DNA of 64,000 nt from Rhodobacteraceae bacterium HLUCCA08 (GTDB taxonomy: Bacteria > Pseudomonadota > Alphaproteobacteria > Rhodobacterales > Rhodobacteraceae): NCBI GenBank assembly GCA_001314655.1, contig LJSF01000014.1, positions 126,001 to 190,000 of the forward strand. Direction: 5' to 3'. Below are positions 1 through 64,000 of the stretch, piece by piece (the first letter of the stretch is position 1; the number at the start of each line of letters is the position of its first letter). Position numbers and translations under genes: made by a program. The notes under the pieces are model-generated. The model did not search any database. It worked only from the letters and a program-made list of their open reading frames with translations, and was not told the DNA's origin.

Positions 1-1272
1 CCGGTCGGAAAAGAAATCCTGCATCAGATCCAGGTTGGCCGTATCCAGGCAGATGATCAGCCGGTCGGTATCGTAATAGTCGAACAGCATCCGCATCAGC
101 GCCCGGCGGTGTCGGGTGCGTTTTTCCAGCGTGGTCTGGATGCCGCCCAGATCCGGCAGCGGCGTGTCCTCTTCGTTGAACAGATAGTCGATCGCCGGGA
201 TGTTGGTGTGATGCTTGATCGACCCGGTCAGGCGCTTGGCGACGTGCCATTTCTTGCAGGCGACGATCATCAGTTCGCGTTCGCGGCCCAGGCTGGTCTC
301 GGTCTCCCAGAAGCGGGGGGCAAAGCGGCGGCCGATCCGGCCCCGCCCGGTCAGGAAGTCGAACAGCTTGCGCCCCTCGTTCGAGACCTTGAAATCCTCG
401 CGCCCGGACGCATAAAGCCGCCCCAGCCGGTCCTTCAGGTCCTTGGCCTCGGGGCTGATCTTGCGGGCAAAGACATAATCCTGGCTCAGCAACAGGTCGT
501 AATGGTCGTTGTAGAAGGTCACCGGCATTCCGTAATCGGTGAACATCAGGAAGGTCAGGGTGCGGCTGCGGATCTCGGGCTCGGGGACAAGGTGGCGCAC
601 CAGGGTCTGGAAAAAGGTTTCATCCGGGATCCAGGTGGTGCGGAAAAACCGCATCACGTCCGGCCGCTGGCGGGTGAAATCGAGGATCCATTCGATCGTG
701 CGCCGGCGCAGGCACCACCATTGCGACCCGATCATGATCTGCAGGTCTTCGGGGATCTTGCGGGTCAGGCCCAGGCGCCGCTGCAACCAGAACGAATTGT
801 AGAACCGCCATTTCTGGGTGCGTTCGTTGAACCAGTGGCGGTAGATCAGCCGCTCCTCCTTGAGCCCGGTCTTGATCCAGTCGCTGTCGAAGAAATCGAA
901 GCTTTCGATGTAATCCACGTCATCGGCGTCCAGCAGCGCCTTGGCATAGGCGGCCGACTTGATCGCCATGCAATCGCCGGACACCATGTAGAAATGGGTG
1001 GCCCGGGGAAACGCCGCGACCGCCGCCTCCACGGCATACAGCGTCGCCTCGACCAGGGACCATTCGCCCCAGCCGCATTTGATGCGCTTGGTGGCATAGG
1101 TGACGTTCGGGTTGTCCTTCAGCGCGGTGCGGATCGCGTCGAAGGCCTCCTTGGGGGCGCGGGCGTCGAAGTGGATCGAGATGTAATCGCCCACGGCCGT
1201 CAGCTGCTCGGCCTGGCGCACGATGGCGTCGGGATCCTTGTGACACAGCAGGATGAAGGCGATTCTTGCCAT
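1..1272 (-). CDS. Core-2/I-branching type glycosyltransferase (3' end outside window)
   Basis: The reading frame starts at an ATG (MARIAFILLCHKDPDAI) and stays open to the window edge for 424 codons, so the C-terminus is missing. Residues 1-260 match the Core-2/I-branching beta-1,6-N-acetylglucosaminyltransferase family: an N-terminal strand with CHKDP, the segment GSQWWCLRRRTIEWI, and WIPDETFFQTLV, the family's 'PDE' signature. The rest resembles the longer Rhodobacterales members that carry an extra C-terminal domain. It probably transfers a sugar onto a surface polysaccharide. It is divergent from a sulfotransferase gene across 146 bases that must hold both promoters. Family assignment is good; acceptor and donor are unknown. 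Confidence 0.8.
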   Translation of the reverse strand, partial: MARIAFILLCHKDPDAIVRQAEQLTAVGDYISIHFDARAPKEAFDAIRTALKDNPNVTYATKRIKCGWGEWSLVEATLYAVEAAVAAFPRATHFYMVSGDCMAIKSAAYAKALLDADDVDYIESFDFFDSDWIKTGLKEERLIYRHWFNERTQKWRFYNSFWLQRRLGLTRKIPEDLQIMIGSQWWCLRRRTIEWILDFTRQRPDVMRFFRTTWIPDETFFQTLVRHLVPEPEIRSRTLTFLMFTDYGMPVTFYNDHYDLLLSQDYVFARKISPEAKDLKDRLGRLYASGREDFKVSNEGRKLFDFLTGRGRIGRRFAPRFWETETSLGRERELMIVACKKWHVAKRLTGSIKHHTNIPAIDYLFNEEDTPLPDLGGIQTTLEKRTRHRRALMRMLFDYYDTDRLIICLDTANLDLMQDFFSDR

Positions 1273-1418
1273 TTTCGAAACGATCCGCCCCAAGCTTGCG
1301 CGATTGTTTTTATTCCCTAACCGTCAAGAGACGTTGAATAAACACCATTTCTTTGGTTTTTTGTCACAAACCGGTCGGCGGCACAGGCCGCGACGGCCGT
1401 ATCGGAGGCAAGGATTTC

Positions 1419-2234
1419 ATGGGTTTCCCGGGCACCTGGATGACCGAAAGCGAGAGTGTGGTCTATCGGGTGGTCCCGAAATGCGCCTGCTCGACCATCG
1501 GTCAGGTCATGTATTATTCCGATCACGGCACCTTCTTCGACGGGGACATCCACGACGCCACCGCCGGCATGCACAAATGGGCGATGGAGGACAGCCAGCC
1601 GCTGATCACCGCCAATGTGAAAAGCCATGGCAGCTATGCCTTCACCTGCGTGCGCAACCCCTATACCCGCATCCTGTCGTCCTTCTTCGACAAGATCTGC
1701 GGCATCCAGCGCAACGGCAAACGCTATCGCGGCAACCTGGTGCCGCTGCTGATCCAGAAATACGGGATCGAGGTCGGAGAGGCGCCGGATTTCGAGTTCG
1801 ACCAGATCAGGTCGTTCCGCCGCTTCCTTCTGTTCGCCCGCGACACGATCCGCTGGCGCCGCCCGATGGAGCCCGACATCCACTGGTCCGCCATGTCCGG
1901 CCATATCAGCACCTTCATCGTCAACGGCGGCACCTACGACAACATCTTCTGGACCGAACGGTTCAACGACGGCATGCAATCGGTGCTCGACGCGATCGAA
2001 ACGCCGGTCAAGGTGAGCCTCAAGGACGTGCCGCGCTTCAACGAAAGCGAAGGCCACGGGCCGAAACGCGCCCACCCGGTGGAGGAATATTTCGACGATC
2101 TGTCGATGCACCTGGTCTACGAAATCTACAAGAAGGACTTCCAGCTCTTCAAATACGATTTCGAGGATCCGTCGAACAAGATGCCGATCGGAGAGATCGA
2201 CCTGGAAGAGGTTCACGCCAAGCTCGGCGACTGA
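1419..2234 (+). CDS. Sulfotransferase family protein
   Basis: The 271-residue protein has near its N-terminus the motif VVPKCACSTIGQVMYY (residues about 18-33). The K-C-A-C-S-T loop is the 5'-phosphosulfate binding loop of PAPS-dependent carbohydrate sulfotransferases (Sulfotransfer_2 type). CVRNPYTRILSSFFDKI at about 90-106 matches the 3'-phosphate binding R-x-P-x-x-R-x-x-S motif. It likely moves sulfate from PAPS to a glycan. An upstream in-frame ATG exists at 1353, but GGAGG at 1404-1408 lies 10 bases before the ATG at 1419, so this start is preferred. The glycosyltransferase next door supports a role in sulfated surface polysaccharide. Confidence 0.8.
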   Translation: MGFPGTWMTESESVVYRVVPKCACSTIGQVMYYSDHGTFFDGDIHDATAGMHKWAMEDSQPLITANVKSHGSYAFTCVRNPYTRILSSFFDKICGIQRNGKRYRGNLVPLLIQKYGIEVGEAPDFEFDQIRSFRRFLLFARDTIRWRRPMEPDIHWSAMSGHISTFIVNGGTYDNIFWTERFNDGMQSVLDAIETPVKVSLKDVPRFNESEGHGPKRAHPVEEYFDDLSMHLVYEIYKKDFQLFKYDFEDPSNKMPIGEIDLEEVHAKLGD

Positions 2235-2318
2235 CCCCGCACCCGGGTGTCACTTTGGCACTGGTCGGATCGCATCCTGCCGCTATCTCAACCGCCGAAG
2301 ACGGTTGGGGAAATGGGA

Positions 2319-3017
2319 ATGACGATCGTTCTTGTCCTGGGAAGCGCGCCGAACGTGGTGCAGGCGCGTCATTTCGACCGCGCCGATATCGGCACGATCG
2401 TGGCGATCAACAATGCCTGGGCCGTGCGCCCGGACTGGGATGTCCATATCCACCCCGAGGATTTCCCCCCCGAAGCCCGCCCCGCGCCCGGTCCGGACCA
2501 GCGCATCGCCACGCATGTTGATTATGTCCCGGCGATGAACGCCTTCGGCGGCGTGGTCTGGTGCGGCGGCACCATGGCCTTCACCGCGACCTATTGGGCG
2601 CTGCATGCGCTGCGTCCCCGGGTGATCGCCTATCTGGGCTGCGACATGGTCTATCCGACCACCGGAACCACCCATTTCTACGGCACCGGAACCGCCGATC
2701 CGCTGCGGCCCGACATCACCCTGCGCGCGCTGCCGGCCAAATCGGCCCGGGCCGAGGCGCTGGCCGCGCTGCAGGGCTGTGCGCTGGTCAATCTGTCGGC
2801 CGATGACAGCCGCCTGACCTTTCCCCGTGCCCGGCCCGAGGCGCTGGACGCGATTCGGCCCCGCCCCCATGACGCCGCCCGCATTGCCGAGCTGCGCGCG
2901 CGTGAAGACGCCCTGGGCTACACCGCGCCCGATGGCCGATACTGGCAGGTCGCGGATGGCTTCGCGCCTTCGGAAATCGACGCGGTCGACGCCGCCTGGA
3001 GCGCGCTCGCCCCCTGA
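2319..3017 (+). CDS. Rossmann-like protein of unknown function (possible glycan-modifying enzyme)
   Basis: The 232-residue protein begins TIVLVLGSAPNVVQA, a strand followed by a glycine/serine turn, and continues with IVAINNAW and a C-x-x-D-M-V-Y...THFYGTGTADPLRPD block. This layout recalls MptE/DUF115-like proteins and bacterial sialyltransferase-like folds, in which GxxPS/GSAPN opens a nucleotide-binding domain; that is an inference from pattern only. ATG codons at 2313 and 2319 are both possible; the latter starts directly before the first strand. It follows the sulfotransferase by 84 bases in the same direction and could belong to the same glycan pathway. Confidence 0.55.
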   Translation: MTIVLVLGSAPNVVQARHFDRADIGTIVAINNAWAVRPDWDVHIHPEDFPPEARPAPGPDQRIATHVDYVPAMNAFGGVVWCGGTMAFTATYWALHALRPRVIAYLGCDMVYPTTGTTHFYGTGTADPLRPDITLRALPAKSARAEALAALQGCALVNLSADDSRLTFPRARPEALDAIRPRPHDAARIAELRAREDALGYTAPDGRYWQVADGFAPSEIDAVDAAWSALAP

Positions 3018-3116
3018 CGGCTTTGCCCCCCGCAAGGCCGGGCACGCCGACCGGGCGGCCGCGATCATCCGAGGCTGGCGGAATGAAAGCGCGCGGAAGC
3101 GCTCATCTTCGCACCG

Positions 3117-3142
3117 GGCGCCTCACAACCAGGCGCCTCACA
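3117..3142. repeat. 11-bp tandem direct repeat at the end of the PfkB gene
   Basis: GGCGCCTCACA occurs twice with a 15-base period (3117-3127 and 3132-3142). The second copy contains the complement of the kinase stop codon. It looks like a small replication-slippage duplication. Confidence 0.5.
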
Positions 3143-4130
3143 GCAACCCGTGCCGGGCGAACAGGGCCTTCAGGTCGGCCTGGACCCGGGCGCCGATATG
3201 GGAAATCACCTCCGAGGCCGCGACATTGCCCATCCGGGCGCAGATCTCGAGCGGATGCCCCTCGGACAGGCCCCACAGGAAGGCGCCGGCGAACAGGTCG
3301 CCCGCCCCGGTCGCGTCCACGACATGCGTCGGCACCGCCGGCACATGCACCTCGCCGCCGCCATTCATCACATAGACGCCGTTCTCGCTGTCGGTGGCCA
3401 CGACCACCTCGACCTCGCGCCCCGCGGCCGCCCGCGCCGCCGCGAAATCCTCGGTCCGGTACAGCGACATGATCTCGGCCCTATTGGCGAACAGCAGGTC
3501 CACATCCTCGCGGATCATCAGCCGGAAGGCGTCGCGGTGGCGTTCGACGCAGAACGGGTCCGACAGGGTGATCGACACCTTGCCGCCATGGGGTTTGCAG
3601 GCATTGATCGCCTTGGCGAAGGCGGCATGGCTGTCGGGCCCGTCGAACCGGTAGCCTTCCAGGAAGATCCACTCGGCCTGGGCCATCTGGTGCGGGTCGA
3701 TATCCGACGGCTCCAGGAACTCGGTCACGCCCAGGTAGGTGTTCATCGACCGCTCCCCGTCCGGGGTGACGATGACGATGCAGCGCCCGGTTTCGTGGGC
3801 ATGGTCCTTCGGCGCCATCGCGGTGGCGTAATCCGCCCCCTGGGCGCGCAGGTCATGGGCAAAGATCGCGCCCAGCTGATCGTCCTTGACCTTGCCGACA
3901 TAGGCGCAGCGCCCGCCCAGATGGGCGATCCCGGCGATGGTGTTGGCGGCCGATCCGCCGCTGATCTCTTCGGCCGGGCCGACCCTGGAATAGAGCTCCA
4001 CCGCGCGGTCCATGTCGATCAGCTGCATGATGCCCTTCTCGATGCCGGCCTCGGCCAGAAAGGCGTCGTCGGCGCGGGTCAGCACATCGACCATGGCATT
4101 CCCGATGCCCACCACCTGGTATGTCTTCAT
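3138..4130 (-). CDS. PfkB-family carbohydrate/adenosine kinase
   Basis: A 330-residue ribokinase-fold sugar or nucleoside kinase. Visible signatures are the N-terminal VVGIGNAMVDVLTRADD, the GGSAANTIAGIAHLGG PfkB motif 1 with the di-glycine hinge, and near the C-terminus VVDATGAGDLFAGAFLWG, the PfkB motif 2 with the anion-hole GAGD and catalytic Asp. Rhodobacterales orthologues are usually annotated as adenosine kinase, but the substrate cannot be read from sequence. Its ATG overlaps the stop of nth in an ATGA junction, so the two genes form a translationally coupled pair with nth first. Confidence 0.88.
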   Translation of the reverse strand: MKTYQVVGIGNAMVDVLTRADDAFLAEAGIEKGIMQLIDMDRAVELYSRVGPAEEISGGSAANTIAGIAHLGGRCAYVGKVKDDQLGAIFAHDLRAQGADYATAMAPKDHAHETGRCIVIVTPDGERSMNTYLGVTEFLEPSDIDPHQMAQAEWIFLEGYRFDGPDSHAAFAKAINACKPHGGKVSITLSDPFCVERHRDAFRLMIREDVDLLFANRAEIMSLYRTEDFAAARAAAGREVEVVVATDSENGVYVMNGGGEVHVPAVPTHVVDATGAGDLFAGAFLWGLSEGHPLEICARMGNVAASEVISHIGARVQADLKALFARHGLL

Positions 4131-4771
4131 TCGGTCTTGTCCTCGTATTGGCACAGGTCGCGGATGATGCAGGCCCCGCATTTGGGCTTGCGCGCGACGC
4201 AGATATAGCGGCCGTGCAGGATCAGCCAGTGATGGGCGTGCTGCTGGAATTCCACCGGCACGTTGTCCTCGATCGCCCGTTCGACGGCGTCCACATCCTT
4301 GCCCGGGGCGATGCCCGTCCGGTTGCCGACGCGAAAGATATGGGTATCCACCGCCTGGGCCGGGTGGCGGAACCACATGTTCAGCACGACATTGGCAGTC
4401 TTGCGCCCGACGCCGGGCAAGGCCATCAGCGCGGCGCGCGACGACGGCACCTGCCCGCCATGCTCCTCAACCAGGATGCGGCTCAACTTGATGACGTTCT
4501 TCGCCTTTTGCCGGAACAGGCCGATGGTCTTGATATGTTCGGTCAGGCCCGCTTCGCCCAGGGCCAGCATCTTCTCCGGTGTATCGGCCACCCGGAACAG
4601 CTCTGCGGTGGCCTTGTTCACCCCCGCATCGGTCGCCTGCGCGCTCAGCGCCACGGCCACGACCAGGGTATAGGCGTTGACATGGTGCAACTCGCCCTTC
4701 GGCTCGGCTTCCGCCTCGCGGAACCGGGTAAAGACCTCGCGCATGGTCTGGAAGGGCAATTGCCGGGCCAT
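4127..4771 (-). CDS. nth: Endonuclease III (bifunctional DNA glycosylase/AP lyase)
   Basis: Removes oxidised pyrimidines and cleaves abasic sites in base-excision repair. The 214-residue protein carries the helix-hairpin-helix LPGVGRKTANVVL with catalytic Lys124, the catalytic Asp142 in VDTHIFRV, and a C-terminal [4Fe-4S] ligand set with exact C-x6-C-x2-C-x5-C spacing (Cys191, 198, 201, 207). Length is normal. It is the first gene of a two-gene unit with the PfkB kinase. Confidence 0.97.
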   Translation of the reverse strand: MARQLPFQTMREVFTRFREAEAEPKGELHHVNAYTLVVAVALSAQATDAGVNKATAELFRVADTPEKMLALGEAGLTEHIKTIGLFRQKAKNVIKLSRILVEEHGGQVPSSRAALMALPGVGRKTANVVLNMWFRHPAQAVDTHIFRVGNRTGIAPGKDVDAVERAIEDNVPVEFQQHAHHWLILHGRYICVARKPKCGACIIRDLCQYEDKTE

Positions 4772-4877
4772 GCCGCTTGATGCCCGACCCCCAAGGGCTG
4801 GGCAAGGCCCGATCCACGGTTAACCGGACCGAAAGCATGGATGCGATATATCCGCGCTGTCGTTGGGGGCTGGTGGT

Positions 4878-5885
4878 ATGGCCACGTTCGAGTTCTACAT
4901 CTATTCGAACACCGTCCTGGGCTACAATTCCGGGACGAATGCCTTCGATTTCGATATCGACTACGTCCATTGGGAGGATCGCTTCCGCGTCGTCGTGAAC
5001 GATGACGACAGCGCCTTCGACAGCACCGGCGACGGCAACCAGACCGCCGTTGTCTATGACATGGACGGAAACGTGGTCCAGAGCGGCCTGCTGACCACAC
5101 CCTTCTATGGCGAGCTTGACGACGGCTCGGGCGGGGTGATCTATCTCGACCGTATTGAGGTGAACGGCGTTCATGTCGGCTACATGAGCGACATGACCCT
5201 GACCCCGGGCACCTCCTACCCCTATCTGGGCGGCGCGACATGGACCGGGGCATATTCCTACTACGAGGAGAACTCGGTGCCCTGTTTCGCCCCCGAAACC
5301 CCGATCGCCACGTCCCGCGGCCACGTCCCCGTGGCCGATCTGCGCGCGGGCGACCTTGTCCTGACCCGCGACAACGGGTTCCAGCCGGTGCTCTGGGCCG
5401 GGCGCTGGCGGGTGCCGCCGCGGGTGCTGGCCGATGACCCGCGGCACTGGCCTGTGGTGATCGACAGGGCCCTGCCCGGGGCCGGTTGCCCGACCGGCGC
5501 CTTGCGGTTGTCCGCTCAACACCAGGTGCTGCTACGCGATCCCTGGTTCGAACTGACCACCGGCAGCACCGAAGTGCTGACCCTCGCCGGGGCGCTGGGC
5601 CGCGCGGTCGCCCCGGCCCCGGGGCAGGAGGTGATCTGGCATCACCTGCTGTTCGCCCGGCACGAGATCATCCAGGCAGCGGGACTATGGGTCGAAAGCC
5701 TGTTTTCCGGCGGGTCGCTGTTTGCCGACCTGCCGCCGATCCTGCGCCTGCGCGCGCAGGCGGCCCTGGGGGTCGACGGCTGTCACCAGCAGACCGCCCG
5801 GCCCTGCCTGAAACGCTGGGAGGCGGAGGTGTTTCTCCGCCTCCGCGCCTCTGCGCCGCAGCCGGATGCGGCGCGCGTCGCCTAG
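4878..5885 (+). CDS. Hint-domain protein with calcium-adhesin-like N-terminus
   Basis: A 335-residue protein from the ATG at 4878 (MATFEFYIYSNT); another ATG lies five codons earlier. Residues 1-135 are acidic and beta-rich with no signal peptide. From about 138 it has the Hedgehog/intein Hint_2 signature SVPCFAPETPIATSRGHVPV followed by DLRAGDLVLTRDNGFQPVLW, with the Cys that begins autoprocessing Hint modules. A later block (LRLSAQHQVLL, WHHLLFARHEII) corresponds to the central histidines. Such proteins are common in Rhodobacterales and often resemble exported, type I secretion-like proteins. Function is not established. It is convergent with the next gene, overlapping by four bases. Confidence 0.75.
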   Translation: MATFEFYIYSNTVLGYNSGTNAFDFDIDYVHWEDRFRVVVNDDDSAFDSTGDGNQTAVVYDMDGNVVQSGLLTTPFYGELDDGSGGVIYLDRIEVNGVHVGYMSDMTLTPGTSYPYLGGATWTGAYSYYEENSVPCFAPETPIATSRGHVPVADLRAGDLVLTRDNGFQPVLWAGRWRVPPRVLADDPRHWPVVIDRALPGAGCPTGALRLSAQHQVLLRDPWFELTTGSTEVLTLAGALGRAVAPAPGQEVIWHHLLFARHEIIQAAGLWVESLFSGGSLFADLPPILRLRAQAALGVDGCHQQTARPCLKRWEAEVFLRLRASAPQPDAARVA

Positions 5886-6310
5886 AAGCCCCAGACCTGC
5901 GTGCCCTCGGCGGCCATCGCCGCGGCCATCGCCGCCGGCTGGGCCACGCCGACACCCTCCAGCAGCACGCTTTCGTCGGCACCCATCCCGGGCAGGTAGA
6001 TCGCACAGACCTCGACCGTGGCGCCATTCTGCATCAGCATCTGCATCAGGCCCTGCGGGCTCATGTCGCGCGGCGGCTGCGGGGCGGTGATGTCCGCGGG
6101 CGCCTCGGCCAGGCCCATGTCGCCGCCATCGCCGCACAGCAGGATGTGCAGGCTGTTGCCCTGCTCCATCGCCTGGGCGCTCAGCACCATGGCCATCAGC
6201 TGGGTCTGGGGGTTGTCGGCGGTGACCACGGTCACGATGTCGGGCCCGTCCTGGGCCAGGGCGGGGGTGGCAAGGGCAGTCAGGGCCAGGGCGGCGAGCA
6301 TCTTTTTCAT
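5882..6310 (-). CDS. Periplasmic DsrE-like protein
   Basis: The 142-residue protein starts with a clear signal peptide, MKKMLAALALTALATPALAQ, with cleavage expected after ALA. The mature part (VVTADNPQTQLMAMVLSAQAMEQGNSLHILLCGDGGDMGL) has the alternating strand/helix layout and the conserved Cys in LLCGDGG of DsrE/F-like sulfur-relay folds. It ends VCAIYLPGMGADESVLLEGVGVAQPAAMAAAM, as in DsrE family members annotated in oxidoreductase-rich alphaproteobacteria. GGAG precedes the chosen ATG; an ATG 177 bases upstream would bury the signal peptide. The exact role is unknown. Confidence 0.7.
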   Translation of the reverse strand: MKKMLAALALTALATPALAQDGPDIVTVVTADNPQTQLMAMVLSAQAMEQGNSLHILLCGDGGDMGLAEAPADITAPQPPRDMSPQGLMQMLMQNGATVEVCAIYLPGMGADESVLLEGVGVAQPAAMAAAMAAEGTQVWGF

Positions 6311-6470
6311 CGGGGAACTCCTGTCACACGGACCGCAGGATCGCGGCCGCGCCCATAAACATCGCAACAACATGATTCTTAAATGGTTGGAATCGTCGCA
6401 CCCACCCGGATCGGCATGGACCCGCAGGTTTCGGGTCGCGCGATACGAAGCCATCGGGCTAGATGGGCGC

Positions 6471-7337
6471 ATGAGCCAGACCGACACCCCCGAAGACCGC
6501 TACCATTACAACGTGGTCCGCCGCGCGATCGACATCCTCGACGCTGCCGAGGCGCCGCTGCCGCTCGAGGCGCTGGCCGCCAGGATGCGGATGTCGCCGG
6601 CGCATTTCCAGCGGCTGTTTTCCAACTGGGTCGGCGTCAGCCCGAAACGCTACCAGCAATACCTCGCGCTGGGCCATGCCCGCGCCCTGCTGCGCGACCG
6701 GGTGCCGGTGCTGGAGGCGGCCCATGGCGCCGGGCTGTCCGGCAGCGGCCGCCTGCATGACCTGTTCCTGCGCTGGGAAGCGATGAGCCCCGGTGATTTC
6801 GCCCGGGGCGGCGCCGGGGTGACGATCCGCTGGGGCTGGTTCGACAGCCCCTTCGGCCCGGTCCTGGCCGCGGGCACGGCGCGCGGCCTGTGCGGCATGG
6901 CCTTCGCCGCCGAGGTCGGGACCGACGCCGCCTTCGCCGACCTGACCGGTCGCTGGCCCGCGGCCACCCTGGCCGAGGACCCCGACGCCCTGCGCGGCTG
7001 GGTCGACACCGCTTTCGGCGCCGGGCGCGACGGGGCGGTGCCGGTGTTTCTGATCGGCGCGCCGTTCCAGATCAAGGTCTGGGAGGCGCTGCTGGCGATC
7101 CCTTCGGGCCAGGTCACGACCTATGGCGACATCGCCACGGCGATCGGCAACCCGCGCGCCATGCGTGCGGTGGGCACGGCGGTCGGGCGCAACCCGTTGT
7201 CCTGGCTGATCCCCTGCCACCGGGCGCTGCGCAAATCCGGCGGCCTGGGTGGCTATCACTGGGGCCTGCCGGTGAAACGCGCCATGCTGGCCTGGGAATC
7301 GGCCCGGGCCGAAGCCGGGGGGAACGAATTTACGTAA
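6471..7337 (+). CDS. AraC-HTH / methylated-DNA--protein-cysteine methyltransferase fusion
   Basis: A 288-residue fusion. Residues about 10-105 are an AraC-type double helix-turn-helix (LPLEALAARMRMSPAHFQRLFSNW and a second recognition helix). Residues 118-285 are the Ogt/Ada-C methyltransferase, with VWEALLAIPSGQVTTYGDIA and the active-site loop SWLIPCHRALRKSGGLGGYHWG, where Cys249 accepts the methyl group from O6-methylguanine. The zinc-dependent N-terminal Ada domain that senses methylphosphotriesters is absent, so the trigger for the DNA-binding half is unclear. The stop codon lies inside a perfect palindrome. Confidence 0.93.
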   Translation: MSQTDTPEDRYHYNVVRRAIDILDAAEAPLPLEALAARMRMSPAHFQRLFSNWVGVSPKRYQQYLALGHARALLRDRVPVLEAAHGAGLSGSGRLHDLFLRWEAMSPGDFARGGAGVTIRWGWFDSPFGPVLAAGTARGLCGMAFAAEVGTDAAFADLTGRWPAATLAEDPDALRGWVDTAFGAGRDGAVPVFLIGAPFQIKVWEALLAIPSGQVTTYGDIATAIGNPRAMRAVGTAVGRNPLSWLIPCHRALRKSGGLGGYHWGLPVKRAMLAWESARAEAGGNEFT

Positions 7338-7346
7338 ATTCGTTCC
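7321..7346. repeat. 26-bp perfect palindrome centred on TTACGTAA (copy 1)
   Basis: Two 13-base arms meet at GAATTTACGTAAATTC without mismatch. It includes the TAA stop of the AraC-Ogt gene and precedes the OmpA-like lipoprotein gene. Related palindromes occur near 41.6 and 53.9 kb. As RNA it would fold into a stem with an ACGT loop; there is no following U-tract. Confidence 0.9.
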
Positions 7347-7474
7347 GCCGCCCCCCGGAACCTGCGCGGAACGCCGCCGCTTGTTGCTCTGCTATTGGAT
7401 ATCAGGCAAGCTCCGGGCATATGCTTGCTGCAATCCGCGCCCGGTTCGGCGCCCAAAAGCATGGAAAGACCCGC

Positions 7475-8131
7475 ATGTCCAAGATCAAGCTCGCCTCCGC
7501 CCTCGGCCTGTCGGCCGTGCTGACCCTGTCGGCCTGCGACGAATTGCAGGACCCCAACAACCCCAACCGCAACGCCCAGAGCGGGGCGCTGATCGGGGCC
7601 GCCGCCGGTGCCGCGCTTGGCACGGTGATCGGCAACGATGACCGCCAGCGCCAGAACGTCGCCCTGGGCGCGGTCCTGGGCACCGCCGTCGGCGCTGCCG
7701 TCGGCAGCAATCTCGACCGGCAAGAGGCCGAGTTGCGCCAGCAGATGGGCCCCGACACCCAGATCGTGAACACCGGCGAACAGCTGATCGTCACCATGCC
7801 GCAGGACATCCTGTTCGCGGTCGACAGCGCCCAGCTGAGCGGTGGCCTGCGCTCGGACCTGACCACGCTCGCGGCGTCGTTGAACCGTTATCCGAACAGC
7901 GTGATCAACGTGATCGGCCATACCGACAATACCGGCAGCGCCGGCTACAACCAGGACCTTTCGGCCCGCCGCGCCCAGGCGGTCAGCGCGGTGCTGATCA
8001 ATGCCGGGGTGAACCCGCAGCGGATCCGGTCGATCGGCCGCGGCGAGGATGCGCCGATCGCCTCCAACCTCACGCCCGAGGGGCGGTCGCTCAACCGCCG
8101 GGTCGAGATCACCATCACCCCCACCGGCTGA
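7475..8131 (+). CDS. OmpA-family outer-membrane lipoprotein
   Basis: The 218-residue precursor has a lipoprotein signal with lipobox LSAC (Cys20). A glycine-zipper region follows (SGALIGAAAGAALGTVIG and ALGAVLGTAVGAAVGSNLD), which may insert in the membrane. The C-terminal OmpA/Pal peptidoglycan-binding domain contains VIGHTDNTGSAGYNQDLSARRAQAV and the closing LNRRVEI. It should link the outer membrane to the cell wall. GGAAAG precedes the ATG at 7475, and a terminator follows the gene. Confidence 0.92.
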   Translation: MSKIKLASALGLSAVLTLSACDELQDPNNPNRNAQSGALIGAAAGAALGTVIGNDDRQRQNVALGAVLGTAVGAAVGSNLDRQEAELRQQMGPDTQIVNTGEQLIVTMPQDILFAVDSAQLSGGLRSDLTTLAASLNRYPNSVINVIGHTDNTGSAGYNQDLSARRAQAVSAVLINAGVNPQRIRSIGRGEDAPIASNLTPEGRSLNRRVEITITPTG

Positions 8132-8151
8132 GCCATCGACTGAATCGAGCA

Positions 8152-8180
8152 GGGGCCGCTCTTTCGGGGGCGGCCTTTTT
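8152..8180 (+). terminator. Rho-independent terminator of the OmpA-like gene
   Basis: A GGCCGC/GCGGCC stem with a short loop is followed directly by TTTTT, 20 bases after the lipoprotein stop codon. The remaining bases to the next gene hold no coding sequence that I can support. Confidence 0.85.
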
Positions 8181-8338
8181 CACGGCCAGGAATCCGCCAG
8201 GCGGACGGCGACCTGAAAGCCCCGCCCCCAGGACCAGGACCAGAAGGGTTCGTTTCCTGTCGGGTCTTTGCAATTGCCTCGGCCTTCATCCTTTCCACGC
8301 CTTCGCCCCTGAACAACCCCGATTGCGGGCGCCGGTGC

Positions 8339-8359
8339 TTGGTCATATCCTTTGACCAA
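8339..8359. promoter_or_regulatory. Putative GntR operator (TTGGTCA-N7-TGACCAA)
   Basis: A perfect 7-base inverted repeat with a 7-base spacer lies 20 bases upstream of the GntR gene start. FadR-subfamily regulators typically bind TGGTC/GACCA half-sites, so it may be the regulator's own operator. Spacing is wider than in the classical FadR or PdhR sites. Confidence 0.55.
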
Positions 8360-8379
8360 TTCCGCGAACCGAGGCGCCG

Positions 8380-9141
8380 ATGCCCTTCGAACCCGTTCAG
8401 CCCGAAAAGCTCAGCCAGGCCGTGATCCGCCAGATCGAACAGCTGATCCTGCGCGGCATCCTGCGGCCCGGGGACCGGCTTCCGCCCGAACGCGACCTGG
8501 CCGACCGGCTGGCGGTGTCGCGCCCGTCGCTGCGCGAGGCGCTGGCCGATCTGCAGGACAGCGGCCTGCTGGTGTCGCGGGCCGGGTCCGGGGTCTTTGT
8601 CGCCGATGTGCTGGGATCGGCGTTTTCGCCCGCGCTGAAACGGCTTTTCGCCGATCATGACGAGGCGGTCGACGATTACCTCGCCTTTCGCCGCGACATG
8701 GAGGGGCTGGCCGCCGAACGCGCCGCCCGCGCCGCGACCGACACCGACCTCAAGGTGATCGACGCGATATTCCGCAAGATGGAACGCGGCGGCGCCGAGC
8801 CGGCCGAAGAGGCCCGCCGCGACGCCGATTTCCACATGGCGATCATCGAGGCCAGCCACAACGTGATCATGCTGCACATGATGCGGTCGATGTATGACCT
8901 GCTGCGCGACGGGGTGTTCTACAACCGCCGGATCATGTTCGCCCAGCGCACCACCCGTGCGGCGCTGCTGGACCAGCACCGGGCGATCAACGCCGCGCTG
9001 CAGGCCCGCGACCCCGACGGCGCGCGGGCGGCGGTCGAAGCGCATCTGGCCTATGTCGCAAAGGCCCAGGCCGCCAGCCGCCGCGATGCCGCGCACGAGG
9101 CGATCGCCGCCAAGCGCCACGCCCACGAGCTGGACCGCTGA
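8380..9141 (+). CDS. GntR-family (FadR subfamily) transcriptional regulator
   Basis: The 253-residue protein has an N-terminal winged helix (RQIEQLILRGILRPGDRLPPERDLADRLAVSRPSLREAL, typical GntR) and an all-helical FCD ligand-binding domain from about residue 90. The FCD metal-site pattern is visible in RRDADFHMAIIEASHN and LLDQHRAINAALQARD...AHLAYV. It resembles PdhR/LldR-type regulators of organic-acid metabolism. It is coupled to the following flavodoxin-fold gene by a TGATG junction. Confidence 0.92.
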   Translation: MPFEPVQPEKLSQAVIRQIEQLILRGILRPGDRLPPERDLADRLAVSRPSLREALADLQDSGLLVSRAGSGVFVADVLGSAFSPALKRLFADHDEAVDDYLAFRRDMEGLAAERAARAATDTDLKVIDAIFRKMERGGAEPAEEARRDADFHMAIIEASHNVIMLHMMRSMYDLLRDGVFYNRRIMFAQRTTRAALLDQHRAINAALQARDPDGARAAVEAHLAYVAKAQAASRRDAAHEAIAAKRHAHELDR

Positions 9142-9863
9142 TGCCGCGCAGCCTGATCGTCTCGGCCGCGCCGTCGCCGGCCAGCTTCACCGCGCAATGG
9201 GCCGGCGTCAGCGCGGCCTGCTGCGACGCGCCGGTCGTGACCGACCTCGTCGCCCGCGGTTTCGACCCGGTGGAACGGCCGGATCACTTCGGCGCCGGCC
9301 CCGACATCCTCAAGGCGCAGGAGGCCTCGGCCCCGCCACCCGATATCGCCGGCGATGTGGCCGCCCTGCAGGCCGCCGACCGGCTGATCCTGCATTTCCC
9401 GGTCTGGTGGTTCGGCCCGCCCGCGATCCTGAAGGGCTGGCTGGACCGGGTGCTGATGAACGGCGTCTTTCACCGTGGCAGCGCCCGGTTCGACCAGGGT
9501 CTGGCGCGGGGCAAGTCGGCGCTGTTCTGCGTCAGCACCGGTGCGACTTTGGCCGAATGCGGCCCCGACGGGCGCGAAGGCGACATCCGCATGGTGCTTT
9601 GGCCGCTGGCCTATGCCTTGCGCTATTGCGGCATCGAGGTGCTGGAGCCGGTCTGCGTGCATGGCGTGCATGGCTATCACGACGGCGCGGCCCGGACAGC
9701 GCTCGAAACCCGGCTGCACGCGGCGCTGGACGCCCAGCCGCGGGTCATCGCGGGCTGGGACGAGCATCCGCGGCTGGCCTTCAACGCCGATGCGGATTTC
9801 GACGCAGACGGACGCCTGCGCCCGGACGCGCCCAGCGTCACGCCGTTCATCCGGCGGCGGTGA
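9141..9863 (+). CDS. Flavodoxin-fold NAD(P)H quinone oxidoreductase
   Basis: A 240-residue Flavodoxin_2 family protein related to MdaB/KefF. The central motif LILHFPVWWFGPPAILKGWLDRVL is the family's FMN/FAD isoalloxazine-binding segment, and LFCVSTGATLAECG provides the second flavin loop. It likely carries out two-electron reduction of quinones or electrophiles. Translation is coupled to the GntR gene (stop and start share one base), suggesting the regulator and reductase respond to the same signal. Confidence 0.85.
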   Translation: MPRSLIVSAAPSPASFTAQWAGVSAACCDAPVVTDLVARGFDPVERPDHFGAGPDILKAQEASAPPPDIAGDVAALQAADRLILHFPVWWFGPPAILKGWLDRVLMNGVFHRGSARFDQGLARGKSALFCVSTGATLAECGPDGREGDIRMVLWPLAYALRYCGIEVLEPVCVHGVHGYHDGAARTALETRLHAALDAQPRVIAGWDEHPRLAFNADADFDADGRLRPDAPSVTPFIRRR

Positions 9864-9958
9864 GCCAGCCGAACCCGGCGAAAGCCCCGGCCGCACGGTC
9901 GGCCCCCGCCGATCGCGCTCGGGGACCGCACGGGGGACCAGAGCCGGCCCGCCGAACG

Positions 9959-9985
9959 AAAAAGGCCCGGCGCAACGGCCGGGCC
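9959..9985 (-). terminator. Terminator of the F0 ATP synthase operon
   Basis: On the minus strand a GGCCCGGC/GCCGGGCC stem with a 6-base loop is followed by TTTTT. It lies 26 bases beyond the atpF stop codon. Confidence 0.85.
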
Positions 9986-10010
9986 CCCTCCCTGATTGTC
10001 CTTGCGCCGG

Positions 10011-10559
10011 TCAGTGCAGCCGGTCGCCGACCTCGGCGATGGCGTCGTCGATCAGCTTGTTGGCATCGTCGGCCGTGGTCTGCTTGGCGATCACCGCGCG
10101 GGCGGCCTCGATCGCGACGTTGACGGCCTGGTTGCGCACGTCGCGCACCGCGGCGGCCTGGGCGCTGGCGATCTGGTCCTCGGCGGCGGCCAGGCGGCGC
10201 TCGACCGAACGGGCGATCTCGGCCTTGGAGACCTCGGCCGCGGTCGCCGCCTCTTCCTTGGCATGCTCGACGATCCGGGCGGCCTGCTCTTCGACCTCTT
10301 TCTGCTTGCGCTCATAGGAGGCCAGCAGAGATTGCGCCTCTTCGCGCAGGGACTTGGCTTCGTCCAGGTCGTTGCGGATCGACTCGGCGCGGCCATCCAG
10401 CATCCTGCGCAACATCGGCGGGACCTTGAAATAGGCAAGGATACCGAGGAACAGCAGAAAGCCGAGCGTGACGACAAAGTCGGTATTGGCGAAACTGTAG
10501 AACTCGGCCGAGAACGGGTTCTTGGACGCGGCGAGCATCGGGGCGGTCAGGGCGTTCAT
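10011..10559 (-). CDS. atpF: F0F1 ATP synthase subunit b
   Basis: A 182-residue peripheral stalk subunit with one N-terminal membrane helix (FVVTLGFLLFLGILAYFKVP) and a long charged helical domain (RRMLDGRAESIRNDLDEAKSLREEAQSLL onwards) that dimerises to hold F1. The ATG at 10559 shares one base with the b' stop (TGATG), making it a better start than the GTG one codon earlier. It is the last gene of the operon. Confidence 0.95.
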   Translation of the reverse strand: MNALTAPMLAASKNPFSAEFYSFANTDFVVTLGFLLFLGILAYFKVPPMLRRMLDGRAESIRNDLDEAKSLREEAQSLLASYERKQKEVEEQAARIVEHAKEEAATAAEVSKAEIARSVERRLAAAEDQIASAQAAAVRDVRNQAVNVAIEAARAVIAKQTTADDANKLIDDAIAEVGDRLH

Positions 10560-11095
10560 CACGCATCCCCCTTCATCGCCGCGGTCACGGCGCTGGTGAC
10601 GCTGCGGGCATCGGCCTTGCCACCCAGGGCGGCGACGATTTCCTTGGCGGTGTCCTTGGCGACCGCCTGGACACTGTCCATCGCGCTGGCGCGGATCTCG
10701 GCGATCGCGGCCTCGCTTTCGGCGGTCTTTTCGGCGATCCGGGCATCGGCCCGGGCGATTTCCGCGTCCAGTTCGGTCTGGATTTCGGCCTTGGCCTCGG
10801 CGACGATGCGCTGGGCTTCGGCCCGGGCATCGGCCAGCGCCTTGTCATAGGCCTGTTCCGCCTCTTGCGCCTTCAGCTTGAGCTCTTCGGCGGCGGCGAT
10901 ATCGTTGGTGATCGTGCCCTTGCGTTCGGCCAGGATGCCGGCGATGCGCGGCAGGGCCACGCGGCTCAGCACGAAATAGATCACGATCAACGTGACCAGA
11001 AGCCAGAAGATCTGGTTCGGAAAGGTCGAGAAATCCAGCTGCGGCATGCCCGCCCCGCCGGCCTCGGCCCCTTGTTCGACTGCGCTGTCAGCCAT
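10559..11095 (-). CDS. atpX: F0F1 ATP synthase subunit b'
   Basis: A 178-residue second b-type stalk subunit, a hallmark of photosynthetic bacteria and alphaproteobacteria that use a b/b' heterodimer. The N-terminus is [20 protein letters not shown], followed by the membrane helix [20 protein letters not shown] and a coiled coil rich in Ala, Glu and Lys. The start at 11095 has GGAGG about ten bases upstream; an in-frame ATG 33 bases earlier lacks this. Confidence 0.95.
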
Positions 11096-11128
11096 GTGTC
11101 GTCCCTCCGACAGACCCTTGAATTCCAC

Positions 11129-11156
11129 GGGATGAGCGGACGGAACCGCTCACCCC
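11129..11156 (-). other. Intercistronic hairpin between atpE and atpX
   Basis: TGAGCGG/CCGCTCA arms with a 6-base loop, flanked by GGG/CCC that extend the stem across one mismatch. It lies after the atpE stop codon without a U-tract. It may set the stoichiometry of the highly needed c subunit by protecting its mRNA. Confidence 0.6.
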
Positions 11157-11179
11157 GCGCGTAAGGATGCTGGCGTGGC

Positions 11180-11416
11180 TCAGACGGCGAACATCAGCAG
11201 AAGCGCGACGAGGAACGAGAAGATCCCCAGGGCTTCCGCAAAGGCGATGCCGATGAACAGGGTCGCGGTCTGCGAGCCGGCGGCCGACGGATTGCGCAGG
11301 GCGCCCGCCAGGAAGTTGCCGGCGACGTGGCCCACGCCGATGGCGGCGGCGCCGGAACCGATGGCGGCGAGGCCGGCACCGATGAACTGACCGAGTTGAG
11401 CGATATTGCCTTCCAT
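11180..11416 (-). CDS. atpE: F0F1 ATP synthase subunit c
   Basis: A 78-residue proteolipid with two membrane helices. The first is glycine/alanine rich ([32 protein letters not shown], including the polar loop R-N-P). The second contains the proton-binding Glu in [21 protein letters not shown]. It forms the rotor ring. Confidence 0.97.
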
Positions 11417-11476
11417 GATCCTGATCTCCTTACGATGGAATTGGCGGATAGGGTTGCCGGGGCGCTTGGGCGCGCC

Positions 11477-12238
11477 TCAGTGATGCGGGTGCAGCGCGTC
11501 CTTGAGGTAGACGCAGGTGAGAATGGTGAAGACATAGGCCTGGATGAACGACACCAGAACCTCCAGCCCATAGATCGCGGCGACGGCGATGATCGCGATC
11601 GGCGCGATCGCCAGGACCTGGGCGAAGCCGGCGAAGACCTTGATCACCGCGTGGCCGGCCATCATGTTGCCGGCAAGACGGATCGAGTGGCTGACCGGCC
11701 GCACGAAGTAGGAAATGATCTCGATCACCGCCAGGATCGGCCGCAGCGCCAGCGGCGCCGAGCTGACCCAGAACAGGCTCAGAAAGCTCGCCCCGTTCTT
11801 GACGAAGCCGAGGATGGTCACGGTCAGGAACACCGCCATGGCCAGAACCGCGGTCACCGCGATATGGCTGGTCGTGGTGAAGCTGAGCGGCAGAAGCCCG
11901 AGGAAATTCGAGAACAGGATGAACAGGAACAGGGTGAAGATATAGGGGAAATACCGGATCCCGTCCTTGCCGGTGACGTCCTCGACCATCTTGTAGACAA
12001 AGCCGTAGGCCAGTTCGGCGACCGATTGGGTCCGGCCCGGCACGATCGACCGTTTCGAGGTGCCCAGCACCAGCAGTCCGATCACGCACAGGACCGCAAG
12101 CGCCATCCACATCGTCACGTTGGTCGGTGTGTACCAGTGGATCGCGTCGCCACCGAACAGCGCCTTGATCTCGAACTGGTCCAGCGGGTGGAACACCAGC
12201 CCGCCACCGTCACCCTGTGCTGCAGCGTCATCCGCCAT
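11477..12238 (-). CDS. atpB: F0F1 ATP synthase subunit a
   Basis: A 253-residue polytopic membrane protein forming the proton half-channels. The functional Arg lies in [18 protein letters not shown], and [21 protein letters not shown] is the conserved final helix. Its start overlaps the end of atpI by 11 bases. Confidence 0.97.
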
Positions 12239-12575
12239 GGGTCTCGTCCTCGTCTCGCGCGGCGTGGTCTGCCGCCCATTTGTCCTGCACTTCCCGGGCG
12301 CTGCCCATCATCACGCGGATGCCGGCGGCCATGCCCAGAAAGATGAACACGATCATCAGGACCGGTTGCGTCCCGAAAACCCTGTCCAGCCCGTAGCCGA
12401 TCCCGAAACCGATCCCGATCCCGACCACAAGCTCGATCACCATGCGCCAGGCCAGCTCGGCCTGTCCGACATGGTTGTCCGGTTCGGGGGCCCGGTCCTC
12501 TCCCTTCGCCTTGCGGATGCGGTCCTCCAGCGCTTTCAGCCGGGCCGCGTTCTGCTCTGGCGTCGGGTCGGTCAC
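12228..12575 (-). CDS. atpI: AtpI/AtpZ-type ATP synthase accessory protein
   Basis: A 115-residue protein with a charged N-terminus (about 45 residues) and two membrane helices ([20 protein letters not shown] and [18 protein letters not shown]). The glycine-rich first helix and the AtpB overlap are typical of AtpI in alphaproteobacteria, which helps assemble or load the c-ring. The start is a GTG preceded by GGAGGGG. First gene of the F0 operon. Confidence 0.9.
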
Positions 12576-12604
12576 GGGTTTGCACCCCTCCCACGGTCAA
12601 GGGG

Positions 12605-12633
12605 TTGCTATTGGGCGGGACGGGCAGAGTCAA
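12605..12633 (-). promoter_or_regulatory. Probable promoter of the F0 operon
   Basis: On the minus strand TTGACT is followed after 17 bases by TAGCAA, about 30 bases ahead of the atpI ribosome-binding site. It matches the sigma70-like pattern well at -35 and moderately at -10. Confidence 0.5.
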
Positions 12634-12668
12634 TAACCGTGCCGCGCCCGCGACTTTTCCGCCAGGCA

Positions 12669-12692
12669 CATGATTTTTTTATAAAAATCATG
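12669..12692. promoter_or_regulatory. AT-rich inverted repeat upstream of the F0 operon
   Basis: CATGATTTTT and AAAAATCATG face each other across TTAT. It stands out against GC-rich surroundings and sits about 36 bases upstream of the proposed -35 box of the atp operon, so it may be an operator or UP-like element. Confidence 0.45.
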
Positions 12693-12758
12693 ATCGCAGC
12701 GGCGCGACGATTGGCGCCACGCAACCCGCCACAGCCGAAACCGGCGGTTTCGCCACAT

Positions 12759-12809
12759 TCAACCGAATGGTTGACAATTCCGAGGGGCGACACTCAACCC
12801 GGCGGTTGA
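12759..12809. promoter_or_regulatory. Two copies of an ArsR-type operator, TCAACC-N4-GGTTGA
   Basis: Perfect inverted repeats at 12759-12774 and 12794-12809, 35 bases centre to centre, end 31 bases before the ArsR-family gene. Equal half-sites with a 4-base spacer and two copies in one promoter indicate autorepression by the dimeric regulator. TTGACA at 12771-12776 overlaps the first copy and could be a -35 box. Confidence 0.75.
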
Positions 12810-12840
12810 CTATCGCCGCGCCCTGGCCCCATCTGGCGCC

Positions 12841-13176
12841 ATGGCCGACCCGCTCGACACCGTCTTTTCCGCGCTTGCCGACCCGACCCGTCGGGCGATC
12901 CTGTCGATGCTGCTCGAGGACGACATGGCCGTCACCGACGTGGCCGACCCGTTCGAGATGTCGCTGGCCGCGATTTCCAAGCACCTCGCGGTGCTGGGCG
13001 CCGCCGGCCTGATCAGCCAGGAAAAGCGCGGCCGGGTGAAATGGTGCAAGCTGGAGCCCGACGCCCTGCGCGCGGCCAGTGTCTGGATGCAGGGTTTCGG
13101 CCAGTTCGAACCGGTCAACCTTGATGCCTTCGAGCGGTTCCTGGAGGGCGAGCTGGGCCCCGACGCCCAGGGCTAG
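12841..13176 (+). CDS. ArsR-family transcriptional regulator
   Basis: A 111-residue winged-helix protein: VFSALADPTRRAILSMLLEDDMAVTDVADPFEMSLAAISKHLAVLGAAGLI is the ArsR HTH (residues 7-58). It lacks the Cys-rich metal site (ELCVC) of ArsR/SmtB, so metal sensing is unlikely. Members of this kind are usually paired with an AHSA1/SRPBCC gene, which is absent here. The gene overlaps the end of the convergent LysR gene by four bases. Confidence 0.9.
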   Translation: MADPLDTVFSALADPTRRAILSMLLEDDMAVTDVADPFEMSLAAISKHLAVLGAAGLISQEKRGRVKWCKLEPDALRAASVWMQGFGQFEPVNLDAFERFLEGELGPDAQG

Positions 13177-14066
13177 GCCGCCGTTTCGCCGCGCCAGCCC
13201 TTCGACTCCTCCTTCAGGAACTGCAGGAAGGCCTGGACCTTGGGGCTGCGGTGCAGGTCGACATGGGTCACCAGCCAGGTCGGCGATTGCCATGCGTCCT
13301 GCGGCGGCATCACCTCGACCAGGTCATCGCGGGCGGCGTATTCCCAATCGGTCAGGAACCCGATCCCGGCCCCGGCGATCACCGCATCGCTCATCGAGCG
13401 GTTGTTCGAGGTGCGGAACACGATCCGGTCGCGCGGCACCACGTTCAGCAGCCAGTCCATGAAGGGCGGGCGGCGGTCCTCTCCGTCCAGGGCGACGAAT
13501 TCGTGTTCGGCGAAATCCTCGACCCCGCCGGGCAGGCCCATGCGGCGGGCATAATCCTTGGAGGCCGCCAGCCGCATGTCATAGGGCACAAAGCGCTGGA
13601 CCACGTTGTCGGGCTGGTCCGGCGCCTGGCGGCCGGCGCGGATCGCCACATGGGCCTCGCCGTATTCCAGCCGGAACAGCCGGTCGCCGGTCAGATAGCG
13701 CACCCGGATCTCGGGATGGACCTGCCGGAACCGGGCCAGCGCCGGCGTCAGCACCGCCGACAGCGCCACGAGCGAGGTGATCACCAGCTCGCCCGTCACC
13801 CCGTCGCCCTTGTCGCGGATCCGCCCGGCCAGCTGGGCGAACTGGTCGTCGGTCGCCTGCGCCACCTGCAACAGGTCGCGCCCGGCCTCGGTCGGGGTAT
13901 AGCCGCGGGCATGGCGCTGGAACAGTTTCACGCCCAGCCGCCCCTCCAGCGCGTCGATATGGCGGATCACCGTGGCATGATGCACGCCCAGCACTTCGGC
14001 CGCACCGCTGACCGTGCCGATGCGGGCCACCTGGTAGGCGGTGCGAACCTCGTCCCAATGCTCCAT
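13173..14066 (-). CDS. LysR-family transcriptional regulator
   Basis: A 297-residue regulator with an N-terminal HTH (TAYQVARIGTVSGAAEVLGVHHATVIRHIDALEGRLGVKLFQRHARGYTPTEAG compressed over residues 9-62) and a periplasmic-binding-like effector domain. The start at 14066 has GGAGGC upstream; longer in-frame extensions pass through non-coding sequence. No obvious target gene is adjacent: its divergent neighbour is ffh, 340 bases away. Confidence 0.9.
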   Translation of the reverse strand: MEHWDEVRTAYQVARIGTVSGAAEVLGVHHATVIRHIDALEGRLGVKLFQRHARGYTPTEAGRDLLQVAQATDDQFAQLAGRIRDKGDGVTGELVITSLVALSAVLTPALARFRQVHPEIRVRYLTGDRLFRLEYGEAHVAIRAGRQAPDQPDNVVQRFVPYDMRLAASKDYARRMGLPGGVEDFAEHEFVALDGEDRRPPFMDWLLNVVPRDRIVFRTSNNRSMSDAVIAGAGIGFLTDWEYAARDDLVEVMPPQDAWQSPTWLVTHVDLHRSPKVQAFLQFLKEESKGWRGETAA

Positions 14067-14204
14067 GCCTGTGCGCCTCCGATCAGATATGCAGCAAATG
14101 ACCCAACGCGGTTCGGTGACGCAAGGGGCCTGTCGGTCACATCCCCGTGCAGCGGGCCCGCAAAGACCGGAAACGCCCGGGTTCGCCGCCCGCGCGCCCG
14201 AGGC

Positions 14205-14233
14205 TTGACTCGCCGCCCACCCCGGCCTAAACG
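14205..14233 (+). promoter_or_regulatory. Probable promoter of the ffh operon
   Basis: TTGACT and TAAACG are separated by 17 bases, about 170 bases upstream of ffh. The position fits a long leader. Confidence 0.45.
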
Positions 14234-14406
14234 CCGCTCCAAACCGGAAAGCGCCGCCTTTCCGGTCCCGGCCCGTGCCGGGATCGCCCCCCGTCAGCGA
14301 GGTTTCGCCCACGGGGGCGTCATGCGTTTGGCCCCTCCGGGGTTTACGCATCCCACCGCCCGTCCCCATATGGCGGGCATGAACGCAACAGCCAGGAGGC
14401 GACGAG
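14234..14406 (+). other. Structured leader of the ffh operon
   Basis: This untranslated stretch contains several hairpins: ACCGGAAAG/CTTTCCGGT at 14243-14266, CCCGGC/GCCGGG just after it, and a stem with TGCGT/ACGCA at the base and CCCC/GGGG at the tip at 14323-14350. No SRP RNA signature is present. AGGAGG lies just before the ffh ATG. The 14067-14204 part holds nothing I can identify. Confidence 0.45.
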
Positions 14407-15900
14407 ATGTTCGAAACCCTATCGGAACGCCTGTCCGGCGTCTTCGACCGGCTGACCAAACAGGGTGCGCTGTCCGAAGACGACGTCAGGACCGCCCTGC
14501 GCGAGGTCCGCGTCGCCCTGCTCGAGGCCGACGTGTCGCTGCCTGTCGCCCGCGACTTCGTCAAGGCGGTGCAGGACAAGGCCACCGGCCAGGCGGTCAC
14601 CAGATCGGTCACCCCGGGCCAGCAGGTCATCAAGATCGTCCATGACGAACTGGTCCATGTCCTGACCGGCGAGGGCGATCCCGGCAAGCTCAAGATCGAC
14701 AACCCCCCGGCGCCGATCCTGATGGTCGGCCTGCAGGGCTCGGGCAAGACGACGACCACCGGCAAGCTCGCCAAGCGCCTGAAGGACCGCGAGGGCAAGA
14801 AGGTGCTGATGGCCTCGCTCGATGTCAATCGGCCCGCGGCGATGGAACAGCTTGCCATTCTCGGCACCCAGATCGGCGTCGACACCCTGCCCATCGTCAA
14901 GGGCGAAACCCCGGTGCAGATCGCCAGACGGGCCAAGACCCAGGCGGCGATGGGCGGCTATGACGTCTACATGCTCGACACCGCCGGCCGGCTGCATATC
15001 GATGCCGAGCTCATCGCCCAGGCCGCCGAGGTCCGCGATGTGGTCAACCCGCGCGAAACCCTGCTGGTGGTCGACGGGCTGACCGGCCAGGTCGCCGTCG
15101 AGGTGGCCGAGGAATTCGACGACAAGATCGGCGTCTCGGGCGTGGTCCTGACCCGGATGGACGGCGATGGCCGCGGCGGCGCGGCGCTGTCGATGCGCGC
15201 GGTCACCGGCAAGCCGATCCGCTTCGTCGGCCTCGGCGAAAAGATGGACGCGATCGAGGAATTCCACGCCGAACGCATCGCCGGCCGGATCCTCGGCATG
15301 GGCGACATCGTGTCCCTCGTCGAAAAGGCCCAGCAGACGATCGAGGCCGAACAGGCCGAACGCATGATGAAACGGTTCCAGAAGGGCCGCTTCAACATGA
15401 ACGATCTCAAGATGCAGCTGGAACAGATGCTCAAGATGGGCGGCATGGAAGGCATGATGGGCATGATGCCCGGCGCGAAAAAGATGGCCGCCCAGGCCGA
15501 GGCCGCCGGCATGGACGACAAGCTGATCACCCGCCAGATCGCCCTGATCCAGTCGATGACCAAGATCGAACGGGCCAATCCGCAGATCCTCCAGGCCAGC
15601 CGCAAGAAACGCATCGCCGCCGGCGCCGGCCTCGATGTCAGCGACCTCAACAAGCTGCTCAAGATGCAGCGGCAGATGTCGGACATGATGAAGAAGATGG
15701 GCAAGATGGGCAAAGGCGGCATGCTCAAGCAGGCCGTCAAGCAGATGTTCGGCAAGGGCGACGCGATGCCCGACATGAACGACCCCGCCGCCCTGCAAGA
15801 GGCCGCCAAGGCGCTCGGCGGCGCGATGCCCAAGGGCCTGCCGGGTTTGGGCGGCTCTGCCCTTCCGCCCGGTCTGTCGGGCTTCGGGAAAAAGCGGTGA
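14407..15900 (+). CDS. ffh: Signal recognition particle GTPase Ffh
   Basis: A 497-residue protein with the three SRP54 domains. The N-domain carries ALLEADVSLPV. The G-domain has P-loop GLQGSGKTTTTGKLAKRL, DVNRPAA, DTAGRLH and TRMDGDGRGG. The Met-rich M-domain (QLEQMLKMGGMEGMMGMMPG and later) binds 4.5S RNA and signal peptides. It delivers nascent membrane proteins to SecYEG via FtsY. First gene of a cluster that continues through two acetyltransferases, chorismate mutase and rpsP. Confidence 0.98.
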   Translation: MFETLSERLSGVFDRLTKQGALSEDDVRTALREVRVALLEADVSLPVARDFVKAVQDKATGQAVTRSVTPGQQVIKIVHDELVHVLTGEGDPGKLKIDNPPAPILMVGLQGSGKTTTTGKLAKRLKDREGKKVLMASLDVNRPAAMEQLAILGTQIGVDTLPIVKGETPVQIARRAKTQAAMGGYDVYMLDTAGRLHIDAELIAQAAEVRDVVNPRETLLVVDGLTGQVAVEVAEEFDDKIGVSGVVLTRMDGDGRGGAALSMRAVTGKPIRFVGLGEKMDAIEEFHAERIAGRILGMGDIVSLVEKAQQTIEAEQAERMMKRFQKGRFNMNDLKMQLEQMLKMGGMEGMMGMMPGAKKMAAQAEAAGMDDKLITRQIALIQSMTKIERANPQILQASRKKRIAAGAGLDVSDLNKLLKMQRQMSDMMKKMGKMGKGGMLKQAVKQMFGKGDAMPDMNDPAALQEAAKALGGAMPKGLPGLGGSALPPGLSGFGKKR

Positions 15901-15905
15901 CCGTG

Positions 15906-16016
15906 ATGACCGCCCCCGCTTCATCCTGGCCGGACAACGCCCGCCAGCGGCTGCCGATCGCGCCACTGGCCGACCGAAAGCGCGCGGTGGCGCGGATTTC
16001 GACGGCCGCCCCGTGA
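15906..16016 (+). CDS. 36-residue micro-ORF between ffh and the first acetyltransferase
   Basis: An ATG two codons after the ffh stop opens a 36-codon frame (MTAPASSWPDNARQRLPIAP...) that ends in a GTGA overlap with the GNAT gene. The GNAT GTG start has no Shine-Dalgarno of its own, so translation of this short frame could deliver ribosomes to it. The peptide matches nothing I recognise and may be unimportant in itself. Confidence 0.35.
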   Translation: MTAPASSWPDNARQRLPIAPLADRKRAVARISTAAP

Positions 16017-16579
16017 CCGGAACGACCGTCCATATCCCCAGGCTGGAAACCGAACGGCTGATCCTGCGCGCCCCGGCGATGTCGGATTTCGAACCGTTCA
16101 TGGATGTCCTCGAAACCGACCGGTCGGCCTTCGTCGGCGGCCCCACGCCCCGGCGCCAGTCGATGCGCGGTTTCGGCCATGTCGCCGGGCTGTGGGTGAC
16201 CCGGGGCTATTCGCTTTTCGTGCTGGACCGGCGCGATGCGCCCGGCGCGCCGATCGGGATGGCCGGCCCCTGGCATCCGGTGATCTGGCCCGAACTGGAA
16301 TTCGGCTGGTCGCTCTGGGACGCCGCGCACGAAGGCCAGGGCTTCGTGACCGAGGCGATGCGCGCGATCATGCCCTGGGCCTGGGACACGACCGGCACCG
16401 ACACCGCCGTGTCCTTCATCGATGCCGACAACCCGCGCTCGATCCAGGTCGCCCGGGCGCTGGGCGCGCGGCCCGACGAGGACATGACCGAGGAGATGAA
16501 CGAACCCGGCTCTCCGTTTCACGACGCGGAGGGCGCCCGGGTCCAGGTCTGGCGCCACCGCAAGGAGGCGCTGCAGTGA
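16013..16579 (+). CDS. GNAT-family N-acetyltransferase (copy A)
   Basis: A 188-residue RimJ/RimL-type acetyltransferase: LETERLILRAPAMSDFEPFMDVL at the N-terminus, LEFGWSLWDAAHEGQGFVTEAMRAI as the acetyl-CoA binding motif A (a variant of Q/RxxGxG/A), and SFIDADNPRSIQVARALGA as motif B. Start is GTG. It likely acetylates an amino group of a protein or small molecule. It overlaps the next GNAT gene by GTGA; the two share the LETERL/LTTDRL opening and look like an old tandem duplication. Confidence 0.88.
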   Translation: MTGTTVHIPRLETERLILRAPAMSDFEPFMDVLETDRSAFVGGPTPRRQSMRGFGHVAGLWVTRGYSLFVLDRRDAPGAPIGMAGPWHPVIWPELEFGWSLWDAAHEGQGFVTEAMRAIMPWAWDTTGTDTAVSFIDADNPRSIQVARALGARPDEDMTEEMNEPGSPFHDAEGARVQVWRHRKEALQ

Positions 16580-17157
16580 CCGAACGCCACGAGATGCCCC
16601 CCCGCGGCAAGGCGGCGCTGCTGGCCGCCCGGCTGGCCGAAGAGGTGCCCGAACTGACCACCGACCGGCTGACCCTGCGCGCGCCCCGGGTCGCCGATTT
16701 CGAGCTTTATGCCCGGATCGTCCTGGAACAGGACGGCCATCGTCTGTTTGGCCTGGCCGACCGGGCCGAGGCCTGGCACGATTTCACCAATTACGCCGCC
16801 GGCTGGCTGCTGCATGGTCACGGCATCTGGACCGTGACCCCCCGGTCGGGCGGCGCGGCGCTGGGCTTCGTGCTGATCGGGCTGGAACCCGGCGACCGGG
16901 AGCCCGAGCTGGGCTACTTGTTTTCGCCCGACCACCGCGAGATGGGCCATGGCCACGAAGCCGCGACCGAGGCGCGTCGCTTCGCGCTCGACACCCTGCG
17001 GCTGCCCTCGCTGGTTTCCTATATCGGCGCAGACAACGCCGCGTCGCTGGTGCTGGCCGAACGGCTGGGCGCGCATCGCGACCACGAGGCCGAGGCGCTG
17101 CTGGGCGAGGCCGGTATCCAGGTCTGGCGTCATGCCGGGCCGGAGGGCGGCGCATGA
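16576..17157 (+). CDS. GNAT-family N-acetyltransferase (copy B)
   Basis: A 193-residue paralogue of the preceding protein: LTTDRLTLRAPRVADFELYARIV, PELGYLFSPDHREMGHGHEAATEARRFAL and SYIGADNAASLVLAERLGA are the corresponding motifs. The GTG start at 16576 has AGGAGG seven bases upstream, inside the end of copy A. The usual R/Q-x-x-G-x-G/A loop reads REMGHG. Substrate unknown. Confidence 0.88.
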   Translation: MTERHEMPPRGKAALLAARLAEEVPELTTDRLTLRAPRVADFELYARIVLEQDGHRLFGLADRAEAWHDFTNYAAGWLLHGHGIWTVTPRSGGAALGFVLIGLEPGDREPELGYLFSPDHREMGHGHEAATEARRFALDTLRLPSLVSYIGADNAASLVLAERLGAHRDHEAEALLGEAGIQVWRHAGPEGGA

Positions 17158-17237
17158 TCCGCCACAGGGATGCGAGACCGACGCGACACCGACGTCACCC
17201 CGACGTCCCCTTCGCAGCGTTCAGGGGGTTTTCATGA
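17154..17237 (+). CDS. 27-residue micro-ORF directly upstream of chorismate mutase
   Basis: The ATG overlaps the stop of GNAT copy B (ATGA) and has GGAGGG six bases upstream, an excellent ribosome-binding site. The frame runs 27 codons, rich in Arg and His, ends [10 protein letters not shown] with three Phe codons in the last eight, and its TGA overlaps the ATG of chorismate mutase. The context suits translational coupling or a leader peptide, but conservation cannot be judged here. Confidence 0.4.
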   Translation: MIRHRDARPTRHRRHPDVPFAAFRGFS

Positions 17238-17530
17238 CCGACGCCACCACCCGCGCCGCCAGCCTGCTTGCCGATCACCGGGCCAGCATCGACCGGCTCG
17301 ACGCGATCCTCGTCTATACCCTGGGCGAGCGGTTCAAACACACCCAGGCCGTGGGAAAACTCAAGGCCGAACACGACCTTCCCCCGTCCGATCCGGCGCG
17401 CGAAGCGGCCCAGATCGCGCGGCTCGAAGACCTGGCGGACCAGGCCGACCTGGACCCGGAATTCGCCAAGAAGTTTCTCAACTTCATCATCGCTGAAGTC
17501 ATTCAGCACCACCGCAAACACCAGATGTAG
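17234..17530 (+). CDS. Chorismate mutase, AroQ class
   Basis: A 98-residue helical enzyme that rearranges chorismate to prephenate for Phe and Tyr synthesis. Recognisable are [46 protein letters not shown] (active-site Arg, Lys and the D/E of helix 1-2) and the C-terminal helix [21 protein letters not shown]. It stands alone, not fused to a dehydratase. It lies between acetyltransferases and rpsP. Confidence 0.92.
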
Positions 17531-17549
17531 GGTGGGGTTTAACCCCACC
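17531..17549. repeat. GGTGGGGTT/AACCCCACC hairpin (copy 1)
   Basis: Nine-base arms around a single T, beginning at the first base after the chorismate mutase stop codon and 30 bases before rpsP. No T-tract follows. Similar hairpins occur after rpmD and rplR. Confidence 0.8.
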
Positions 17550-17578
17550 AACCCATTGCCAAATCAGGAGAAAAACCA

Positions 17579-17986
17579 ATGGCCATGAAAATTCGCCTCG
17601 CCCGTGGCGGCTCCAAGAAGCGCCCGTTCTACCGCATCGTCGCCGCCGACAGCCGCATGCCCCGCGACGGCCGCTTCATCGAAAAGCTGGGCAGCTACAA
17701 CCCGCTGCTGCCGAAAGACAGCGAAGACCGGGTCAAGATGGACCTCGACAAGATCAAGGCCTGGCTCGACAAGGGCGCCCAGCCCACCGATCGTGTCGCC
17801 CGGATGCTCGAGGCCGCCGGCGTGATCGACAAGAAAGAGCGCAGCAACCCCAAGAAGGGCGCGCCGGGCAAGAAGGCCCAGGACCGGGCCGAGGAAAAGG
17901 CCGCCAAGGCCGCCGCCGCCGCCGAAGCGCCCGCCGCCGACGAAGCCCCGGCCGACGCGGCGCCGGCCGCGGAAACGACCGAATAA
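17579..17986 (+). CDS. rpsP: 30S ribosomal protein S16
   Basis: A 135-residue bS16. The core, [43 protein letters not shown] compressed over residues 1-43, is canonical, but the protein is longer than the usual 80-90 residues because of a low-complexity Ala/Lys/Glu C-terminal tail, common in alphaproteobacteria. GGAG lies upstream of the ATG. Followed by rimM. Confidence 0.97.
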
Positions 17987-18027
17987 GCGCCTGGAAACGG
18001 GGGCGGTTTCGTCCCCGACCTGCCACC

Positions 18028-18537
18028 ATGCCGGACAACCGCATCCTTCTGGGCCAGATCGCCGGCGCCTTCGGCGTCCATGGCGACGTGCGCCTGAAAA
18101 GCTTCTGCGCCGCACCGGAAGCGATCGTCGATTACACCCCCCTGACCCGCGAGGACGGGACAGAGGTGGCGACGATCGTTCTGACCGGCCAGGCCAAGGG
18201 CGCGCTGGTCGTCCGCATGGACGGCGTCGCCACCAAGGAACAGGCCGATGCCCTCAGGGGCGTCGGTCTCTATGCCCCGCGCGACCGGCTGCCGCAGCTC
18301 GGGGATGACGAATTCTACCATGCCGATCTGATCGGGCTGGAGGTCGTCGATACCGGCGGCGCGGTGCTGGGCCGGATCAAGGCGGTGCAGAACAACGGCG
18401 CCGACGACCTGCTCGAGGTGCACGGGCCGGGGTTGAAGACCTCGGCCCTGGTGCCGTTCACGCGCGCCGTGGTGCCGACTGTCGATCTGTCCGCCGGCCG
18501 TGTCATCGTCGACCCGCCCGGCGGGCTGTTCGACTGA
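18028..18537 (+). CDS. rimM: Ribosome maturation factor RimM
   Basis: A 169-residue protein needed for 30S head maturation. The N-terminal RimM domain starts [21 protein letters not shown]; the PRC-barrel follows from about residue 95 ([36 protein letters not shown]) and ends with the conserved [13 protein letters not shown]. The position between rpsP and trmD is conserved in bacteria, although here a minus-strand gene intervenes before trmD. Confidence 0.96.
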
Positions 18538-18544
18538 CCCGCGC

Positions 18545-19495
18545 TCAGCCGCCCTCGTCCAGTATCGCGGTCAGCGCGGCGCGATAGCCCGGCAGGCTGT
18601 CGTCACCGCCATAGCCCAGGACCACCGCCTCGATCAGCGAATCTGCCAGGATGAAGGGCAGGGTCCGCCCGGTCTCGGCATCGGGGGCCAGCGCGTCCAG
18701 AAGCGGGTCCAGCACCGCGCGCAGCAAGCCGAAGCGGCGTGGCCCACCGCCGGGCAGGCGCCGCTCCGAGGCCAGCGCGAACCGTGCCACGGCCCGGGCG
18801 ACGGGCTGCACATAGGTGCCTTCGATGTCATAGCCCCACACCACCGGCCCGGCGCCGCCCCCGGCATCCAGCGTCAGGTTCTGCGGCGCGAATTCGCTCG
18901 GGATCCGCGCCTTCAGGGTCATGGCGCCGCCCAGATGCCGGGCCCGGTCGCGTTGCAGGTCCAGCGCCGCGCGCAGCAGGATGCGGTCGGACGGCGCCAG
19001 GTGGCCCAGGTCCGCCGCGTTCCGCCGCGCGATCCAGAACGGTGCCGAAAACCCGTCGACAACCCTGTCCGGCCCCAGATAGGCCATCAGCCAGGCCGCC
19101 ACCGGCGGCATGACGCTGTCCACCTGCCCGTCCTCGAACAGCCGGGCGACCTCGATCCCCGGCACCGCCCGGGTCAGGATCATCCCGGCCGCCTGCTGGG
19201 CCCAAAGCACCTCGGCCAGCCGCGCGCCCGGCCCCGTCATCTGCGCCGCGACCCGGGCCTGTTCGGCCAGGCAATTGCCGACGATCTCGGACACGTCGCC
19301 GGTCAGGTAGCATTTGAGATAGACGTCACCGCCGGCCAGCTCTCCGCAATAGACCCGGGTCTTGTCGCTGGTCTTGCGCAGCACGAGGTCGCGCAGCTCC
19401 GGTCCGCCCCGGTCGCGCACCGATCGGGCGACGTCCTGGGCGCTGGACAGCCTGTTCCACAGGTCATCAATGGGATCCGCCGGTCGCGATGTCAT
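18545..19495 (-). CDS. APH/choline-kinase-like protein lacking the catalytic Asp
   Basis: The 316-residue protein looks like an aminoglycoside-phosphotransferase fold. The N-lobe has an ATP-contacting Lys in VYLKCYLTG; a hinge region follows; and a C-lobe segment SEFAPQNLTLDAGGG...VWGYDIEGTYVQPVARAVARF corresponds to the usual HGDxxxxN...IDWE. The expected H-G-D reads P-S-E, while the Asn and metal-binding Asp remain, so it may be a pseudokinase or use a changed active site. It sits, in opposite orientation, between rimM and trmD. Assignment is inferred. Confidence 0.5.
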   Translation of the reverse strand: MTSRPADPIDDLWNRLSSAQDVARSVRDRGGPELRDLVLRKTSDKTRVYCGELAGGDVYLKCYLTGDVSEIVGNCLAEQARVAAQMTGPGARLAEVLWAQQAAGMILTRAVPGIEVARLFEDGQVDSVMPPVAAWLMAYLGPDRVVDGFSAPFWIARRNAADLGHLAPSDRILLRAALDLQRDRARHLGGAMTLKARIPSEFAPQNLTLDAGGGAGPVVWGYDIEGTYVQPVARAVARFALASERRLPGGGPRRFGLLRAVLDPLLDALAPDAETGRTLPFILADSLIEAVVLGYGGDDSLPGYRAALTAILDEGG

Positions 19496-19590
19496 GGCGG
19501 CATGTTTAGACGCCCCGCGCCGCGGCGCAAGCAAAGTCGGCCGCACGGGACCTGTTCCCCTGACCGCGCGATTGCCCTAAGAGGCCCGAC

Positions 19591-20391
19591 ATGAGCGACG
19601 CCGCCCCCAAATCCCATGGCCGCAAGGCGATCCGGCCGACGCTGACGCCGCAAGAGCTGATGACCGACGCGCCCGACCTGGCCCGGGCCTGGACCGCCCA
19701 GGTCATCACCCTGCTGCCCGAGACCTTCCCGGGTATCCTCGGGGCGAGCCTGACCGGCAAGGCGCTCAAGGACGGGCTGTGGCAATTGCAGGTCACCGAC
19801 CTGCGCCGCTTCGGGATCGGAAAGCATCGCAATGTCGACGACACGCCGGCCGGCGGCGGCGCCGGCATGGTGCTGCGCGCCGACGTGCTGGGCCATGCGA
19901 TCGACGACACCCGCAAACGGGCCCGCGGGCGGATGCCGCTGATCTATCTGTCGCCCCGGGGCCGGCCGATGACCCAGGCGCTGATCCGCGACCTGGCCCG
20001 CTGCGACGGCGCCACCCTGCTGTGCGGGCGTTTCGAAGGGGTCGACGAGCGCGTGCTCGAATACTACGACATCGCCGAGATCAGCTTGGGCGATTTCGTC
20101 CTGACCGGGGGCGAGATCGCCGCCCAGGCCCTGATCGACGCCACCGTGCGGCTGCTGCCGGGCGTGCTGGGCAATGCCGACAGCGCCGTCGAGGAAAGCC
20201 ATTCCGCAGGCCTTCTGGAACATCCGCACTACACCCGCCCGGCCGAGTGGCGCGGCCGGACGATCCCGCCGGTTCTGACCTCGGGCGATCACGGCAAGGT
20301 GGCGGCCTGGCGGCGCGAGATGAGCGAGAAGATCACGCAGGATCGGCGGCCGGACCTGTGGGACAGGGTCGTCGGGCACCGCAAGGGCTAG
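19591..20391 (+). CDS. trmD: tRNA (guanine-N1)-methyltransferase
   Basis: Methylates G37 of tRNAs reading CNN codons, preventing frameshifting. The 266-residue SPOUT-family enzyme contains ITLLPETFPGIL, the trefoil-knot region LIYLSPRGRPMTQ and LLCGRFEGVDERVLEYYDIAEISLGDFVLTGGEIAA, and the downstream HPHYTRPAEWRG. An N-terminal extension of about 35 residues precedes the core. Confidence 0.97.
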   Translation: MSDAAPKSHGRKAIRPTLTPQELMTDAPDLARAWTAQVITLLPETFPGILGASLTGKALKDGLWQLQVTDLRRFGIGKHRNVDDTPAGGGAGMVLRADVLGHAIDDTRKRARGRMPLIYLSPRGRPMTQALIRDLARCDGATLLCGRFEGVDERVLEYYDIAEISLGDFVLTGGEIAAQALIDATVRLLPGVLGNADSAVEESHSAGLLEHPHYTRPAEWRGRTIPPVLTSGDHGKVAAWRREMSEKITQDRRPDLWDRVVGHRKG

Positions 20392-20455
20392 TGCCGCCCC
20401 GACGCGCCCGGACCGGGCGTGACCCGGACCCTGCAGCGTCGATGGGCGGGCAGAG

Positions 20456-20476
20456 GCCCCGGATCAGGTCCGGGGC
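20456..20476 (+). terminator. Hairpin after trmD, possible terminator
   Basis: GCCCCGGA/TCCGGGGC arms around TCAGG, about 65 bases after the trmD stop codon. There is no T-run, so it may be only an RNA-stabilising structure or an intergenic repeat unit. Confidence 0.4.
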
Positions 20477-20561
20477 GGGGCGGTCCGGGCGGCGCGGTCG
20501 CAGCGGAGGCGGCACCGCGACCCGCGCCGGCGAATGTCCGGCCCGGGCGCGCGCAAACCTG

Positions 20562-20590
20562 TTGATCCCTGCGCCGATCCCCCCTATACC
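20562..20590 (+). promoter_or_regulatory. Probable promoter of rplS-rpmE with a 200-base leader
   Basis: TTGATC and TATACC are spaced by 17 bases. The stretch from here to rplS is untranslated and may hold an autoregulatory leader; I see no recognised ribosomal-protein leader motif. The 20477-20561 segment holds nothing identifiable. Confidence 0.5.
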
Positions 20591-20802
20591 CCGCCCGTCC
20601 GGGGCTTTCACGAGTCGGCCGGACCGGTTGTCTTTGAGCACTGCCCGTCGCTTTCTTCTGCAACGGGCGCCGGGGGCAGCCGGCAGACAAGCAACGACGC
20701 ATCCTCTCTGGCGGGCGCAGCAGCGGACCCGGACGAAGACCAGAGCTCTGACGCGGCCCCAATCTTCGCGGAACAACCGCGAGCCTGATAGGAGATGATC
20801 AG

Positions 20803-21189
20803 ATGGACCTGATCGCTGAACTCGAGGCCGAACAGATCGCCTCGTTGGGGAAGGACATCCCCGATTTCAAGGCCGGCGACACCGTGCGCGTCGGCTTCAA
20901 GGTGACCGAAGGCGCCCGCACCCGGGTGCAGAACTACGAAGGTGTCTGCATCAGCCGCAAGAACGGCAGCGGCATCGCCGGATCGTTCACCGTGCGCAAG
21001 ATTTCCTTCGGTGAAGGCGTGGAACGGGTTTTCCCGCTGTATTCCACCAACATCGAGAGCATCACCGTGGTCCGCCGCGGCAAGGTGCGTCGGGCCAAGC
21101 TGTATTACCTGCGCGCCCGTCGCGGCAAATCCGCCCGGATCGCCGAAAAGACCAACTACCGAGAGCTTCGCTCCGGCGCGGACAGCTGA
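20803..21189 (+). CDS. rplS: 50S ribosomal protein L19
   Basis: A 128-residue bL19 at the 30S-50S interface. Diagnostic segments are [38 protein letters not shown] and [31 protein letters not shown] precedes the ATG. Co-transcribed with rpmE 11 bases downstream. Confidence 0.98.
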
Positions 21190-21200
21190 GGAGAGACGTC

Positions 21201-21422
21201 ATGAAAAAGGATATCCATCCCGATTACCACCTCATCGACGTCAAGATGACCGATGGCACCGTGGTGCAGATGAAATCGACCTGGGGCAAGGAAGGCGACC
21301 AGTTGTCGCTCGAGATCGACCCCTCGGTCCACCCCGCCTGGACCGGCGGCGGCGCCCGCCTGATGGACACCGGCGGCCGCGTGTCGAAGTTCAAGAAGAA
21401 ATACGAGGGCCTGGGGTTCTAG
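21201..21422 (+). CDS. rpmE: 50S ribosomal protein L31 (zinc-free type)
   Basis: A 73-residue bL31: [22 protein letters not shown] and a C-terminal [13 protein letters not shown]. No Cys residues are present, so it is the zinc-independent form, which does not depend on zinc supply. GGAG precedes the start. Confidence 0.96.
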
Positions 21423-21446
21423 GAACCGCCCTGCCCGCGCGATTGG

Positions 21447-21475
21447 AAACGCCGCCCCGAACGGGCGGCGTTTTT
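21447..21475 (+). terminator. Terminator of rplS-rpmE
   Basis: CGCCGCCC/GGGCGGCG stem with loop CGAAC followed by TTTTT, 28 bases after the rpmE stop codon. Confidence 0.9.
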
Positions 21476-21673
21476 CGTTGGGGGGCTGCTCCGGCTGAAG
21501 CGTTCCCGTTCGCCGATAATCGAAACATCCGGCAACCAGCGCCCTACCCTGCTGAGAAGGGCGGGAAGCGGGCTTTCACCCCCGCGAACTCGCCTCCAGG
21601 AAAACCAACTCGTCTTCGGTCCGCCAAGCCTTTGCGGCGACCATCATCGTAGCGATGAGTTCGATCGTCGCGG

Positions 21674-21757
21674 GACGAGGTCTTTGGTCCCGTCATGTCC
21701 GTCCTGACCCTCCACGACGAAGCCGAAGTCCTCTCCCGCGCCAATGCCACGGAGTGG
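21674..21757 (+). pseudogene. Remnant of a betaine-aldehyde-dehydrogenase-like gene
   Basis: The plus-strand translation DEVFGPVMSVLTLHDEAEVL then SRANATE matches the conserved E-I-F-G-P-V-M-S-V-L...DE-D-E-V-I-x-R-A-N-A-T-E segment of BetB-type aldehyde dehydrogenases. Upstream the frame is broken by stops, and downstream the expected GLAAGVFT is not in frame. Only this short piece of a 480-residue enzyme is left, so it is a decayed or truncated copy. Flanking 21476-21673 and 21758-21802 show no other gene. Confidence 0.65.
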
Positions 21758-21802
21758 CATGCTGTCGGTTATTCAGTCTGCGTGGCTGGAAAGGTAGCCA
21801 CC

Positions 21803-22843
21803 TTATTCAGCATAGATTGCTTCAGCGATGTCCCCGAGAAGCCCAAGTTCTACAAAGAACGGGGCCAACTCTCCGAAATGCTGCCGTCTTGGGCGAAGGA
21901 CACAGCGGTGTTCCTTTTGGTATGAATAAGAAAAGTGTTTCCAAAACTCTTGGTTCCGGCTGCTAGGGATATCGTTGTAAGGATCGTAATAATATACTTC
22001 ACCTTCTAGAAACTGCCACGTTGGAAACTGTTCCAACATTGCCCTCTTTAATCGTTTTACAAATTCAGACCTGTTTTTTACAATCAGCGCGGCGTCTGCC
22101 TCAAAGTCTGTCGGCATTCGCCTGTCGATTTCTTTGCAGCTTGAGAACAAAAAGTAATCGTCAACCATAAATTCCATTGGGATGAAACCATTCTGAATCT
22201 TCATCGTCATCCCTCGCGCTTCGACGGTATCCCCTCCTTTCAACAGATCAGAAAGAGCCTTCAACTTGTATGGTCGCGCGGTCTCAAGGTCCTTGATGGC
22301 CTTGATGTAACTACCCTTTGAATATTCACTGGCTGGCGAAATCCGGAACCTACCAAATTTCAACATGTCCTTCACATACGCCGCTTTCGAGTATTTAACG
22401 ATCCACTTTCCGGGGATATGCTGTCTGTCCCCGAACATCCTGCATCCGAGAGGAATGCCGTCTCTGAAGTATGCACTAATTGGATTGGTGGCTTTTCTTG
22501 CTACATCGGGGGTTAGAGCGCCTCGCCAGTTGGTTTCTTCAATAATCTCAGTAAAGAACCGCATGAACCGGGCGTCGTTTTCCATACCTGGCGTGGGAAC
22601 TATTTTGCAGTCACTCGAAATATCGACAATGTTCGACATTAGGTCGGAGAAGCGTTCAATAATGTGCTCGTCTGTCTCTAGAATCAAATATGGATAGTTG
22701 TAGTATTCACGCCGCCAGACTTGGTGTCTGGGAAGCCTGTTACCATTCCTCTCTGCTTCTTGCGCCAACTCTCGTTCTCGCTGCTTGAAAAACTGATAGG
22801 GTCCGAATGCTCGCCCTAGAATGTCTTTTTCATCCACTACCAT
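21803..22843 (-). CDS. AT-rich accessory gene, DUF2971-like protein
   Basis: The 346-residue protein has base composition clearly unlike its neighbours: many stretches fall near one third to one half G+C in a chromosome otherwise around two thirds. Features resembling DUF2971-type proteins are WIVKYSKAAYVKDMLKFGRFRISPASEYS (the LYKY...GxLxxSxPxxFND opening), YFLFSSCKEIDRRMP, and FWKHFSYSYQKEHRCVLRP followed by LGLLGDIAEAIY (the KxxxWxYExEyR element). These are often carried by mobile elements and phages; activity is unknown. The gene sits alone beside a decayed dehydrogenase fragment. The family call is an inference. Confidence 0.55.
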   Translation of the reverse strand: MVVDEKDILGRAFGPYQFFKQRERELAQEAERNGNRLPRHQVWRREYYNYPYLILETDEHIIERFSDLMSNIVDISSDCKIVPTPGMENDARFMRFFTEIIEETNWRGALTPDVARKATNPISAYFRDGIPLGCRMFGDRQHIPGKWIVKYSKAAYVKDMLKFGRFRISPASEYSKGSYIKAIKDLETARPYKLKALSDLLKGGDTVEARGMTMKIQNGFIPMEFMVDDYFLFSSCKEIDRRMPTDFEADAALIVKNRSEFVKRLKRAMLEQFPTWQFLEGEVYYYDPYNDIPSSRNQEFWKHFSYSYQKEHRCVLRPRRQHFGELAPFFVELGLLGDIAEAIYAE

Positions 22844-23149
22844 TTACCCTCTTCTGAAGCTTGGCGCAAAACCTAGAGCCATTGGGGGACACTGAAAAAT
22901 AAATTGCAAGGTAGTCTTCTGGAATGCTGCACCACAACATGCAGCATCGGATCCAACGGCAGCTCCGGGCCGGAACCTGCCGTTCACCCGGTTCACCTTG
23001 CGCAAGCCGGTGCCCGGCATAGGCGCTTTCGTCGTGGCCCCTCGCCCGGGCGCGGGTTCTGGATTTCCGCGTGACACCCCCGATCTTTCACTGGCCTTGA
23101 AAGCACACCCAACATATAGTGTTGCCCAACAAACATAGGGGCCGGGGCA
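22844..23149. other. Gene-free junction between island gene and mipZ
   Basis: Composition changes from AT-rich to GC-rich across this 306-base stretch. I see no tRNA, integrase, direct repeat or convincing ORF. The last 60 bases should hold the mipZ promoter; TTGAAA at 23097 is a possible -35, but no well-spaced -10 follows. Confidence 0.4.
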
Positions 23150-23959
23150 GTGGCACATATCATCGTCGTGGGCAACGAAAAGGGCGGCGCGGGCAAGTCG
23201 ACCGTGTCGATGCATGTCGCCACCGCACTGGCCCGGATGGGCCATTCGGTCGGCACGCTCGACCTCGACCTGCGGCAAAAGACCCTGGGCCGCTACATCG
23301 AGAACCGCCGCCGCTTCCTGGCCAAGGAAGGCCTGAACCTGCCCACCCCCGACTACCAGGACCTGCCCGAGATCGACCCGGCGACCCTGGCCGAGGGCGA
23401 GAATGTCTTTGACCACCGCCTGTCGATGGCCGTCGCGGGGCTGGAGCCGGACAGCGATTTCATCCTGATCGACTGTCCCGGCAGCCATACAAGGCTGTCC
23501 CAGGTCGCCCATTCCCTGGCCGATACGCTGATCACGCCGCTCAATGACAGTTTCATCGATTTCGACCTGCTGGCCCATGTCGCCAGTGACGGCGAAACCA
23601 TCGAGGGGCCGTCGATCTATTCCTCCATGGTCTGGAACGCCCGGCAATTGCGGGCCCAGGCCGGGCTCGATCCGATCGACTGGGTGGTGGTGCGCAACCG
23701 GCTGGGGGCGCAGAACATGGTCAACAAGCAGAAGATGGAAAAGGCCCTGACCCAGCTGTCGCGCCGGATCGGATTCCGCACCGCGCCGGGTTTCAACGAG
23801 CGGGTGATCTTTCGCGAATTGTTCCCGCGCGGGCTGACCCTGCTGGACCTGCGCGATGTCGGGGTCAAGACGCTCAACATCTCGAACGTCGCGGCCCGGC
23901 AGGAGCTGCGCGATCTGATGAAGGCCCTGCACCTGCCCGGCGTGACGGTGGATTTCTGA
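23150..23959 (+). CDS. mipZ: Division-plane positioning ATPase MipZ
   Basis: A 269-residue ParA/MinD-family ATPase which, in alphaproteobacteria, forms a gradient from the ParB-parS poles and blocks FtsZ assembly there. The deviant Walker A is KGGAGKST (residues 11-18), LDLDLRQKTLGRYIENR is the switch region after Walker A', and ILIDCPG is Walker B. TPLNDSFIDFDLL is characteristic of MipZ rather than ParA. Start is GTG. Confidence 0.95.
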   Translation: MAHIIVVGNEKGGAGKSTVSMHVATALARMGHSVGTLDLDLRQKTLGRYIENRRRFLAKEGLNLPTPDYQDLPEIDPATLAEGENVFDHRLSMAVAGLEPDSDFILIDCPGSHTRLSQVAHSLADTLITPLNDSFIDFDLLAHVASDGETIEGPSIYSSMVWNARQLRAQAGLDPIDWVVVRNRLGAQNMVNKQKMEKALTQLSRRIGFRTAPGFNERVIFRELFPRGLTLLDLRDVGVKTLNISNVAARQELRDLMKALHLPGVTVDF

Positions 23960-24066
23960 CCCCGGAGGGGTCGGCCGCGTCGACACGGTCCGACCGGGCC
24001 GGGGCATGTCTGCGGCCCCGACGAGGCCGTTGCCATCGGCCGCGCGGTGCCGCGCCGCGAGACGCC

Positions 24067-25869
24067 CTAGAAGATCACGTCGGTTTCGTCGAAATCCGCC
24101 TTGTCGAAATTTTCGAGAAAGATCACGTCGCCCCCGCCGAAATCGATCCGCATCCCGCCGACCGTGTCGCTGGCCCGGTTGTAAAGATCGGTGGTGAAAT
24201 CGGTGAAGCTCCAGCCGATGAATTGCAGCTGGTCGATACCGTCCTCGAAATCCTTGATCCGGTCCCAGCCGCCGTCGATCTCGGGCCGGTGAAACCTGAA
24301 GATATCCGTCAGACCGTCCCCAGCGGCGGCACCGCCGAATCCGCCGATCAGGACATCGTCGCCCTTGCCGCCGCGCAGAACGTCGTTGCCGTTCTCGCCC
24401 ACCAGGAAATCGTCGCCCTCCCCGCCATCGATCGTGTCGTGTCCGGCGCCCCCGCGCGCATCGTCATCGCCAGCCTCGGCGAGCAGCCGATCATCGCCGC
24501 GATTGCCACGCAGCACGTCGTTGTCGGCGCCGCCGATCACGGTATCGTCGCCGCGCCCGCCATAAAGGAAATCGTCCCCCGGGCCGCCGCGGACGGTGTC
24601 ATTGCCGCCAAGGCCAAAGACCGTATCGTCATGCAGCATGCCGTCCAGGATGTCGCTGTCCTCGTTGCCGAGGATCCGGTCGTCTCCATTGCCGCCGCGG
24701 AGGCTGTTCTGACCGCCACCGCCCTTGATCAGGTCGTCACCGCCGCCTGCATCGACATAGAAGAAATCGGTCGATGCCCTGTCCCCGACGATCCGGTCGG
24801 CGTAGCCGCCGCCATAGACATGGCTAATGTCGTAGATATGTAACACCCCGAATCCGCCGCCTATATCCCGGCCGGTAAAGGCTTGATAAAACTCGATACT
24901 GCCATTGGCCGTGGACAGGACCAGGTAATCGTTCCCCTCGCCGCCATAGAAGGTCGTCTCTCCCGACCCCGGCACGAGGTAGTCGTCGCCCGCCCCGCCA
25001 AAAAACGTCACATCGCCCGAGCCGTTACCAAAGAACGAGCCGTCACCATGGATGACGTCGTTGCCCTCACCTCCGTAGGCGACGGTGTCATAATCGTAAA
25101 CGTATAATTGATCGTTGCCGCCCCCGCCATAGAGGGTCGAAGGGCCCGCATCGGTCAGATGCGATTGCGGGGTATGGATGTAATCGCGCTCCTCGCCGCC
25201 ATAGGCGATGCCGCGGTCGGTATCCAGATACAGATAGTCTTCGCCATCGCCGCCGAACAGCTGATCGAAGCCGGACCCGGCATAGATGGTATCATCGCCG
25301 TCCCCGGCTTCGATGACATCGTCACCCGGCCCCAGGTCATAGACACCATCAGAAGGTCCGCCGACGACGTCGTCGTCATCGGTCCGGGTCGCGTCCGGCA
25401 TCCTGTCATAGGTTATCGGATCGGACTCGCCGAACCCGCTGCCCGCGGCGGGCGCGGACAGGGCCGCGCGGGCGAACCAGCCCTCGAACGCCCCGAAATC
25501 CGAGAATTCGGGAAGCGCATCACGCCCGATCCCCACCAGGTAATCGACCTGGGTATCCGGCAGATGGATGTTCAGCGCATAGCTGGTCCGGGCGGTGCCG
25601 CCATCGTCCCAGTCGATCGCCAGGATCGTGATCTCCTCCGGCCCGTTGCCGTCGAAGGACAGCAGGATCGTGCCGTCCAGGCGAATGGTCCAGGCGCCGG
25701 TTTCGGGCGCGATCACCGGATACCCGGCCGGGGTCGTGCCGAGCGTGCGGTAGAAGAAATCGGTATTGGTGTCGGGCATCACGAAGTCGAGCGTCGTGGG
25801 TCCGATCAGCTCCGTGGGCGCGCCGAAATCACCCTGCCAGGCCCAGGTCGTCAAGGAATAGGTCGTCAT
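24067..25869 (-). CDS. RTX calcium-binding repeat protein (paralogue A)
   Basis: A 600-residue acidic protein that starts MTTYSLTTWAWQGDF with no signal peptide. Residues 1-160 are a beta-rich N-terminal domain. From about 175 to 520 runs an array of glycine/aspartate nonapeptides of GGxGxDxL type (GPGDDVIEAGDGDDTIYAG, GGNGDDRILGNEDSDIL and many more), interrupted by non-repeat segments. The C-terminus WDRIKDFEDGIDQLQFIGW...VIFLENFDKADFDETDVIF is typical of type I secreted RTX proteins. No protease or lipase domain is visible and no type I exporter genes lie nearby. It shares N- and C-terminal sequence with the RTX gene at 28 kb. Confidence 0.9.
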   Translation of the reverse strand: MTTYSLTTWAWQGDFGAPTELIGPTTLDFVMPDTNTDFFYRTLGTTPAGYPVIAPETGAWTIRLDGTILLSFDGNGPEEITILAIDWDDGGTARTSYALNIHLPDTQVDYLVGIGRDALPEFSDFGAFEGWFARAALSAPAAGSGFGESDPITYDRMPDATRTDDDDVVGGPSDGVYDLGPGDDVIEAGDGDDTIYAGSGFDQLFGGDGEDYLYLDTDRGIAYGGEERDYIHTPQSHLTDAGPSTLYGGGGNDQLYVYDYDTVAYGGEGNDVIHGDGSFFGNGSGDVTFFGGAGDDYLVPGSGETTFYGGEGNDYLVLSTANGSIEFYQAFTGRDIGGGFGVLHIYDISHVYGGGYADRIVGDRASTDFFYVDAGGGDDLIKGGGGQNSLRGGNGDDRILGNEDSDILDGMLHDDTVFGLGGNDTVRGGPGDDFLYGGRGDDTVIGGADNDVLRGNRGDDRLLAEAGDDDARGGAGHDTIDGGEGDDFLVGENGNDVLRGGKGDDVLIGGFGGAAAGDGLTDIFRFHRPEIDGGWDRIKDFEDGIDQLQFIGWSFTDFTTDLYNRASDTVGGMRIDFGGGDVIFLENFDKADFDETDVIF

Positions 25870-26054
25870 TACTCTTCCCGTTCAATCGTTCAGGTCGCCC
25901 GGGAAAAGGGAAAGTATCGGCGGCCAGGCCGCAAAAGTGCTTTGGCGCCAGAAAAACGCCTGAAAGCAGCACGCCCCTTCCCGAGAAACGCTCAATGCCG
26001 AGCAGTATAGCCCGGGCGGGGACGCGGTGTCACCAATGCCTGACGCAGCGTCAT

Positions 26055-26081
26055 CCGGCCCCGCCATCGCGACGGGGCCGG
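26055..26081 (-). other. Post-stop hairpin after the membrane protein gene
   Basis: CCGGCCCCG/CGGGGCCGG arms with a 9-base loop lie ten bases past the stop of the 550-residue membrane protein gene. Next to it, 26041-26053 is the palindrome TGACGCAGCGTCA, which lies upstream of the RTX A gene and could be an operator. There is no U-tract. Confidence 0.5.
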
Positions 26082-26091
26082 TGACGGGCGC

Positions 26092-27744
26092 TCAGTTTAT
26101 CCCCATCCCGCGCAGGTCCGGAGAGATGCGCGGTGTCAGGGTCGCGCGGGCGAAGAAGAACCAGCGCAGCATGAACAGGGCGGTGAACAGCCCGACGCCC
26201 ATCGACAGCAGCGTGATGATCGCGGCCTTGTCGCCCGCCGCGGCCAGCAGGCCCTTGGCGATGAACCATTGCGCCACCGGGGCGATGTCGACCTCGTACC
26301 AGGCGCGCTGGTCCGGCGGTGTCGCGGGTGCGAACCGCTGGGCGATCTCGGCCGCCAGGATTTCCTGCGGCGACAATTCCGCCGCGCGCACATCGTTTTC
26401 GGCCGCGGTTTCGAACAGCGACATCAGCACCGCGCCCAGGATCACCGCAAAGGCCAGGCCGACGATGCCCAGAACCAGCTTGTGGACCAACGACAGGCCA
26501 CTGCGGCGGGTCTCGACCGCCTCGCCCTCGGGAACGGCTTGGCGGAACCGGTCGGCGCGGCGTTCGGGCTGCGGTTCGGGGATGAAGTCGACTTCGAAAT
26601 CGGGATTGCGACGGCGCGGTTGGGCCGCGACCTCGCCCGGGGCTTCGACGACCGGCGCGCGCCCGGTCGGGCGCCTGGCCTTTTCGAAACCCGGGTCGAA
26701 TTCGGGGCGCGTGAAATCGGGGTCGTTCTGCATTTCGGAATAAAGCGCGGCGATGGCATCCGCGGCATCGCGGTCGTCGGCCGGCGGTTCAGGTGCCGCC
26801 GCCGGTGCGGGCGCCGAAACCCGTGCGGCGGCCGTTGGAAATCCTGTCTTTTCGGCCAGGCGCGTTTTCCAGGGCGGCTGATTGCCCTGCGGCGCGGGCG
26901 TGGCCGCGGCATCGCGCGCAGGGTCGGGCCGGCTTTCCGGCCGGGCGGCCATGCGGGCGGGTTTCGGCGCGGGCGCAACATCACCTTTGGGCCGGCCAGA
27001 GCCGACATGGATCACCATCTTGAGCAACCCCAGCACGCCAAAGATCCCGGCGACGATCTTGGACATGTCGAACAGGCTGAACGTATCGCCCTGGCGCGGC
27101 GAAAGCGCGGCGGCGCGGCCATCGACATAGGGAAAGATCACGATCGGGTCGCGCGGAAAGGCGCGGTTCTGCTCGGCGAAGCTGTCGCGGACGATCTCGT
27201 CCCACATGCCAAGGCCGCCGGCCTGGCGCCCGTTCAGGACCGTGATCGGCCCAAACCGGCCAAAGGCCTTGGCCTGGCTGGCCAGCGTCGTCCCGTCGAT
27301 CTGGTCGAAGTCGAAATCGCGGTCGGTGAAGATCGCGACCCCCACCACCTCGGGCCAGTCGGGGCCGTTCGCCAGGGCGTCTCTTTCGATCGGGGTCCGG
27401 TCCCCGTCCTGCGACGCCGGAACCGCATCCTGCGCCAGCAGCGGCACCATGTATCCCAGGTCATCGGCGCCGTCGCGCTCGATAGTGAGCTGATAATCCA
27501 TGGCCAGGTCGAGCTGCGCGTTGAGCCGGACTTCGTCGAAGGGCGCGACATGCACCTGCGGATCGAAAGCGGCGATATCCACGACCTCGGGCGGGCCGGC
27601 GGCGATCGCCGCGGCGCGGGCGGCGTCCTTTTTCTGTGCGTCGATCTCGGAATAGAACCCGCCCCCCAGGATCGCGGCCGCGATCAACACCAATGGCAGC
27701 GGACCAAGCCGCACCAGCCAGACCAGGAATTTCAAGGCGTTCAT
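26092..27744 (-). CDS. Large membrane protein of unknown function between two RTX genes
   Basis: A 550-residue protein I do not recognise. Predicted membrane helices lie at about 8-31, 228-247, 421-444 and 511-532. Residues 35-225 form a soluble domain with ordered secondary structure (ITVLNGRQAGGLGMWDEIV, PIVIFPYVDGRAA). Residues 250-415 are a Pro/Ala/Arg-rich, apparently disordered linker. Between the last two helices lies another soluble segment (SPQEILAAEIAQRF...). The topology suggests a scaffold-like envelope protein. It lies between two homologous RTX genes, with RTX A downstream in the same direction and RTX B divergent, so a functional link is possible but unproven. Confidence 0.7.
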   Translation of the reverse strand: MNALKFLVWLVRLGPLPLVLIAAAILGGGFYSEIDAQKKDAARAAAIAAGPPEVVDIAAFDPQVHVAPFDEVRLNAQLDLAMDYQLTIERDGADDLGYMVPLLAQDAVPASQDGDRTPIERDALANGPDWPEVVGVAIFTDRDFDFDQIDGTTLASQAKAFGRFGPITVLNGRQAGGLGMWDEIVRDSFAEQNRAFPRDPIVIFPYVDGRAAALSPRQGDTFSLFDMSKIVAGIFGVLGLLKMVIHVGSGRPKGDVAPAPKPARMAARPESRPDPARDAAATPAPQGNQPPWKTRLAEKTGFPTAAARVSAPAPAAAPEPPADDRDAADAIAALYSEMQNDPDFTRPEFDPGFEKARRPTGRAPVVEAPGEVAAQPRRRNPDFEVDFIPEPQPERRADRFRQAVPEGEAVETRRSGLSLVHKLVLGIVGLAFAVILGAVLMSLFETAAENDVRAAELSPQEILAAEIAQRFAPATPPDQRAWYEVDIAPVAQWFIAKGLLAAAGDKAAIITLLSMGVGLFTALFMLRWFFFARATLTPRISPDLRGMGIN

Positions 27745-27969
27745 GCTCCTACCCCAACCGATCAGGATATGTCAGGTCCCGCTCCACAAGGCGGATGTGG
27801 GGAACACCCTCGCGGCGAAACCGGGCGCGAATAGGGCACCGTCGGGCCGAAAACACGGTAAACGTGTATTCCGACAAGGCAGTTGCCGATCCGTTCCGGA
27901 CTGCTATCCTTTCGGGACAAGATCGCCAGCGGCCGATCGACAAGACCTGTTCAAGGAAAGTGAATTGCA

Positions 27970-29520
27970 ATGACGACCTATTCTTTCACCGGCATCATCT
28001 GGACCGGGCCCGACGCCTTCAACGCGACCTCTGCCGTCGAGTCGACATTCGAGCTTGTCGTTCCCGATACCACGACCGGCTTTACCTATTCCCTGACCGG
28101 ATTCGTCAGCGAAGTCGGTCTGCCGATCGTCGATATCGACCTGGATGCCTATTCGCTGTTCGCCGGCGGCAATGACATCTTCGGAGACGAGAATACCGAA
28201 ACCGAATTGCTGGAAGTCAGCTGGAACGACGGCGCCGACAAGACCGCCTGGTTGGTCAATGTCCACGACCCGGTCGCGGGTCAGGACTATCTCGTTCCCA
28301 TTGGCGGCGATGCCCTGCCCAGCCTGCCGTCGCTGGCGGCCTTCCTGAGTTTCGTCAACTCCGTGACGGTCGGGCCGGCCAATGCCGGCACCGGGTTCGA
28401 ACCCGGCGACGTGATCCCGCTGTCGGGTGTGCCGGGCGCGACGGTCACCGAAAACGACACGATCTTTGACCGGGACGTCCAGGAAACGCTGTTCGGCGGG
28501 CTGGGCGACGACACGATCTATGGCGGTTCCTCGGACCAGTTCGATTCTGCCTATGGTGGCGAGGGCGATGATGTCTTCATTCAGGCGGGCGGCATCGGGA
28601 TGCGCATGTATGGCGGCCCGGGCGACGACACCTTCAATGGCAACGGGGCGAGTGTCAGCGAAGTGTCCTATCAGGACGTCGCCGGCGGCGTGAACGTTTA
28701 TCTTGCGTTCAACGGTACCGATGTGGGCAGCGGCCAGGGGCGCGATTCCTTCTTCGACATCGGCACGCTTATCGGCAGCAATCATGACGACCGGTTGATC
28801 GCCGACAAGAACGGAACCGAAACCATCCGCATCTACGGTCAGACCGGAAACGACATCATCAAGGGCGGCGAAGGCGATGACCTGTTGTATGGCGGTTTCG
28901 GCAACGACGTGATCCGCGCCAATGGCGGTGACGACCTGGTGGTGGCCAGCAACGGCGACGACACGGTCCTGGGCCTGTCCGGCGACGACGACCTGTATGG
29001 TGGCCTCGGCTCCGACTACCTGTATGGCAATGCCGACAACGACATTCTTTATGGGGCCGGCGACGATGACTTCCTGCGCGGCAACCGGGGCAACGACACC
29101 CTTTACGGCGAGGAGGGCAACGACGACCTGCGCGGCGGCGGCCAGCAGGACATCCTGTTCGGTGGCGATGGAAACGACTATCTTCTCGGTGAAAACGGGC
29201 TCGATACGCTTGATGGCGGGGCCGGCGACGACGTGATGATCGGCGGCTACGGCGCCGGTGTTCTGGACGGGTTGTCCGATACCTTCGTCTATGTCGATTC
29301 CGCCGGCGGCGGCGGCGGCTATGACCGGATCAAGGATTTCGAGGACGGCATCGACGTGATCGACCTGACCTATTTCGGGTTCACCGATTTCGCGACCGAA
29401 ATCGAGGTTCTGGCCAGCGATATCGCCGCCGGGATGCGGATCAATTTCGGCAGCGGCGACGTGCTGTTGCTGGAAGGGTTCAGCAAGGCCGATTTCGACG
29501 CCGGCGACGTGCTGTTCTGA
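27970..29520 (+). CDS. RTX calcium-binding repeat protein (paralogue B)
   Basis: A 516-residue protein beginning MTTYSFTGIIWTGPDAFN, homologous to paralogue A. The N-terminal beta domain spans about 1-165, RTX nonapeptides run from about 170 to 425 (LFGGLGDDTIYGGSSDQ, GGEGDDLLYGGFGNDVI, RGNRGNDTLYGEEGNDDL), and the terminal domain reads YDRIKDFEDGIDVIDLTYFGF...LLLEGFSKADFDAGDVLF. That acidic, aromatic ending is the uncleaved type I secretion signal pattern. AAGGAAAG precedes the ATG. A GGGCC/GGCCC and a CCGCCCGC/GCGGGCGG hairpin (29562-29581) follow the gene. It is probably surface associated or released; its ligand is unknown. Confidence 0.9.
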   Translation: MTTYSFTGIIWTGPDAFNATSAVESTFELVVPDTTTGFTYSLTGFVSEVGLPIVDIDLDAYSLFAGGNDIFGDENTETELLEVSWNDGADKTAWLVNVHDPVAGQDYLVPIGGDALPSLPSLAAFLSFVNSVTVGPANAGTGFEPGDVIPLSGVPGATVTENDTIFDRDVQETLFGGLGDDTIYGGSSDQFDSAYGGEGDDVFIQAGGIGMRMYGGPGDDTFNGNGASVSEVSYQDVAGGVNVYLAFNGTDVGSGQGRDSFFDIGTLIGSNHDDRLIADKNGTETIRIYGQTGNDIIKGGEGDDLLYGGFGNDVIRANGGDDLVVASNGDDTVLGLSGDDDLYGGLGSDYLYGNADNDILYGAGDDDFLRGNRGNDTLYGEEGNDDLRGGGQQDILFGGDGNDYLLGENGLDTLDGGAGDDVMIGGYGAGVLDGLSDTFVYVDSAGGGGGYDRIKDFEDGIDVIDLTYFGFTDFATEIEVLASDIAAGMRINFGSGDVLLLEGFSKADFDAGDVLF

Positions 29521-29646
29521 CCGTTGCCGCCCGGGCCGGACGGCCCGTCACACCAGCTGCGCCGCCCGCCATCGCGGGCGGTCACGCCATGCCCCCGCGT
29601 CGGCATCGGGGCCGCGCGGCGGCATCGGATCGACTGTGTTGGAAAG

Positions 29647-29723
29647 TGGCGGACTGGGGAGGATTCGAACCCCCGACCCCTTGATTCGTAGTCAAGTACT
29701 CTATCCAACTGAGCTACCAGTCC
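29647..29723 (-). tRNA. tRNA-Arg (anticodon ACG)
   Basis: A 77-base cloverleaf on the minus strand: acceptor arms GGACTGG/CCAGTCC, D-arm GCTCAGTTGGATAGAGT, anticodon arm CTTGA-CTACGAA-TCAAG, T-loop TTCGAAT, and an encoded CCA end. Adenosine 34 would be deaminated to inosine to read CGU, CGC and CGA. Confidence 0.97.
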
Positions 29724-29833
29724 GCGGGGTGAGGGCGATGTATCGTCCGGACGCGGCCTTTGCAAGGGGGCCGGAGCGATTCCCGCGCGAATTTCCCCGC
29801 GTGACCCGGGCGATACCCTGGCCCGGGGCGCGA

Positions 29834-31246
29834 TCAGGAGGCCGCGATGTCGGTCTCCAACAGGTCGATCGCCTCGCCCCGGGGCAGGCAGATGGCGAAT
29901 TGGGTGCCCTCCGGACCGGTGCGGCGCAGTTCGAGCATGCCGCCATGGCCACGCACCAGGTCGGCGGCGATGGCCAGGCCCAGGCCCGACCCACCGCGCC
30001 GGGCGCCACCCTGGAACGGCTGGAACAGGTGGTCGACGGCGCGTTTCGGCAGACCGGGGCCGGTATCGGTGATCGTGATCCACCAGGCGGCGTCATCCTC
30101 GGTCGCGGCGATGGCGATCTCTCCGCCCTGGCCGGTCGCTTCGATCGCCTGGCGGGCGTTGCGCACCAGGTTCGACAGGACGCGATACAGCTGTTCGGGA
30201 TCGGCGCGCACTTGCAGCCCCTTGGGCACATCCTCGGCGAAGGACAGGTCGTGATCGCCGGCGGCCAGCCGTTCGGCATCCAGCACATCGCCGACCAGAC
30301 CGGCCAGGCCGACCCGGGCCAGGCGCGGGGCGGGTTCCTCGGCGCGGCCGAAGGCCAGGGTGGTTTCGCACAGGTTCACCGCGCGGGTGATCGACCCGAC
30401 CAGCTTGGGCGCCATACGCTGCACCACCGGATCCTCGGACCCCTCGATCCGGTCGGTGAACAGCTGCGCCGAGGTCAGGATGTTGCGCAGATCGTGGCTG
30501 ATCTTGCTGACCGCCTGGCCCAGTTGCGCCAGCCGTTCCTTCTGCTTGAGCGCCCCGGTCAGCTGGGTCTGCAGGGTCGCCAGCGCATCCTCGGCCTCGC
30601 GCAGTTCGCGCACGCTGGCCGAGGGGTGCAGCAGGCTGCGCGCATCCTCGGGGGCGGCCGCATAGGTCTGCATGTTGCGCACCACGGCCTTGATCGGCTT
30701 GACCAGCAGCACCCGGACGGAAAAGAACAGCAGCCCCGCCGTGACGATCGAGATCACGGCCGACAGCGCCAGGATGCGCCAGCCATACTCGACCATCGCG
30801 GCGCGCAGCGGCGCGGTTTCGAGCGTCACCTCGATCAGCAGCCCGCCCTGCTGAACCGGTTCGCCGATCACCCGGACGATCCGGTCTTCGGGGTCCCACA
30901 GCCGCGCCATGGCGTCGCGGATCAGCACCCAGGCGGTCGGGTCGCGCATGTCATAGGTGGCATGGATCGGCGCCGGAATGGGCGAGGACAGGACAAGCTG
31001 GCGCGCCTCGTCCCGGCGCAGCACCACGTTGAAGACCCCGGCATTCTTGAGCAGTTCGTATTCCAGCTCGGGCGTGATCATGTCATCGGCCAGCAGGGTG
31101 AGCGAGGCCAGCTGCGCCCGCTCCAGCCGGGACAGCAGGTAATCCTCGCGGTAGCGGGCAACCGAGGGGACAAAGATCAGCACCTCGGCGATCATCACGA
31201 AGATGACCGTCAGCACCAGGAACCGTCCGGAAAGCGAATTCAGCAT
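29834..31246 (-). CDS. Sensor histidine kinase, orphan
   Basis: A 470-residue inner-membrane kinase. TM1 is at about 9-28, a periplasmic sensor region of about 130 residues follows, TM2 is at about 157-178, and a HAMP-like linker (VKPIKAVVRNMQTYA) comes next. The HisKA motif is KISHDLRNILTSAQLF with His251; the ATPase boxes are NLVRNARQAI (N), DTGPGLP (G1) and GSGLGLAI (G2). No response regulator is adjacent. Start at 31246 is chosen because the longer frame would overlap the upstream gene by many codons. Confidence 0.93.
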   Translation of the reverse strand: MLNSLSGRFLVLTVIFVMIAEVLIFVPSVARYREDYLLSRLERAQLASLTLLADDMITPELEYELLKNAGVFNVVLRRDEARQLVLSSPIPAPIHATYDMRDPTAWVLIRDAMARLWDPEDRIVRVIGEPVQQGGLLIEVTLETAPLRAAMVEYGWRILALSAVISIVTAGLLFFSVRVLLVKPIKAVVRNMQTYAAAPEDARSLLHPSASVRELREAEDALATLQTQLTGALKQKERLAQLGQAVSKISHDLRNILTSAQLFTDRIEGSEDPVVQRMAPKLVGSITRAVNLCETTLAFGRAEEPAPRLARVGLAGLVGDVLDAERLAAGDHDLSFAEDVPKGLQVRADPEQLYRVLSNLVRNARQAIEATGQGGEIAIAATEDDAAWWITITDTGPGLPKRAVDHLFQPFQGGARRGGSGLGLAIAADLVRGHGGMLELRRTGPEGTQFAICLPRGEAIDLLETDIAAS

Positions 31247-31271
31247 CCGCGCCTTACCTTGTGGCGGCGGG

Positions 31272-32711
31272 TCAGGGCAGCCAGCGCTGCACCGCGCCCA
31301 CCACGCGCTTGACCAGGGGGCTGTCGAACAGCCTGGGACCAAAGTAAGCACCCGCGACGCGTTTGTTAATCTCTTGCAGCGTCGGATAGGGCAGAACCGT
31401 GTTGGCGATCGCGCTCATTTTCAGCCGGTTGGCGATGGCCAGAGCCCAGATCGCGATCAGGTCCCCGGCCCCGGGCCCGACGATCGAGGCCCCCACGGGC
31501 CGGCCGCGCAGCACCATCACCTTGATCAGCCCGGCCGCGCGGCCCTCGGCGATGGCCCGGTCATTGCCGGCGATGTCATGGCGCACGACCTGCAATGCGG
31601 GGCCATGGGCCTTGCGCGCCTGCGCCTCGGTCAGGCCGACCTGCGCCAGTTCGGGATCGGTATAGGTCGCCCAGGGGATATGCGCGGTCCTGGCCCTTGC
31701 CGGCAGGCCGAACAGCATCGGCCGGATGATGACGCCCGCATGATAGCCCGCCACATGGGTGAACTGCAGCCCGCCGGCGGCGTCGCCCACGGCATAGACC
31801 CGCTTGTTGGTGGTCGAGCGCAGGCCATTGTCCACCCGCACCCCCCGCCGGTCATGGGCGACATTCGCCGCCTCAAGGTTCAACCCATCCAGCGTCACGG
31901 CGCGGCCCACCGCCATCAGCAGGTGGCTGCCGGTGATATCGCGCCCGTCCTCGGCCATGACGCGGACCCCGTCCCGGGCCTGACCCGGGACCTCCTGCTT
32001 GCGGACCTCGCTCACCTTGGCCCCTTCGAGAATCTCGATGCCTTCGCCGCGCAGCCGCGCCAGCACGATCGCGGCCAGTTCGGGATCGTCCTTGCCCAGC
32101 GCCTTTGCCGCCTCGACCACCGTGACCTTGCTGCCCAGACGGTGATGCGCCTGGGCCATCTCCAGCCCGATCGGGCCGCCGCCGATGATCACCAGATGCT
32201 CGGGCCGGTCGCGCAGGGCAAAGATGGTTTCGTTGGTCAGCACCTCGACGTCCTCGATGCCCGGGATCGGCGGCACGAAGGGCCGTGACCCCGTGGCGAT
32301 GACGAAGCGGCGCGCCCTGATCCGCTTGCCGCCGGCCTCCAGTTCCGTCGGGCTGACGAAACCGGCCCAGTCGCGGATCACGGTGCAGCCCAGGCTTTCG
32401 AACCGCTCCTGGCTGTCATGGGGGGCGATGGTGGCGATGGCACCGGCGACATGGTCCTTGACCGCGGCGAAATCCACCTGCGCCTCGGCCGGGGCGATCC
32501 CGAACCGGGCGCCCTCGCCCAGCGCATGGGCGTGTTTGGCGGCGGCCAGCAGTGCCTTGGAGGGCACGCAGCCGGTATTGAGGCAATCGCCGCCCATCTC
32601 GCCGCCCTCGATCAGCACCACGCGGGCGCCCATCTGCACCGCGCCCGCGGCCACGCTGAGCCCGCCCGAGCCGGCGCCGATCACGCAGATATCGGTCTCG
32701 ATCAGCTCCAT
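31272..32711 (-). CDS. FAD-dependent disulfide oxidoreductase, MerA/Lpd-like
   Basis: A 479-residue flavoprotein with FAD motif ICVIGAGSGGLSVAAGA, redox pair CLNTGCVPSK, NAD(P) motif VIIGGGPIGLEMAQAHHRLGS and a dimerisation domain. At the C-terminus the HPT motif of dihydrolipoamide dehydrogenase is replaced by PYPTLQEINKR, with Tyr in place of the catalytic His, as in MerA-like proteins; the terminal Cys pair of mercuric reductase is absent. It is coupled by TGATG to the TVP38-family gene, an association common in proteobacteria. The substrate is unknown. Confidence 0.88.
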   Translation of the reverse strand: MELIETDICVIGAGSGGLSVAAGAVQMGARVVLIEGGEMGGDCLNTGCVPSKALLAAAKHAHALGEGARFGIAPAEAQVDFAAVKDHVAGAIATIAPHDSQERFESLGCTVIRDWAGFVSPTELEAGGKRIRARRFVIATGSRPFVPPIPGIEDVEVLTNETIFALRDRPEHLVIIGGGPIGLEMAQAHHRLGSKVTVVEAAKALGKDDPELAAIVLARLRGEGIEILEGAKVSEVRKQEVPGQARDGVRVMAEDGRDITGSHLLMAVGRAVTLDGLNLEAANVAHDRRGVRVDNGLRSTTNKRVYAVGDAAGGLQFTHVAGYHAGVIIRPMLFGLPARARTAHIPWATYTDPELAQVGLTEAQARKAHGPALQVVRHDIAGNDRAIAEGRAAGLIKVMVLRGRPVGASIVGPGAGDLIAIWALAIANRLKMSAIANTVLPYPTLQEINKRVAGAYFGPRLFDSPLVKRVVGAVQRWLP

Positions 32712-33445
32712 CACAGGCCCTCCTTGCCGCGCAACGCCTTGAGCACCACCGGCAGCAGCGCCAGCGCGCAAAGCCCGAGGATCGGCAACAGGATCTGCGG
32801 CTCGAAGATGATCCCGAGGTCGGGTGTCTCGCCGGCGGCAAAGACTGCGCCCAGCCCGGCTCCGACCGAGGTATAGACCACGGCGCCGGGGATGATCCCG
32901 AGGAAGGTCGAGATGACGAAGCGGCGCAGCGGCACTTCGAGGAAGGCCGGGATCAGGTTCGCCAGAAAGAACGGCACGGCCGGCACCAGCCGGATCAGGA
33001 ACAGCATCGACCATTGATTGGCGTCGATCCCGTCCTTGATGCGTTTCACGATGCCCTCGGATCCTTCGAGCCGCCGCGCCAGGGCCGCACCGACACCGAG
33101 ACGTGCGGCCAGAAAGATCGCCGTGGCGCCGATCGTGGCGGCGATGATATTGAACAGCGCGCCGGGGAAGGTCGCGAACAGGAAACCGCCGGTCAGGGTC
33201 ATGATCGTGGCGCCGGGCAGGGAAAAGGCGACGATCGCGGCATAGGCGGCGATGAAGGCGGCGACGCTGGGGCCGTAATGGGCATCGCGCCAGGCCAGCA
33301 GGGTCTCGCGGTGCTCGGCCAGGGCGGCGAAGGTCAACCTGTCGCGCAGCAGGACCAGCCCGGCCAGGGCCACCATTGCGATGACCAGGATGGGCAGGCG
33401 CCGCAGCAGCATGTGGTCTGTGGGTCGATGTTCGATGTCGCTCAT
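32711..33445 (-). CDS. TVP38/TMEM64-family membrane protein
   Basis: A 244-residue polytopic protein with the VTT/SNARE-associated domain: FSLPGATIMTLTGGFLFATFPGALFNIIAATIGATAIF in the first half, and WSMLFLIRLVPAVPFFLANLIPAFLEVPLRRFVISTFLGIIPGAVVYTSVGAGLG in the second, the re-entrant loop signature. Related proteins are transporters or lipid scramblases of the DedA superfamily. It heads a two-gene unit with the MerA-like oxidoreductase. Confidence 0.88.
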   Translation of the reverse strand: MSDIEHRPTDHMLLRRLPILVIAMVALAGLVLLRDRLTFAALAEHRETLLAWRDAHYGPSVAAFIAAYAAIVAFSLPGATIMTLTGGFLFATFPGALFNIIAATIGATAIFLAARLGVGAALARRLEGSEGIVKRIKDGIDANQWSMLFLIRLVPAVPFFLANLIPAFLEVPLRRFVISTFLGIIPGAVVYTSVGAGLGAVFAAGETPDLGIIFEPQILLPILGLCALALLPVVLKALRGKEGL

Positions 33446-33620
33446 CCCGGACGGTCCCGCCTTGTGTCGCTCATAGATGGCCGAAGCGCAGCCCCCGCGA
33501 CAGACCCATCACGCCCGGTTGATCGCCGGTGAGCCGCCGGCGCATGCCCGCAAGAGGTGGCGCGCCCGGCTGTAACATTGGCAAAGGTGGAAATGTTGCA
33601 GAAATCGACGGCCCGGCGCG

Positions 33621-33649
33621 TTGACAGGGCGGCGGCACCTCTCTAAAGG
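33621..33649 (+). promoter_or_regulatory. Promoter of rpmH-rnpA
   Basis: A perfect TTGACA and TAAAGG with a 17-base spacer, about 70 bases upstream of rpmH. The region between this and the divergent TVP38 gene contains nothing else I recognise; no DnaA-box cluster is apparent. Confidence 0.65.
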
Positions 33650-33723
33650 ACGGGCTTCGAGATTTGTCCGGGGTGCGCACGCGAATCCGCGCGCCGCCGC
33701 CCCAGAAGACCGGAGACGAGACG

Positions 33724-33858
33724 ATGAAGCGCACCTTTCAGCCTTCGAACCGCGTTCGCAAGAACCGCCATGGCTTTCGCGCGCGCATGGCCACCAAGGC
33801 CGGCCGCAAGATCCTGAACGCCCGCCGCGCCCGTGGCCGGAAGAAGCTGAGCGCCTGA
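33724..33858 (+). CDS. rpmH: 50S ribosomal protein L34
   Basis: The 44-residue bL34 ([20 protein letters not shown]...[12 protein letters not shown]) is full length. The in-frame upstream ATG is not used, because the protein begins universally at MKRT. It is the start of the conserved rpmH-rnpA-yidD-yidC block. Confidence 0.98.
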
Positions 33859-33887
33859 TCCGCGCTCGGCCCCGTTTCGGGGTCGCC

Positions 33888-34274
33888 ATGACCGTGCCGA
33901 AGACACCGACAACCGCCGAGGCCCCGCCTGCGGCGGTTTCTGTTCGTCCGGAACGGCTGCGCAAGCGCGCCGATTTCCTGGCCGCCGCCCGGGGCCGCGT
34001 GGCGCATTCCAAAGGGTTCGTGCTGCAGGCCCGCGACCGGGGCGCGGACGGCCCGGCCCGCATCGGCTTTACCTGTTCGAGGAAGGTCGGCAATGCCGTC
34101 GCCCGCAACCGCGCCAAGCGCCGCCTGCGCGAAATCGCCCGGCTGGAGCTGCCCGCGCTGGCCCGCCCGGGCTGGGATTACGTGCTGATCGGCCGCAAGG
34201 ACGCCACGGCGGGCCTTGATTTCGTGCGGCTGCGCGACGACCTGAGGCAGGCCATCGCCGAGGTGCACCGATGA
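33888..34274 (+). CDS. rnpA: Ribonuclease P protein component
   Basis: A 128-residue basic protein that supports RNase P RNA in maturing tRNA 5' ends. [38 protein letters not shown] (RNR motif) and [12 protein letters not shown] are canonical. The ATG at 33888 is 29 bases after rpmH; an extra 20 N-terminal residues are Pro/Ala rich. Confidence 0.97.
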
Positions 34275-34495
34275 GCCCGCTCGCCTATGTCGTCTCTCTG
34301 CCGGTCCGGTTCTACCGCCTGGTCTTCAGCCCCTGGGTCGGCCATGGCTGCCGGTATCAGCCGACCTGCAGCGCCTATGCGCTGGAGGCCCTGGAAAAAC
34401 ATGGCGCGGTCAAGGGATCGTGGCTGGCGGCGAAACGGATCGCGCGGTGCCACCCCTGGGGCGGGCATGGCGTGGACAACGTGCCCGACGACTGA
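34271..34495 (+). CDS. yidD: Membrane protein insertion efficiency factor YidD
   Basis: A 74-residue protein with [52 protein letters not shown] compressed across residues 12-64, the YidD signature with three conserved Cys. It helps YidC/SecYEG-dependent insertion. ATGA overlap with rnpA. Confidence 0.97.
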
Positions 34496-34597
34496 CCTCT
34501 TCCAGCCCCGTCGGGGCTGTCATCGGCCCGGCGAAGACGCGCGGGTCGCGCGGATGAGCCCCTTGTCCGATGGTCGGCGCCGGAGTATCCCCGGCCC

Positions 34598-35446
34598 ATG
34601 CTCGACGAGGCCGACGATATCCATCCGCTGTTCCACGGCGCGCCCAAGACGACGGAGTTCAAGAAACTCCGCAAGCGTCTGGTGCAGAATGTGCGCGAGG
34701 CGGTCGACCAATACGGCATGATCGACCCGGGCAGCAAATGGCTGGTCTGCCTGTCCGGCGGCAAGGACAGCTACACCTTGCTGGCCATCCTGTACGAGCT
34801 GAAATGGCGCGGCCTGTTGCCGGTCGAACTGCTCGCCTGCAATCTGGACCAGGGGCAGCCGGGATTCCCGGCGACGGTGCTGCCGGACTTCCTGGAAAAG
34901 ATGGGCGTGCCGCACCGGATCGAATATCAGGACACCTATTCGATCGTCATGGACAAGGTGCCCGCGGGGCGGACCTATTGCGCGCTCTGTTCGCGGTTGC
35001 GGCGCGGCAACCTGTATCGCATCGCGCGCGAGGAAGGCTGTTCGGCCGTCGTGCTGGGCCATCACCGGGACGATATCCTCGAAACCTTCTTCATGAACCT
35101 GTTTCACGGATCGCGCCTGGCGACGATGCCGCCCAAGCTGGTCAATGAGGAAGGCGATCTGTTCGTCTATCGCCCGCTGGCCCATGTGGCCGAGGCCGAT
35201 TGCGCCCGATTCGCGGCGGCGATGGGGTATCCCATCATTCCCTGCGATCTGTGCGGATCCCAGGACGGGCTGCAACGCCAGCAGGTCAAGGCCCTGCTGG
35301 ACGGGTGGGAGGCCAATCATCCCGGCCGGCGGCAAAAGATGTTCCGCGCGCTCATGAATGCAAGGCCCTCGCACCTTCTGGACCCCGACCTGTTCGATTT
35401 CGCCGGCCTGCAATTGGCCGGAACGAAAATGGAACAATTTTTCTAA
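34598..35446 (+). CDS. ttcA: tRNA 2-thiocytidine(32) synthetase TtcA
   Basis: A 282-residue PP-loop ATPase that thiolates C32 of certain tRNAs using an Fe-S cluster. Visible are the PP-loop [11 protein letters not shown] (about residue 53), the cluster Cys pair CALC in [34 protein letters not shown] and the third Cys in PCDLCGSQ. Length is normal. It is an insertion into the yidD-yidC order, seen in some Rhodobacterales. Confidence 0.95.
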
Positions 35447-35534
35447 AACAGCCCGTGCCGTTAACCCTGCGATTACCCGTGCTGCCTAGCGTGGCCGGAG
35501 CGGTCATGGTCGACCGTTCCAGGGAAACCCGCTC

Positions 35535-37049
35535 ATGCAGATGCCCGCATCGGTCGCGAAACTCGTCACAGCCCGCCAGCCGCTGCTGGTCGGCGGCCTG
35601 CCCGTTGCCCTGCTTGCCGGGGCCTGGGCCGGCGGGGCGCCGACGATGTTCGTCGTGGCCTGTCTTTATCCGCTGCTTTTGCTGCGGCTGACGGTGCAGG
35701 CGCCGGCCGCGACCGGTCCGGCCCCGGTCGATTCCCTGACCGGCCTGCCCCTGCGCGCAGAGCTTGTCAGCCGCGTCGAGGGGTTCTTGCGCCGGCCCGA
35801 TGTGGGCGAAACCGGGGTCCTCATGCTCGAGCTTGACGGTTTCAAGGTGCTCGAGGAATCCTACCCCCGACCGGTGATCGAAGCGGTTCTGGCCGAATCC
35901 GCGCGCCGCCTGCGCGAGGCGCTTCGCGGCGAGGACATGGTCGCCCGGCTGGATGGGCCGGCCTTCGCCATCGCATTGGCGCCGACCTACAGCCTGCGCC
36001 TGGGCTCCCTGTTGCGGCTGTCGTCGCGGCTTCAGTCCAGCCTGGGCCGCGAGATGGAGGTCGCGGGCGGCCGGTTCCGCCTGACCGCCTCGATCGGTTT
36101 CGCGCGTTCCGACATGCCCGACACGACCGAGGCGGAAACCCTGGTGCAATCGGCGACCACCGCGATGATCGAGGCGCTGCGCCACGGCCCCGGCGCCGTG
36201 CGCTCCTATTCGGAGGCGATGCGGCGCCGGATCCTGTCGCGCAAGCGCCTGTCCGACGATATTCCCGCCGCCTTCGACCGCGGAGAGATCGTGGCCCATT
36301 TCCAGCCCCAGATCGCGACGGATACCGGCGCCGTGACCGGGTTCGAAACCCTGGCGCGCTGGCACCATCCGGAACGGGGCATGATCCCGCCGGCCGATTT
36401 TCTGCCGGCCCTGCGACAGGCCGGCATGATCGACCAGCTGGGGGTCCGGATGATGCACGAGGCGCTGGTCGCGCGGCGCCAGTGGCGGGCGGCGGGCCAT
36501 GACGTCGCGCGGGTCGGCGTCAACCTCTCGGCCGAGGAACTGCGTGATCCCGATCTGGTCGACCGCATCGCCCGGCTGTTGTCCGAAACCGGAACCGAGC
36601 CGCAAAACCTTGTGATCGAGGTGCTTGAAACCGTCGCCGCCCGGCCGGACGACCCGATCATCGAGACCCTGGCGCGGATCGCCGACCTGGGCTGCGGGCT
36701 GGATCTGGACGATTTCGGGACCGGTCACGCCTCGATCACCAATATCCGGCGGTTCTCGATCGGGCGGCTCAAGATCGACCGGTCCTTCGTGCGCGGGCTG
36801 GATGCGGATCCGGAACAGCGCGCCATGGTCGAGGCGATCCAGACAATGGCCCGGCGCATGGGGCTGGATACGATCGCAGAGGGGGTTGAAACGATGGGTG
36901 AACTGGCCGCCCTGCGCGAGACCGGGATCGACCATGCCCAGGGCTTTCTGATCGGGCGTCCGATGCCGGCCCGCGACGCCGCCGATTGGCTGGCCGCCCG
37001 CGACGCGCCCGAGACCCTGCCGGTTCCCCTGCATCAACAGGCGCTCTGA
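35535..37049 (+). CDS. Membrane GGDEF-EAL protein, probable c-di-GMP phosphodiesterase
   Basis: A 504-residue protein with two N-terminal membrane helices (about 15-33 and 36-53). The GGDEF domain (DSLTGLP at 66-72) is degenerate: the signature reads LDGPAF. The EAL domain from about 250 keeps E of ETLARW, N of VNLSAEEL, E of VIEVLE, DD of LDLDDFGTG, K of LKIDRSF, E of AEGVE and Q of AQGFLIGRP, so c-di-GMP hydrolysis is likely. TTAACC at 35459, just upstream, is a half-site-like match to CtrA boxes, but a second half is poor. Confidence 0.9.
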   Translation: MQMPASVAKLVTARQPLLVGGLPVALLAGAWAGGAPTMFVVACLYPLLLLRLTVQAPAATGPAPVDSLTGLPLRAELVSRVEGFLRRPDVGETGVLMLELDGFKVLEESYPRPVIEAVLAESARRLREALRGEDMVARLDGPAFAIALAPTYSLRLGSLLRLSSRLQSSLGREMEVAGGRFRLTASIGFARSDMPDTTEAETLVQSATTAMIEALRHGPGAVRSYSEAMRRRILSRKRLSDDIPAAFDRGEIVAHFQPQIATDTGAVTGFETLARWHHPERGMIPPADFLPALRQAGMIDQLGVRMMHEALVARRQWRAAGHDVARVGVNLSAEELRDPDLVDRIARLLSETGTEPQNLVIEVLETVAARPDDPIIETLARIADLGCGLDLDDFGTGHASITNIRRFSIGRLKIDRSFVRGLDADPEQRAMVEAIQTMARRMGLDTIAEGVETMGELAALRETGIDHAQGFLIGRPMPARDAADWLAARDAPETLPVPLHQQAL

Positions 37050-37148
37050 CGGCCCCGGACACGGCGCTTTCGCCCGAAAACCGCTTGACCTTTGGGGCGC
37101 CGGGATATTGAACCCTGCCTGTTGACGCGGAACCATCAGGGGCGCCCC

Positions 37149-38939
37149 ATGGAAGATCAGACGAAGAACCTCATCCTCGCGACGGTGCTGAGTTTCCTCG
37201 TGATCCTTGCCTGGTTCGTGCTGTTTCCGCCGGAAATCCCCGAAGAGGCGACCGAAGGCCAGACGACCGAGGAATCGCTGCTGGACACCGCCGCCGATGA
37301 CGGCCTGGTCCCGCCCGCCCCCGCGGACCAGCCCTTGGTCGCCGACACCCCCGCCGCCGAGGCGGTCGAGGCGCCGCGCGTGACCATCGACACGCCCAGC
37401 CTGCAAGGATCGTTCACGCTGCGTGGCGGCCGGATCGACGACCTGCTCCTCAAGGGCTATCGCGAAACGCTGGACGAGGGCTCGGACCTCGTGCGGCTGT
37501 TTTCGCCCACCGGCACGCAGGAGCCCTATTTCGCGATGCATTCCTGGGTCGCCGAAACCGGCGTCACCGCAGAGCTTGTGCCCAGCACCGAAACCGTCTG
37601 GTCGATCGAATCCGGTGAAACCCTGACGCCCGAAACACCGGTCACGCTGGTCTGGGACAACGGCGCCGGCCTGATCTTTCGCAAGACGATCTCGGTCGAC
37701 GAGAGCTTCATGTTCTCGATCACCCAATCGGTCGAGAACACCACCGGCAGCGCCGTGTCGCTGCGCCAGCTGGGTGAAATCCGCCGCCTGGGGCAGCCCG
37801 ACACCCGCAATTTCTTCATCCTGCACGAGGGCCTGATCCGGATGTCGGATGGCGAACTCGAGGAAGCGACCTACGACGACCTGCAGGATTTCGAGGTCGC
37901 GGATGCCCGGGTGACGGTCGCCGAGAACGGCTGGCTCGGCTTCACCGACAAGTACTGGATGGCCACCCTGGTCGAAAAGCCCGGCACCGGGTTCCTGTCG
38001 ATCGCCGGCTACGAGGGCGGCGCCTATCGCGCCTATGCTCTGTCGCCGACGATGCAGGTCGCGCCGGGCGAAACCGCCAGCTATGACAGCCGCCTCTATG
38101 CCGGCGCCAAGGAATGGGAGGCGATCCGCGGCTACCAGAACGAGGCGGGAATCGACCGGTTCCTCGATTCGATCGACTGGGGCTGGTTCTTCTTCCTGAC
38201 CAAGCCGATCTTCGCCTTGTTGCACTGGCTCAACGGGATCATCGGCAACATGGGCTGGGCGATCATCGCCCTGACCGTGCTGATCAAGGCGATCCTGCTG
38301 CCGCTGGCCTTCAAATCCTATGTCTCGATGGCCAAGATGAAAGAGCTTCAGCCCGAGATGGAGAAGCTCAAGGAACGCGCCGGCGACGACCGCCAGGCGA
38401 TGCAGCAGGGCATGATGGAGCTGTACAAGAAGAACAAGGTCAACCCGGCCTCGGGCTGCCTGCCGATCCTGCTGCAGATCCCGATCTTCTTCGCGCTGTA
38501 CAAGGTGATCTTCGTCACGCTGGAACTGCGCCACGCGCCCTGGGTCGGCTGGATCCAGGACCTGTCCGCGCCCGACCCGTCGTCGATCTTCAACCTGTTC
38601 GGCCTGCTGCCCTGGGACGCGCCGGACCCGAATTCCTTCGTCGCGCTGATCTTCATCGGGATCATGCCGATCCTGCTGGGCGTGTCGATGTGGCTGCAGC
38701 AGAAACTGAACCCGCAACCGACCGACCCGACGCAAAAGATGATCTTTGCCTGGATGCCCTGGGTGTTCATGTTCATGCTGGGCGGCTTCGCCAGCGGGCT
38801 GGTGCTGTACTGGATCACCAACAACACCATCACCTTCATCCAGCAATATGCGATCATGCGCAGCCAGGGCTACACGCCCGACGTTCTGGGCAATATCCGC
38901 GCCAGCCTCAGCCGGGGCGACAAGTCCGGGGACAAGTGA
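37149..38939 (+). CDS. yidC: Membrane protein insertase YidC
   Basis: A 596-residue Oxa1-family insertase. Helix 1 is LILATVLSFLVILAWFVLF, then a large periplasmic P1 beta-sandwich (about 60-350), then the conserved five-helix core with GWGWFFFLTKPIFALLHWLN-like sequence, the basic cytoplasmic hairpin MAKMKELQPEMEKLKERAGDDRQAMQQGMMELYKKNKVNPASGCLP, and the final helices. The start MEDQTKNLI at 37149 is standard. Confidence 0.98.
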   Translation: MEDQTKNLILATVLSFLVILAWFVLFPPEIPEEATEGQTTEESLLDTAADDGLVPPAPADQPLVADTPAAEAVEAPRVTIDTPSLQGSFTLRGGRIDDLLLKGYRETLDEGSDLVRLFSPTGTQEPYFAMHSWVAETGVTAELVPSTETVWSIESGETLTPETPVTLVWDNGAGLIFRKTISVDESFMFSITQSVENTTGSAVSLRQLGEIRRLGQPDTRNFFILHEGLIRMSDGELEEATYDDLQDFEVADARVTVAENGWLGFTDKYWMATLVEKPGTGFLSIAGYEGGAYRAYALSPTMQVAPGETASYDSRLYAGAKEWEAIRGYQNEAGIDRFLDSIDWGWFFFLTKPIFALLHWLNGIIGNMGWAIIALTVLIKAILLPLAFKSYVSMAKMKELQPEMEKLKERAGDDRQAMQQGMMELYKKNKVNPASGCLPILLQIPIFFALYKVIFVTLELRHAPWVGWIQDLSAPDPSSIFNLFGLLPWDAPDPNSFVALIFIGIMPILLGVSMWLQQKLNPQPTDPTQKMIFAWMPWVFMFMLGGFASGLVLYWITNNTITFIQQYAIMRSQGYTPDVLGNIRASLSRGDKSGDK

Positions 38940-38979
38940 TGATCCGGGCCGCATCCGGCGGCGCGGCCGGGCGCCCCTG

Positions 38980-39630
38980 ATGGAGATGCGCTTTCCCCCC
39001 GCACCCGAGCCCGACGCGGGTTCGGCCGAAGCCGGGCGCAAGTTGTTCGCCGGGCCGGTGGAGTTCCTCAAGGGGGTCGTCGCCATGTCCGGCCTGCCGC
39101 CCGCGGACCGGGCCGAGGTCTGTTTCGCCGGTCGTTCGAACGTGGGAAAATCCAGCCTGATCAATGCCCTGACCGGGCGCAAGGGGCTGGCGCGGGCCTC
39201 CAACACGCCGGGGCGGACGCAAGAGGTCAACTTCTTCACGCTGGGCGACAGCCACTACCTGGTCGACCTGCCGGGCTATGGTTTTGCCAATGCCCCGGTC
39301 GCGGTGGTCGAGAAATGGCAGCGCCTGCTGCGCGACTACCTGCGCGGCCGCGCCACCCTGCGCCGGGCCTTCATGCTGATCGATGCGCGCCACGGCATCA
39401 AGCCCGTGGATGACGAGATCATGGCGCTGCTCGACAGCGCCGCGGTGACGTTCCAATGCGTGCTGACCAAGACCGACAAGGTCAAGGCGGCCGATCGCGA
39501 TGCGGTTCTGGCCCAGGTGCGCGGACGGCTGGCCACCCATCCCGCCGCGTTCCCCGAGATCATCCTGACCTCGTCGGAAAAGGGCGACGGCATCGCCACG
39601 TTGCGCGCAATCATCGCCGCGATAGAGTGA
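38980..39630 (+). CDS. yihA: Ribosome biogenesis GTPase YihA/EngB
   Basis: A 216-residue GTPase needed for 50S assembly: G1 [15 protein letters not shown]2/[14 protein letters not shown]3 DLPGYGFA, G4 TKTDKV. The ATG shares a base with the end of a 13-codon frame that itself begins at the yidC stop (TGATG at both ends), which may ferry ribosomes from yidC. In relatives a MOSC-domain gene is often found between yidC and this gene; it is absent here. Confidence 0.95.
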
Positions 39631-39638
39631 GGCCCAAG

Positions 39639-40502
39639 ATGACCGACTCGTCCGATCCCGACTGGCGCGCCAGCGCCCGAACCCTGTCCCAGGCGCTGCC
39701 GATGATGCAGCGTTACAGCGGTGCCATCGTCGTCATCAAGCTGGGCGGCAACGCCATGTCCAGTCAGGAGGCGATGGACGGGTTCGCCCGCGACGTGGTG
39801 CTGCTTCAGCAGGTCGGCGTGAACCCGGTGATCGTCCATGGCGGCGGCCCGATGATCAACGAACTGCTGGGCAAGCTCGACATCCCGTCGGAATTCCGCG
39901 GCGGCAAGCGGGTGACCGATGCGGCCACGGTCGAAGTGGTCGAAATGGTCCTGTCGGGCAAGGTGAACAAGTGGATCGTCCAGGCCCTGAACCGCCAGGG
40001 GGGGCGCGCCGTGGGCCTGTCCGGCAAGGATGCCCGGCTGATGATCTGCGACCAGGATGCGCCCGAGCTTGGCCTGGTCGGCACGCCGGCCGAGATGGAC
40101 CCAAAGGTGCTGACCACGCTGTTCGCGGCCAACATGATCCCGGTGATCGCGCCGCTGGGCGCCGGCCGGAACGGCGAGACGCTGAACGTCAACGGCGACA
40201 CCGCCGCCGGCGCCATCGCCAAGGCGCTGACGGCGGACCGGCTGCTGCTGCTCACGGATGTGGAGGGGGTCAAGGGCGCCGACGGTGCCCTGATCACCGA
40301 GATCACGCCGCAGGATATCCGCGACATGACCCGCGACGGGGTGATTTCGGGCGGGATGATCCCCAAGACCCAGACCGCGCTGGACGCGATCGAGGGCGGG
40401 GTGCGCGCCGTCGTCATCGTCGATGGCCGGGTGCCCAATGCGGTCCTGCTGGAATTGTTCACCGATCACGGGGCGGGCACGATGATCCGCGCCAGGCGGT
40501 GA
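39639..40502 (+). CDS. argB: Acetylglutamate kinase
   Basis: Phosphorylates N-acetylglutamate in arginine synthesis. The 287-residue amino-acid-kinase-fold enzyme contains [54 protein letters not shown] and [12 protein letters not shown]. It follows yihA by eight bases. Confidence 0.97.
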
Positions 40503-41128
40503 ACCTGGCCGAGGTCGATATCGCGGCCCGGGCGGCGCGGCTTGCGATCCTCGGCGGTTTTCATCCGGGCCCGGGCGAAGGGCTGGGCGGCACCCTGCTT
40601 CTGCTCGGGCCGGGTCCGGATTTCTGGCACCATTTCGTGCAAAGCCCCGAATACCGGGACGGCGCCCCCGACCCGCTGGACCGCTGGTCGGTCCGGGTTC
40701 TGGGCCGGATCGCCGAGGTCAGCGATGCGCGTGCCCTGTTCCCCTTCGGCGGGCCGCCGCATCACCCGTTCCAGGCCTGGGCGGAACGCAGCGGCCGGGC
40801 CTGGCGCAGCCCGGTCGGCCTTCTGGTCCATGCAGACCAGGGGCTTTGGGTGTCCTATCGCGGCGCGCTGGTTGTCGATGCGACGCTCGATCTGCCCGAA
40901 ACGACCGAGACCCCCTGCGACATTTGCGCCGACCGGCCCTGCCTGACCGCCTGTCCCGTTGGTGCGCTGACCGGGCAGGCTTACGATGTGCCGGGCTGCA
41001 AGGCTTTCCTGACCGGGGGCGGGGCCTGTATGGAAACCGGTTGCGCGGTGCGCGCCGCCTGCCCGGTCAGCCGCGATTTCCCACGCAATCCGCGACAATC
41101 CGCGTTCCATATGAGGGCTTTCCTGTGA
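40499..41128 (+). CDS. 4Fe-4S ferredoxin-domain protein
   Basis: A 209-residue protein with a C-terminal iron-sulfur segment: [32 protein letters not shown] then [15 protein letters not shown], enough Cys for two clusters. The arrangement resembles QueG-type ferredoxin domains, but the corrinoid-binding part is missing. Start is a GTG overlapping the argB stop (GTGA). Its partner is unknown; it is commonly found in this position in Rhodobacterales. Confidence 0.8.
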
Positions 41129-41631
41129 GCCTGCGCCTGATCCTGATCCGTCATGCGAAATCGAACTGGGACGATCCCTTCGCCGACGATCATGCGCGGG
41201 TGCTGAATGCGCGCGGCCGCCGGGCCGCCCGTGCGGTCGGTCGCTGGATGGACGCGCGGGGGTATCTGCCCGACCTTGTCCTGTCGTCGGACAGCGCCCG
41301 GACCCGGGAAACCGCGGATCGGCTCATGGCCGAATGGACACGCCCGGCACGGGTGCGGTTCCTGCCGCGGCTCTATCACGCCGATCCGGACACTTTGCTG
41401 GAGGTGCTTCAGGACGCCCAGGGCGATACGGTCGCGCTGATCGCCCATAATCCCGGAATCGGCGCCTTCGCCAGCACCATGGTGGCACAGCGGCCCGAAC
41501 ATGCGCGCTTTGCCGACTATCCGACTTGCGCCACCACGCTGATCGATTTCGACACTGCGCATTGGGCCGACATCCGCCCAGGCGCGGGCCGAGTGGTGGC
41601 GTTCGTCACCCCGCACGACCTTTCGGACTAG
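41125..41631 (+). CDS. SixA-like histidine phosphatase
   Basis: A 168-residue phosphoglycerate-mutase-fold phosphatase: LRLILIRHAKSNWDD holds the RHG-type motif (R-H-A here, as in SixA) with the nucleophilic His; SSDSARTRETADRL is the second Arg motif and ALIAHNPGI supplies the second catalytic His. SixA acts on phosphohistidine proteins. GTG start overlapping the previous stop codon (GTGA). Confidence 0.85.
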   Translation: MSLRLILIRHAKSNWDDPFADDHARVLNARGRRAARAVGRWMDARGYLPDLVLSSDSARTRETADRLMAEWTRPARVRFLPRLYHADPDTLLEVLQDAQGDTVALIAHNPGIGAFASTMVAQRPEHARFADYPTCATTLIDFDTAHWADIRPGAGRVVAFVTPHDLSD

Positions 41632-41664
41632 GCGGCAAGAAATTTACGTAAATTTCTTGCTGCC
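41631..41664. repeat. TTACGTAA-centred palindrome between convergent operons (copy 2)
   Basis: A 26-base perfect palindrome (41635-41660) with core AAATTTACGTAAATTT, extended to 34 bases by a G-T wobble and three more pairs. It lies between the ends of the sixA-like gene and the convergent ABC ATPase gene and could terminate both. Confidence 0.9.
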
Positions 41665-41675
41665 CGCGGCAGAGG

Positions 41676-42467
41676 TCAATGCCCCAGGATCTGGCTGAGG
41701 AACAGCCTGGTCCGGTCGCTTTGCGGGTTGTTGAAGAATTCCTCGGGCTCGTTCTGTTCGACGATCTGGCCCTGGTCCATGAAGATCACCCGGTTCGCCA
41801 CCTGTCGGGCAAAGCCCATCTCGTGGGTGACGCACAGCATGGTCATGCCTTCTTCGGCCAGCTCGATCATCGTGTCGAGCACTTCCTTGATCATCTCGGG
41901 GTCGAGCGCCGAGGTCGGCTCGTCGAACAGCATGATCCGCGGGCGCATGCACAGGCTGCGGGCGATCGCCACCCGCTGTTGCTGGCCGCCGGACAATTGG
42001 CCGGGATATTTCTGGGCCTGTTCCGGGATCTTGACCTTTTCCAGGAAATGCATCGCCGTCGCCTCGGCCTCTTTCTTGGGCGTCTTGCGCACCCAGATCG
42101 GCGCCAGGGTGCAGTTTTCCAGGATCGTCAGATGCGGGAACAGGTTGAAATGCTGGAACACCATCCCGACTTCCGAGCGGATCTTGTCGATGTTCTTGAG
42201 GTCGTTCGACAATTCCGTCCCGTCGACGACGATCTGTCCTTTCTGGTGCTCCTCCAGCCGGTTGATGCAGCGGATCAGCGTCGACTTGCCGGACCCGGAC
42301 GGTCCGCAGATGACGATCCGCTCGCCCCGGTTCACGGTCAGGTTGATGTCGCGCAGAACGTGGAACGTGCCGAACCACTTGTTCATGTCGGTGATCTGGA
42401 TGGCCACCTCGTCGGAGATCGTCATGTGACTGCGATCGACTTCGCGTTCTGTCATGAGTTCGGACAT
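41676..42467 (-). CDS. bztD: Amino-acid ABC transporter ATP-binding protein
   Basis: A 263-residue ATPase of the polar amino-acid (AapP/BztD/GlnQ) class: Walker [11 protein letters not shown]-loop in [11 protein letters not shown], signature LSGGQQQR, Walker [15 protein letters not shown], switch His in THEMGF. Last gene of the bztABCD operon. Confidence 0.96.
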
Positions 42468-42477
42468 GGGTGTCTCC

Positions 42478-44469
42478 CTAGCGATGCTCTCGCGTGAGTT
42501 TCTTTTCGAGGTAGAAGGAATATCGGCCCATCGAGTAGCAGAAGATGAAGAAGATCAGGCCGATGAACACGAACAATTCCCAGTAGATGCCGTTCCAGTC
42601 GGTCGTGGCGCGGATCTTGTTGGAAAAGTCGATCGGATCGGCGAGGCCGATGAACACCACCAGGGTCGTGTCCTTGAACAGGCCGATGAAGGTGTTGACG
42701 ATGCCGGGGATCGAGATTTTCAGCGCCTGGGGCAGCACGATCAGGCGCATGCTTTTCCAGTAATCCAGGCCCAGCGCGTCGCCGGCCTCGTATTGCCCCT
42801 TGGGCAGCGCGGCCAGCCCGCCACGCACCACTTCGGCGATATAGGCGGACGAGAACAGGGTCACCATGATGATCACCCGCAACAGCAGGTCGAAGGTGGT
42901 GCCCGGCGGCAGGAAGTAGTTCAGCAGCAACTGGGCGGTGAACAGCCAGACGATCAGCGGCACGCCGCGGATGATCTCGATGAAGGCGACGGACACCTTG
43001 TTGATGATGAACAGGTGCGATTGGCGCCCGAGGGCCAGCATGATCCCGAGCGGCAGCGACAGGATGATCCCCGACAGACCGATGATCAGCGCCAGAAGGA
43101 AACCGCCGAATTCGCGGCTGCCGACAGGGCGCAGACCGACGCGGCCGACCTCGGCATAGGTGCTGTCGATCGTCGCATTCAGCGTGGCGCGTTCGGACCG
43201 GACGTCGTTATAGACCTGGAGCGCCTCGATATCCAGGTCCGGGGTGCCATCGGGCACATTGGCGACATCCGAGAACTTGCGCAGGGCGCGCGGAACCGCC
43301 GCGCGCAGATCGGCGAAGGTTTCGTCGATCTCGGCCAGGCGGGTCTCGTTGGCCTCCAGCGCCTCGATATTGCTCACCAGCGACCTTGCATCGGACAGGC
43401 GATCGGTCAGCCGGGTGATCTCGGCCGACAGCGCCAGGCCCCGGTCCTTGATTTCCGTCAGCTGGCGCGTGGTTTCCAGAACAATGGCCCGGTCGGCCTC
43501 GAAGTCCGGGGCCAGGGCGGCGTCGCGCTGGGCGACATTGACCGAATGTTCCAGCTCTTCCTTGAGCGCGGTGGTCAGGGCGATCTCGCTGTCGGGGTCG
43601 ATCCCCGCCTCGGCCAGAACCTCCAGCCGTGCGGCCTCGGCGGCGGCGTCGGTGGCGGTCTTGATCCGGTCGAACGCCTCTTGCCGCTCGGCCTGGATCG
43701 GGGCGGACTCGGCGGACAGGGCGTCACGTTGTTCGGTCAATGTGTCGAGCTGCTGGCGCAGCGTGTCCGGCAGGGCCTCGGCCTGGGCCAAGGTGGCGTC
43801 CATCCGGATTTTGGCGACCATCCGGTGCAGCGCGTCATCCACCGCGCCGACCCCCCAAAGCCACCAGACGATCGCGGCCAGGAGCGCGGCGATGATCGCG
43901 GCCAGGTTGCCGGCGATCGGACGGATCACGACCAGGGCGGCATAGCCGACGGCAAGACCGGCCAGGACCAGGATCGGCGTCCAGAACGACCCGCCCCAAA
44001 GCAGCCAGGGCATCAGGAACGGGTAGATCACCGTGAAGATCAGCATCTTGCGCGGCAATTGCTCCGAGAACAGCACCGGCGCCATGGCGACGAAGAACAG
44101 CACGAAGGCCAGGTTCGGCCGCCAATACTGGTCGCTGGGGTAGAAGCCGTACAGCAGTTGCAGCCAGCGTTCCCGGATCACCGCCCAGCAGGCGCCGCCG
44201 CCATCGACCGCGCCGGTCACCAGGAACACCTCGCGGCAATCGGTCAAAGACCGCGCCGTCCAGACATAATTGGACGCCCAGGGCAGAATCGCGGCCAGCG
44301 CGAGATAGATCACATAGAGCGACAGGATCGTGAGGATCGCGTTCAGCCAGGACGAGAACAGGTTCTCGCGCAGCCACTTGATCACCCCGCGTTCGGCGGT
44401 CGGCGGATCCGCCTCGGGCAGCATCGTGTCGCGGACATAGGCGACGGTCTGGGCATGGGTATCGCTCAT
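42478..44469 (-). CDS. bztC: Amino-acid ABC transporter permease BztC/AapM with a coiled-coil insertion
   Basis: The 663-residue protein is far longer than the roughly 385-435 residues of AapM/BztC. Residues 1-205 carry the usual N-terminal helices and the DCREVFLV...[10 protein letters not shown] loop. Residues about 215-445 are an insertion of heptad-like, charged helices ([38 protein letters not shown]). Residues 450-660 are the intact permease core with [23 protein letters not shown], the EAA coupling loop. Placement next to a membrane boundary indicates a stalk or sensor, probably periplasmic; the side is inferred. GGAG-type spacing to bztB is one base. Confidence 0.9.
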
Positions 44470-44470
44470 C

Positions 44471-46261
44471 CTATCGCTCCTTCAGCTTCACGCGCATGTT
44501 GTAGATGTTCATCCCCATCGAGATCAGCAGACTGAGCAGAAGATAGAACAATCCCAACAGCAGCATCCCCTCCAGTTCCTTGCCGGTCTGGTTGATGGTG
44601 ATGCCGCCCAGGGTGGCCCGCACGTCCATGTAGCCCACGGCGATGGCCAGCGAGGTATTCTTGGTCAGGTTCAGGAATTGCGAGATCAGCGGCGGAATGA
44701 TGACCCGCATCGCCTGCGGCAGGATCACCAGGTTCATCGTCCGGCCCGGGCGCAGGCCCAGCGCATAGGAGGCCTCGGTCTGGCCCTTGGAAATGGCCAG
44801 GATGCCGCCGCGGACGATCTCGGCGATGAAGGCACCGGTATAGAGCGACAGCGCCAGCCACAACGCGATCATCGAATTGCGCACCTGCATGCCGCCCTCG
44901 AACCGGGCGATCCCGCTTTCGGTCATCTGCGGAACCGTCGCGTCCAGCGCGTTGCCCAACGTCGTCTGGTCGGACAGCACGTTGAGCGTGGGCGCGCGGA
45001 TCGCCGACCGCGCCTCGGCCGCGGCGTCGATGGCGTTCTGCCGGTCGACCGCAATCCGGTCCAACCGTTCGGAAAACACCGCCAGTTCGGCTTCCAGCGC
45101 GGCGCGGCGCTCGTCGGTATCGGCGCGGGCGATTTCTCCCTCGATGCGGTTCATCACCTCCCGGTTCTCGGCGAGGCGGTCATCCAGGGCGGCCAGGTCC
45201 CGGGTCAGCCGGGTGTCGAAAATGGCGAGCCGGGTGTCCAGCAACCGGTCGGACAGGGCCTCGGCTTCATCCGGCGCAGCGGTGATCATGTCGCAATTGC
45301 CCAGCGCCATGGCCCGTTCGGCGCCCCCGCGCGAGACATAGACATTCGACCGGAATCTGACGCCGGACTCGCCAAGGAAGCGGCGCAGATTCTCGGCCGA
45401 GGTCGAGGTCAGGTAGTGACACAGGGTCGGGCCGTTGGCCTCTTCGGTGAAGGTGGCGATGTCCTGTCCGGGCGTCTGGGTCACGGCGACGATCGCCCGC
45501 GGCGTGTCCGCGCTGACCGCCGAAACGACGAAATGCGCCAGGGTCACCGGCACGAAAAGCAGCGCCATGGACGGCCAGAAGACCGGCAGCAACCGCCCCG
45601 TTTCGGCCTGCACCTTGCGCACATGGCGGCGCCACAGGGAATTGGCGACCAGAGAGCCGATGAAGACCACGGCCAGAATCAGCGTGTAGCCGTTGAAGGC
45701 CGGCCCGGCGGTGAACACCCCCTGACGGGTCAAGGCGGTTGTATCGAACAGCACCATCTCTTCGCCGCCCCCGGTGCGGAAATCCCGCGGATGGGGGAAA
45801 CTTTCGTTCACCACGGCGAAAATCAGCACGATCCACAACAGCAGCGGCACGTTGCGGAAACCCTCGACATAGATCGCCATAAGTCGCGACACGATCCAGT
45901 TCTTGGACAGGCGCAGCACGCCCGCGATGGTGCCGATGATCGTCGCCGCGATGCAGCCGATGATCGCCACCAGGATCGTGTTGAGCATCCCGACGATCGC
46001 CGCGCGGCCGTGGGTGCGCTGACTGTCATATTCGATCAGGCGCTGGTTGATGTCGTATTGCGCGGGCTGGCCAAGGAAATCGAGGTCGAATTCCTTGCCC
46101 AGAGCAGCCAGGTTCTGTGCGGTGTTGTTGATCAGCCACCAGATCGCCGTGCCCAGCAGGATCAACGCGATCGTCTGGATCGTGATCGACCGATAGCGGG
46201 TATCGTACAGCAACTGGCTCAGGCGGAAACCGCCCTGCGGTGCGTCGGAGGCAATCGCCAT
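44471..46261 (-). CDS. bztB: Amino-acid ABC transporter permease BztB/AapQ with a binding-protein-like insertion
   Basis: The 596-residue protein should be about 400. Residues 1-245 match AapQ (RSITIQTIALILLGTAIWWLINNT, GMLNTILVAIIGCIAATIIGTIAGVLRLS, GFRNVPLLLWIVLIF). Residues about 250-460 are extra: 279-340 (TLCHYLTSTSAENLRRFLGE ... ALGNCDMITA) aligns without gaps to residues 145-206 of BztA, sharing TxC, NLxxF and GxCDxxT, and is followed by a coiled coil at 340-420. The permease core with EIVRGGILAISKGQTEASYALGL follows. Function of the insertion is unknown; a built-in docking or regulatory domain is one idea. Confidence 0.9.
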   Translation of the reverse strand: MAIASDAPQGGFRLSQLLYDTRYRSITIQTIALILLGTAIWWLINNTAQNLAALGKEFDLDFLGQPAQYDINQRLIEYDSQRTHGRAAIVGMLNTILVAIIGCIAATIIGTIAGVLRLSKNWIVSRLMAIYVEGFRNVPLLLWIVLIFAVVNESFPHPRDFRTGGGEEMVLFDTTALTRQGVFTAGPAFNGYTLILAVVFIGSLVANSLWRRHVRKVQAETGRLLPVFWPSMALLFVPVTLAHFVVSAVSADTPRAIVAVTQTPGQDIATFTEEANGPTLCHYLTSTSAENLRRFLGESGVRFRSNVYVSRGGAERAMALGNCDMITAAPDEAEALSDRLLDTRLAIFDTRLTRDLAALDDRLAENREVMNRIEGEIARADTDERRAALEAELAVFSERLDRIAVDRQNAIDAAAEARSAIRAPTLNVLSDQTTLGNALDATVPQMTESGIARFEGGMQVRNSMIALWLALSLYTGAFIAEIVRGGILAISKGQTEASYALGLRPGRTMNLVILPQAMRVIIPPLISQFLNLTKNTSLAIAVGYMDVRATLGGITINQTGKELEGMLLLGLFYLLLSLLISMGMNIYNMRVKLKER

Positions 46262-46359
46262 CCCTGGATCTCCCTGGTCCCGTGCTACGGTTGCGTGTCG
46301 GTTGATCCGACTACGCCCGAGGTCAGGATTCTTTTGATTTGGACTGGGTCCGCAAGCAC

Positions 46360-46387
46360 CGGGGGCGCGGTTTGTACCGCGCCCCCG
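46360..46387 (-). other. Strong hairpin between bztA and bztB
   Basis: A 12-base-pair GC-rich stem (CGGGGGCGCGGT with ACCGCGCCCCCG) and a TTGT loop, nine bases past the bztA stop codon. It has no U-tract in the direction of transcription. Such structures after binding-protein genes commonly protect that mRNA and give an excess of the soluble receptor over the permeases. Confidence 0.75.
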
Positions 46388-46396
46388 AACAAGATC

Positions 46397-47413
46397 CTAG
46401 CGGAACGGCGGCGAGTAGAGCAGGCCGCCTTCGGTCCATTGGGCGTTCAGCCCGCGGGCCAGGCCGATCGAGGTGTTTTCGCCGATGTTCTTTTCGAACA
46501 ATTCGCCGTAATTGCCGCCGGCCGCGATGGCGCGCTTGGCCCAGTCGGCATCAAGGCCGAGCATGGCACCCAACTCGCCTTCGGTGCCCAGCATGCGGTT
46601 GATCTCGGGGTTGTCGGTCCCGGCCGACAATTCCTCGATATTGGCCGAGGTCACGCCGTATTCCTCGGCCGCGATCAGCGCGTTGAGGGTCCAGCGGACC
46701 ACATCGCCCCAATCATTGTCGCCGTGACGCACCAGCGGCCCAAGCGGTTCCTTCGAGACGATTTCCGGCAGGATCACGTGATCGCCCGGGTTCTCGAACG
46801 AGGCGCGGGTCGCGGCCAGGCCCGAGGCGTCGGTGGTGTAGACGTCGCAGGCGCCGGCCAGGTATTGCTGCTGGGCTTCGGCATTGGTTTCGATCGGCAC
46901 CGGTTCGTAGCTGATGTTGTTGACGCGGAAGAAATCCGCCAGGTTCAGCTCGGTCGTGGTGCCGGTCTGGATGCAGACGGTGGCGCCGTCCAGATCCTTG
47001 GCCGAGGTCACGCCCAGATCGCGCGGCACCATGAAGCCCTGGCCGTCATAATAGTTGACGCCGGTGAATTCGAACTTGAGCTCGACATCGCGGCTGAAGG
47101 TCCAGGTGGTGTTGCGGGCCAGCATGTCGACTTCGCCGGACGCCAGCGCGGTGAACCGGGTCGAACCGGTGGTCGGCACGAATTCGACGGCATTGGCATC
47201 GCCCAGGACCGCTGCGGCGACAGCGCGGCAAACCCCCACGTCGAACCCTTCCCAGACGCCGTTGGCGTCGGGCGCGGCAAAGCCGACAAGGCCGGTGGTG
47301 ACGCCGCAGTTCAGCGTGCCGCGGGCCTTGACGTCGTCAAGCGTGTCGGCAGCGACGGCTCCGGCAGCCAGGCCGGAAACGGTCAAGGCGCCGAGGAGTA
47401 CGGATTTTTTCAT
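46397..47413 (-). CDS. bztA: Amino-acid ABC transporter substrate-binding protein
   Basis: A 338-residue periplasmic protein: signal peptide MKKSVLLGALTVSGLAAGAVAA, then the SBP_bac_3 fold with DTLDDVKARGTLNCGV, WEGFDVGVCRAVAAAVLGD, and the second lobe ATVCIQTGTTTELNLADFF...GACDVYTTDASGL. It matches the AapJ/BztA group that binds Glu, Asp, Gln and Asn. AGGAAGAGG lies before the ATG. Upstream 206 bases to the ATP12 gene hold the operon promoter, which I could not pin down. Confidence 0.95.
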   Translation of the reverse strand: MKKSVLLGALTVSGLAAGAVAADTLDDVKARGTLNCGVTTGLVGFAAPDANGVWEGFDVGVCRAVAAAVLGDANAVEFVPTTGSTRFTALASGEVDMLARNTTWTFSRDVELKFEFTGVNYYDGQGFMVPRDLGVTSAKDLDGATVCIQTGTTTELNLADFFRVNNISYEPVPIETNAEAQQQYLAGACDVYTTDASGLAATRASFENPGDHVILPEIVSKEPLGPLVRHGDNDWGDVVRWTLNALIAAEEYGVTSANIEELSAGTDNPEINRMLGTEGELGAMLGLDADWAKRAIAAGGNYGELFEKNIGENTSIGLARGLNAQWTEGGLLYSPPFR

Positions 47414-47619
47414 GTTTACCTCTTCCTGATATCCCGTCTTTTCGACGGATCGTTCTTTTCGGTCCCAGGGGGACGCGGGCGATTTCGTCGCCCAAAGGAC
47501 GACAACATGGTCAGCTTGGGCGGATTCATGAAAGGTCGTCAAGTGTCGGAGCACGAAAAGCGATGGCGTCCACTGGTGCTTTCGACGGTTTTTCGGCGCT
47601 GACGCAGCGGAATGCGCCG

Positions 47620-48336
47620 TCAGATGGCGCCAGTGGAAAGCGCATGAAAACGCGCCGCATGCCGGAATTCGTCCCGCTTGAAGGCCGCGGCGGCCTCGGC
47701 CTCGTCGTCGCGGCCCCATTGTTCGGCCTGGAAGGTTTCGTCGATCCGCGACAGGGCCCAGCCGGTATCGGCATCCAGGCGCCCGTCCGCGACGGCCAGC
47801 CCCAGGACAAGCGACCCCGACAGACCGACCAGGTCGTGCAACGCCGCCAGCTGGAACGGCGTCGCCAGGGTGACGCGCGCCCGCAGGCGGTCGAGGGCGG
47901 CGTCGGATTGCCCGACCGGCATCACGCCGCAGGCGACCGACAGCCGCGCGCCGAAACGCGCGTCGGCCCAGTCCAGCAGAGGGTCCCAGCCGGCAGCCTG
48001 GCGCCGGACAAGCGCTTCGGGCGCCTGGGCGCGGTAGCACAGCAGGTCGGTTCCGCCATAGGAGGCGATCAGCCGGGCGACCTCGTCGAATTGCGGGATG
48101 ACCTTGTCGATCGCGGCGTTGACAGACCGGGTCACGGGCATGTCGGCAGGGCGGATGTCGTCCTCCACGGCGCGCCATTCTTCGGCCAGGGCCTCGGCCA
48201 GGGCGGGCGTCGGCACGTGGACCTCGGTCTTGGCCGGCGTGCGGACCGGGCGGCCATCCAACCGCACCGCGAACCCGTCCGGCCCTTCGACGATCTGCAC
48301 ATCGGTCCAGAATCTGCGCGCCTTCCACGCCGTCAT
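47620..48336 (-). CDS. ATP12-family F1 ATPase assembly chaperone
   Basis: A 238-residue protein with RRFWTDVQIVEGPDGFAVRLDGRPVRTPAKTEVHVPT at the N-terminus, AEEWRAVEDDIRPADMPVTRSVNAAID in the middle and DLLCYRAQAPEALVRRQAAGWDPLLDW, all diagnostic of ATP12. In mitochondria ATP12 binds free F1 alpha subunits before assembly; alphaproteobacteria retain it. ATGA coupling to the HAD gene upstream. Confidence 0.93.
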   Translation of the reverse strand: MTAWKARRFWTDVQIVEGPDGFAVRLDGRPVRTPAKTEVHVPTPALAEALAEEWRAVEDDIRPADMPVTRSVNAAIDKVIPQFDEVARLIASYGGTDLLCYRAQAPEALVRRQAAGWDPLLDWADARFGARLSVACGVMPVGQSDAALDRLRARVTLATPFQLAALHDLVGLSGSLVLGLAVADGRLDADTGWALSRIDETFQAEQWGRDDEAEAAAAFKRDEFRHAARFHALSTGAI

Positions 48337-49007
48337 GCCGTCCCTCCCGCAAGGTCGTCCACGGCCGCGGGGAGTGCCGCGAAATCGTCGATCGACCGGT
48401 CGGCGCGCAGCAGGCCGGCCGGATGATAGCCCCAGCCGACCCCGATACTGCCGATCCCCGCCGCCCGGGCCATGTCCATGTCATAGGTCGTGTCGCCCAC
48501 CATGACCGCCCGCGCCGGTGCGACAACGGTTTCGGCCAGACAGGTCAGGATCATCGAGGGATGCGGCTTGGACGGGTGATCGTCGGCGACCTGGGTGGTG
48601 ACGAAATGCCGGCCCAGATCCAGGCTGCCGAGCAGCGCATCGAGGCCGCGCCGCGACTTGCCGGTGGCGATGGCCAGCAGGGTCCGGTCGTCCCGGCCAA
48701 GGGTTTCCAGCACCTCGATCGCGCCGGGATACAGCGGGCTGTCGGCAGGGCCGCCCGCCCTGCGCCGCTCGGCATAGGCGTCCTTGTAGGTCACCACCAT
48801 GCGCCGCTGGACGGCGTCCGGCTGGTCCGGAACCAGACCGGCGATGGCATCGGGCAGGCTGAGCCCGACAACCGACAGGATCGTGGCCCGATCCGGCGCG
48901 ACCAGGGCCTCGCCGGCGAAGGCCGCGCCCATCGCCGCCAGGATATCGCCCTGGCTGTCCACCAGAGTGCCGTCGACATCGAAGATCACCAGGCGCAGAT
49001 CGTTCAT
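48333..49007 (-). CDS. HAD-family hydrolase (phosphoglycolate phosphatase-like)
   Basis: A 224-residue HAD phosphatase: motif I IFDVDGTLVDS (nucleophile Asp), motif II LAIATGKSRRGL, Lys motif SKPHPSMIL, motif IV MVGDTTYDMDMARAAG. The helical cap between motifs I and II is of C1 type. Coupled on both sides by ATGA overlaps with rluC and the ATP12 gene, giving the order crcB-rluC-HAD-ATP12. Confidence 0.9.
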   Translation of the reverse strand: MNDLRLVIFDVDGTLVDSQGDILAAMGAAFAGEALVAPDRATILSVVGLSLPDAIAGLVPDQPDAVQRRMVVTYKDAYAERRRAGGPADSPLYPGAIEVLETLGRDDRTLLAIATGKSRRGLDALLGSLDLGRHFVTTQVADDHPSKPHPSMILTCLAETVVAPARAVMVGDTTYDMDMARAAGIGSIGVGWGYHPAGLLRADRSIDDFAALPAAVDDLAGGTA

Positions 49008-50056
49008 CGCAGCGTCTCGAACGGATCGGCGGCGGCGATATCCTCGGCCCAGCCCAGCGTGTCCCAACTGGCGGCCATATGCGGCGGCAGGGGCGCGGTG
49101 AGCGTCAGCGGCTTGCGGGTGACCGGGTGCAGGAGGGTCATCGATCGCGCATGCAGGTGCAGCTTTTTCGAGATGATCCCGCCCAGCTGCGCGCCCCAGC
49201 CATCGCCCAGGTTTTCCTGCCCCGAGCCGCCGTATTTCCCGTCGCCGACAATCGGATGGCCGATTTCGGCCATATGGGCGCGCAACTGGTGGGTGCGCCC
49301 GGTCAGGGGTTCCAGCGCCACCCAGGAGGCGCGGCTGGCGACGCGATAGAGCGTGGCATAAAGCGTATGGGCGCGCTTGGCGCCGGGGGTGCCGGCCAGT
49401 TCGGCGGGATGCACGCAGCGCATCTTTTCGCCCTCGCCGGCCGCGCCATGGCCGCCGGCCTTGACCAGCCCGTAGCGGATTTCGCCCAGATAGGGCGTCG
49501 GCACGCCGGCGACCAGCGCCCAATAGATCTTGCGCGTCTCGCGGTGGCGGATCGCCTCGGTCAGGGCCTTGGCCATGGCGCGGGTGCGCGCCAGCAGCAG
49601 GACGCCGGACGTATCCTTGTCGAGCCGATGCACCAGGCGGGGCTTGTCGTCGAACCCGAAGCGCAACGCCTCGGCCAGGCCGTCCACATGGCGGTTCTGG
49701 CCCGATCCGCCCTGGGTCGGCAGACCCGGCGGCTTGTTCAGCGCGATCAGGTGATCGTCGCGGAACAGCACGCAGTCGCGGATCATCCGGGCGTCGGCCT
49801 CGGTCACCGCGGGCCGGTGCGACGTCGGTATGACGTCGGCATCCTGCCGGTCCGGGATCGGGGGCACCCGGATCTGCTGACCTTCGGCGACCCGGGTCGA
49901 ACTTTTCGCCCGGCCGCCGTCGATCCGGATCTCGCCCTTGCGGCAGGCCTTTTCGATCCGTCCCTGCGTGAACTGCGGAAACCGGCGTTTCAGCCAGCGG
50001 TCGAGCCGCTGGTCGCCTTCGCCCGGCGCCACGGTGAGGGTCTGCACGCCGCTCAT
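49004..50056 (-). CDS. rluC: RluA-family pseudouridine synthase (RluC-like)
   Basis: A 350-residue enzyme: S4 RNA-binding domain at about 15-75 (QRLDRWLKRRFPQFTQGRIEKACRKGEIRIDG), then the catalytic domain with PRLVHRLDKDTSGVLLLARTRAMA (catalytic Asp in HRLDKDTSG) and PLTGRTHQLRAHMAEIGHPIVGDGKYGG. RluC modifies U955, U2504 and U2580 of 23S rRNA in E. coli. It overlaps crcB by ATGA. Confidence 0.93.
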   Translation of the reverse strand: MSGVQTLTVAPGEGDQRLDRWLKRRFPQFTQGRIEKACRKGEIRIDGGRAKSSTRVAEGQQIRVPPIPDRQDADVIPTSHRPAVTEADARMIRDCVLFRDDHLIALNKPPGLPTQGGSGQNRHVDGLAEALRFGFDDKPRLVHRLDKDTSGVLLLARTRAMAKALTEAIRHRETRKIYWALVAGVPTPYLGEIRYGLVKAGGHGAAGEGEKMRCVHPAELAGTPGAKRAHTLYATLYRVASRASWVALEPLTGRTHQLRAHMAEIGHPIVGDGKYGGSGQENLGDGWGAQLGGIISKKLHLHARSMTLLHPVTRKPLTLTAPLPPHMAASWDTLGWAEDIAAADPFETLR

Positions 50057-50433
50057 GCCAGGACCGACCGCATCAGCATCAGACCGGCCAGCAATGCGCC
50101 GATCGACAGGGTGACGGTCAGGACGACATAGAGCGCGGCCTGCCCCACCTGCCCCCGTTCGAACAGGGTCACGGTTTCCAGCGAAAAGGCCGAAAAGGTG
50201 GTGAAGCCGCCCAGGATGCCGGTCAACAGGAACGGGTTGAGATGGGTCAAGGCCCGCTGTCCCAGCCAGACCACCAGCGCCCCCATCAGGAACGATCCCA
50301 GCACGTTCACGGTGATGATGCCCAGCGGGAATCCGTCGCGGCCGAAAGCGCGCAACACGGCAACGCCGGTCAGAAACCGGGCCGCGGCGCCGATCGCGCC
50401 GCCAAGGGCGACCTGAAGGGTGGTGGCGAACAT
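50053..50433 (-). CDS. crcB: Fluoride channel CrcB/Fluc
   Basis: A 126-residue four-helix membrane protein: GGAIGAAARFLTGVAV, GIITVNVLGSFLMGALV (the Asn motif of the pore), LTGILGGFTTFSAFSLET (Na+ site and phenylalanine track). It exports fluoride as a dual-topology dimer. First gene of the crcB-rluC-HAD-ATP12 unit. No fluoride riboswitch is apparent upstream. Confidence 0.95.
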   Translation of the reverse strand: MFATTLQVALGGAIGAAARFLTGVAVLRAFGRDGFPLGIITVNVLGSFLMGALVVWLGQRALTHLNPFLLTGILGGFTTFSAFSLETVTLFERGQVGQAALYVVLTVTLSIGALLAGLMLMRSVLA

Positions 50434-50464
50434 GGGCGGGTGATGTGGGCTGCGCCCTGCCTTG

Positions 50465-51775
50465 TCAAGCGCCGCCCCGCCTGGCCCGTTGCCGGGTGAA
50501 CCAGTCCAGCCGCTTTTTCAATTCGCGCTCGTAGCCGCGATCGACCGGGGCGTAATAGACCCCGCGTTTCATCCCGTCGGGAAAATAGGTCTGACCGGAA
50601 AAGCCATCCGGGGCGTCGTGGTCATAGGCATAGCCGTCGCCATAGCCCTGGTCCTTCATCAACGCGGTCGGCGCGTTCAGGATATGCCTGGGCGGCGGTT
50701 CGGAGCCGGTCTTTTTCGCCGCCGCCATGGCGTTCTTGTAGGCCGCGTAACCGGCATTCGATTTCGGCGCCAGCGCCAGATAAAGCACCGCCTGCGCCAG
50801 GGCCAGTTCGCCCTCGGGGCTGCCCAGCCGTTCGTAGGTCGCCCAGGCATCCAGGCACAGACGGTTCGCCTGCGGATCGGCCAGGCCGATATCCTCGATC
50901 GCCATGCGGGTGATCCGGCGGGCCAGAAAGCGCGGATCCTCGCCCCCCTGCAGCATCCGCGCCAACCAGTAAAGCGCGGCATCGGGATCAGAGCCGCGCA
51001 CCGATTTGTGCAGGGCGGAAATCAGGTTGTAATGGGCGTCCCCGGATTTGTCGTACTGGCTGGCCCGGCGCATCAGCCGGGTGGTCAGGGCCTCGGTCGC
51101 GATCTTGCCATCGAACTTCCAGCCCATCACCTGTTCGATCAGGTTCAATAGCGCGCGCCCGTCGCCATCGGCCATCTCCAGCAGCGCCTCGCGCGCCGGG
51201 CCATCCAGCGGCAGGGGGCGGCCCAGGTCGTGTTCGGCCCGTTGCGCCAGTCTTTCCAGATCGGCCAGGTCCAGCCGTTTCAGAACCAGAACCTGCGCCC
51301 GCGACAGGACGGCGGCGTTCAACTCGAAGCTGGGGTTTTCGGTGGTGGCGCCGACAAGCAGGATCGTGCCGTCCTCCATATGCGGCAGGAACCCGTCCTG
51401 CTGCGCCTTGTTGAAGCGGTGGATCTCGTCGACGAACAGCAGCGTGCCCTGCCCGTTCCGGCGCCGCATCTTTGCCGCCTCGAAGACCTTGCGCAGCTCC
51501 GGCACGCCGGTGAAGATCGCGCTGATCTGGACGAAATGCAGGTCGGTCTCGGCCGCCAGAAGCCGGGCGATGGTGGTCTTGCCCACCCCCGGCGGCCCCC
51601 ACAGGATCAAGGACCCCAGCGTGCCGGCGGCCAGCATCGCGCCCAGGGGGGCGTCCGGGCCCAGCACCTGATCCTGGCCGATCACCTCGGACAGGGCGCG
51701 CGGCCGCAACCGGTCGGCCAGGGGCCGGGGGGCCTCTGGCGCGTCGCTGCCGGCGGTATCGAACAGGTCGGCCAT
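50465..51775 (-). CDS. rarA: Replication-associated recombination protein RarA/MgsA
   Basis: A 436-residue AAA+ ATPase acting at stalled replication forks: PLADRLRPRALSEVIGQDQVLGPDAPLGAML, Walker A GPPGVGKTTIARLLA, Walker B LLFVDEIHRFNKAQQD, sensor LVGATTENPSFELNAAVLSRAQVLVL, and a C-terminal tetramerisation domain with YDKSGDAHYNLISALHKSVRGSDPDAALYWLARML. Confidence 0.96.
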   Translation of the reverse strand: MADLFDTAGSDAPEAPRPLADRLRPRALSEVIGQDQVLGPDAPLGAMLAAGTLGSLILWGPPGVGKTTIARLLAAETDLHFVQISAIFTGVPELRKVFEAAKMRRRNGQGTLLFVDEIHRFNKAQQDGFLPHMEDGTILLVGATTENPSFELNAAVLSRAQVLVLKRLDLADLERLAQRAEHDLGRPLPLDGPAREALLEMADGDGRALLNLIEQVMGWKFDGKIATEALTTRLMRRASQYDKSGDAHYNLISALHKSVRGSDPDAALYWLARMLQGGEDPRFLARRITRMAIEDIGLADPQANRLCLDAWATYERLGSPEGELALAQAVLYLALAPKSNAGYAAYKNAMAAAKKTGSEPPPRHILNAPTALMKDQGYGDGYAYDHDAPDGFSGQTYFPDGMKRGVYYAPVDRGYERELKKRLDWFTRQRARRGGA

Positions 51776-51812
51776 GGGGGCAAACTAGGCCCCCTGCCCG
51801 ACCTTGGAAAGC

Positions 51813-52400
51813 TCAATGCAACTGGGTGGAGAAGTCGATCCAGACCGCCTGGTAGTCGATCCCGCCCATGTTCATGTTGCGCCCGGCCGCTGTCATGTCG
51901 AGCTTGCAGCGGGCCGCCCAGCGGTGCCAGTTCGACGGCAGCAGGGCCAGCATCCGGGTGATCCCCTCGACCCGGCTGGTGCGCAGCATCTCGAGCACCA
52001 GTTTCATCCGCACCTTGTGACGGATCGCCGCCGGGATGCCGGAACAGACGAAGCCGCGGGTGACCTCCCAGGTGCCCTCCTCGACCGGGGCGGTGGTATA
52101 GAGCAGGTCCGACGGGATCGAGTCCAGCAACCCGTTCTGGGCGTCGCGGATCATGTAGGAATAGATCCCGCAGCGGGCCGTCGTGGGCGTCAGCCGCACA
52201 CCGGCCAGGACACGGCCGTTTTCATGAACCGCAAGCCAGCGCGAAGCGGGGGTGTCGTATTGGTCGTATTCCATGCCCATGGTTTCGGGCAGGTCCCAGC
52301 GGTTGCGCAGGATGAAGGAATCACGCCGTGCGCGAAGAATATTCGCGAACAGCTCGCCATGGTTGTGGAAGTTGGCAAACGAGATGGTGGCAGACTGCAT
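51813..52400 (-). CDS. LuxI-family acyl-homoserine-lactone synthase
   Basis: A 195-residue autoinducer synthase. The invariant residues are visible in RARRDSFILRNRWDLPETMGMEYDQYDT (the R...F...W...E-x-D-x-Y-D block) and EEGTWEVTRGFV (the E-x-T-R block), with LAVHENGRVLAGVRLTPT between. It makes acyl-HSL from SAM and an acyl carrier; chain length cannot be inferred. The ATG at 52400 follows GGAG. The LuxR-type gene is 66 bases upstream in the same direction, so luxR-luxI may be one transcript. Confidence 0.92.
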   Translation of the reverse strand: MQSATISFANFHNHGELFANILRARRDSFILRNRWDLPETMGMEYDQYDTPASRWLAVHENGRVLAGVRLTPTTARCGIYSYMIRDAQNGLLDSIPSDLLYTTAPVEEGTWEVTRGFVCSGIPAAIRHKVRMKLVLEMLRTSRVEGITRMLALLPSNWHRWAARCKLDMTAAGRNMNMGGIDYQAVWIDFSTQLH

Positions 52401-52466
52401 ACCTTGATACTCCAGCGAGTGGTTGTGGGTCACACGGGCCCTGGCACCAGCCGCCAAAGAGGACGG

Positions 52467-53078
52467 TCAGAGCAGCCTGTAATCCCTTGCACGCTGGATT
52501 GCCTCGGCGGTGGTGCGCGCAAGGAGCGCGGACCGGGCCGCTGCGAGGCGCGCCTTGAAGGCGCTTTCGGAAATGTTCAGTCGAGCGGCGGCAGCTGCAT
52601 GACGATCCCCCTCGGCGACACAGCGCAAGGCTTCGATCTGGGCGTCCGTCAGGGACTCCGGGGGTTTCGTCAGATGGTGCAGCTGCGAGATGAGGTTGGA
52701 AAACGCCTCGATCTCGGCATCCGTGAACTCACGATCATCTCGAGCGGCAGAGGCGATCGTGCGCGATTTCTTGGGGCCGCAAGATACGGCCAAACCATAC
52801 ACCATACCGAATGTCCGGGCCTGTCCGAGGATATCGAACGGGTCTGGTATCGGAATCTCGCTCCACCTTATCTTTCCCACTTCACTGAACCCCCAGGCAA
52901 TGATCGGGTCGCGGAGCGCATAGGCCTCCTCTGTATAATGATCCGTCCAGCCTTGCGGGTAGGTTTGGTGGTGCAGCAGCGGAAGCGCGAAGCGGATATG
53001 CAGCGCAAAGAAAAAACCATTTGGCGACAAGGCCTCTAGGCGCTTCGTGTGATGATCGATACCGGACCGCAAGGACAT
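52467..53078 (-). CDS. LuxR-family regulator with autoinducer-binding domain
   Basis: A 203-residue regulator, slightly short for the family. The N-terminal autoinducer-binding domain retains YPQGWTDHYTEEAYALRDPIIAWGF (the W...Y...DP ligand pocket). The C-terminal HTH (LTDAQIEALRCVAEGDRHAAAAARLNISESAFKARLAAARSALLARTTAEAI, residues 142-193) is GerE-like. It pairs with the adjacent LuxI gene. Codon composition is somewhat less GC-rich than the ribosomal genes beside it. I found no convincing 20-base lux box in the two intergenic gaps. Confidence 0.9.
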   Translation of the reverse strand: MSLRSGIDHHTKRLEALSPNGFFFALHIRFALPLLHHQTYPQGWTDHYTEEAYALRDPIIAWGFSEVGKIRWSEIPIPDPFDILGQARTFGMVYGLAVSCGPKKSRTIASAARDDREFTDAEIEAFSNLISQLHHLTKPPESLTDAQIEALRCVAEGDRHAAAAARLNISESAFKARLAAARSALLARTTAEAIQRARDYRLL

Positions 53079-53153
53079 AACCTTTTAGACAAGTTGCCAT
53101 ATGGGCGGTCAACCTTAAAGTGTGTCCATCCGATAGAACGCGACGTGACCCGC

Positions 53154-53309
53154 ATGACCCGAATTGACGAAGACCTGGTGAACCGCATCGCAGACCTTCC
53201 GCCACAGGGGTTGAGCGAATTGCTGGATTTTCTCGAGACCGATCGCCAGAGCCTGCGCGACCTTCGCGCGCCCCGGTCCGAACAAGACGACCGCGACCCC
53301 CGCGACTGA
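53154..53309 (+). CDS. Small protein of unknown function, divergent from luxR
   Basis: A 51-residue acidic, helical peptide (MTRIDEDLVNRIADLPPQGLSELLDFLETDRQSLRDLRAP) ending in a charged tail. It shares the 75-base upstream region with luxR and ends before a bidirectional terminator, so it could be quorum-regulated. A frame 105 bases longer would run into luxR; the ATG at 53154 is preferred. Confidence 0.5.
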   Translation: MTRIDEDLVNRIADLPPQGLSELLDFLETDRQSLRDLRAPRSEQDDRDPRD

Positions 53310-53320
53310 CCGCAAAACAA

Positions 53321-53344
53321 AAGGCCCCGCATCCGCGGGGCCTT
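53321..53344. terminator. Bidirectional terminator between the 51-residue gene and rplQ
   Basis: AAGGCCCCGC/GCGGGGCCTT arms with an ATCC loop. On the minus strand it is followed by TTTGTTTTG, ending the alpha operon after rplQ; on the plus strand it follows the small ORF. Confidence 0.9.
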
Positions 53345-53377
53345 GTGATGATGCCTCCGTGCAGCGCCCGTCAGCGC

Positions 53378-53800
53378 TCACGCGTCATCCATATCGATGT
53401 CGGCTTCAAGCCGGGCGCGATCGGCCGCGCCCTTGGCGTCGGGGTCGCGATCGACAAGTTCGATGATCGCCATCGGCGCCATGTCACCATAGCGGAACCC
53501 GGCCTTGAGCACCCGGGTATAGCCGCCCTGGCGATCCTTGTAGCGGTCGCCCAGAACCTCGAACAACTTGGCGACATGGGCATCCTGCTTGAGCTGTGCC
53601 GCGGCCTGGCGGCGGGCATGCAGATCACCGCGCTTGGCCAGCGTGATCAGCTTGTCGACGATCCGCTTGAGTTCCTTGGCCTTGGGCAGGGTGGTCTTGA
53701 TCTGTTCGTGTTCGATCAGGCTGCCGGCCATGTTGGCCCAAAGCGCCTTGCGGTGTTCATGGGTCCGGTTCAGGCGGCGATATCCGCGAGCGTGACGCAT
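53378..53800 (-). CDS. rplQ: 50S ribosomal protein L17
   Basis: A 140-residue bL17: [52 protein letters not shown] compressed over residues 1-52 is canonical, and [25 protein letters not shown] follows. Last gene of the alpha operon. Confidence 0.98.
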
Positions 53801-53897
53801 TGTCTTGTCTCCTTTTGCCCTCTACGGGCGGTTTTGCTTTGTCCGGCCGGCGATGCGTGTCGCCGGCTCTCCTTGGGGCGGATGCCCGGGGCCGGGA

Positions 53898-53923
53898 GGA
53901 CCAAAATTACGTAATTTTGGTCC
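53898..53923. repeat. TTACGTAA-centred palindrome between rpoA and rplQ (copy 3)
   Basis: A 26-base perfect palindrome whose central 20 bases are CCAAAATTACGTAATTTTGG, ten bases past the rpoA stop codon. It shares centre, arm length and post-stop position with copies at 7.3 and 41.6 kb, while the outer bases differ. Confidence 0.9.
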
Positions 53924-53933
53924 CGCCCGAAAC

Positions 53934-54950
53934 TCAGAACTGGTCTTCGAATTTCTTGGCCAGATCCTCGATATTGTCCGGCGGCCAATCCTCGACATCC
54001 ATGCCCAGGTGCAGGCCCATGCCGGACAGGACTTCCTTGATCTCGTTGAGCGACTTGCGGCCGAAGTTCGGGGTCCGCAGCATCTCGGCCTCGGTCTTCT
54101 GGATCAGGTCGCCGATATAGACGATGTTGTCGTTCTTCAGGCAGTTGGCCGACCGCACCGACAATTCCAGCTCGTCCACCTTCTTCAGCAGCAGCGGGTT
54201 GAACTCCAGCCCGTCATCGTCGGACGCGGCCGAGGCGCTTTCCGGCTCTTCGAAATTGACGAAGATCGACAGCTGGTCCTGCAGGATCCGCGCGGCATAG
54301 GCCACCGCATCGTCCGGGGTGATCGACCCGTCGGTTTCCACCTTCATGGTCAGTTTGTCGTAATCCAGCACCTGGCCCTCGCGGGTCGGCTGAACGTCAT
54401 AGCTGACCTTCTTGACCGGCGAATAGATCGCGTCGATGGCGATCATGCCGATCGGCGCATCCTCGGGCTTGTTGCGGTCGGCCGCGACATAGCCCTTGCC
54501 GGTATTCACCGTCAGTTCCATGTAAAGGTCCGCGCCCTCGTCGAGGTGGCAGATCACGTGATCCTTGTTCAGGATCTCGATGCCCGCACTTTCGCTGATT
54601 TCGCCGGCGGTCACGACGCCCGGGCCCTTGGCCTGGACCTGAAGCCGCTTGGGGCCTTCGACCTCCATGCGGATGGCGACGCCCTTGAGGTTCAGCACCA
54701 CGTCGGTCACGTCCTCGCGGACACCGGAAATCGAGGAAAACTCGTGCAGCACGTTGTCGATCTGCACGGCGGTGATGGCCGCGCCCTGCAGCGACGACAT
54801 CAGCACGCGGCGCAGCGCATTGCCCAGCGTCAGGCCAAAGCCGCGCTCCAGCGGTTCGGCGACGACGGTGCCCTGGCGCGCCGGGTCATTGCCCGGTTTC
54901 ACGTCCAGCTGCGTCGGCTTGATCAGTTCGGCCCAGTTCTTGTGGATCAT
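53934..54950 (-). CDS. rpoA: RNA polymerase alpha subunit
   Basis: A 338-residue alpha subunit. The N-terminal dimerisation domain includes [40 protein letters not shown] (compressed, about 35-74). The C-terminal DNA/activator-binding domain reads [44 protein letters not shown]. Length is typical of alphaproteobacteria. Confidence 0.99.
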
Positions 54951-55020
54951 GGATGTCTCCTCAATTCCTGCCGCGTCCCCATGATCGTGGGCCGCGACGC
55001 CCGAGGTTGAAATGACGACA

Positions 55021-55042
55021 GGGACCCCGCGAACGGGGTCCC
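55021..55042 (-). other. Post-stop hairpin between rpsK and rpoA
   Basis: GGGACCCCG/CGGGGTCCC arms around a CGAA tetraloop, 20 bases beyond the rpsK stop codon and 70 bases before rpoA. No U-run, so read-through to rpoA is expected. Confidence 0.75.
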
Positions 55043-55062
55043 CGAAAGGTGGTCGGCCGGCC

Positions 55063-55455
55063 TCAGACGCGACGGCGCTTCGGCGGGCGGCAGCCGTTGT
55101 GGGCGATCGGCGTCACGTCGCGGATCGACGTGATGTTGAAGCCGACGGCGGCCAGGGCGCGCAGGGCGCTTTCCCGGCCCGAGCCGGGGCCCTGAACCTC
55201 GACCTCGAGGGTCTTGACCCCATGTTCCTGGGCCTTCTTGCCGGCATCTTCGGCGGCCATCTGGGCGGCATAGGGCGTCGACTTGCGCGAGCCCTTGAAG
55301 CCCATGGTGCCGGCCGAGGACCAGGCGATCGCATTGCCCTGGACGTCCGAGATCAGGATCTTGGTGTTGTTGAAGCTGGAATTCACGTGGGCGACACCAG
55401 CGGCGATGTTCTTGGAGACCTTCTTCTTGCCTCCGCGACGGGGATCACGAGCCAT
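55063..55455 (-). CDS. rpsK: 30S ribosomal protein S11
   Basis: A 130-residue uS11: [81 protein letters not shown]. Canonical in length and sequence. Confidence 0.99.
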
Positions 55456-55467
55456 ATCAGCGCCTCC

Positions 55468-55836
55468 TTATTTCTTCTTGCCGGCGATGGGTTTCGCCGG
55501 GCCCTTGCGGGTGCGGGCGTTGGTATGGGTGCGCTGGCCGCGGACCGGCAGGTTGCGGCGGTGGCGCAGGCCCCGGTAGCAGCCCAGGTCCATCAGGCGC
55601 TTGATGTTCATCTGCGTTTCGCGGCGCAGGTCGCCCTCGACGGTGAAGTTGGCGTCGATATGTTCCCGGATCGCGACCAGTTCGCTGTCGGACAGGTCGT
55701 TCACGCGGCGGGCGGCGTCGATGCCGACGGCGTCGCAGATCGCACGGGCCGAGGTGTGGCCGATGCCGGTGATGTAGGTGAGCGCGATCGGAACCCGCTT
55801 GCCGTCGGGGATGTTCACGCCGGAAATACGTGCCAA
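55468..55836 (-). CDS. rpsM: 30S ribosomal protein S13
   Basis: A 122-residue uS13: [81 protein letters not shown]. First gene of the alpha operon here; the rpmJ and infA genes found before it in other phyla are absent. Confidence 0.99.
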
Positions 55837-55992
55837 GGGTCTGGTCCTTTCGTTGCGGGTCCGTAGCGCCGGGCCCTTTTTTCACAACGCAAGCCCGGAG
55901 CGGTCATGCGCCGGGCCACTGTCGATGGTCGAGGTGGTCTGGACGGCACGGGGGCGACCCGATTCGTCCGGATTTCCCTTGCGGGATGGGGC

Positions 55993-56021
55993 TAACTATT
56001 GGTCAACGGGCCGAGCGTCAA
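55993..56021 (-). promoter_or_regulatory. Candidate promoter of the rpsM-rpsK-rpoA-rplQ operon
   Basis: On the minus strand TTGACG and TAGTTA are separated by 17 bases, about 150 bases upstream of rpsM. A second TTGACA 16 bases further upstream is an alternative -35. The 55837-55992 leader contains no ORF. Confidence 0.45.
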
Positions 56022-56129
56022 CCCCCTGTCAAGGGCTTTGAGGCCAGCCGCCGCAGCGCCCGGCGCACGGCCTCGCCGGATAGCGGCGAACCCGGATCTC
56101 CACGACCGGCACCCGGGCCGCGCGGCGCC

Positions 56130-56513
56130 TCATTCAAAGGACCAGTCTCCGGCCAGCCCGTCGGGACATTGGCGGAAGGTCGCGGCATAGGCCGGGCTGT
56201 CATCGGGGTTCAGCACCTGCACGCCGCCCTCGGCATCGACGGCGATCACCAGGTCGCGCGAAATCACCCCGCCGCCATCGTCGCATACCGCGCGCAGGGC
56301 GGTGCGGCTGTCGGGCGCGAAGCCCAGCGGGTCGTCCCAGCGGCAGGTCATCGCGTGATTGCCGATGCGTGTCGGGGCAAGCAGGGTGATCTCGCCCTGC
56401 TCCTGCTCGGCCGCCGGGGCCTGGCACAGGGCCGGGTCGTTGATATAGGGCCCGGTCGCGGTGCTGCAGGAGGCCAGCACCAGGACGCCGGCCAGCGAAA
56501 CGAAACGGGTCAT
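56130..56513 (-). CDS. Small lipoprotein of unknown function
   Basis: A 127-residue precursor: MTRFVSLAGVLVLASCSTATG has a clear lipobox (LASC, Cys16). The mature domain has Cys residues in DPALCQAP, AMTCRWDD, AVCDDGG and FRQCPDG, probably two disulfides in the periplasm. I do not recognise the family. It lies between adk and rpsM, where ribosomal operons of relatives may be continuous. Confidence 0.75.
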   Translation of the reverse strand: MTRFVSLAGVLVLASCSTATGPYINDPALCQAPAAEQEQGEITLLAPTRIGNHAMTCRWDDPLGFAPDSRTALRAVCDDGGGVISRDLVIAVDAEGGVQVLNPDDSPAYAATFRQCPDGLAGDWSFE

Positions 56514-56539
56514 GTCATGCCTTCCCTTGAAACGCGAAA

Positions 56540-56562
56540 GGGACCGAAACGGTATCGGTCCC
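56540..56562 (-). terminator. Hairpin after adk, probable end of the spc operon
   Basis: GGGACCGA/TCGGTCCC arms with a 7-base loop, followed on the minus strand by TTTCGCGTTT. It precedes the lipoprotein gene and probably separates it from adk. Confidence 0.6.
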
Positions 56563-56591
56563 TGTCCTGTCCTTGTCGCCGGGTTCCGGGC

Positions 56592-57239
56592 CTATCCGTC
56601 CAGACAGCCGGCGATCCGGTCGGCGACCTCGTCGATCTCGCCCAGCCCGTCGACCGATTTCAGATCGCCCTTGGCGTGGTAATAGCCGATCAGCGGCGAG
56701 GTCTGCTTGTAATAGGCCATCAGACGGGTGCGCAGACTGTCCTCGTTGTCGTCGGCGCGGCGGGAAAAGTCGGTGCCACCGCATTTGCTGCACGTGCCGT
56801 CAGCCGGGATCGGCTTGGTGATATCGTTATAGACCTCGCCGCAATCGGCGCAGGTCGAGCGGGCGGTGATGCGTTCGACCAGCGCGTCGTCATCCACCCG
56901 CATCTCGATCACCGCATCGAGCGTCTCGCCCAGTTCGCTCAGCAGGTTGCCCAGGGCATCGGCCTGGGCCAGCGTGCGCGGGAAGCCGTCGAAGATATAG
57001 CCGCCCGCGGCACCGCCTTCGGTCAGTTTCTCGCGGATCAGGCCGATCACGATCTCGTCCGTCACCAGGTTGCCGGCATCCATCACCTCGGCGACGATCC
57101 TGCCCATCTCGGTCCCGCTGGTGCGGGCCTCGCGCAACATGTCGCCGGTGCTGAGCTGCACCATGGCGCGTTCTTCGACCAGGCGGCGGGCCTGGGTGCC
57201 CTTGCCCGCTCCGGGCGGTCCAAGAAGAATGATGTTCAT
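56592..57239 (-). CDS. adk: Adenylate kinase
   Basis: A 215-residue long-form kinase interconverting ATP+AMP and 2 ADP. P-loop [16 protein letters not shown]-binding [11 protein letters not shown] and the GFPRTLAQA motif are present. The LID has a zinc-type Cys set ([10 protein letters not shown] and CSKCGG). ATGA overlap with secY. Confidence 0.98.
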
Positions 57240-58606
57240 CGACGCGCCGGCCCTTTCCGCTTTTTCGTTCCGGTGCCCGTGCCGCGCTTGCCGCGCAGCT
57301 GGCTTTTCTCGATCAGGCCCTCGTATTGATGGGCCAGAAGATGCGACTGGATCTGCTGGATCGTGTCCATCCCGACGCTGACGATGATCAGCACCGAGGT
57401 GCCGCCGAAATAGAACGGGATCGACAGTTGCGACCGGACGATTTCGGGCATCAGCACGATCAGCGCGAGGTAGCCCGAGCCCAGGACAAGGATGCGGTTG
57501 ACCACGTATTCGAGGTATTCCGCCGTGCGCTTGCCCGGGCGGATGCCGGGGACGAAACCGTTCTGGTTCTTGAGGTTGTCGGCGACATCATCGACCTTGA
57601 AGGCCACTTCCTTGGTGTAGAAATAGGTGAAGAAGATCACCATCGCCGCCATGAACAGCAGGTAAAGCGGCTGGCCGGGGCCGAAATAGGCCAGGATCGT
57701 CGACATCACCGGGCCTGTGTTGCCGTCCGAAAAGGTCGAGATCGTGGTCGGCAGCAACAGCAATGCGCTGGCGAAGATCGCCGGGATCACGCCGGCCGGG
57801 TTGACCTTGATCGGCAGGTGGGACGATCCGCCGTCGAACACCTTCATCCCGACCTGGCGGCGCGGATACTGGATGTGGATCTTGCGCAGGGACCGCTCCA
57901 TGAACACCACGAAGGCGAAGACGACCAGCAGCATCACGATGACACCCAGCACCAGGCCCCAATCGCCGGTCGACTGGCTGGTCGCCAGGAAACTGGCCAG
58001 CGCGGCCGGAATCTCGGCGATGATGCCGACGAAGATGATCAGGCTGATGCCGTTGCCGATGCCGCGGGCGGTGATCTGTTCGCCCAGCCACATCAGGAAC
58101 ATGGTGCCCCCGACAAGGGTGATGACGCAGGCCGCGCGGAAGAACATGCCCGGATCATGGACCATGCCGCCGGTTTCCAGGCTGACGGCCATGCCATAGG
58201 CCTGAAAGGTGGCCAGCACGACCGTGCCGTAGCGGGTATACTGGTTCAGCTTCTTGCGGCCCTGCTCGCCTTCCTTCTTGAGCTGCTTCAACGGCTCCCA
58301 CATGGCGCCCAGAAGCTGCACGATGATCGAGGCCGAGATATAGGGCATGATGCCCAGGGCAAAGATGCCCATCCGGCCCAGCGCGCCGCCGGTGAACATC
58401 GACAGGATGCCGCCGATGCCCGATTGCGCCTCTTCCATGAAAGCCCGAAGCGCGGCGCCGTCGATACCGGGCACCGGGATATAGGTGCCAAGCCGGTAGA
58501 CGAGCAATAGCCCGAGCGTGAAGAAGATGCGCTGGCGCAGTTCCTTGGCCTGGCCCAATGCGCCCCAGCTCAGGTTCTGGGCCATTTGCTCTGCTGCTGA
58601 TGCCAT
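57236..58606 (-). CDS. secY: Preprotein translocase subunit SecY
   Basis: A 456-residue channel protein with ten membrane helices. The N-terminal plug region is [24 protein letters not shown]; the basic loop is [15 protein letters not shown]...; the C-terminal loop is [18 protein letters not shown], which contacts SecA and ribosomes. Confidence 0.98.
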
Positions 58607-58629
58607 TATGCGGTCTCTTTATACATGGA

Positions 58630-58662
58630 GACGCCGCCGGACCGGGTGCGGGCGGCGGCGTC
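58630..58662 (-). other. Post-stop hairpin between rplO and secY
   Basis: GACGCCGCC/GGCGGCGTC arms around a 15-base GC-rich loop, in the 103-base gap after the rplO stop codon. No U-tract. Confidence 0.6.
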
Positions 58663-58709
58663 GGATCCTGCAGGGTGATGTAAGGGGCCGCGGCCCCCAC
58701 CACAACCCG

Positions 58710-59180
58710 TTACTCGGCCGCCGCGCCGGAGAGGGTCACCGACCCGCCCGCCTTTTCGACCGCCTCGATGGCGCCTTTCGATGCACCGGTGACGGCGATG
58801 CTGGCCTTGGCGGTGATCTCGCCCTTGCCCAGCAGGCGGATGCCGTCGAGCTTGCGGCGCACCAGGCCGCAGGCGATCAGCGCGTCCTCGGTGATGTCGG
58901 ACTTTGCGTCCAGCTTGCCCTCGTCGATGAACTTCTGGATCAGGCCGAGGTTCACCAGGGCGAATTTCTTGCGGTTGGGCTTGTTGAAGCCACGCTTGGG
59001 CAGGCGTTGATACAGCGGCATCTGGCCGCCTTCATAGCCCTTGATGGCCACACCCGAACGGGATTTCTGGCCCTTGATGCCGCGCCCGGCGGTCTTGCCC
59101 TTGCCGGAACCCGGGCCGCGACCGACGCGCATCCGTTTCTTGGTCGCGCCGTCGTTGTCGCGCAATTCGTGCAGTTTCAT
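58710..59180 (-). CDS. rplO: 50S ribosomal protein L15
   Basis: A 156-residue uL15: [43 protein letters not shown] (compressed) is the conserved N-terminus and [18 protein letters not shown]-like sequence follows (here [18 protein letters not shown]). Confidence 0.98.
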
Positions 59181-59415
59181 GTCGCTTCTCCTTGCCGGAT
59201 GTCTGCCCCGAAGCGAACGGGCAGCCCACGGCGTTTCTTGGTTGCCTAGACTCAGTGGCGGTTGGCCACCGGGGGCGTATAGGCGCTGGCGCCCCCCCGT
59301 TCAAGCCTTTTGGCGGATCACGGCACCACGCCCGGCCGGGCGGCAGAGACGCCTTGGTCGATCCCGGCACGAAAACGCCCCGGCCATCACGGACCGGGGC
59401 GTTCGAGGTTCCGCA

Positions 59416-59436
59416 GGGCGGGGTTTCACCCCACCC
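59416..59436. repeat. GGGCGGGGT/ACCCCACCC hairpin (copy 2)
   Basis: Stem with one C-A mismatch around a TTC loop, two bases beyond the rpmD stop codon in the 258-base rpmD-rplO gap. The remainder of that gap is GC-rich and otherwise featureless. Confidence 0.7.
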
Positions 59437-59438
59437 CT

Positions 59439-59627
59439 TTACCCGCGCTCTTCGATGATCTCGACGAGGTGGGGGATGGAATTGACCATGCCGCGGACCG
59501 ACGGCGTGTCCTCCAGCTCGCGGGTGCGGTGCATCTTGTTCAGGCCCAGGCCGATCAACGTTTCACGCTGCTTGGCGGGGCGGCGGATCGGCGAGCCGAT
59601 CTGCTTGACGACGATGGTTTTCGCCAT
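59439..59627 (-). CDS. rpmD: 50S ribosomal protein L30
   Basis: A 62-residue uL30: [20 protein letters not shown] then [21 protein letters not shown] is canonical. Three bases separate it from rpsE. Confidence 0.98.
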
Positions 59628-59630
59628 GGG

Positions 59631-60209
59631 TCAGGCCTCCTCGGCGACTTGGCTCGACGTGGCCGGGGCCTCGTCGCGCTTGGGCAGGATATCGGCCACC
59701 TTCTTGCCGCGACGCTGCGCGACCGACCGGGGCGATTGCTCCTTCTGCAACCCGTCAAGGGTGGCGCGGATCATGTTGTAGGGATTCTGCGAGCCGATCG
59801 ACTTGGCGACCACGTCATGGATGCCCAGCATTTCGAACACCGCACGCATCGGGCCACCGGCGATGATCCCGGTGCCCTGCGGGGCGGTGCGCATCACCAC
59901 CTTGCCGGCGCCCCAGCGCCCTTCCTGGTCGTGGTGCAGGGTGCGGCCTTCCTTCAGCTGCACGCGGATCATGTTGCGCTTGGCGGCCTCGGTGGCCTTG
60001 CGGATCGCCTCGGGGACCTCCTTGGCCTTGCCCTTGCCGAAACCGACACGGCCCTTCTGGTCGCCGACGACGACCAGCGCGGCAAAGCCGAAGCGCTTGC
60101 CGCCCTTGACGGTTTTCGACACACGGTTGATCGCGACCAGGCGATCGGCGAATTCCGGGGCTTCGTCGCGGTCGCGACGGCCACGGCCTTGTTGCGGTTC
60201 ACGAGCCAT
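59631..60209 (-). CDS. rpsE: 30S ribosomal protein S5
   Basis: A 192-residue uS5: [48 protein letters not shown] (compressed) is the double-stranded RNA binding part, then [41 protein letters not shown] at 60209 is the normal start, and a Rhodobacterales-type basic/Gln-rich leader precedes the core. Confidence 0.98.
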
Positions 60210-60319
60210 GAGGCTTCCTTTGCTTTGCGGCGCGGCGCGCCGTTGAACTCGATCGCGGTGAGCCAGCGGCCCCCGGATCATCGGAGGGGCGTGCACCGCC
60301 CCTCTCAGCCGTTTCGCGG

Positions 60320-60340
60320 CGGTGGGGGTCTACCCCACCG
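60320..60340. repeat. CGGTGGGG/CCCCACCG hairpin (copy 3)
   Basis: Eight-base arms around GTCTA, directly after the rplR stop codon, in the 137-base gap to rpsE. No T-tract. Confidence 0.75.
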
Positions 60341-60346
60341 ACCCGG

Positions 60347-60706
60347 TCAGATCTTCAGGCCGGCCTCGCGGGCGGCATCGGCCAGGGCCTTGACCTTGCC
60401 GTGGTACAGAAAGCCACCACGATCGAAATAGGCCTCGGTCACGCCGGCCTTCTTGGCCCGTTCGGCGATCGCGGCGCCCACCTTGGTGGCGGCTTCCAGG
60501 TTGTTCTTGCCGACAACGCCCAAGTCCTTTTCGAGCGACGAAGCGGCGGCGAGCGTGACGCCGTTCACATCGTCGATCAACTGGACGCTGATGTTCTTGT
60601 TCGACCGGTGCACCGACAGGCGCGGACGCCCGGCATTCACCGACTTGATCTTGTTCCGGACGCGCAGGCGGCGCTTGAGGAACAGGGTTCTCTTGCTGTT
60701 TGCCAT
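60347..60706 (-). CDS. rplR: 50S ribosomal protein L18
   Basis: A 119-residue uL18 binding 5S r[38 protein letters not shown], ends [27 protein letters not shown]. The [13 protein letters not shown] start at 60706 is used; longer frames overlap rplF. Confidence 0.98.
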
Positions 60707-60717
60707 GTTCCTGGTCC

Positions 60718-61251
60718 TTATTTCTTCTTGCCTTCCTTGCGGAAGATGTATTCGTCGACGTATTTGATCCCTTTGCCCTTGTAGGGCTCGGGCCGACGCC
60801 ATTCGCGGATATTCGCGGCGACCTGGCCGACCAGTTGCTGATCAGAGCCTTCGACGACGATCTGGGTCTGCTTGGGCGCCGTCACGGTGACACCGGCGGG
60901 CACCTCGAAATCGACGTCATGGCTATAGCCCAGGTTCAGCTTGAGCGTGTTGCCCTGCATCTGCGCCCGGTAGCCGACCCCGTTGATTTCGAGTTCCTTC
61001 TTGAACCCGTCGCTGACGCCGGTGACGCAGTTCTGCACCATGGTGCGGGACATGCCCCATTGCTGACGCGCGCGCTTGGACTTGCCGCGCGGGGTCACCG
61101 ACACGGCGCCGTCTTCGACGGTGAGGGTCACATCGTCGGTCGCCTGAAAGCTGCGGGTGCCCTTGGGCCCCTTCACCTCGATCGTCTGACCCGAGACAGT
61201 GGCGGTGACGCCACTGGGCAGCGCGACCGGTTTCTTGCCAATACGAGACAT
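60718..61251 (-). CDS. rplF: 50S ribosomal protein L6
   Basis: A 177-residue uL6: [63 protein letters not shown] (compressed), ending [25 protein letters not shown]. Confidence 0.98.
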
Positions 61252-61261
61252 CCTGCGCTCC

Positions 61262-61654
61262 TCAGAAGACCTGGCAAAGCACCTCGCCGCCGACATTGGC
61301 AGCGCGGGCATTCGCGTCCGACATCACGCCCTTGGGCGTGCTGACAATCGACACGCCCAGGCCCTGACGGACCTGCGGCAAGTCACCGACACCCATGTAG
61401 ACGCGACGCCCGGGCTTGGAGACCCGGCGCAATTCGCGAATGACGGGGGCGCCTTCGTAGTATTTCAGTTCGATGTCGAAGGCCGGGTGGCCCTGGGCAT
61501 CGGAGGATTTCTCGTAGCCGCGGATATAGCCTTCGTCCTTGAGCACATCGAGCACCCAGGCGCGCAGCTTGGAGGCCGGGGTCGAGACCACGCCCTTGCC
61601 GCGCATCTGGCCGTTGCGGATACGGGTGAGCATATCACCGATAGGATCGTTCAT
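61262..61654 (-). CDS. rpsH: 30S ribosomal protein S8
   Basis: A 130-residue uS8: [20 protein letters not shown], ending [27 protein letters not shown]. In E. coli S8 represses its own operon by binding mRNA near rplE; I did not find a matching structure here. Confidence 0.98.
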
Positions 61655-61666
61655 CTGTCGCCCTCC

Positions 61667-61972
61667 TTACCAGCTCGACTTGACCAGGCCCGGGATCTGG
61701 CCGTTCGAGCCCAGCTCGCGCAGCATGATCCGGCTGACCTTCAGCTTGCGGTAATAGGCGTGCGGACGCCCCGTCAGCTGGCAGCGGTTGTGGAGCCGGG
61801 TGGGCGAGGAGTTGCGCGGCAGCTTGGCCAGCTGCAGGCGCGCCTTGAACCGCTCTTCCATCGGCTTGCTTTCGTCTTTCGCGATCTCTTTGAGAGCGGC
61901 GCGCTTGGCGGCATATTGTTCGACCAGGCGCTGGCGCTTCTTTTCGCGTTCGATCATGGATTTCTTGGCCAT
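61667..61972 (-). CDS. rpsN: 30S ribosomal protein S14 (long, zinc-free form)
   Basis: A 101-residue uS14: [20 protein letters not shown], ending [40 protein letters not shown]. The CxxC zinc motifs of the short form are absent. Confidence 0.98.
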
Positions 61973-61985
61973 GCTATGGATCCCC

Positions 61986-62546
61986 TTACGCGTTGAACGG
62001 CATGTTGAAATGCTTCAACAGCGCCTTGGCTTCGGCATCGGTCTTGGCATTGGTGGTGATGATGATGTCCATCCCCCACACCTCGTCGACCTTGTCGAAG
62101 TTGATTTCGGGGAACACGATGTGTTCCTTGAGCCCCATGGCAAAGTTGCCGCGGCCGTCGAAGCTGGGCTTCACGCCGCGGAAGTCGCGGATACGGGGCA
62201 TCGCCACGGTGATCAGACGGTCGAGGAATTCGTACATCCGGTCGCCCCGCAGGGTGACCTTGGCACCGATTTCCATGCCTTCGCGCAGACGGAACGGCGC
62301 GTGGGATTTCCGGGCCCGGGTCGGCACGGCCCGCTGGCCGGCGATCAGCGACAATTCGTCGACGGCCGACTTGGCCTTCTTGCTGTCGCGCACGGCCTCG
62401 GCACCGCAGCCGATGTTCAGGACGATCTTGTCCAGACGCGGGATCTGCATGTCGTTGGCGTAGCCGAATTCTTCTTTCATCGCCGGGCGGATCGTCGACC
62501 GGTAGAGGTCGCGCAGGCGCGGGGTATAGGTCGCGGTATCGAGCAT
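61986..62546 (-). CDS. rplE: 50S ribosomal protein L5
   Basis: A 186-residue uL5: [31 protein letters not shown]-like segment, [33 protein letters not shown], and ending [26 protein letters not shown]. Its start shares one base with the rplX stop codon (TGATG). Confidence 0.98.
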
Positions 62547-62851
62547 CAGATCACGTCCCCCGTGGTCTTGGCGAAGCGCACCTTCTTGTCGCCGTCCATG
62601 CGGAAACCGACGCGGGTTGCCTTGCCGTTCTTGTCGACGACGGCCAGGTTGCTCAGGTCGATCGGCATCGCCTTGGGCAGGCGGCCGCCCTGGGCGGATT
62701 GGGTCTGGCGCTGGTGGCGGATGGCGATGTTCACGCCGTCGACCACGGCCTTGCCGGATTTGGGATCGACGCTGGCGATTTCGCCGGTCTTGCCCTTGTC
62801 CTTGCCGGCCAGGACGATGACCTTGTCACCTTTCTTGAGCTTGGCAGCCAT
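62546..62851 (-). CDS. rplX: 50S ribosomal protein L24
   Basis: A 101-residue uL24: [22 protein letters not shown] (KOW motif), [29 protein letters not shown]. One-base overlap with rplN. Confidence 0.98.
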
Positions 62852-63219
62852 TACAGCACCTCCGGGGCGAGCGAGATGATCTTCATGAAGTTCTTCGCGC
62901 GCAGCTCGCGAACCACCGGCCCGAAGATACGGGTGCCGACCGGTTCGTTGTTGTTGTTGAGGATGACGGCGGCGTTCCGGTCAAAGCGGATCGCGGTGCC
63001 GTCGTCGCGGCGGATTTCCTTGGCGGTGCGGACGACGACGGCCTTGCGGACATCGCCCTTCTTCACGCGGCCGCGCGGAATGGCCTCTTTCACCGAAACG
63101 ACGATGATGTCGCCGACCGATGCGTAGCGGCGGTGCGAGCCGCCGAGGACCTTGATGCACTGAACCCGACGGGCGCCGGAATTGTCAGCGACATCCAGAT
63201 TGGTCTGCATCTGGATCAT
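62851..63219 (-). CDS. rplN: 50S ribosomal protein L14
   Basis: A 122-residue uL14: [28 protein letters not shown], ending [26 protein letters not shown]. Upstream, in the 73-base gap to rpsQ, 63239-63264 can form a six-pair TGGGGG/CCCCCA stem. Confidence 0.98.
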
Positions 63220-63292
63220 GTAGGTTTCTCCCGACCTTTGGGGGGTGTTCTGTTGTCGCCCCCAGGGTTTCGTTCAAACCGGAATGTGACGC

Positions 63293-63523
63293 CTACTGGG
63301 CGATCACCTCCCAGCGTTTCGTCTTGGATTTCGGGGCGCATTCCTGGATGCGCACCATGTCGCCCACCTTGAACGTGTCGTTCTCGTCATGGGCCCGGTA
63401 TTTCTTGGACTTCCGCACGGTCTTCTGCAGCAGCGGATGCTTGAAGCGGCGCTCGACGCTGACGGTGACGGTCTGGGCGTTCTGGTCGCTGGTCACGACA
63501 CCCCGGAGAATACGTTTGGGCAT
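63293..63523 (-). CDS. rpsQ: 30S ribosomal protein S17
   Basis: A 76-residue uS17: [42 protein letters not shown] (compressed), ending [12 protein letters not shown]. The ATG at 63523 shares a base with the rpmC stop codon (TAATG). Confidence 0.98.
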
Positions 63524-63732
63524 TACTTCGCCTCCCCGGCAGCGGCCGCGGCCTTTTCGTTCAGGATCGTCTTCACCTTGGCCACGTCGCGGCGCACGCT
63601 GCGCATGCGGGCGGTGTTCTCCAGCGCGCCCGAGGCTTGCTGGAACCGCAGGTTGAAGGCTTCTTTCTTGAGGGCGAGCAGATCGTCGCGGAGCTGGTCC
63701 GGCGTCTTGTCGCGCAGTTCTGTGGCGTTCAT
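63523..63732 (-). CDS. rpmC: 50S ribosomal protein L29
   Basis: A 69-residue uL29: [57 protein letters not shown] (compressed) is the conserved helical hairpin. First recognisable ribosomal gene of the segment in this window; rplP, expected next upstream, is not within 268 bases. Confidence 0.98.
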
Positions 63733-63861
63733 CGCCTGTTCCTTTCAACATCACCGAGCGGCCCCTTGCGGGTCACCGTCAGATTCGGTGGAGGTCATGT
63801 AGAAGTGGCGCGTATAGGCGGGTTCGGTGGTCGTGGCAAGGTGTTTCTGAACACCGCCCCG

Positions 63862-64000
63862 TCACGTCGCGGCGACACTCGGCCCGCCCGCCCCGCGCCG
63901 GTTGCCGGCGATGATCTTGGCCCGCATGTCCAGCGTGATCGCCGCCTCCAGCACCGGCCACAGCGCCGAGCCGGTATCGCGCAGCCGTTCGACCTTGGCA
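63862..64000 (-). CDS. C-terminal part of an unidentified protein upstream of rpmC (5' end outside window)
   Basis: The last 45 codons of a minus-strand gene are present (AKVERLRDTGSALWPVLEAA then ITLDMRAKIIAGNRRGAGGP). The sequence is helical with a basic end and is not the C-terminus of L16, the usual neighbour of L29. The 129 bases between it and rpmC contain no gene. It may be a gene inserted between rplP and rpmC. Confidence 0.5.
   Translation of the reverse strand, partial: AKVERLRDTGSALWPVLEAAITLDMRAKIIAGNRRGAGGPSVAAT

Follow-up and report, generated by a model that had tools for sequence, protein, structure and literature searches.

The amino-acid permease BztB encoded in the window (the whole 64,000-nucleotide stretch of DNA that was analysed) carries an insert of approximately 185 residues containing a domain which is almost certainly homologous to lobe II of the amino-acid binding proteins of the AapJ/BztA type. 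The best overall explanation, to which we give a probability of roughly 0.5, is that this is a lobe captured long ago which has lost its ligand site and would now act as a structural or docking platform.

BztB resembles the AapQ/BztB permeases in that both the HEQRo_perm_3TM and the BPD_transp_1 domains were found, in possessing the extra transmembrane segments, and in the position of its gene within a bztABCD operon, the genes lying in the order bztA-bztB-bztC-bztD (Table 1). Ordinary members of that group, in contrast, are approximately 390–477 residues long and are without the lobe. Alignment places the insert after the extra transmembrane pair and before core TM3, just ahead of the permease core, as had been described in the initial annotation of this DNA. 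That annotation put the size of the insertion at approximately 210 residues (about 250–455, window 44899–45514), and while the large insert was borne out, its actual end is at about residue 432, the sequence from about GNALDATVPQM onwards being native to the permease. The loop that carries the insert is predicted to be periplasmic, on the basis of the topology of this class of permease and of a basic loop, RRHVRKVQAETGR, ahead of the preceding helix. Residues 156–246 (window 45524–45796), which comprise the extra transmembrane pair and a periplasmic loop, are hypervariable, with 33–44% identity and large indels, compared with 67–87% identity between relatives in the core, and BztC shows a similar pattern. 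The source genome also contains a second, more distant bzt/aap-like operon (L218, G000:C39:12500-20500), with an ordinary BztB-like permease of 392 residues and a long BztC-like open frame of 681 residues.

Table 1. Features of the bzt operon and of the BztB insert; positions are those of the window.
Feature	Position	Strand	Basis or remark
bztB, amino-acid ABC permease, 596 aa	44471..46261	(-)	open frame; BPD_transp_1 462-591; HEQRo_perm_3TM 89-151
bztA, 338-aa periplasmic binding protein, of the family from which the lobe derives	46397..47413	(-)	
bztC, partner permease, 663 aa	42478..44469	(-)	
bztD, ABC ATPase	41676..42467	(-)	named from motifs Walker A, LSGGQ
Whole BztB insert (lobe and coiled coil), residues ~247-432	44966..45523	(-)	missing from ~400-aa relatives
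SBP lobe-II-like domain, first part, BztB 247-333	45263..45523	(-)	profile homology to BztA/AapJ; homologous domain of L031 modelled and compared by Foldseek
Core match, BztB 276-337 = BztA 142-203	45251..45436	(-)	hhalign register
Coiled-coil helical hairpin within the lobe, BztB ~334-421	44999..45262	(-)	helices 330-379 and 383-422 in full-length model
Likely last lobe strand, PTLNVLSDQT, BztB ~423-432	44966..44995	(-)	putative; alignment with VALSDTI (coil-less inserts) and BztA HVILPEI
Cys281 of BztB = BztA Cys147	45419..45421	(-)	Cys in 73/73 BztA, 16/16 inserts
Cys323 of BztB = BztA Cys189	45293..45295	(-)	Cys in 73/73 BztA, 16/16 inserts
Ala329 of BztB, in place of BztA ligand Asp195	45275..45277	(-)	Asp in 73/73 BztA, 1/16 inserts
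Lobe II of BztA, residues ~125-232	46718..47041	(-)	segment aligned to inserts
BztC periplasmic coiled-coil insert, ~225 residues, BztC ~216-440	43150..43824	(-)	

The likeness was first noted as an ungapped alignment of residues 279–340 of BztB with residues 145–206 of BztA, having 12 identities in 62 positions, including T-x-C, N-L-x-x-F and G-x-C-D-x-x-T, and this alignment proved exact. As a pairwise likeness it is not significant, BLASTP of BztB against BztA returning no match in the insert; searches of Pfam (including the suggested SBP_bac_3 model, PF00497) and NCBIfam with the insert gave no binding protein above the curated cut-off, and phmmer of the insert against the PDB gave no binding-protein match. 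A profile of four inserts, made solely from permease inserts of several genera and containing no binding protein, was searched over 395 family genomes and gave a match at E ≤ 10 in 388 of these 395 Rhodobacteraceae genomes; below the permease inserts themselves, the best matches were bztA genes, aligned over profile columns of approximately 23–88 and mostly with E values of 1e-7 to 1e-4. A nine-insert profile matched AapJ-type proteins in 192 of the 385 alphaproteobacterial genomes searched (E ≤ 0.01), and all 55 of the non-permease matching loci examined by BLASTP were BztA/AapJ-type proteins. In the PDB, the top match of the nine-insert profile was 4z9n (E 2e-4, residues 132–186), the AapJ/BztA binding protein of Brucella ovis, in the register of the first alignment; the other substrate-binding proteins (SBPs) there scored E 0.5 or worse, and the lobe therefore comes from the AapJ/BztA subfamily and not from SBPs in general. 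Alignment of the inserts with BztA by hhalign gave the same register again, with an E value of 3e-6 over the core match listed in Table 1, and the insert profile scored 24.9 bits against the BztA of the window, compared with at most 4.6 bits for 200 column-shuffled profiles. The match covers lobe II only, and not the two lobes with a hinge of a binding protein.

The fold was examined in a model of the homologous domain from Limimaricola (L031), for which the insert of the window was the sole other row of the alignment, so that only permease inserts were used. This model has the strand–helix order E11-13 H22-28 E33-36 H41-52 E58-61 H65-73 E79-81, that is, beta-alpha-beta-alpha-beta-alpha-beta, with pLDDT values of about 60–82 in residues 11–80 and low values past residue 85. 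Foldseek comparison with 350,542 PDB chains ranked 4z9n first (E 0.009, probability 1.00), superposed at 1.4 Å over 50 columns, and nearly all of the top 50 were SBP folds, at modest E values; when Foldseek's own list was realigned with VIA-align, 4z9n had a Z of 7.8 over 78 residues, and the best rows, with a Z of 8.6, were likewise SBPs. A Z near 8 can by itself reflect a common arrangement, and we give weight to the fold evidence because Foldseek and VIA-align agree with the sequence profile. Thus, with modest confidence, the model points to an SBP-lobe fold in the insert, as had been anticipated. Because of its poor quality (pTM 0.26), a full-length AlphaFold model made with six permeases was kept out of the fold searches, only the order of helices and strands in the insert being used: in the window insert this is E279-283 H287-298 E304-308 H311-319, followed by the two long helices of the hairpin, which have pLDDT values of mostly 81–89 in this same model. 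Residues 247–333 comprise a lead-in and then a beta-alpha-beta-alpha-beta order.

Inserts that are without a coiled coil span approximately 115 residues between anchors, and since their last 15 residues or so (GNPVEFERPVLG) resemble native permease sequence (GRPVTFDSPVLG), the lobe is left with approximately 95 residues, which is close to the length of lobe II in BztA. The captured segment is thus nearly the whole lobe rather than the 62-residue fragment originally proposed. Beyond the end of the hhalign match, the VALSDTI strand of these inserts probably corresponds to HVILPEI of BztA. In the window, the coil comes after the last matched helix and before this final strand, and therefore sits within the lobe; a coiled coil had been correctly recognised in the initial annotation, where it was taken to follow the matching piece. 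It is missing in eight other lobe-bearing genera, and a shorter insertion occurs at this place in the genus of G350 and G784. The BztB coil was found in three genomes belonging to two lineages, and all three also have a coil in BztC, which is otherwise present in about one in six representatives; the co-occurrence is suggestive only. Related BztC inserts are scattered over 12 of approximately 72 family representatives and are of very unequal length (BztC of 512–790 residues, compared with approximately 430–446 without an insert), with a conserved C-terminal end (...TY...GrIGL.PV.SRef).

Comparison of 16 inserts with 73 BztA sequences showed that Cys147, Cys189 and Gly187 (BztA numbering), which are invariant or almost so in BztA, are kept in every insert. 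Thr152, Glu155, Thr194 and Asp195 are also invariant or nearly so in the 73 BztA, and the Thr and Asp positions among them are ones which we take, from related amino-acid SBPs, to contact the carboxylate and amino groups of the ligand; of these four ligand-site residues, the inserts keep Thr152 in two cases, Asp195 in one (G363), and Glu155 and Thr194 in none. The cysteine pair and the glycine being kept while the ligand residues are gone, the fold appears to have been retained and the binding site erased. Cys281 and Cys323 probably form a disulfide, and the inserted lobe presumably no longer binds amino acids, which tells against the sensing role put forward in the initial annotation. In six Limimaricola genomes, the insert had a pN/pS ratio of 0.60, compared with 0.17 in the remainder of BztB and 0.08 in BztA; the insert is thus under weak constraint, its ratio being below 1.

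The lobe is neither private to the source genome nor common to the family. The insert occurs in 10 of 395 genera, at one common site (besides the source genome, the carriers are Limimaricola variabilis L031 and G107, both Limimaricola, and G050, G332, G313, G273, G208, G350, G363 and G253), which rules out that it is unique to the source genome, and most relatives are without the region, which rules out that it is a feature of all BztB. The expectation that relatives of approximately 400 residues are without the region held for 56 of the 72 rows of the tree set, but not for the genera just listed; in the survey of lengths, most relatives had approximately 400–477 residues and no insert, and when 149 family genomes were searched, the majority of BztB homologues aligned solely outside BztB residues 248–447 or thereabouts. 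All eight genomes of the G107 genus (Limimaricola) and both genomes of the G350 genus (G350 and G784) carry the insert; in the genus of the window, three of the four sampled genomes are without it. No insert-bearing permease was recognised beyond the Rhodobacteraceae in a 385-genome sample of the class, where the 29 matching loci checked were all BztA-like. Of the 1,757 plasmid records that match BztB, none aligns in a single place with more than 80% of the permease, a result to be expected for ordinary AapQ-type genes. Longer BztB homologues of 457–477 residues also exist (L099 in G144, L201 in G128); the extension of L099 is acidic and rich in Gly and Ser, lies in the preceding periplasmic loop and is unrelated to the lobe.

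In a tree with the 73 BztA lobes, the 16 inserts formed one group (SH-aLRT 100, on few columns and long branches), and this single group, together with the single insertion site, indicates one old capture, which we regard as probable. The inserts are 14–29% identical to the BztA of their own operon, with no consistent preference for it, and since they are overall no nearer their own BztA than others, a recent capture from the local bztA can be ruled out. The proposal that part of a binding-protein gene was captured by the permease gene is thus upheld by profile and fold as regards an AapJ/BztA lobe, but the event was neither recent nor local to this operon. In a permease tree from which the insert was left out, its carriers are spread over the tree, and the well-supported branches require five or more changes. 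The BztB of the window pairs on this tree with that of G065, which has no insert, while its BztA is approximately 90% identical to those of insert-less congeners; this conflict of placement makes exchange of operon parts, together with losses, likely, and the lobe has likely been lost or exchanged often since its capture. The bzt operon (41676–47413) looks mosaic as a whole, the congeners carrying neither the BztB nor the BztC insert.

Tentatively, and by analogy, we assign the lobe a structural or docking role. Lobe II would have been captured once, long ago, into the loop that follows the extra transmembrane pair and precedes the permease core, and would have retained its fold and a probable disulfide while losing the ligand site. 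It may then form a rigid periplasmic platform beside the docking site of BztA, which might stabilise the permease or steer BztA, much as MalF P2 contacts MalE. The coiled-coil hairpin of the window could have grown from the lobe, and might conceivably be a stalk that packs on the coil of BztC. The reading as a platform is weakened by the fast evolution of the insert, which is at odds with a close contact to the highly conserved BztA, and by the many times that the lobe has been lost or exchanged, most of the sampled genomes of the window's genus managing without it. This fast change is what chiefly speaks against a tight docking interface, and it favours either a looser structural role or a tolerated relic, in which an accidentally captured and harmless fold, without a role of its own, drifts under weak constraint until it is lost. 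Such a relic, a possible account if on balance an unlikely one, would fit the high pN/pS of the insert, its scattered presence with at least five gains or losses, and the hypervariability of the adjoining residues. It fits less well with a pN/pS that is nevertheless below 1, with the invariance of the cysteine pair and the glycine in all the inserts, with the presence of the insert in every sampled genome of two genera, and with a reading frame that is still intact after such divergence from BztA.

A tethered pseudo-lobe that holds the docking place of lobe II of BztA, and that loaded BztA must displace, would raise the threshold for transport; the parent lobe faces the permease and the insert is tethered beside the docking face, but fast evolution ill suits a conserved permease-facing surface and we consider autoinhibition of this kind quite unlikely. 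An elaboration of this idea, in which import is gated by exchange of the tethered and free lobes at the docking face and the paired BztB and BztC coils hold the assembly together, seems to us very unlikely. That the captured lobe makes a working second substrate site, or a sensor, is highly improbable: homology to a binding protein and the ligand aspartate kept in G363 speak for it, but there is one lobe only and the four ligand-site residues are replaced in nearly all inserts. The probability of a chance likeness between unrelated alpha/beta segments, with which the empty pairwise BLASTP and Pfam results would agree, is negligible given the profile searches, hhalign, the shuffled-profile null and Foldseek. 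A further speculation is that variability of the periplasmic loops allows evasion of toxins for which amino-acid permeases are the way in; a literature search on toxin evasion by variable permease loops found no paper.

In ABC importers, binding proteins and permeases are normally separate, or else whole binding domains are joined to the permease. The insert shares with the AapJ/BztA binding proteins, such as 4z9n, the lobe II profile, the register, the order of the fold and the cysteine pair, but differs in being a single lobe inside a permease, in the loss of ligand residues and in the coiled coil added in some cases. MalF P2 has an Ig-like fold and is not known to derive from a binding protein or to have a coiled coil; its likeness to the BztB lobe is that of a large domain in a loop of one permease subunit (on the predicted periplasmic side in BztB). 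With GlnPQ and OpuA, BztB shares a binding-protein-derived domain that is covalently part of the permease. In those systems, whole, working substrate-binding domains (SBDs) are joined to the transmembrane domain (PMC11065425, PMC8025302), whereas in BztB an internal loop holds half of a binding protein, one lobe rather than a complete SBD and without the ligand residues, and a free BztA is still encoded. MalF P2 is a periplasmic domain of approximately 180 residues, which only some MalF proteins possess (PMC2246101), and MalE contacts the P2 region (PMC3150292). A literature search of limited scope found no description of a permease loop that contains half of a binding protein; within that scope, this arrangement, with the free protein retained, appears new, while linked whole SBDs are already known. 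If the lobe touches BztA, the selection and holding of a binding protein by its permease could be studied with a natural part that can be removed, and the presence and absence of the lobe within one genus (the window versus three congeners) and within one family provide a clean comparison.
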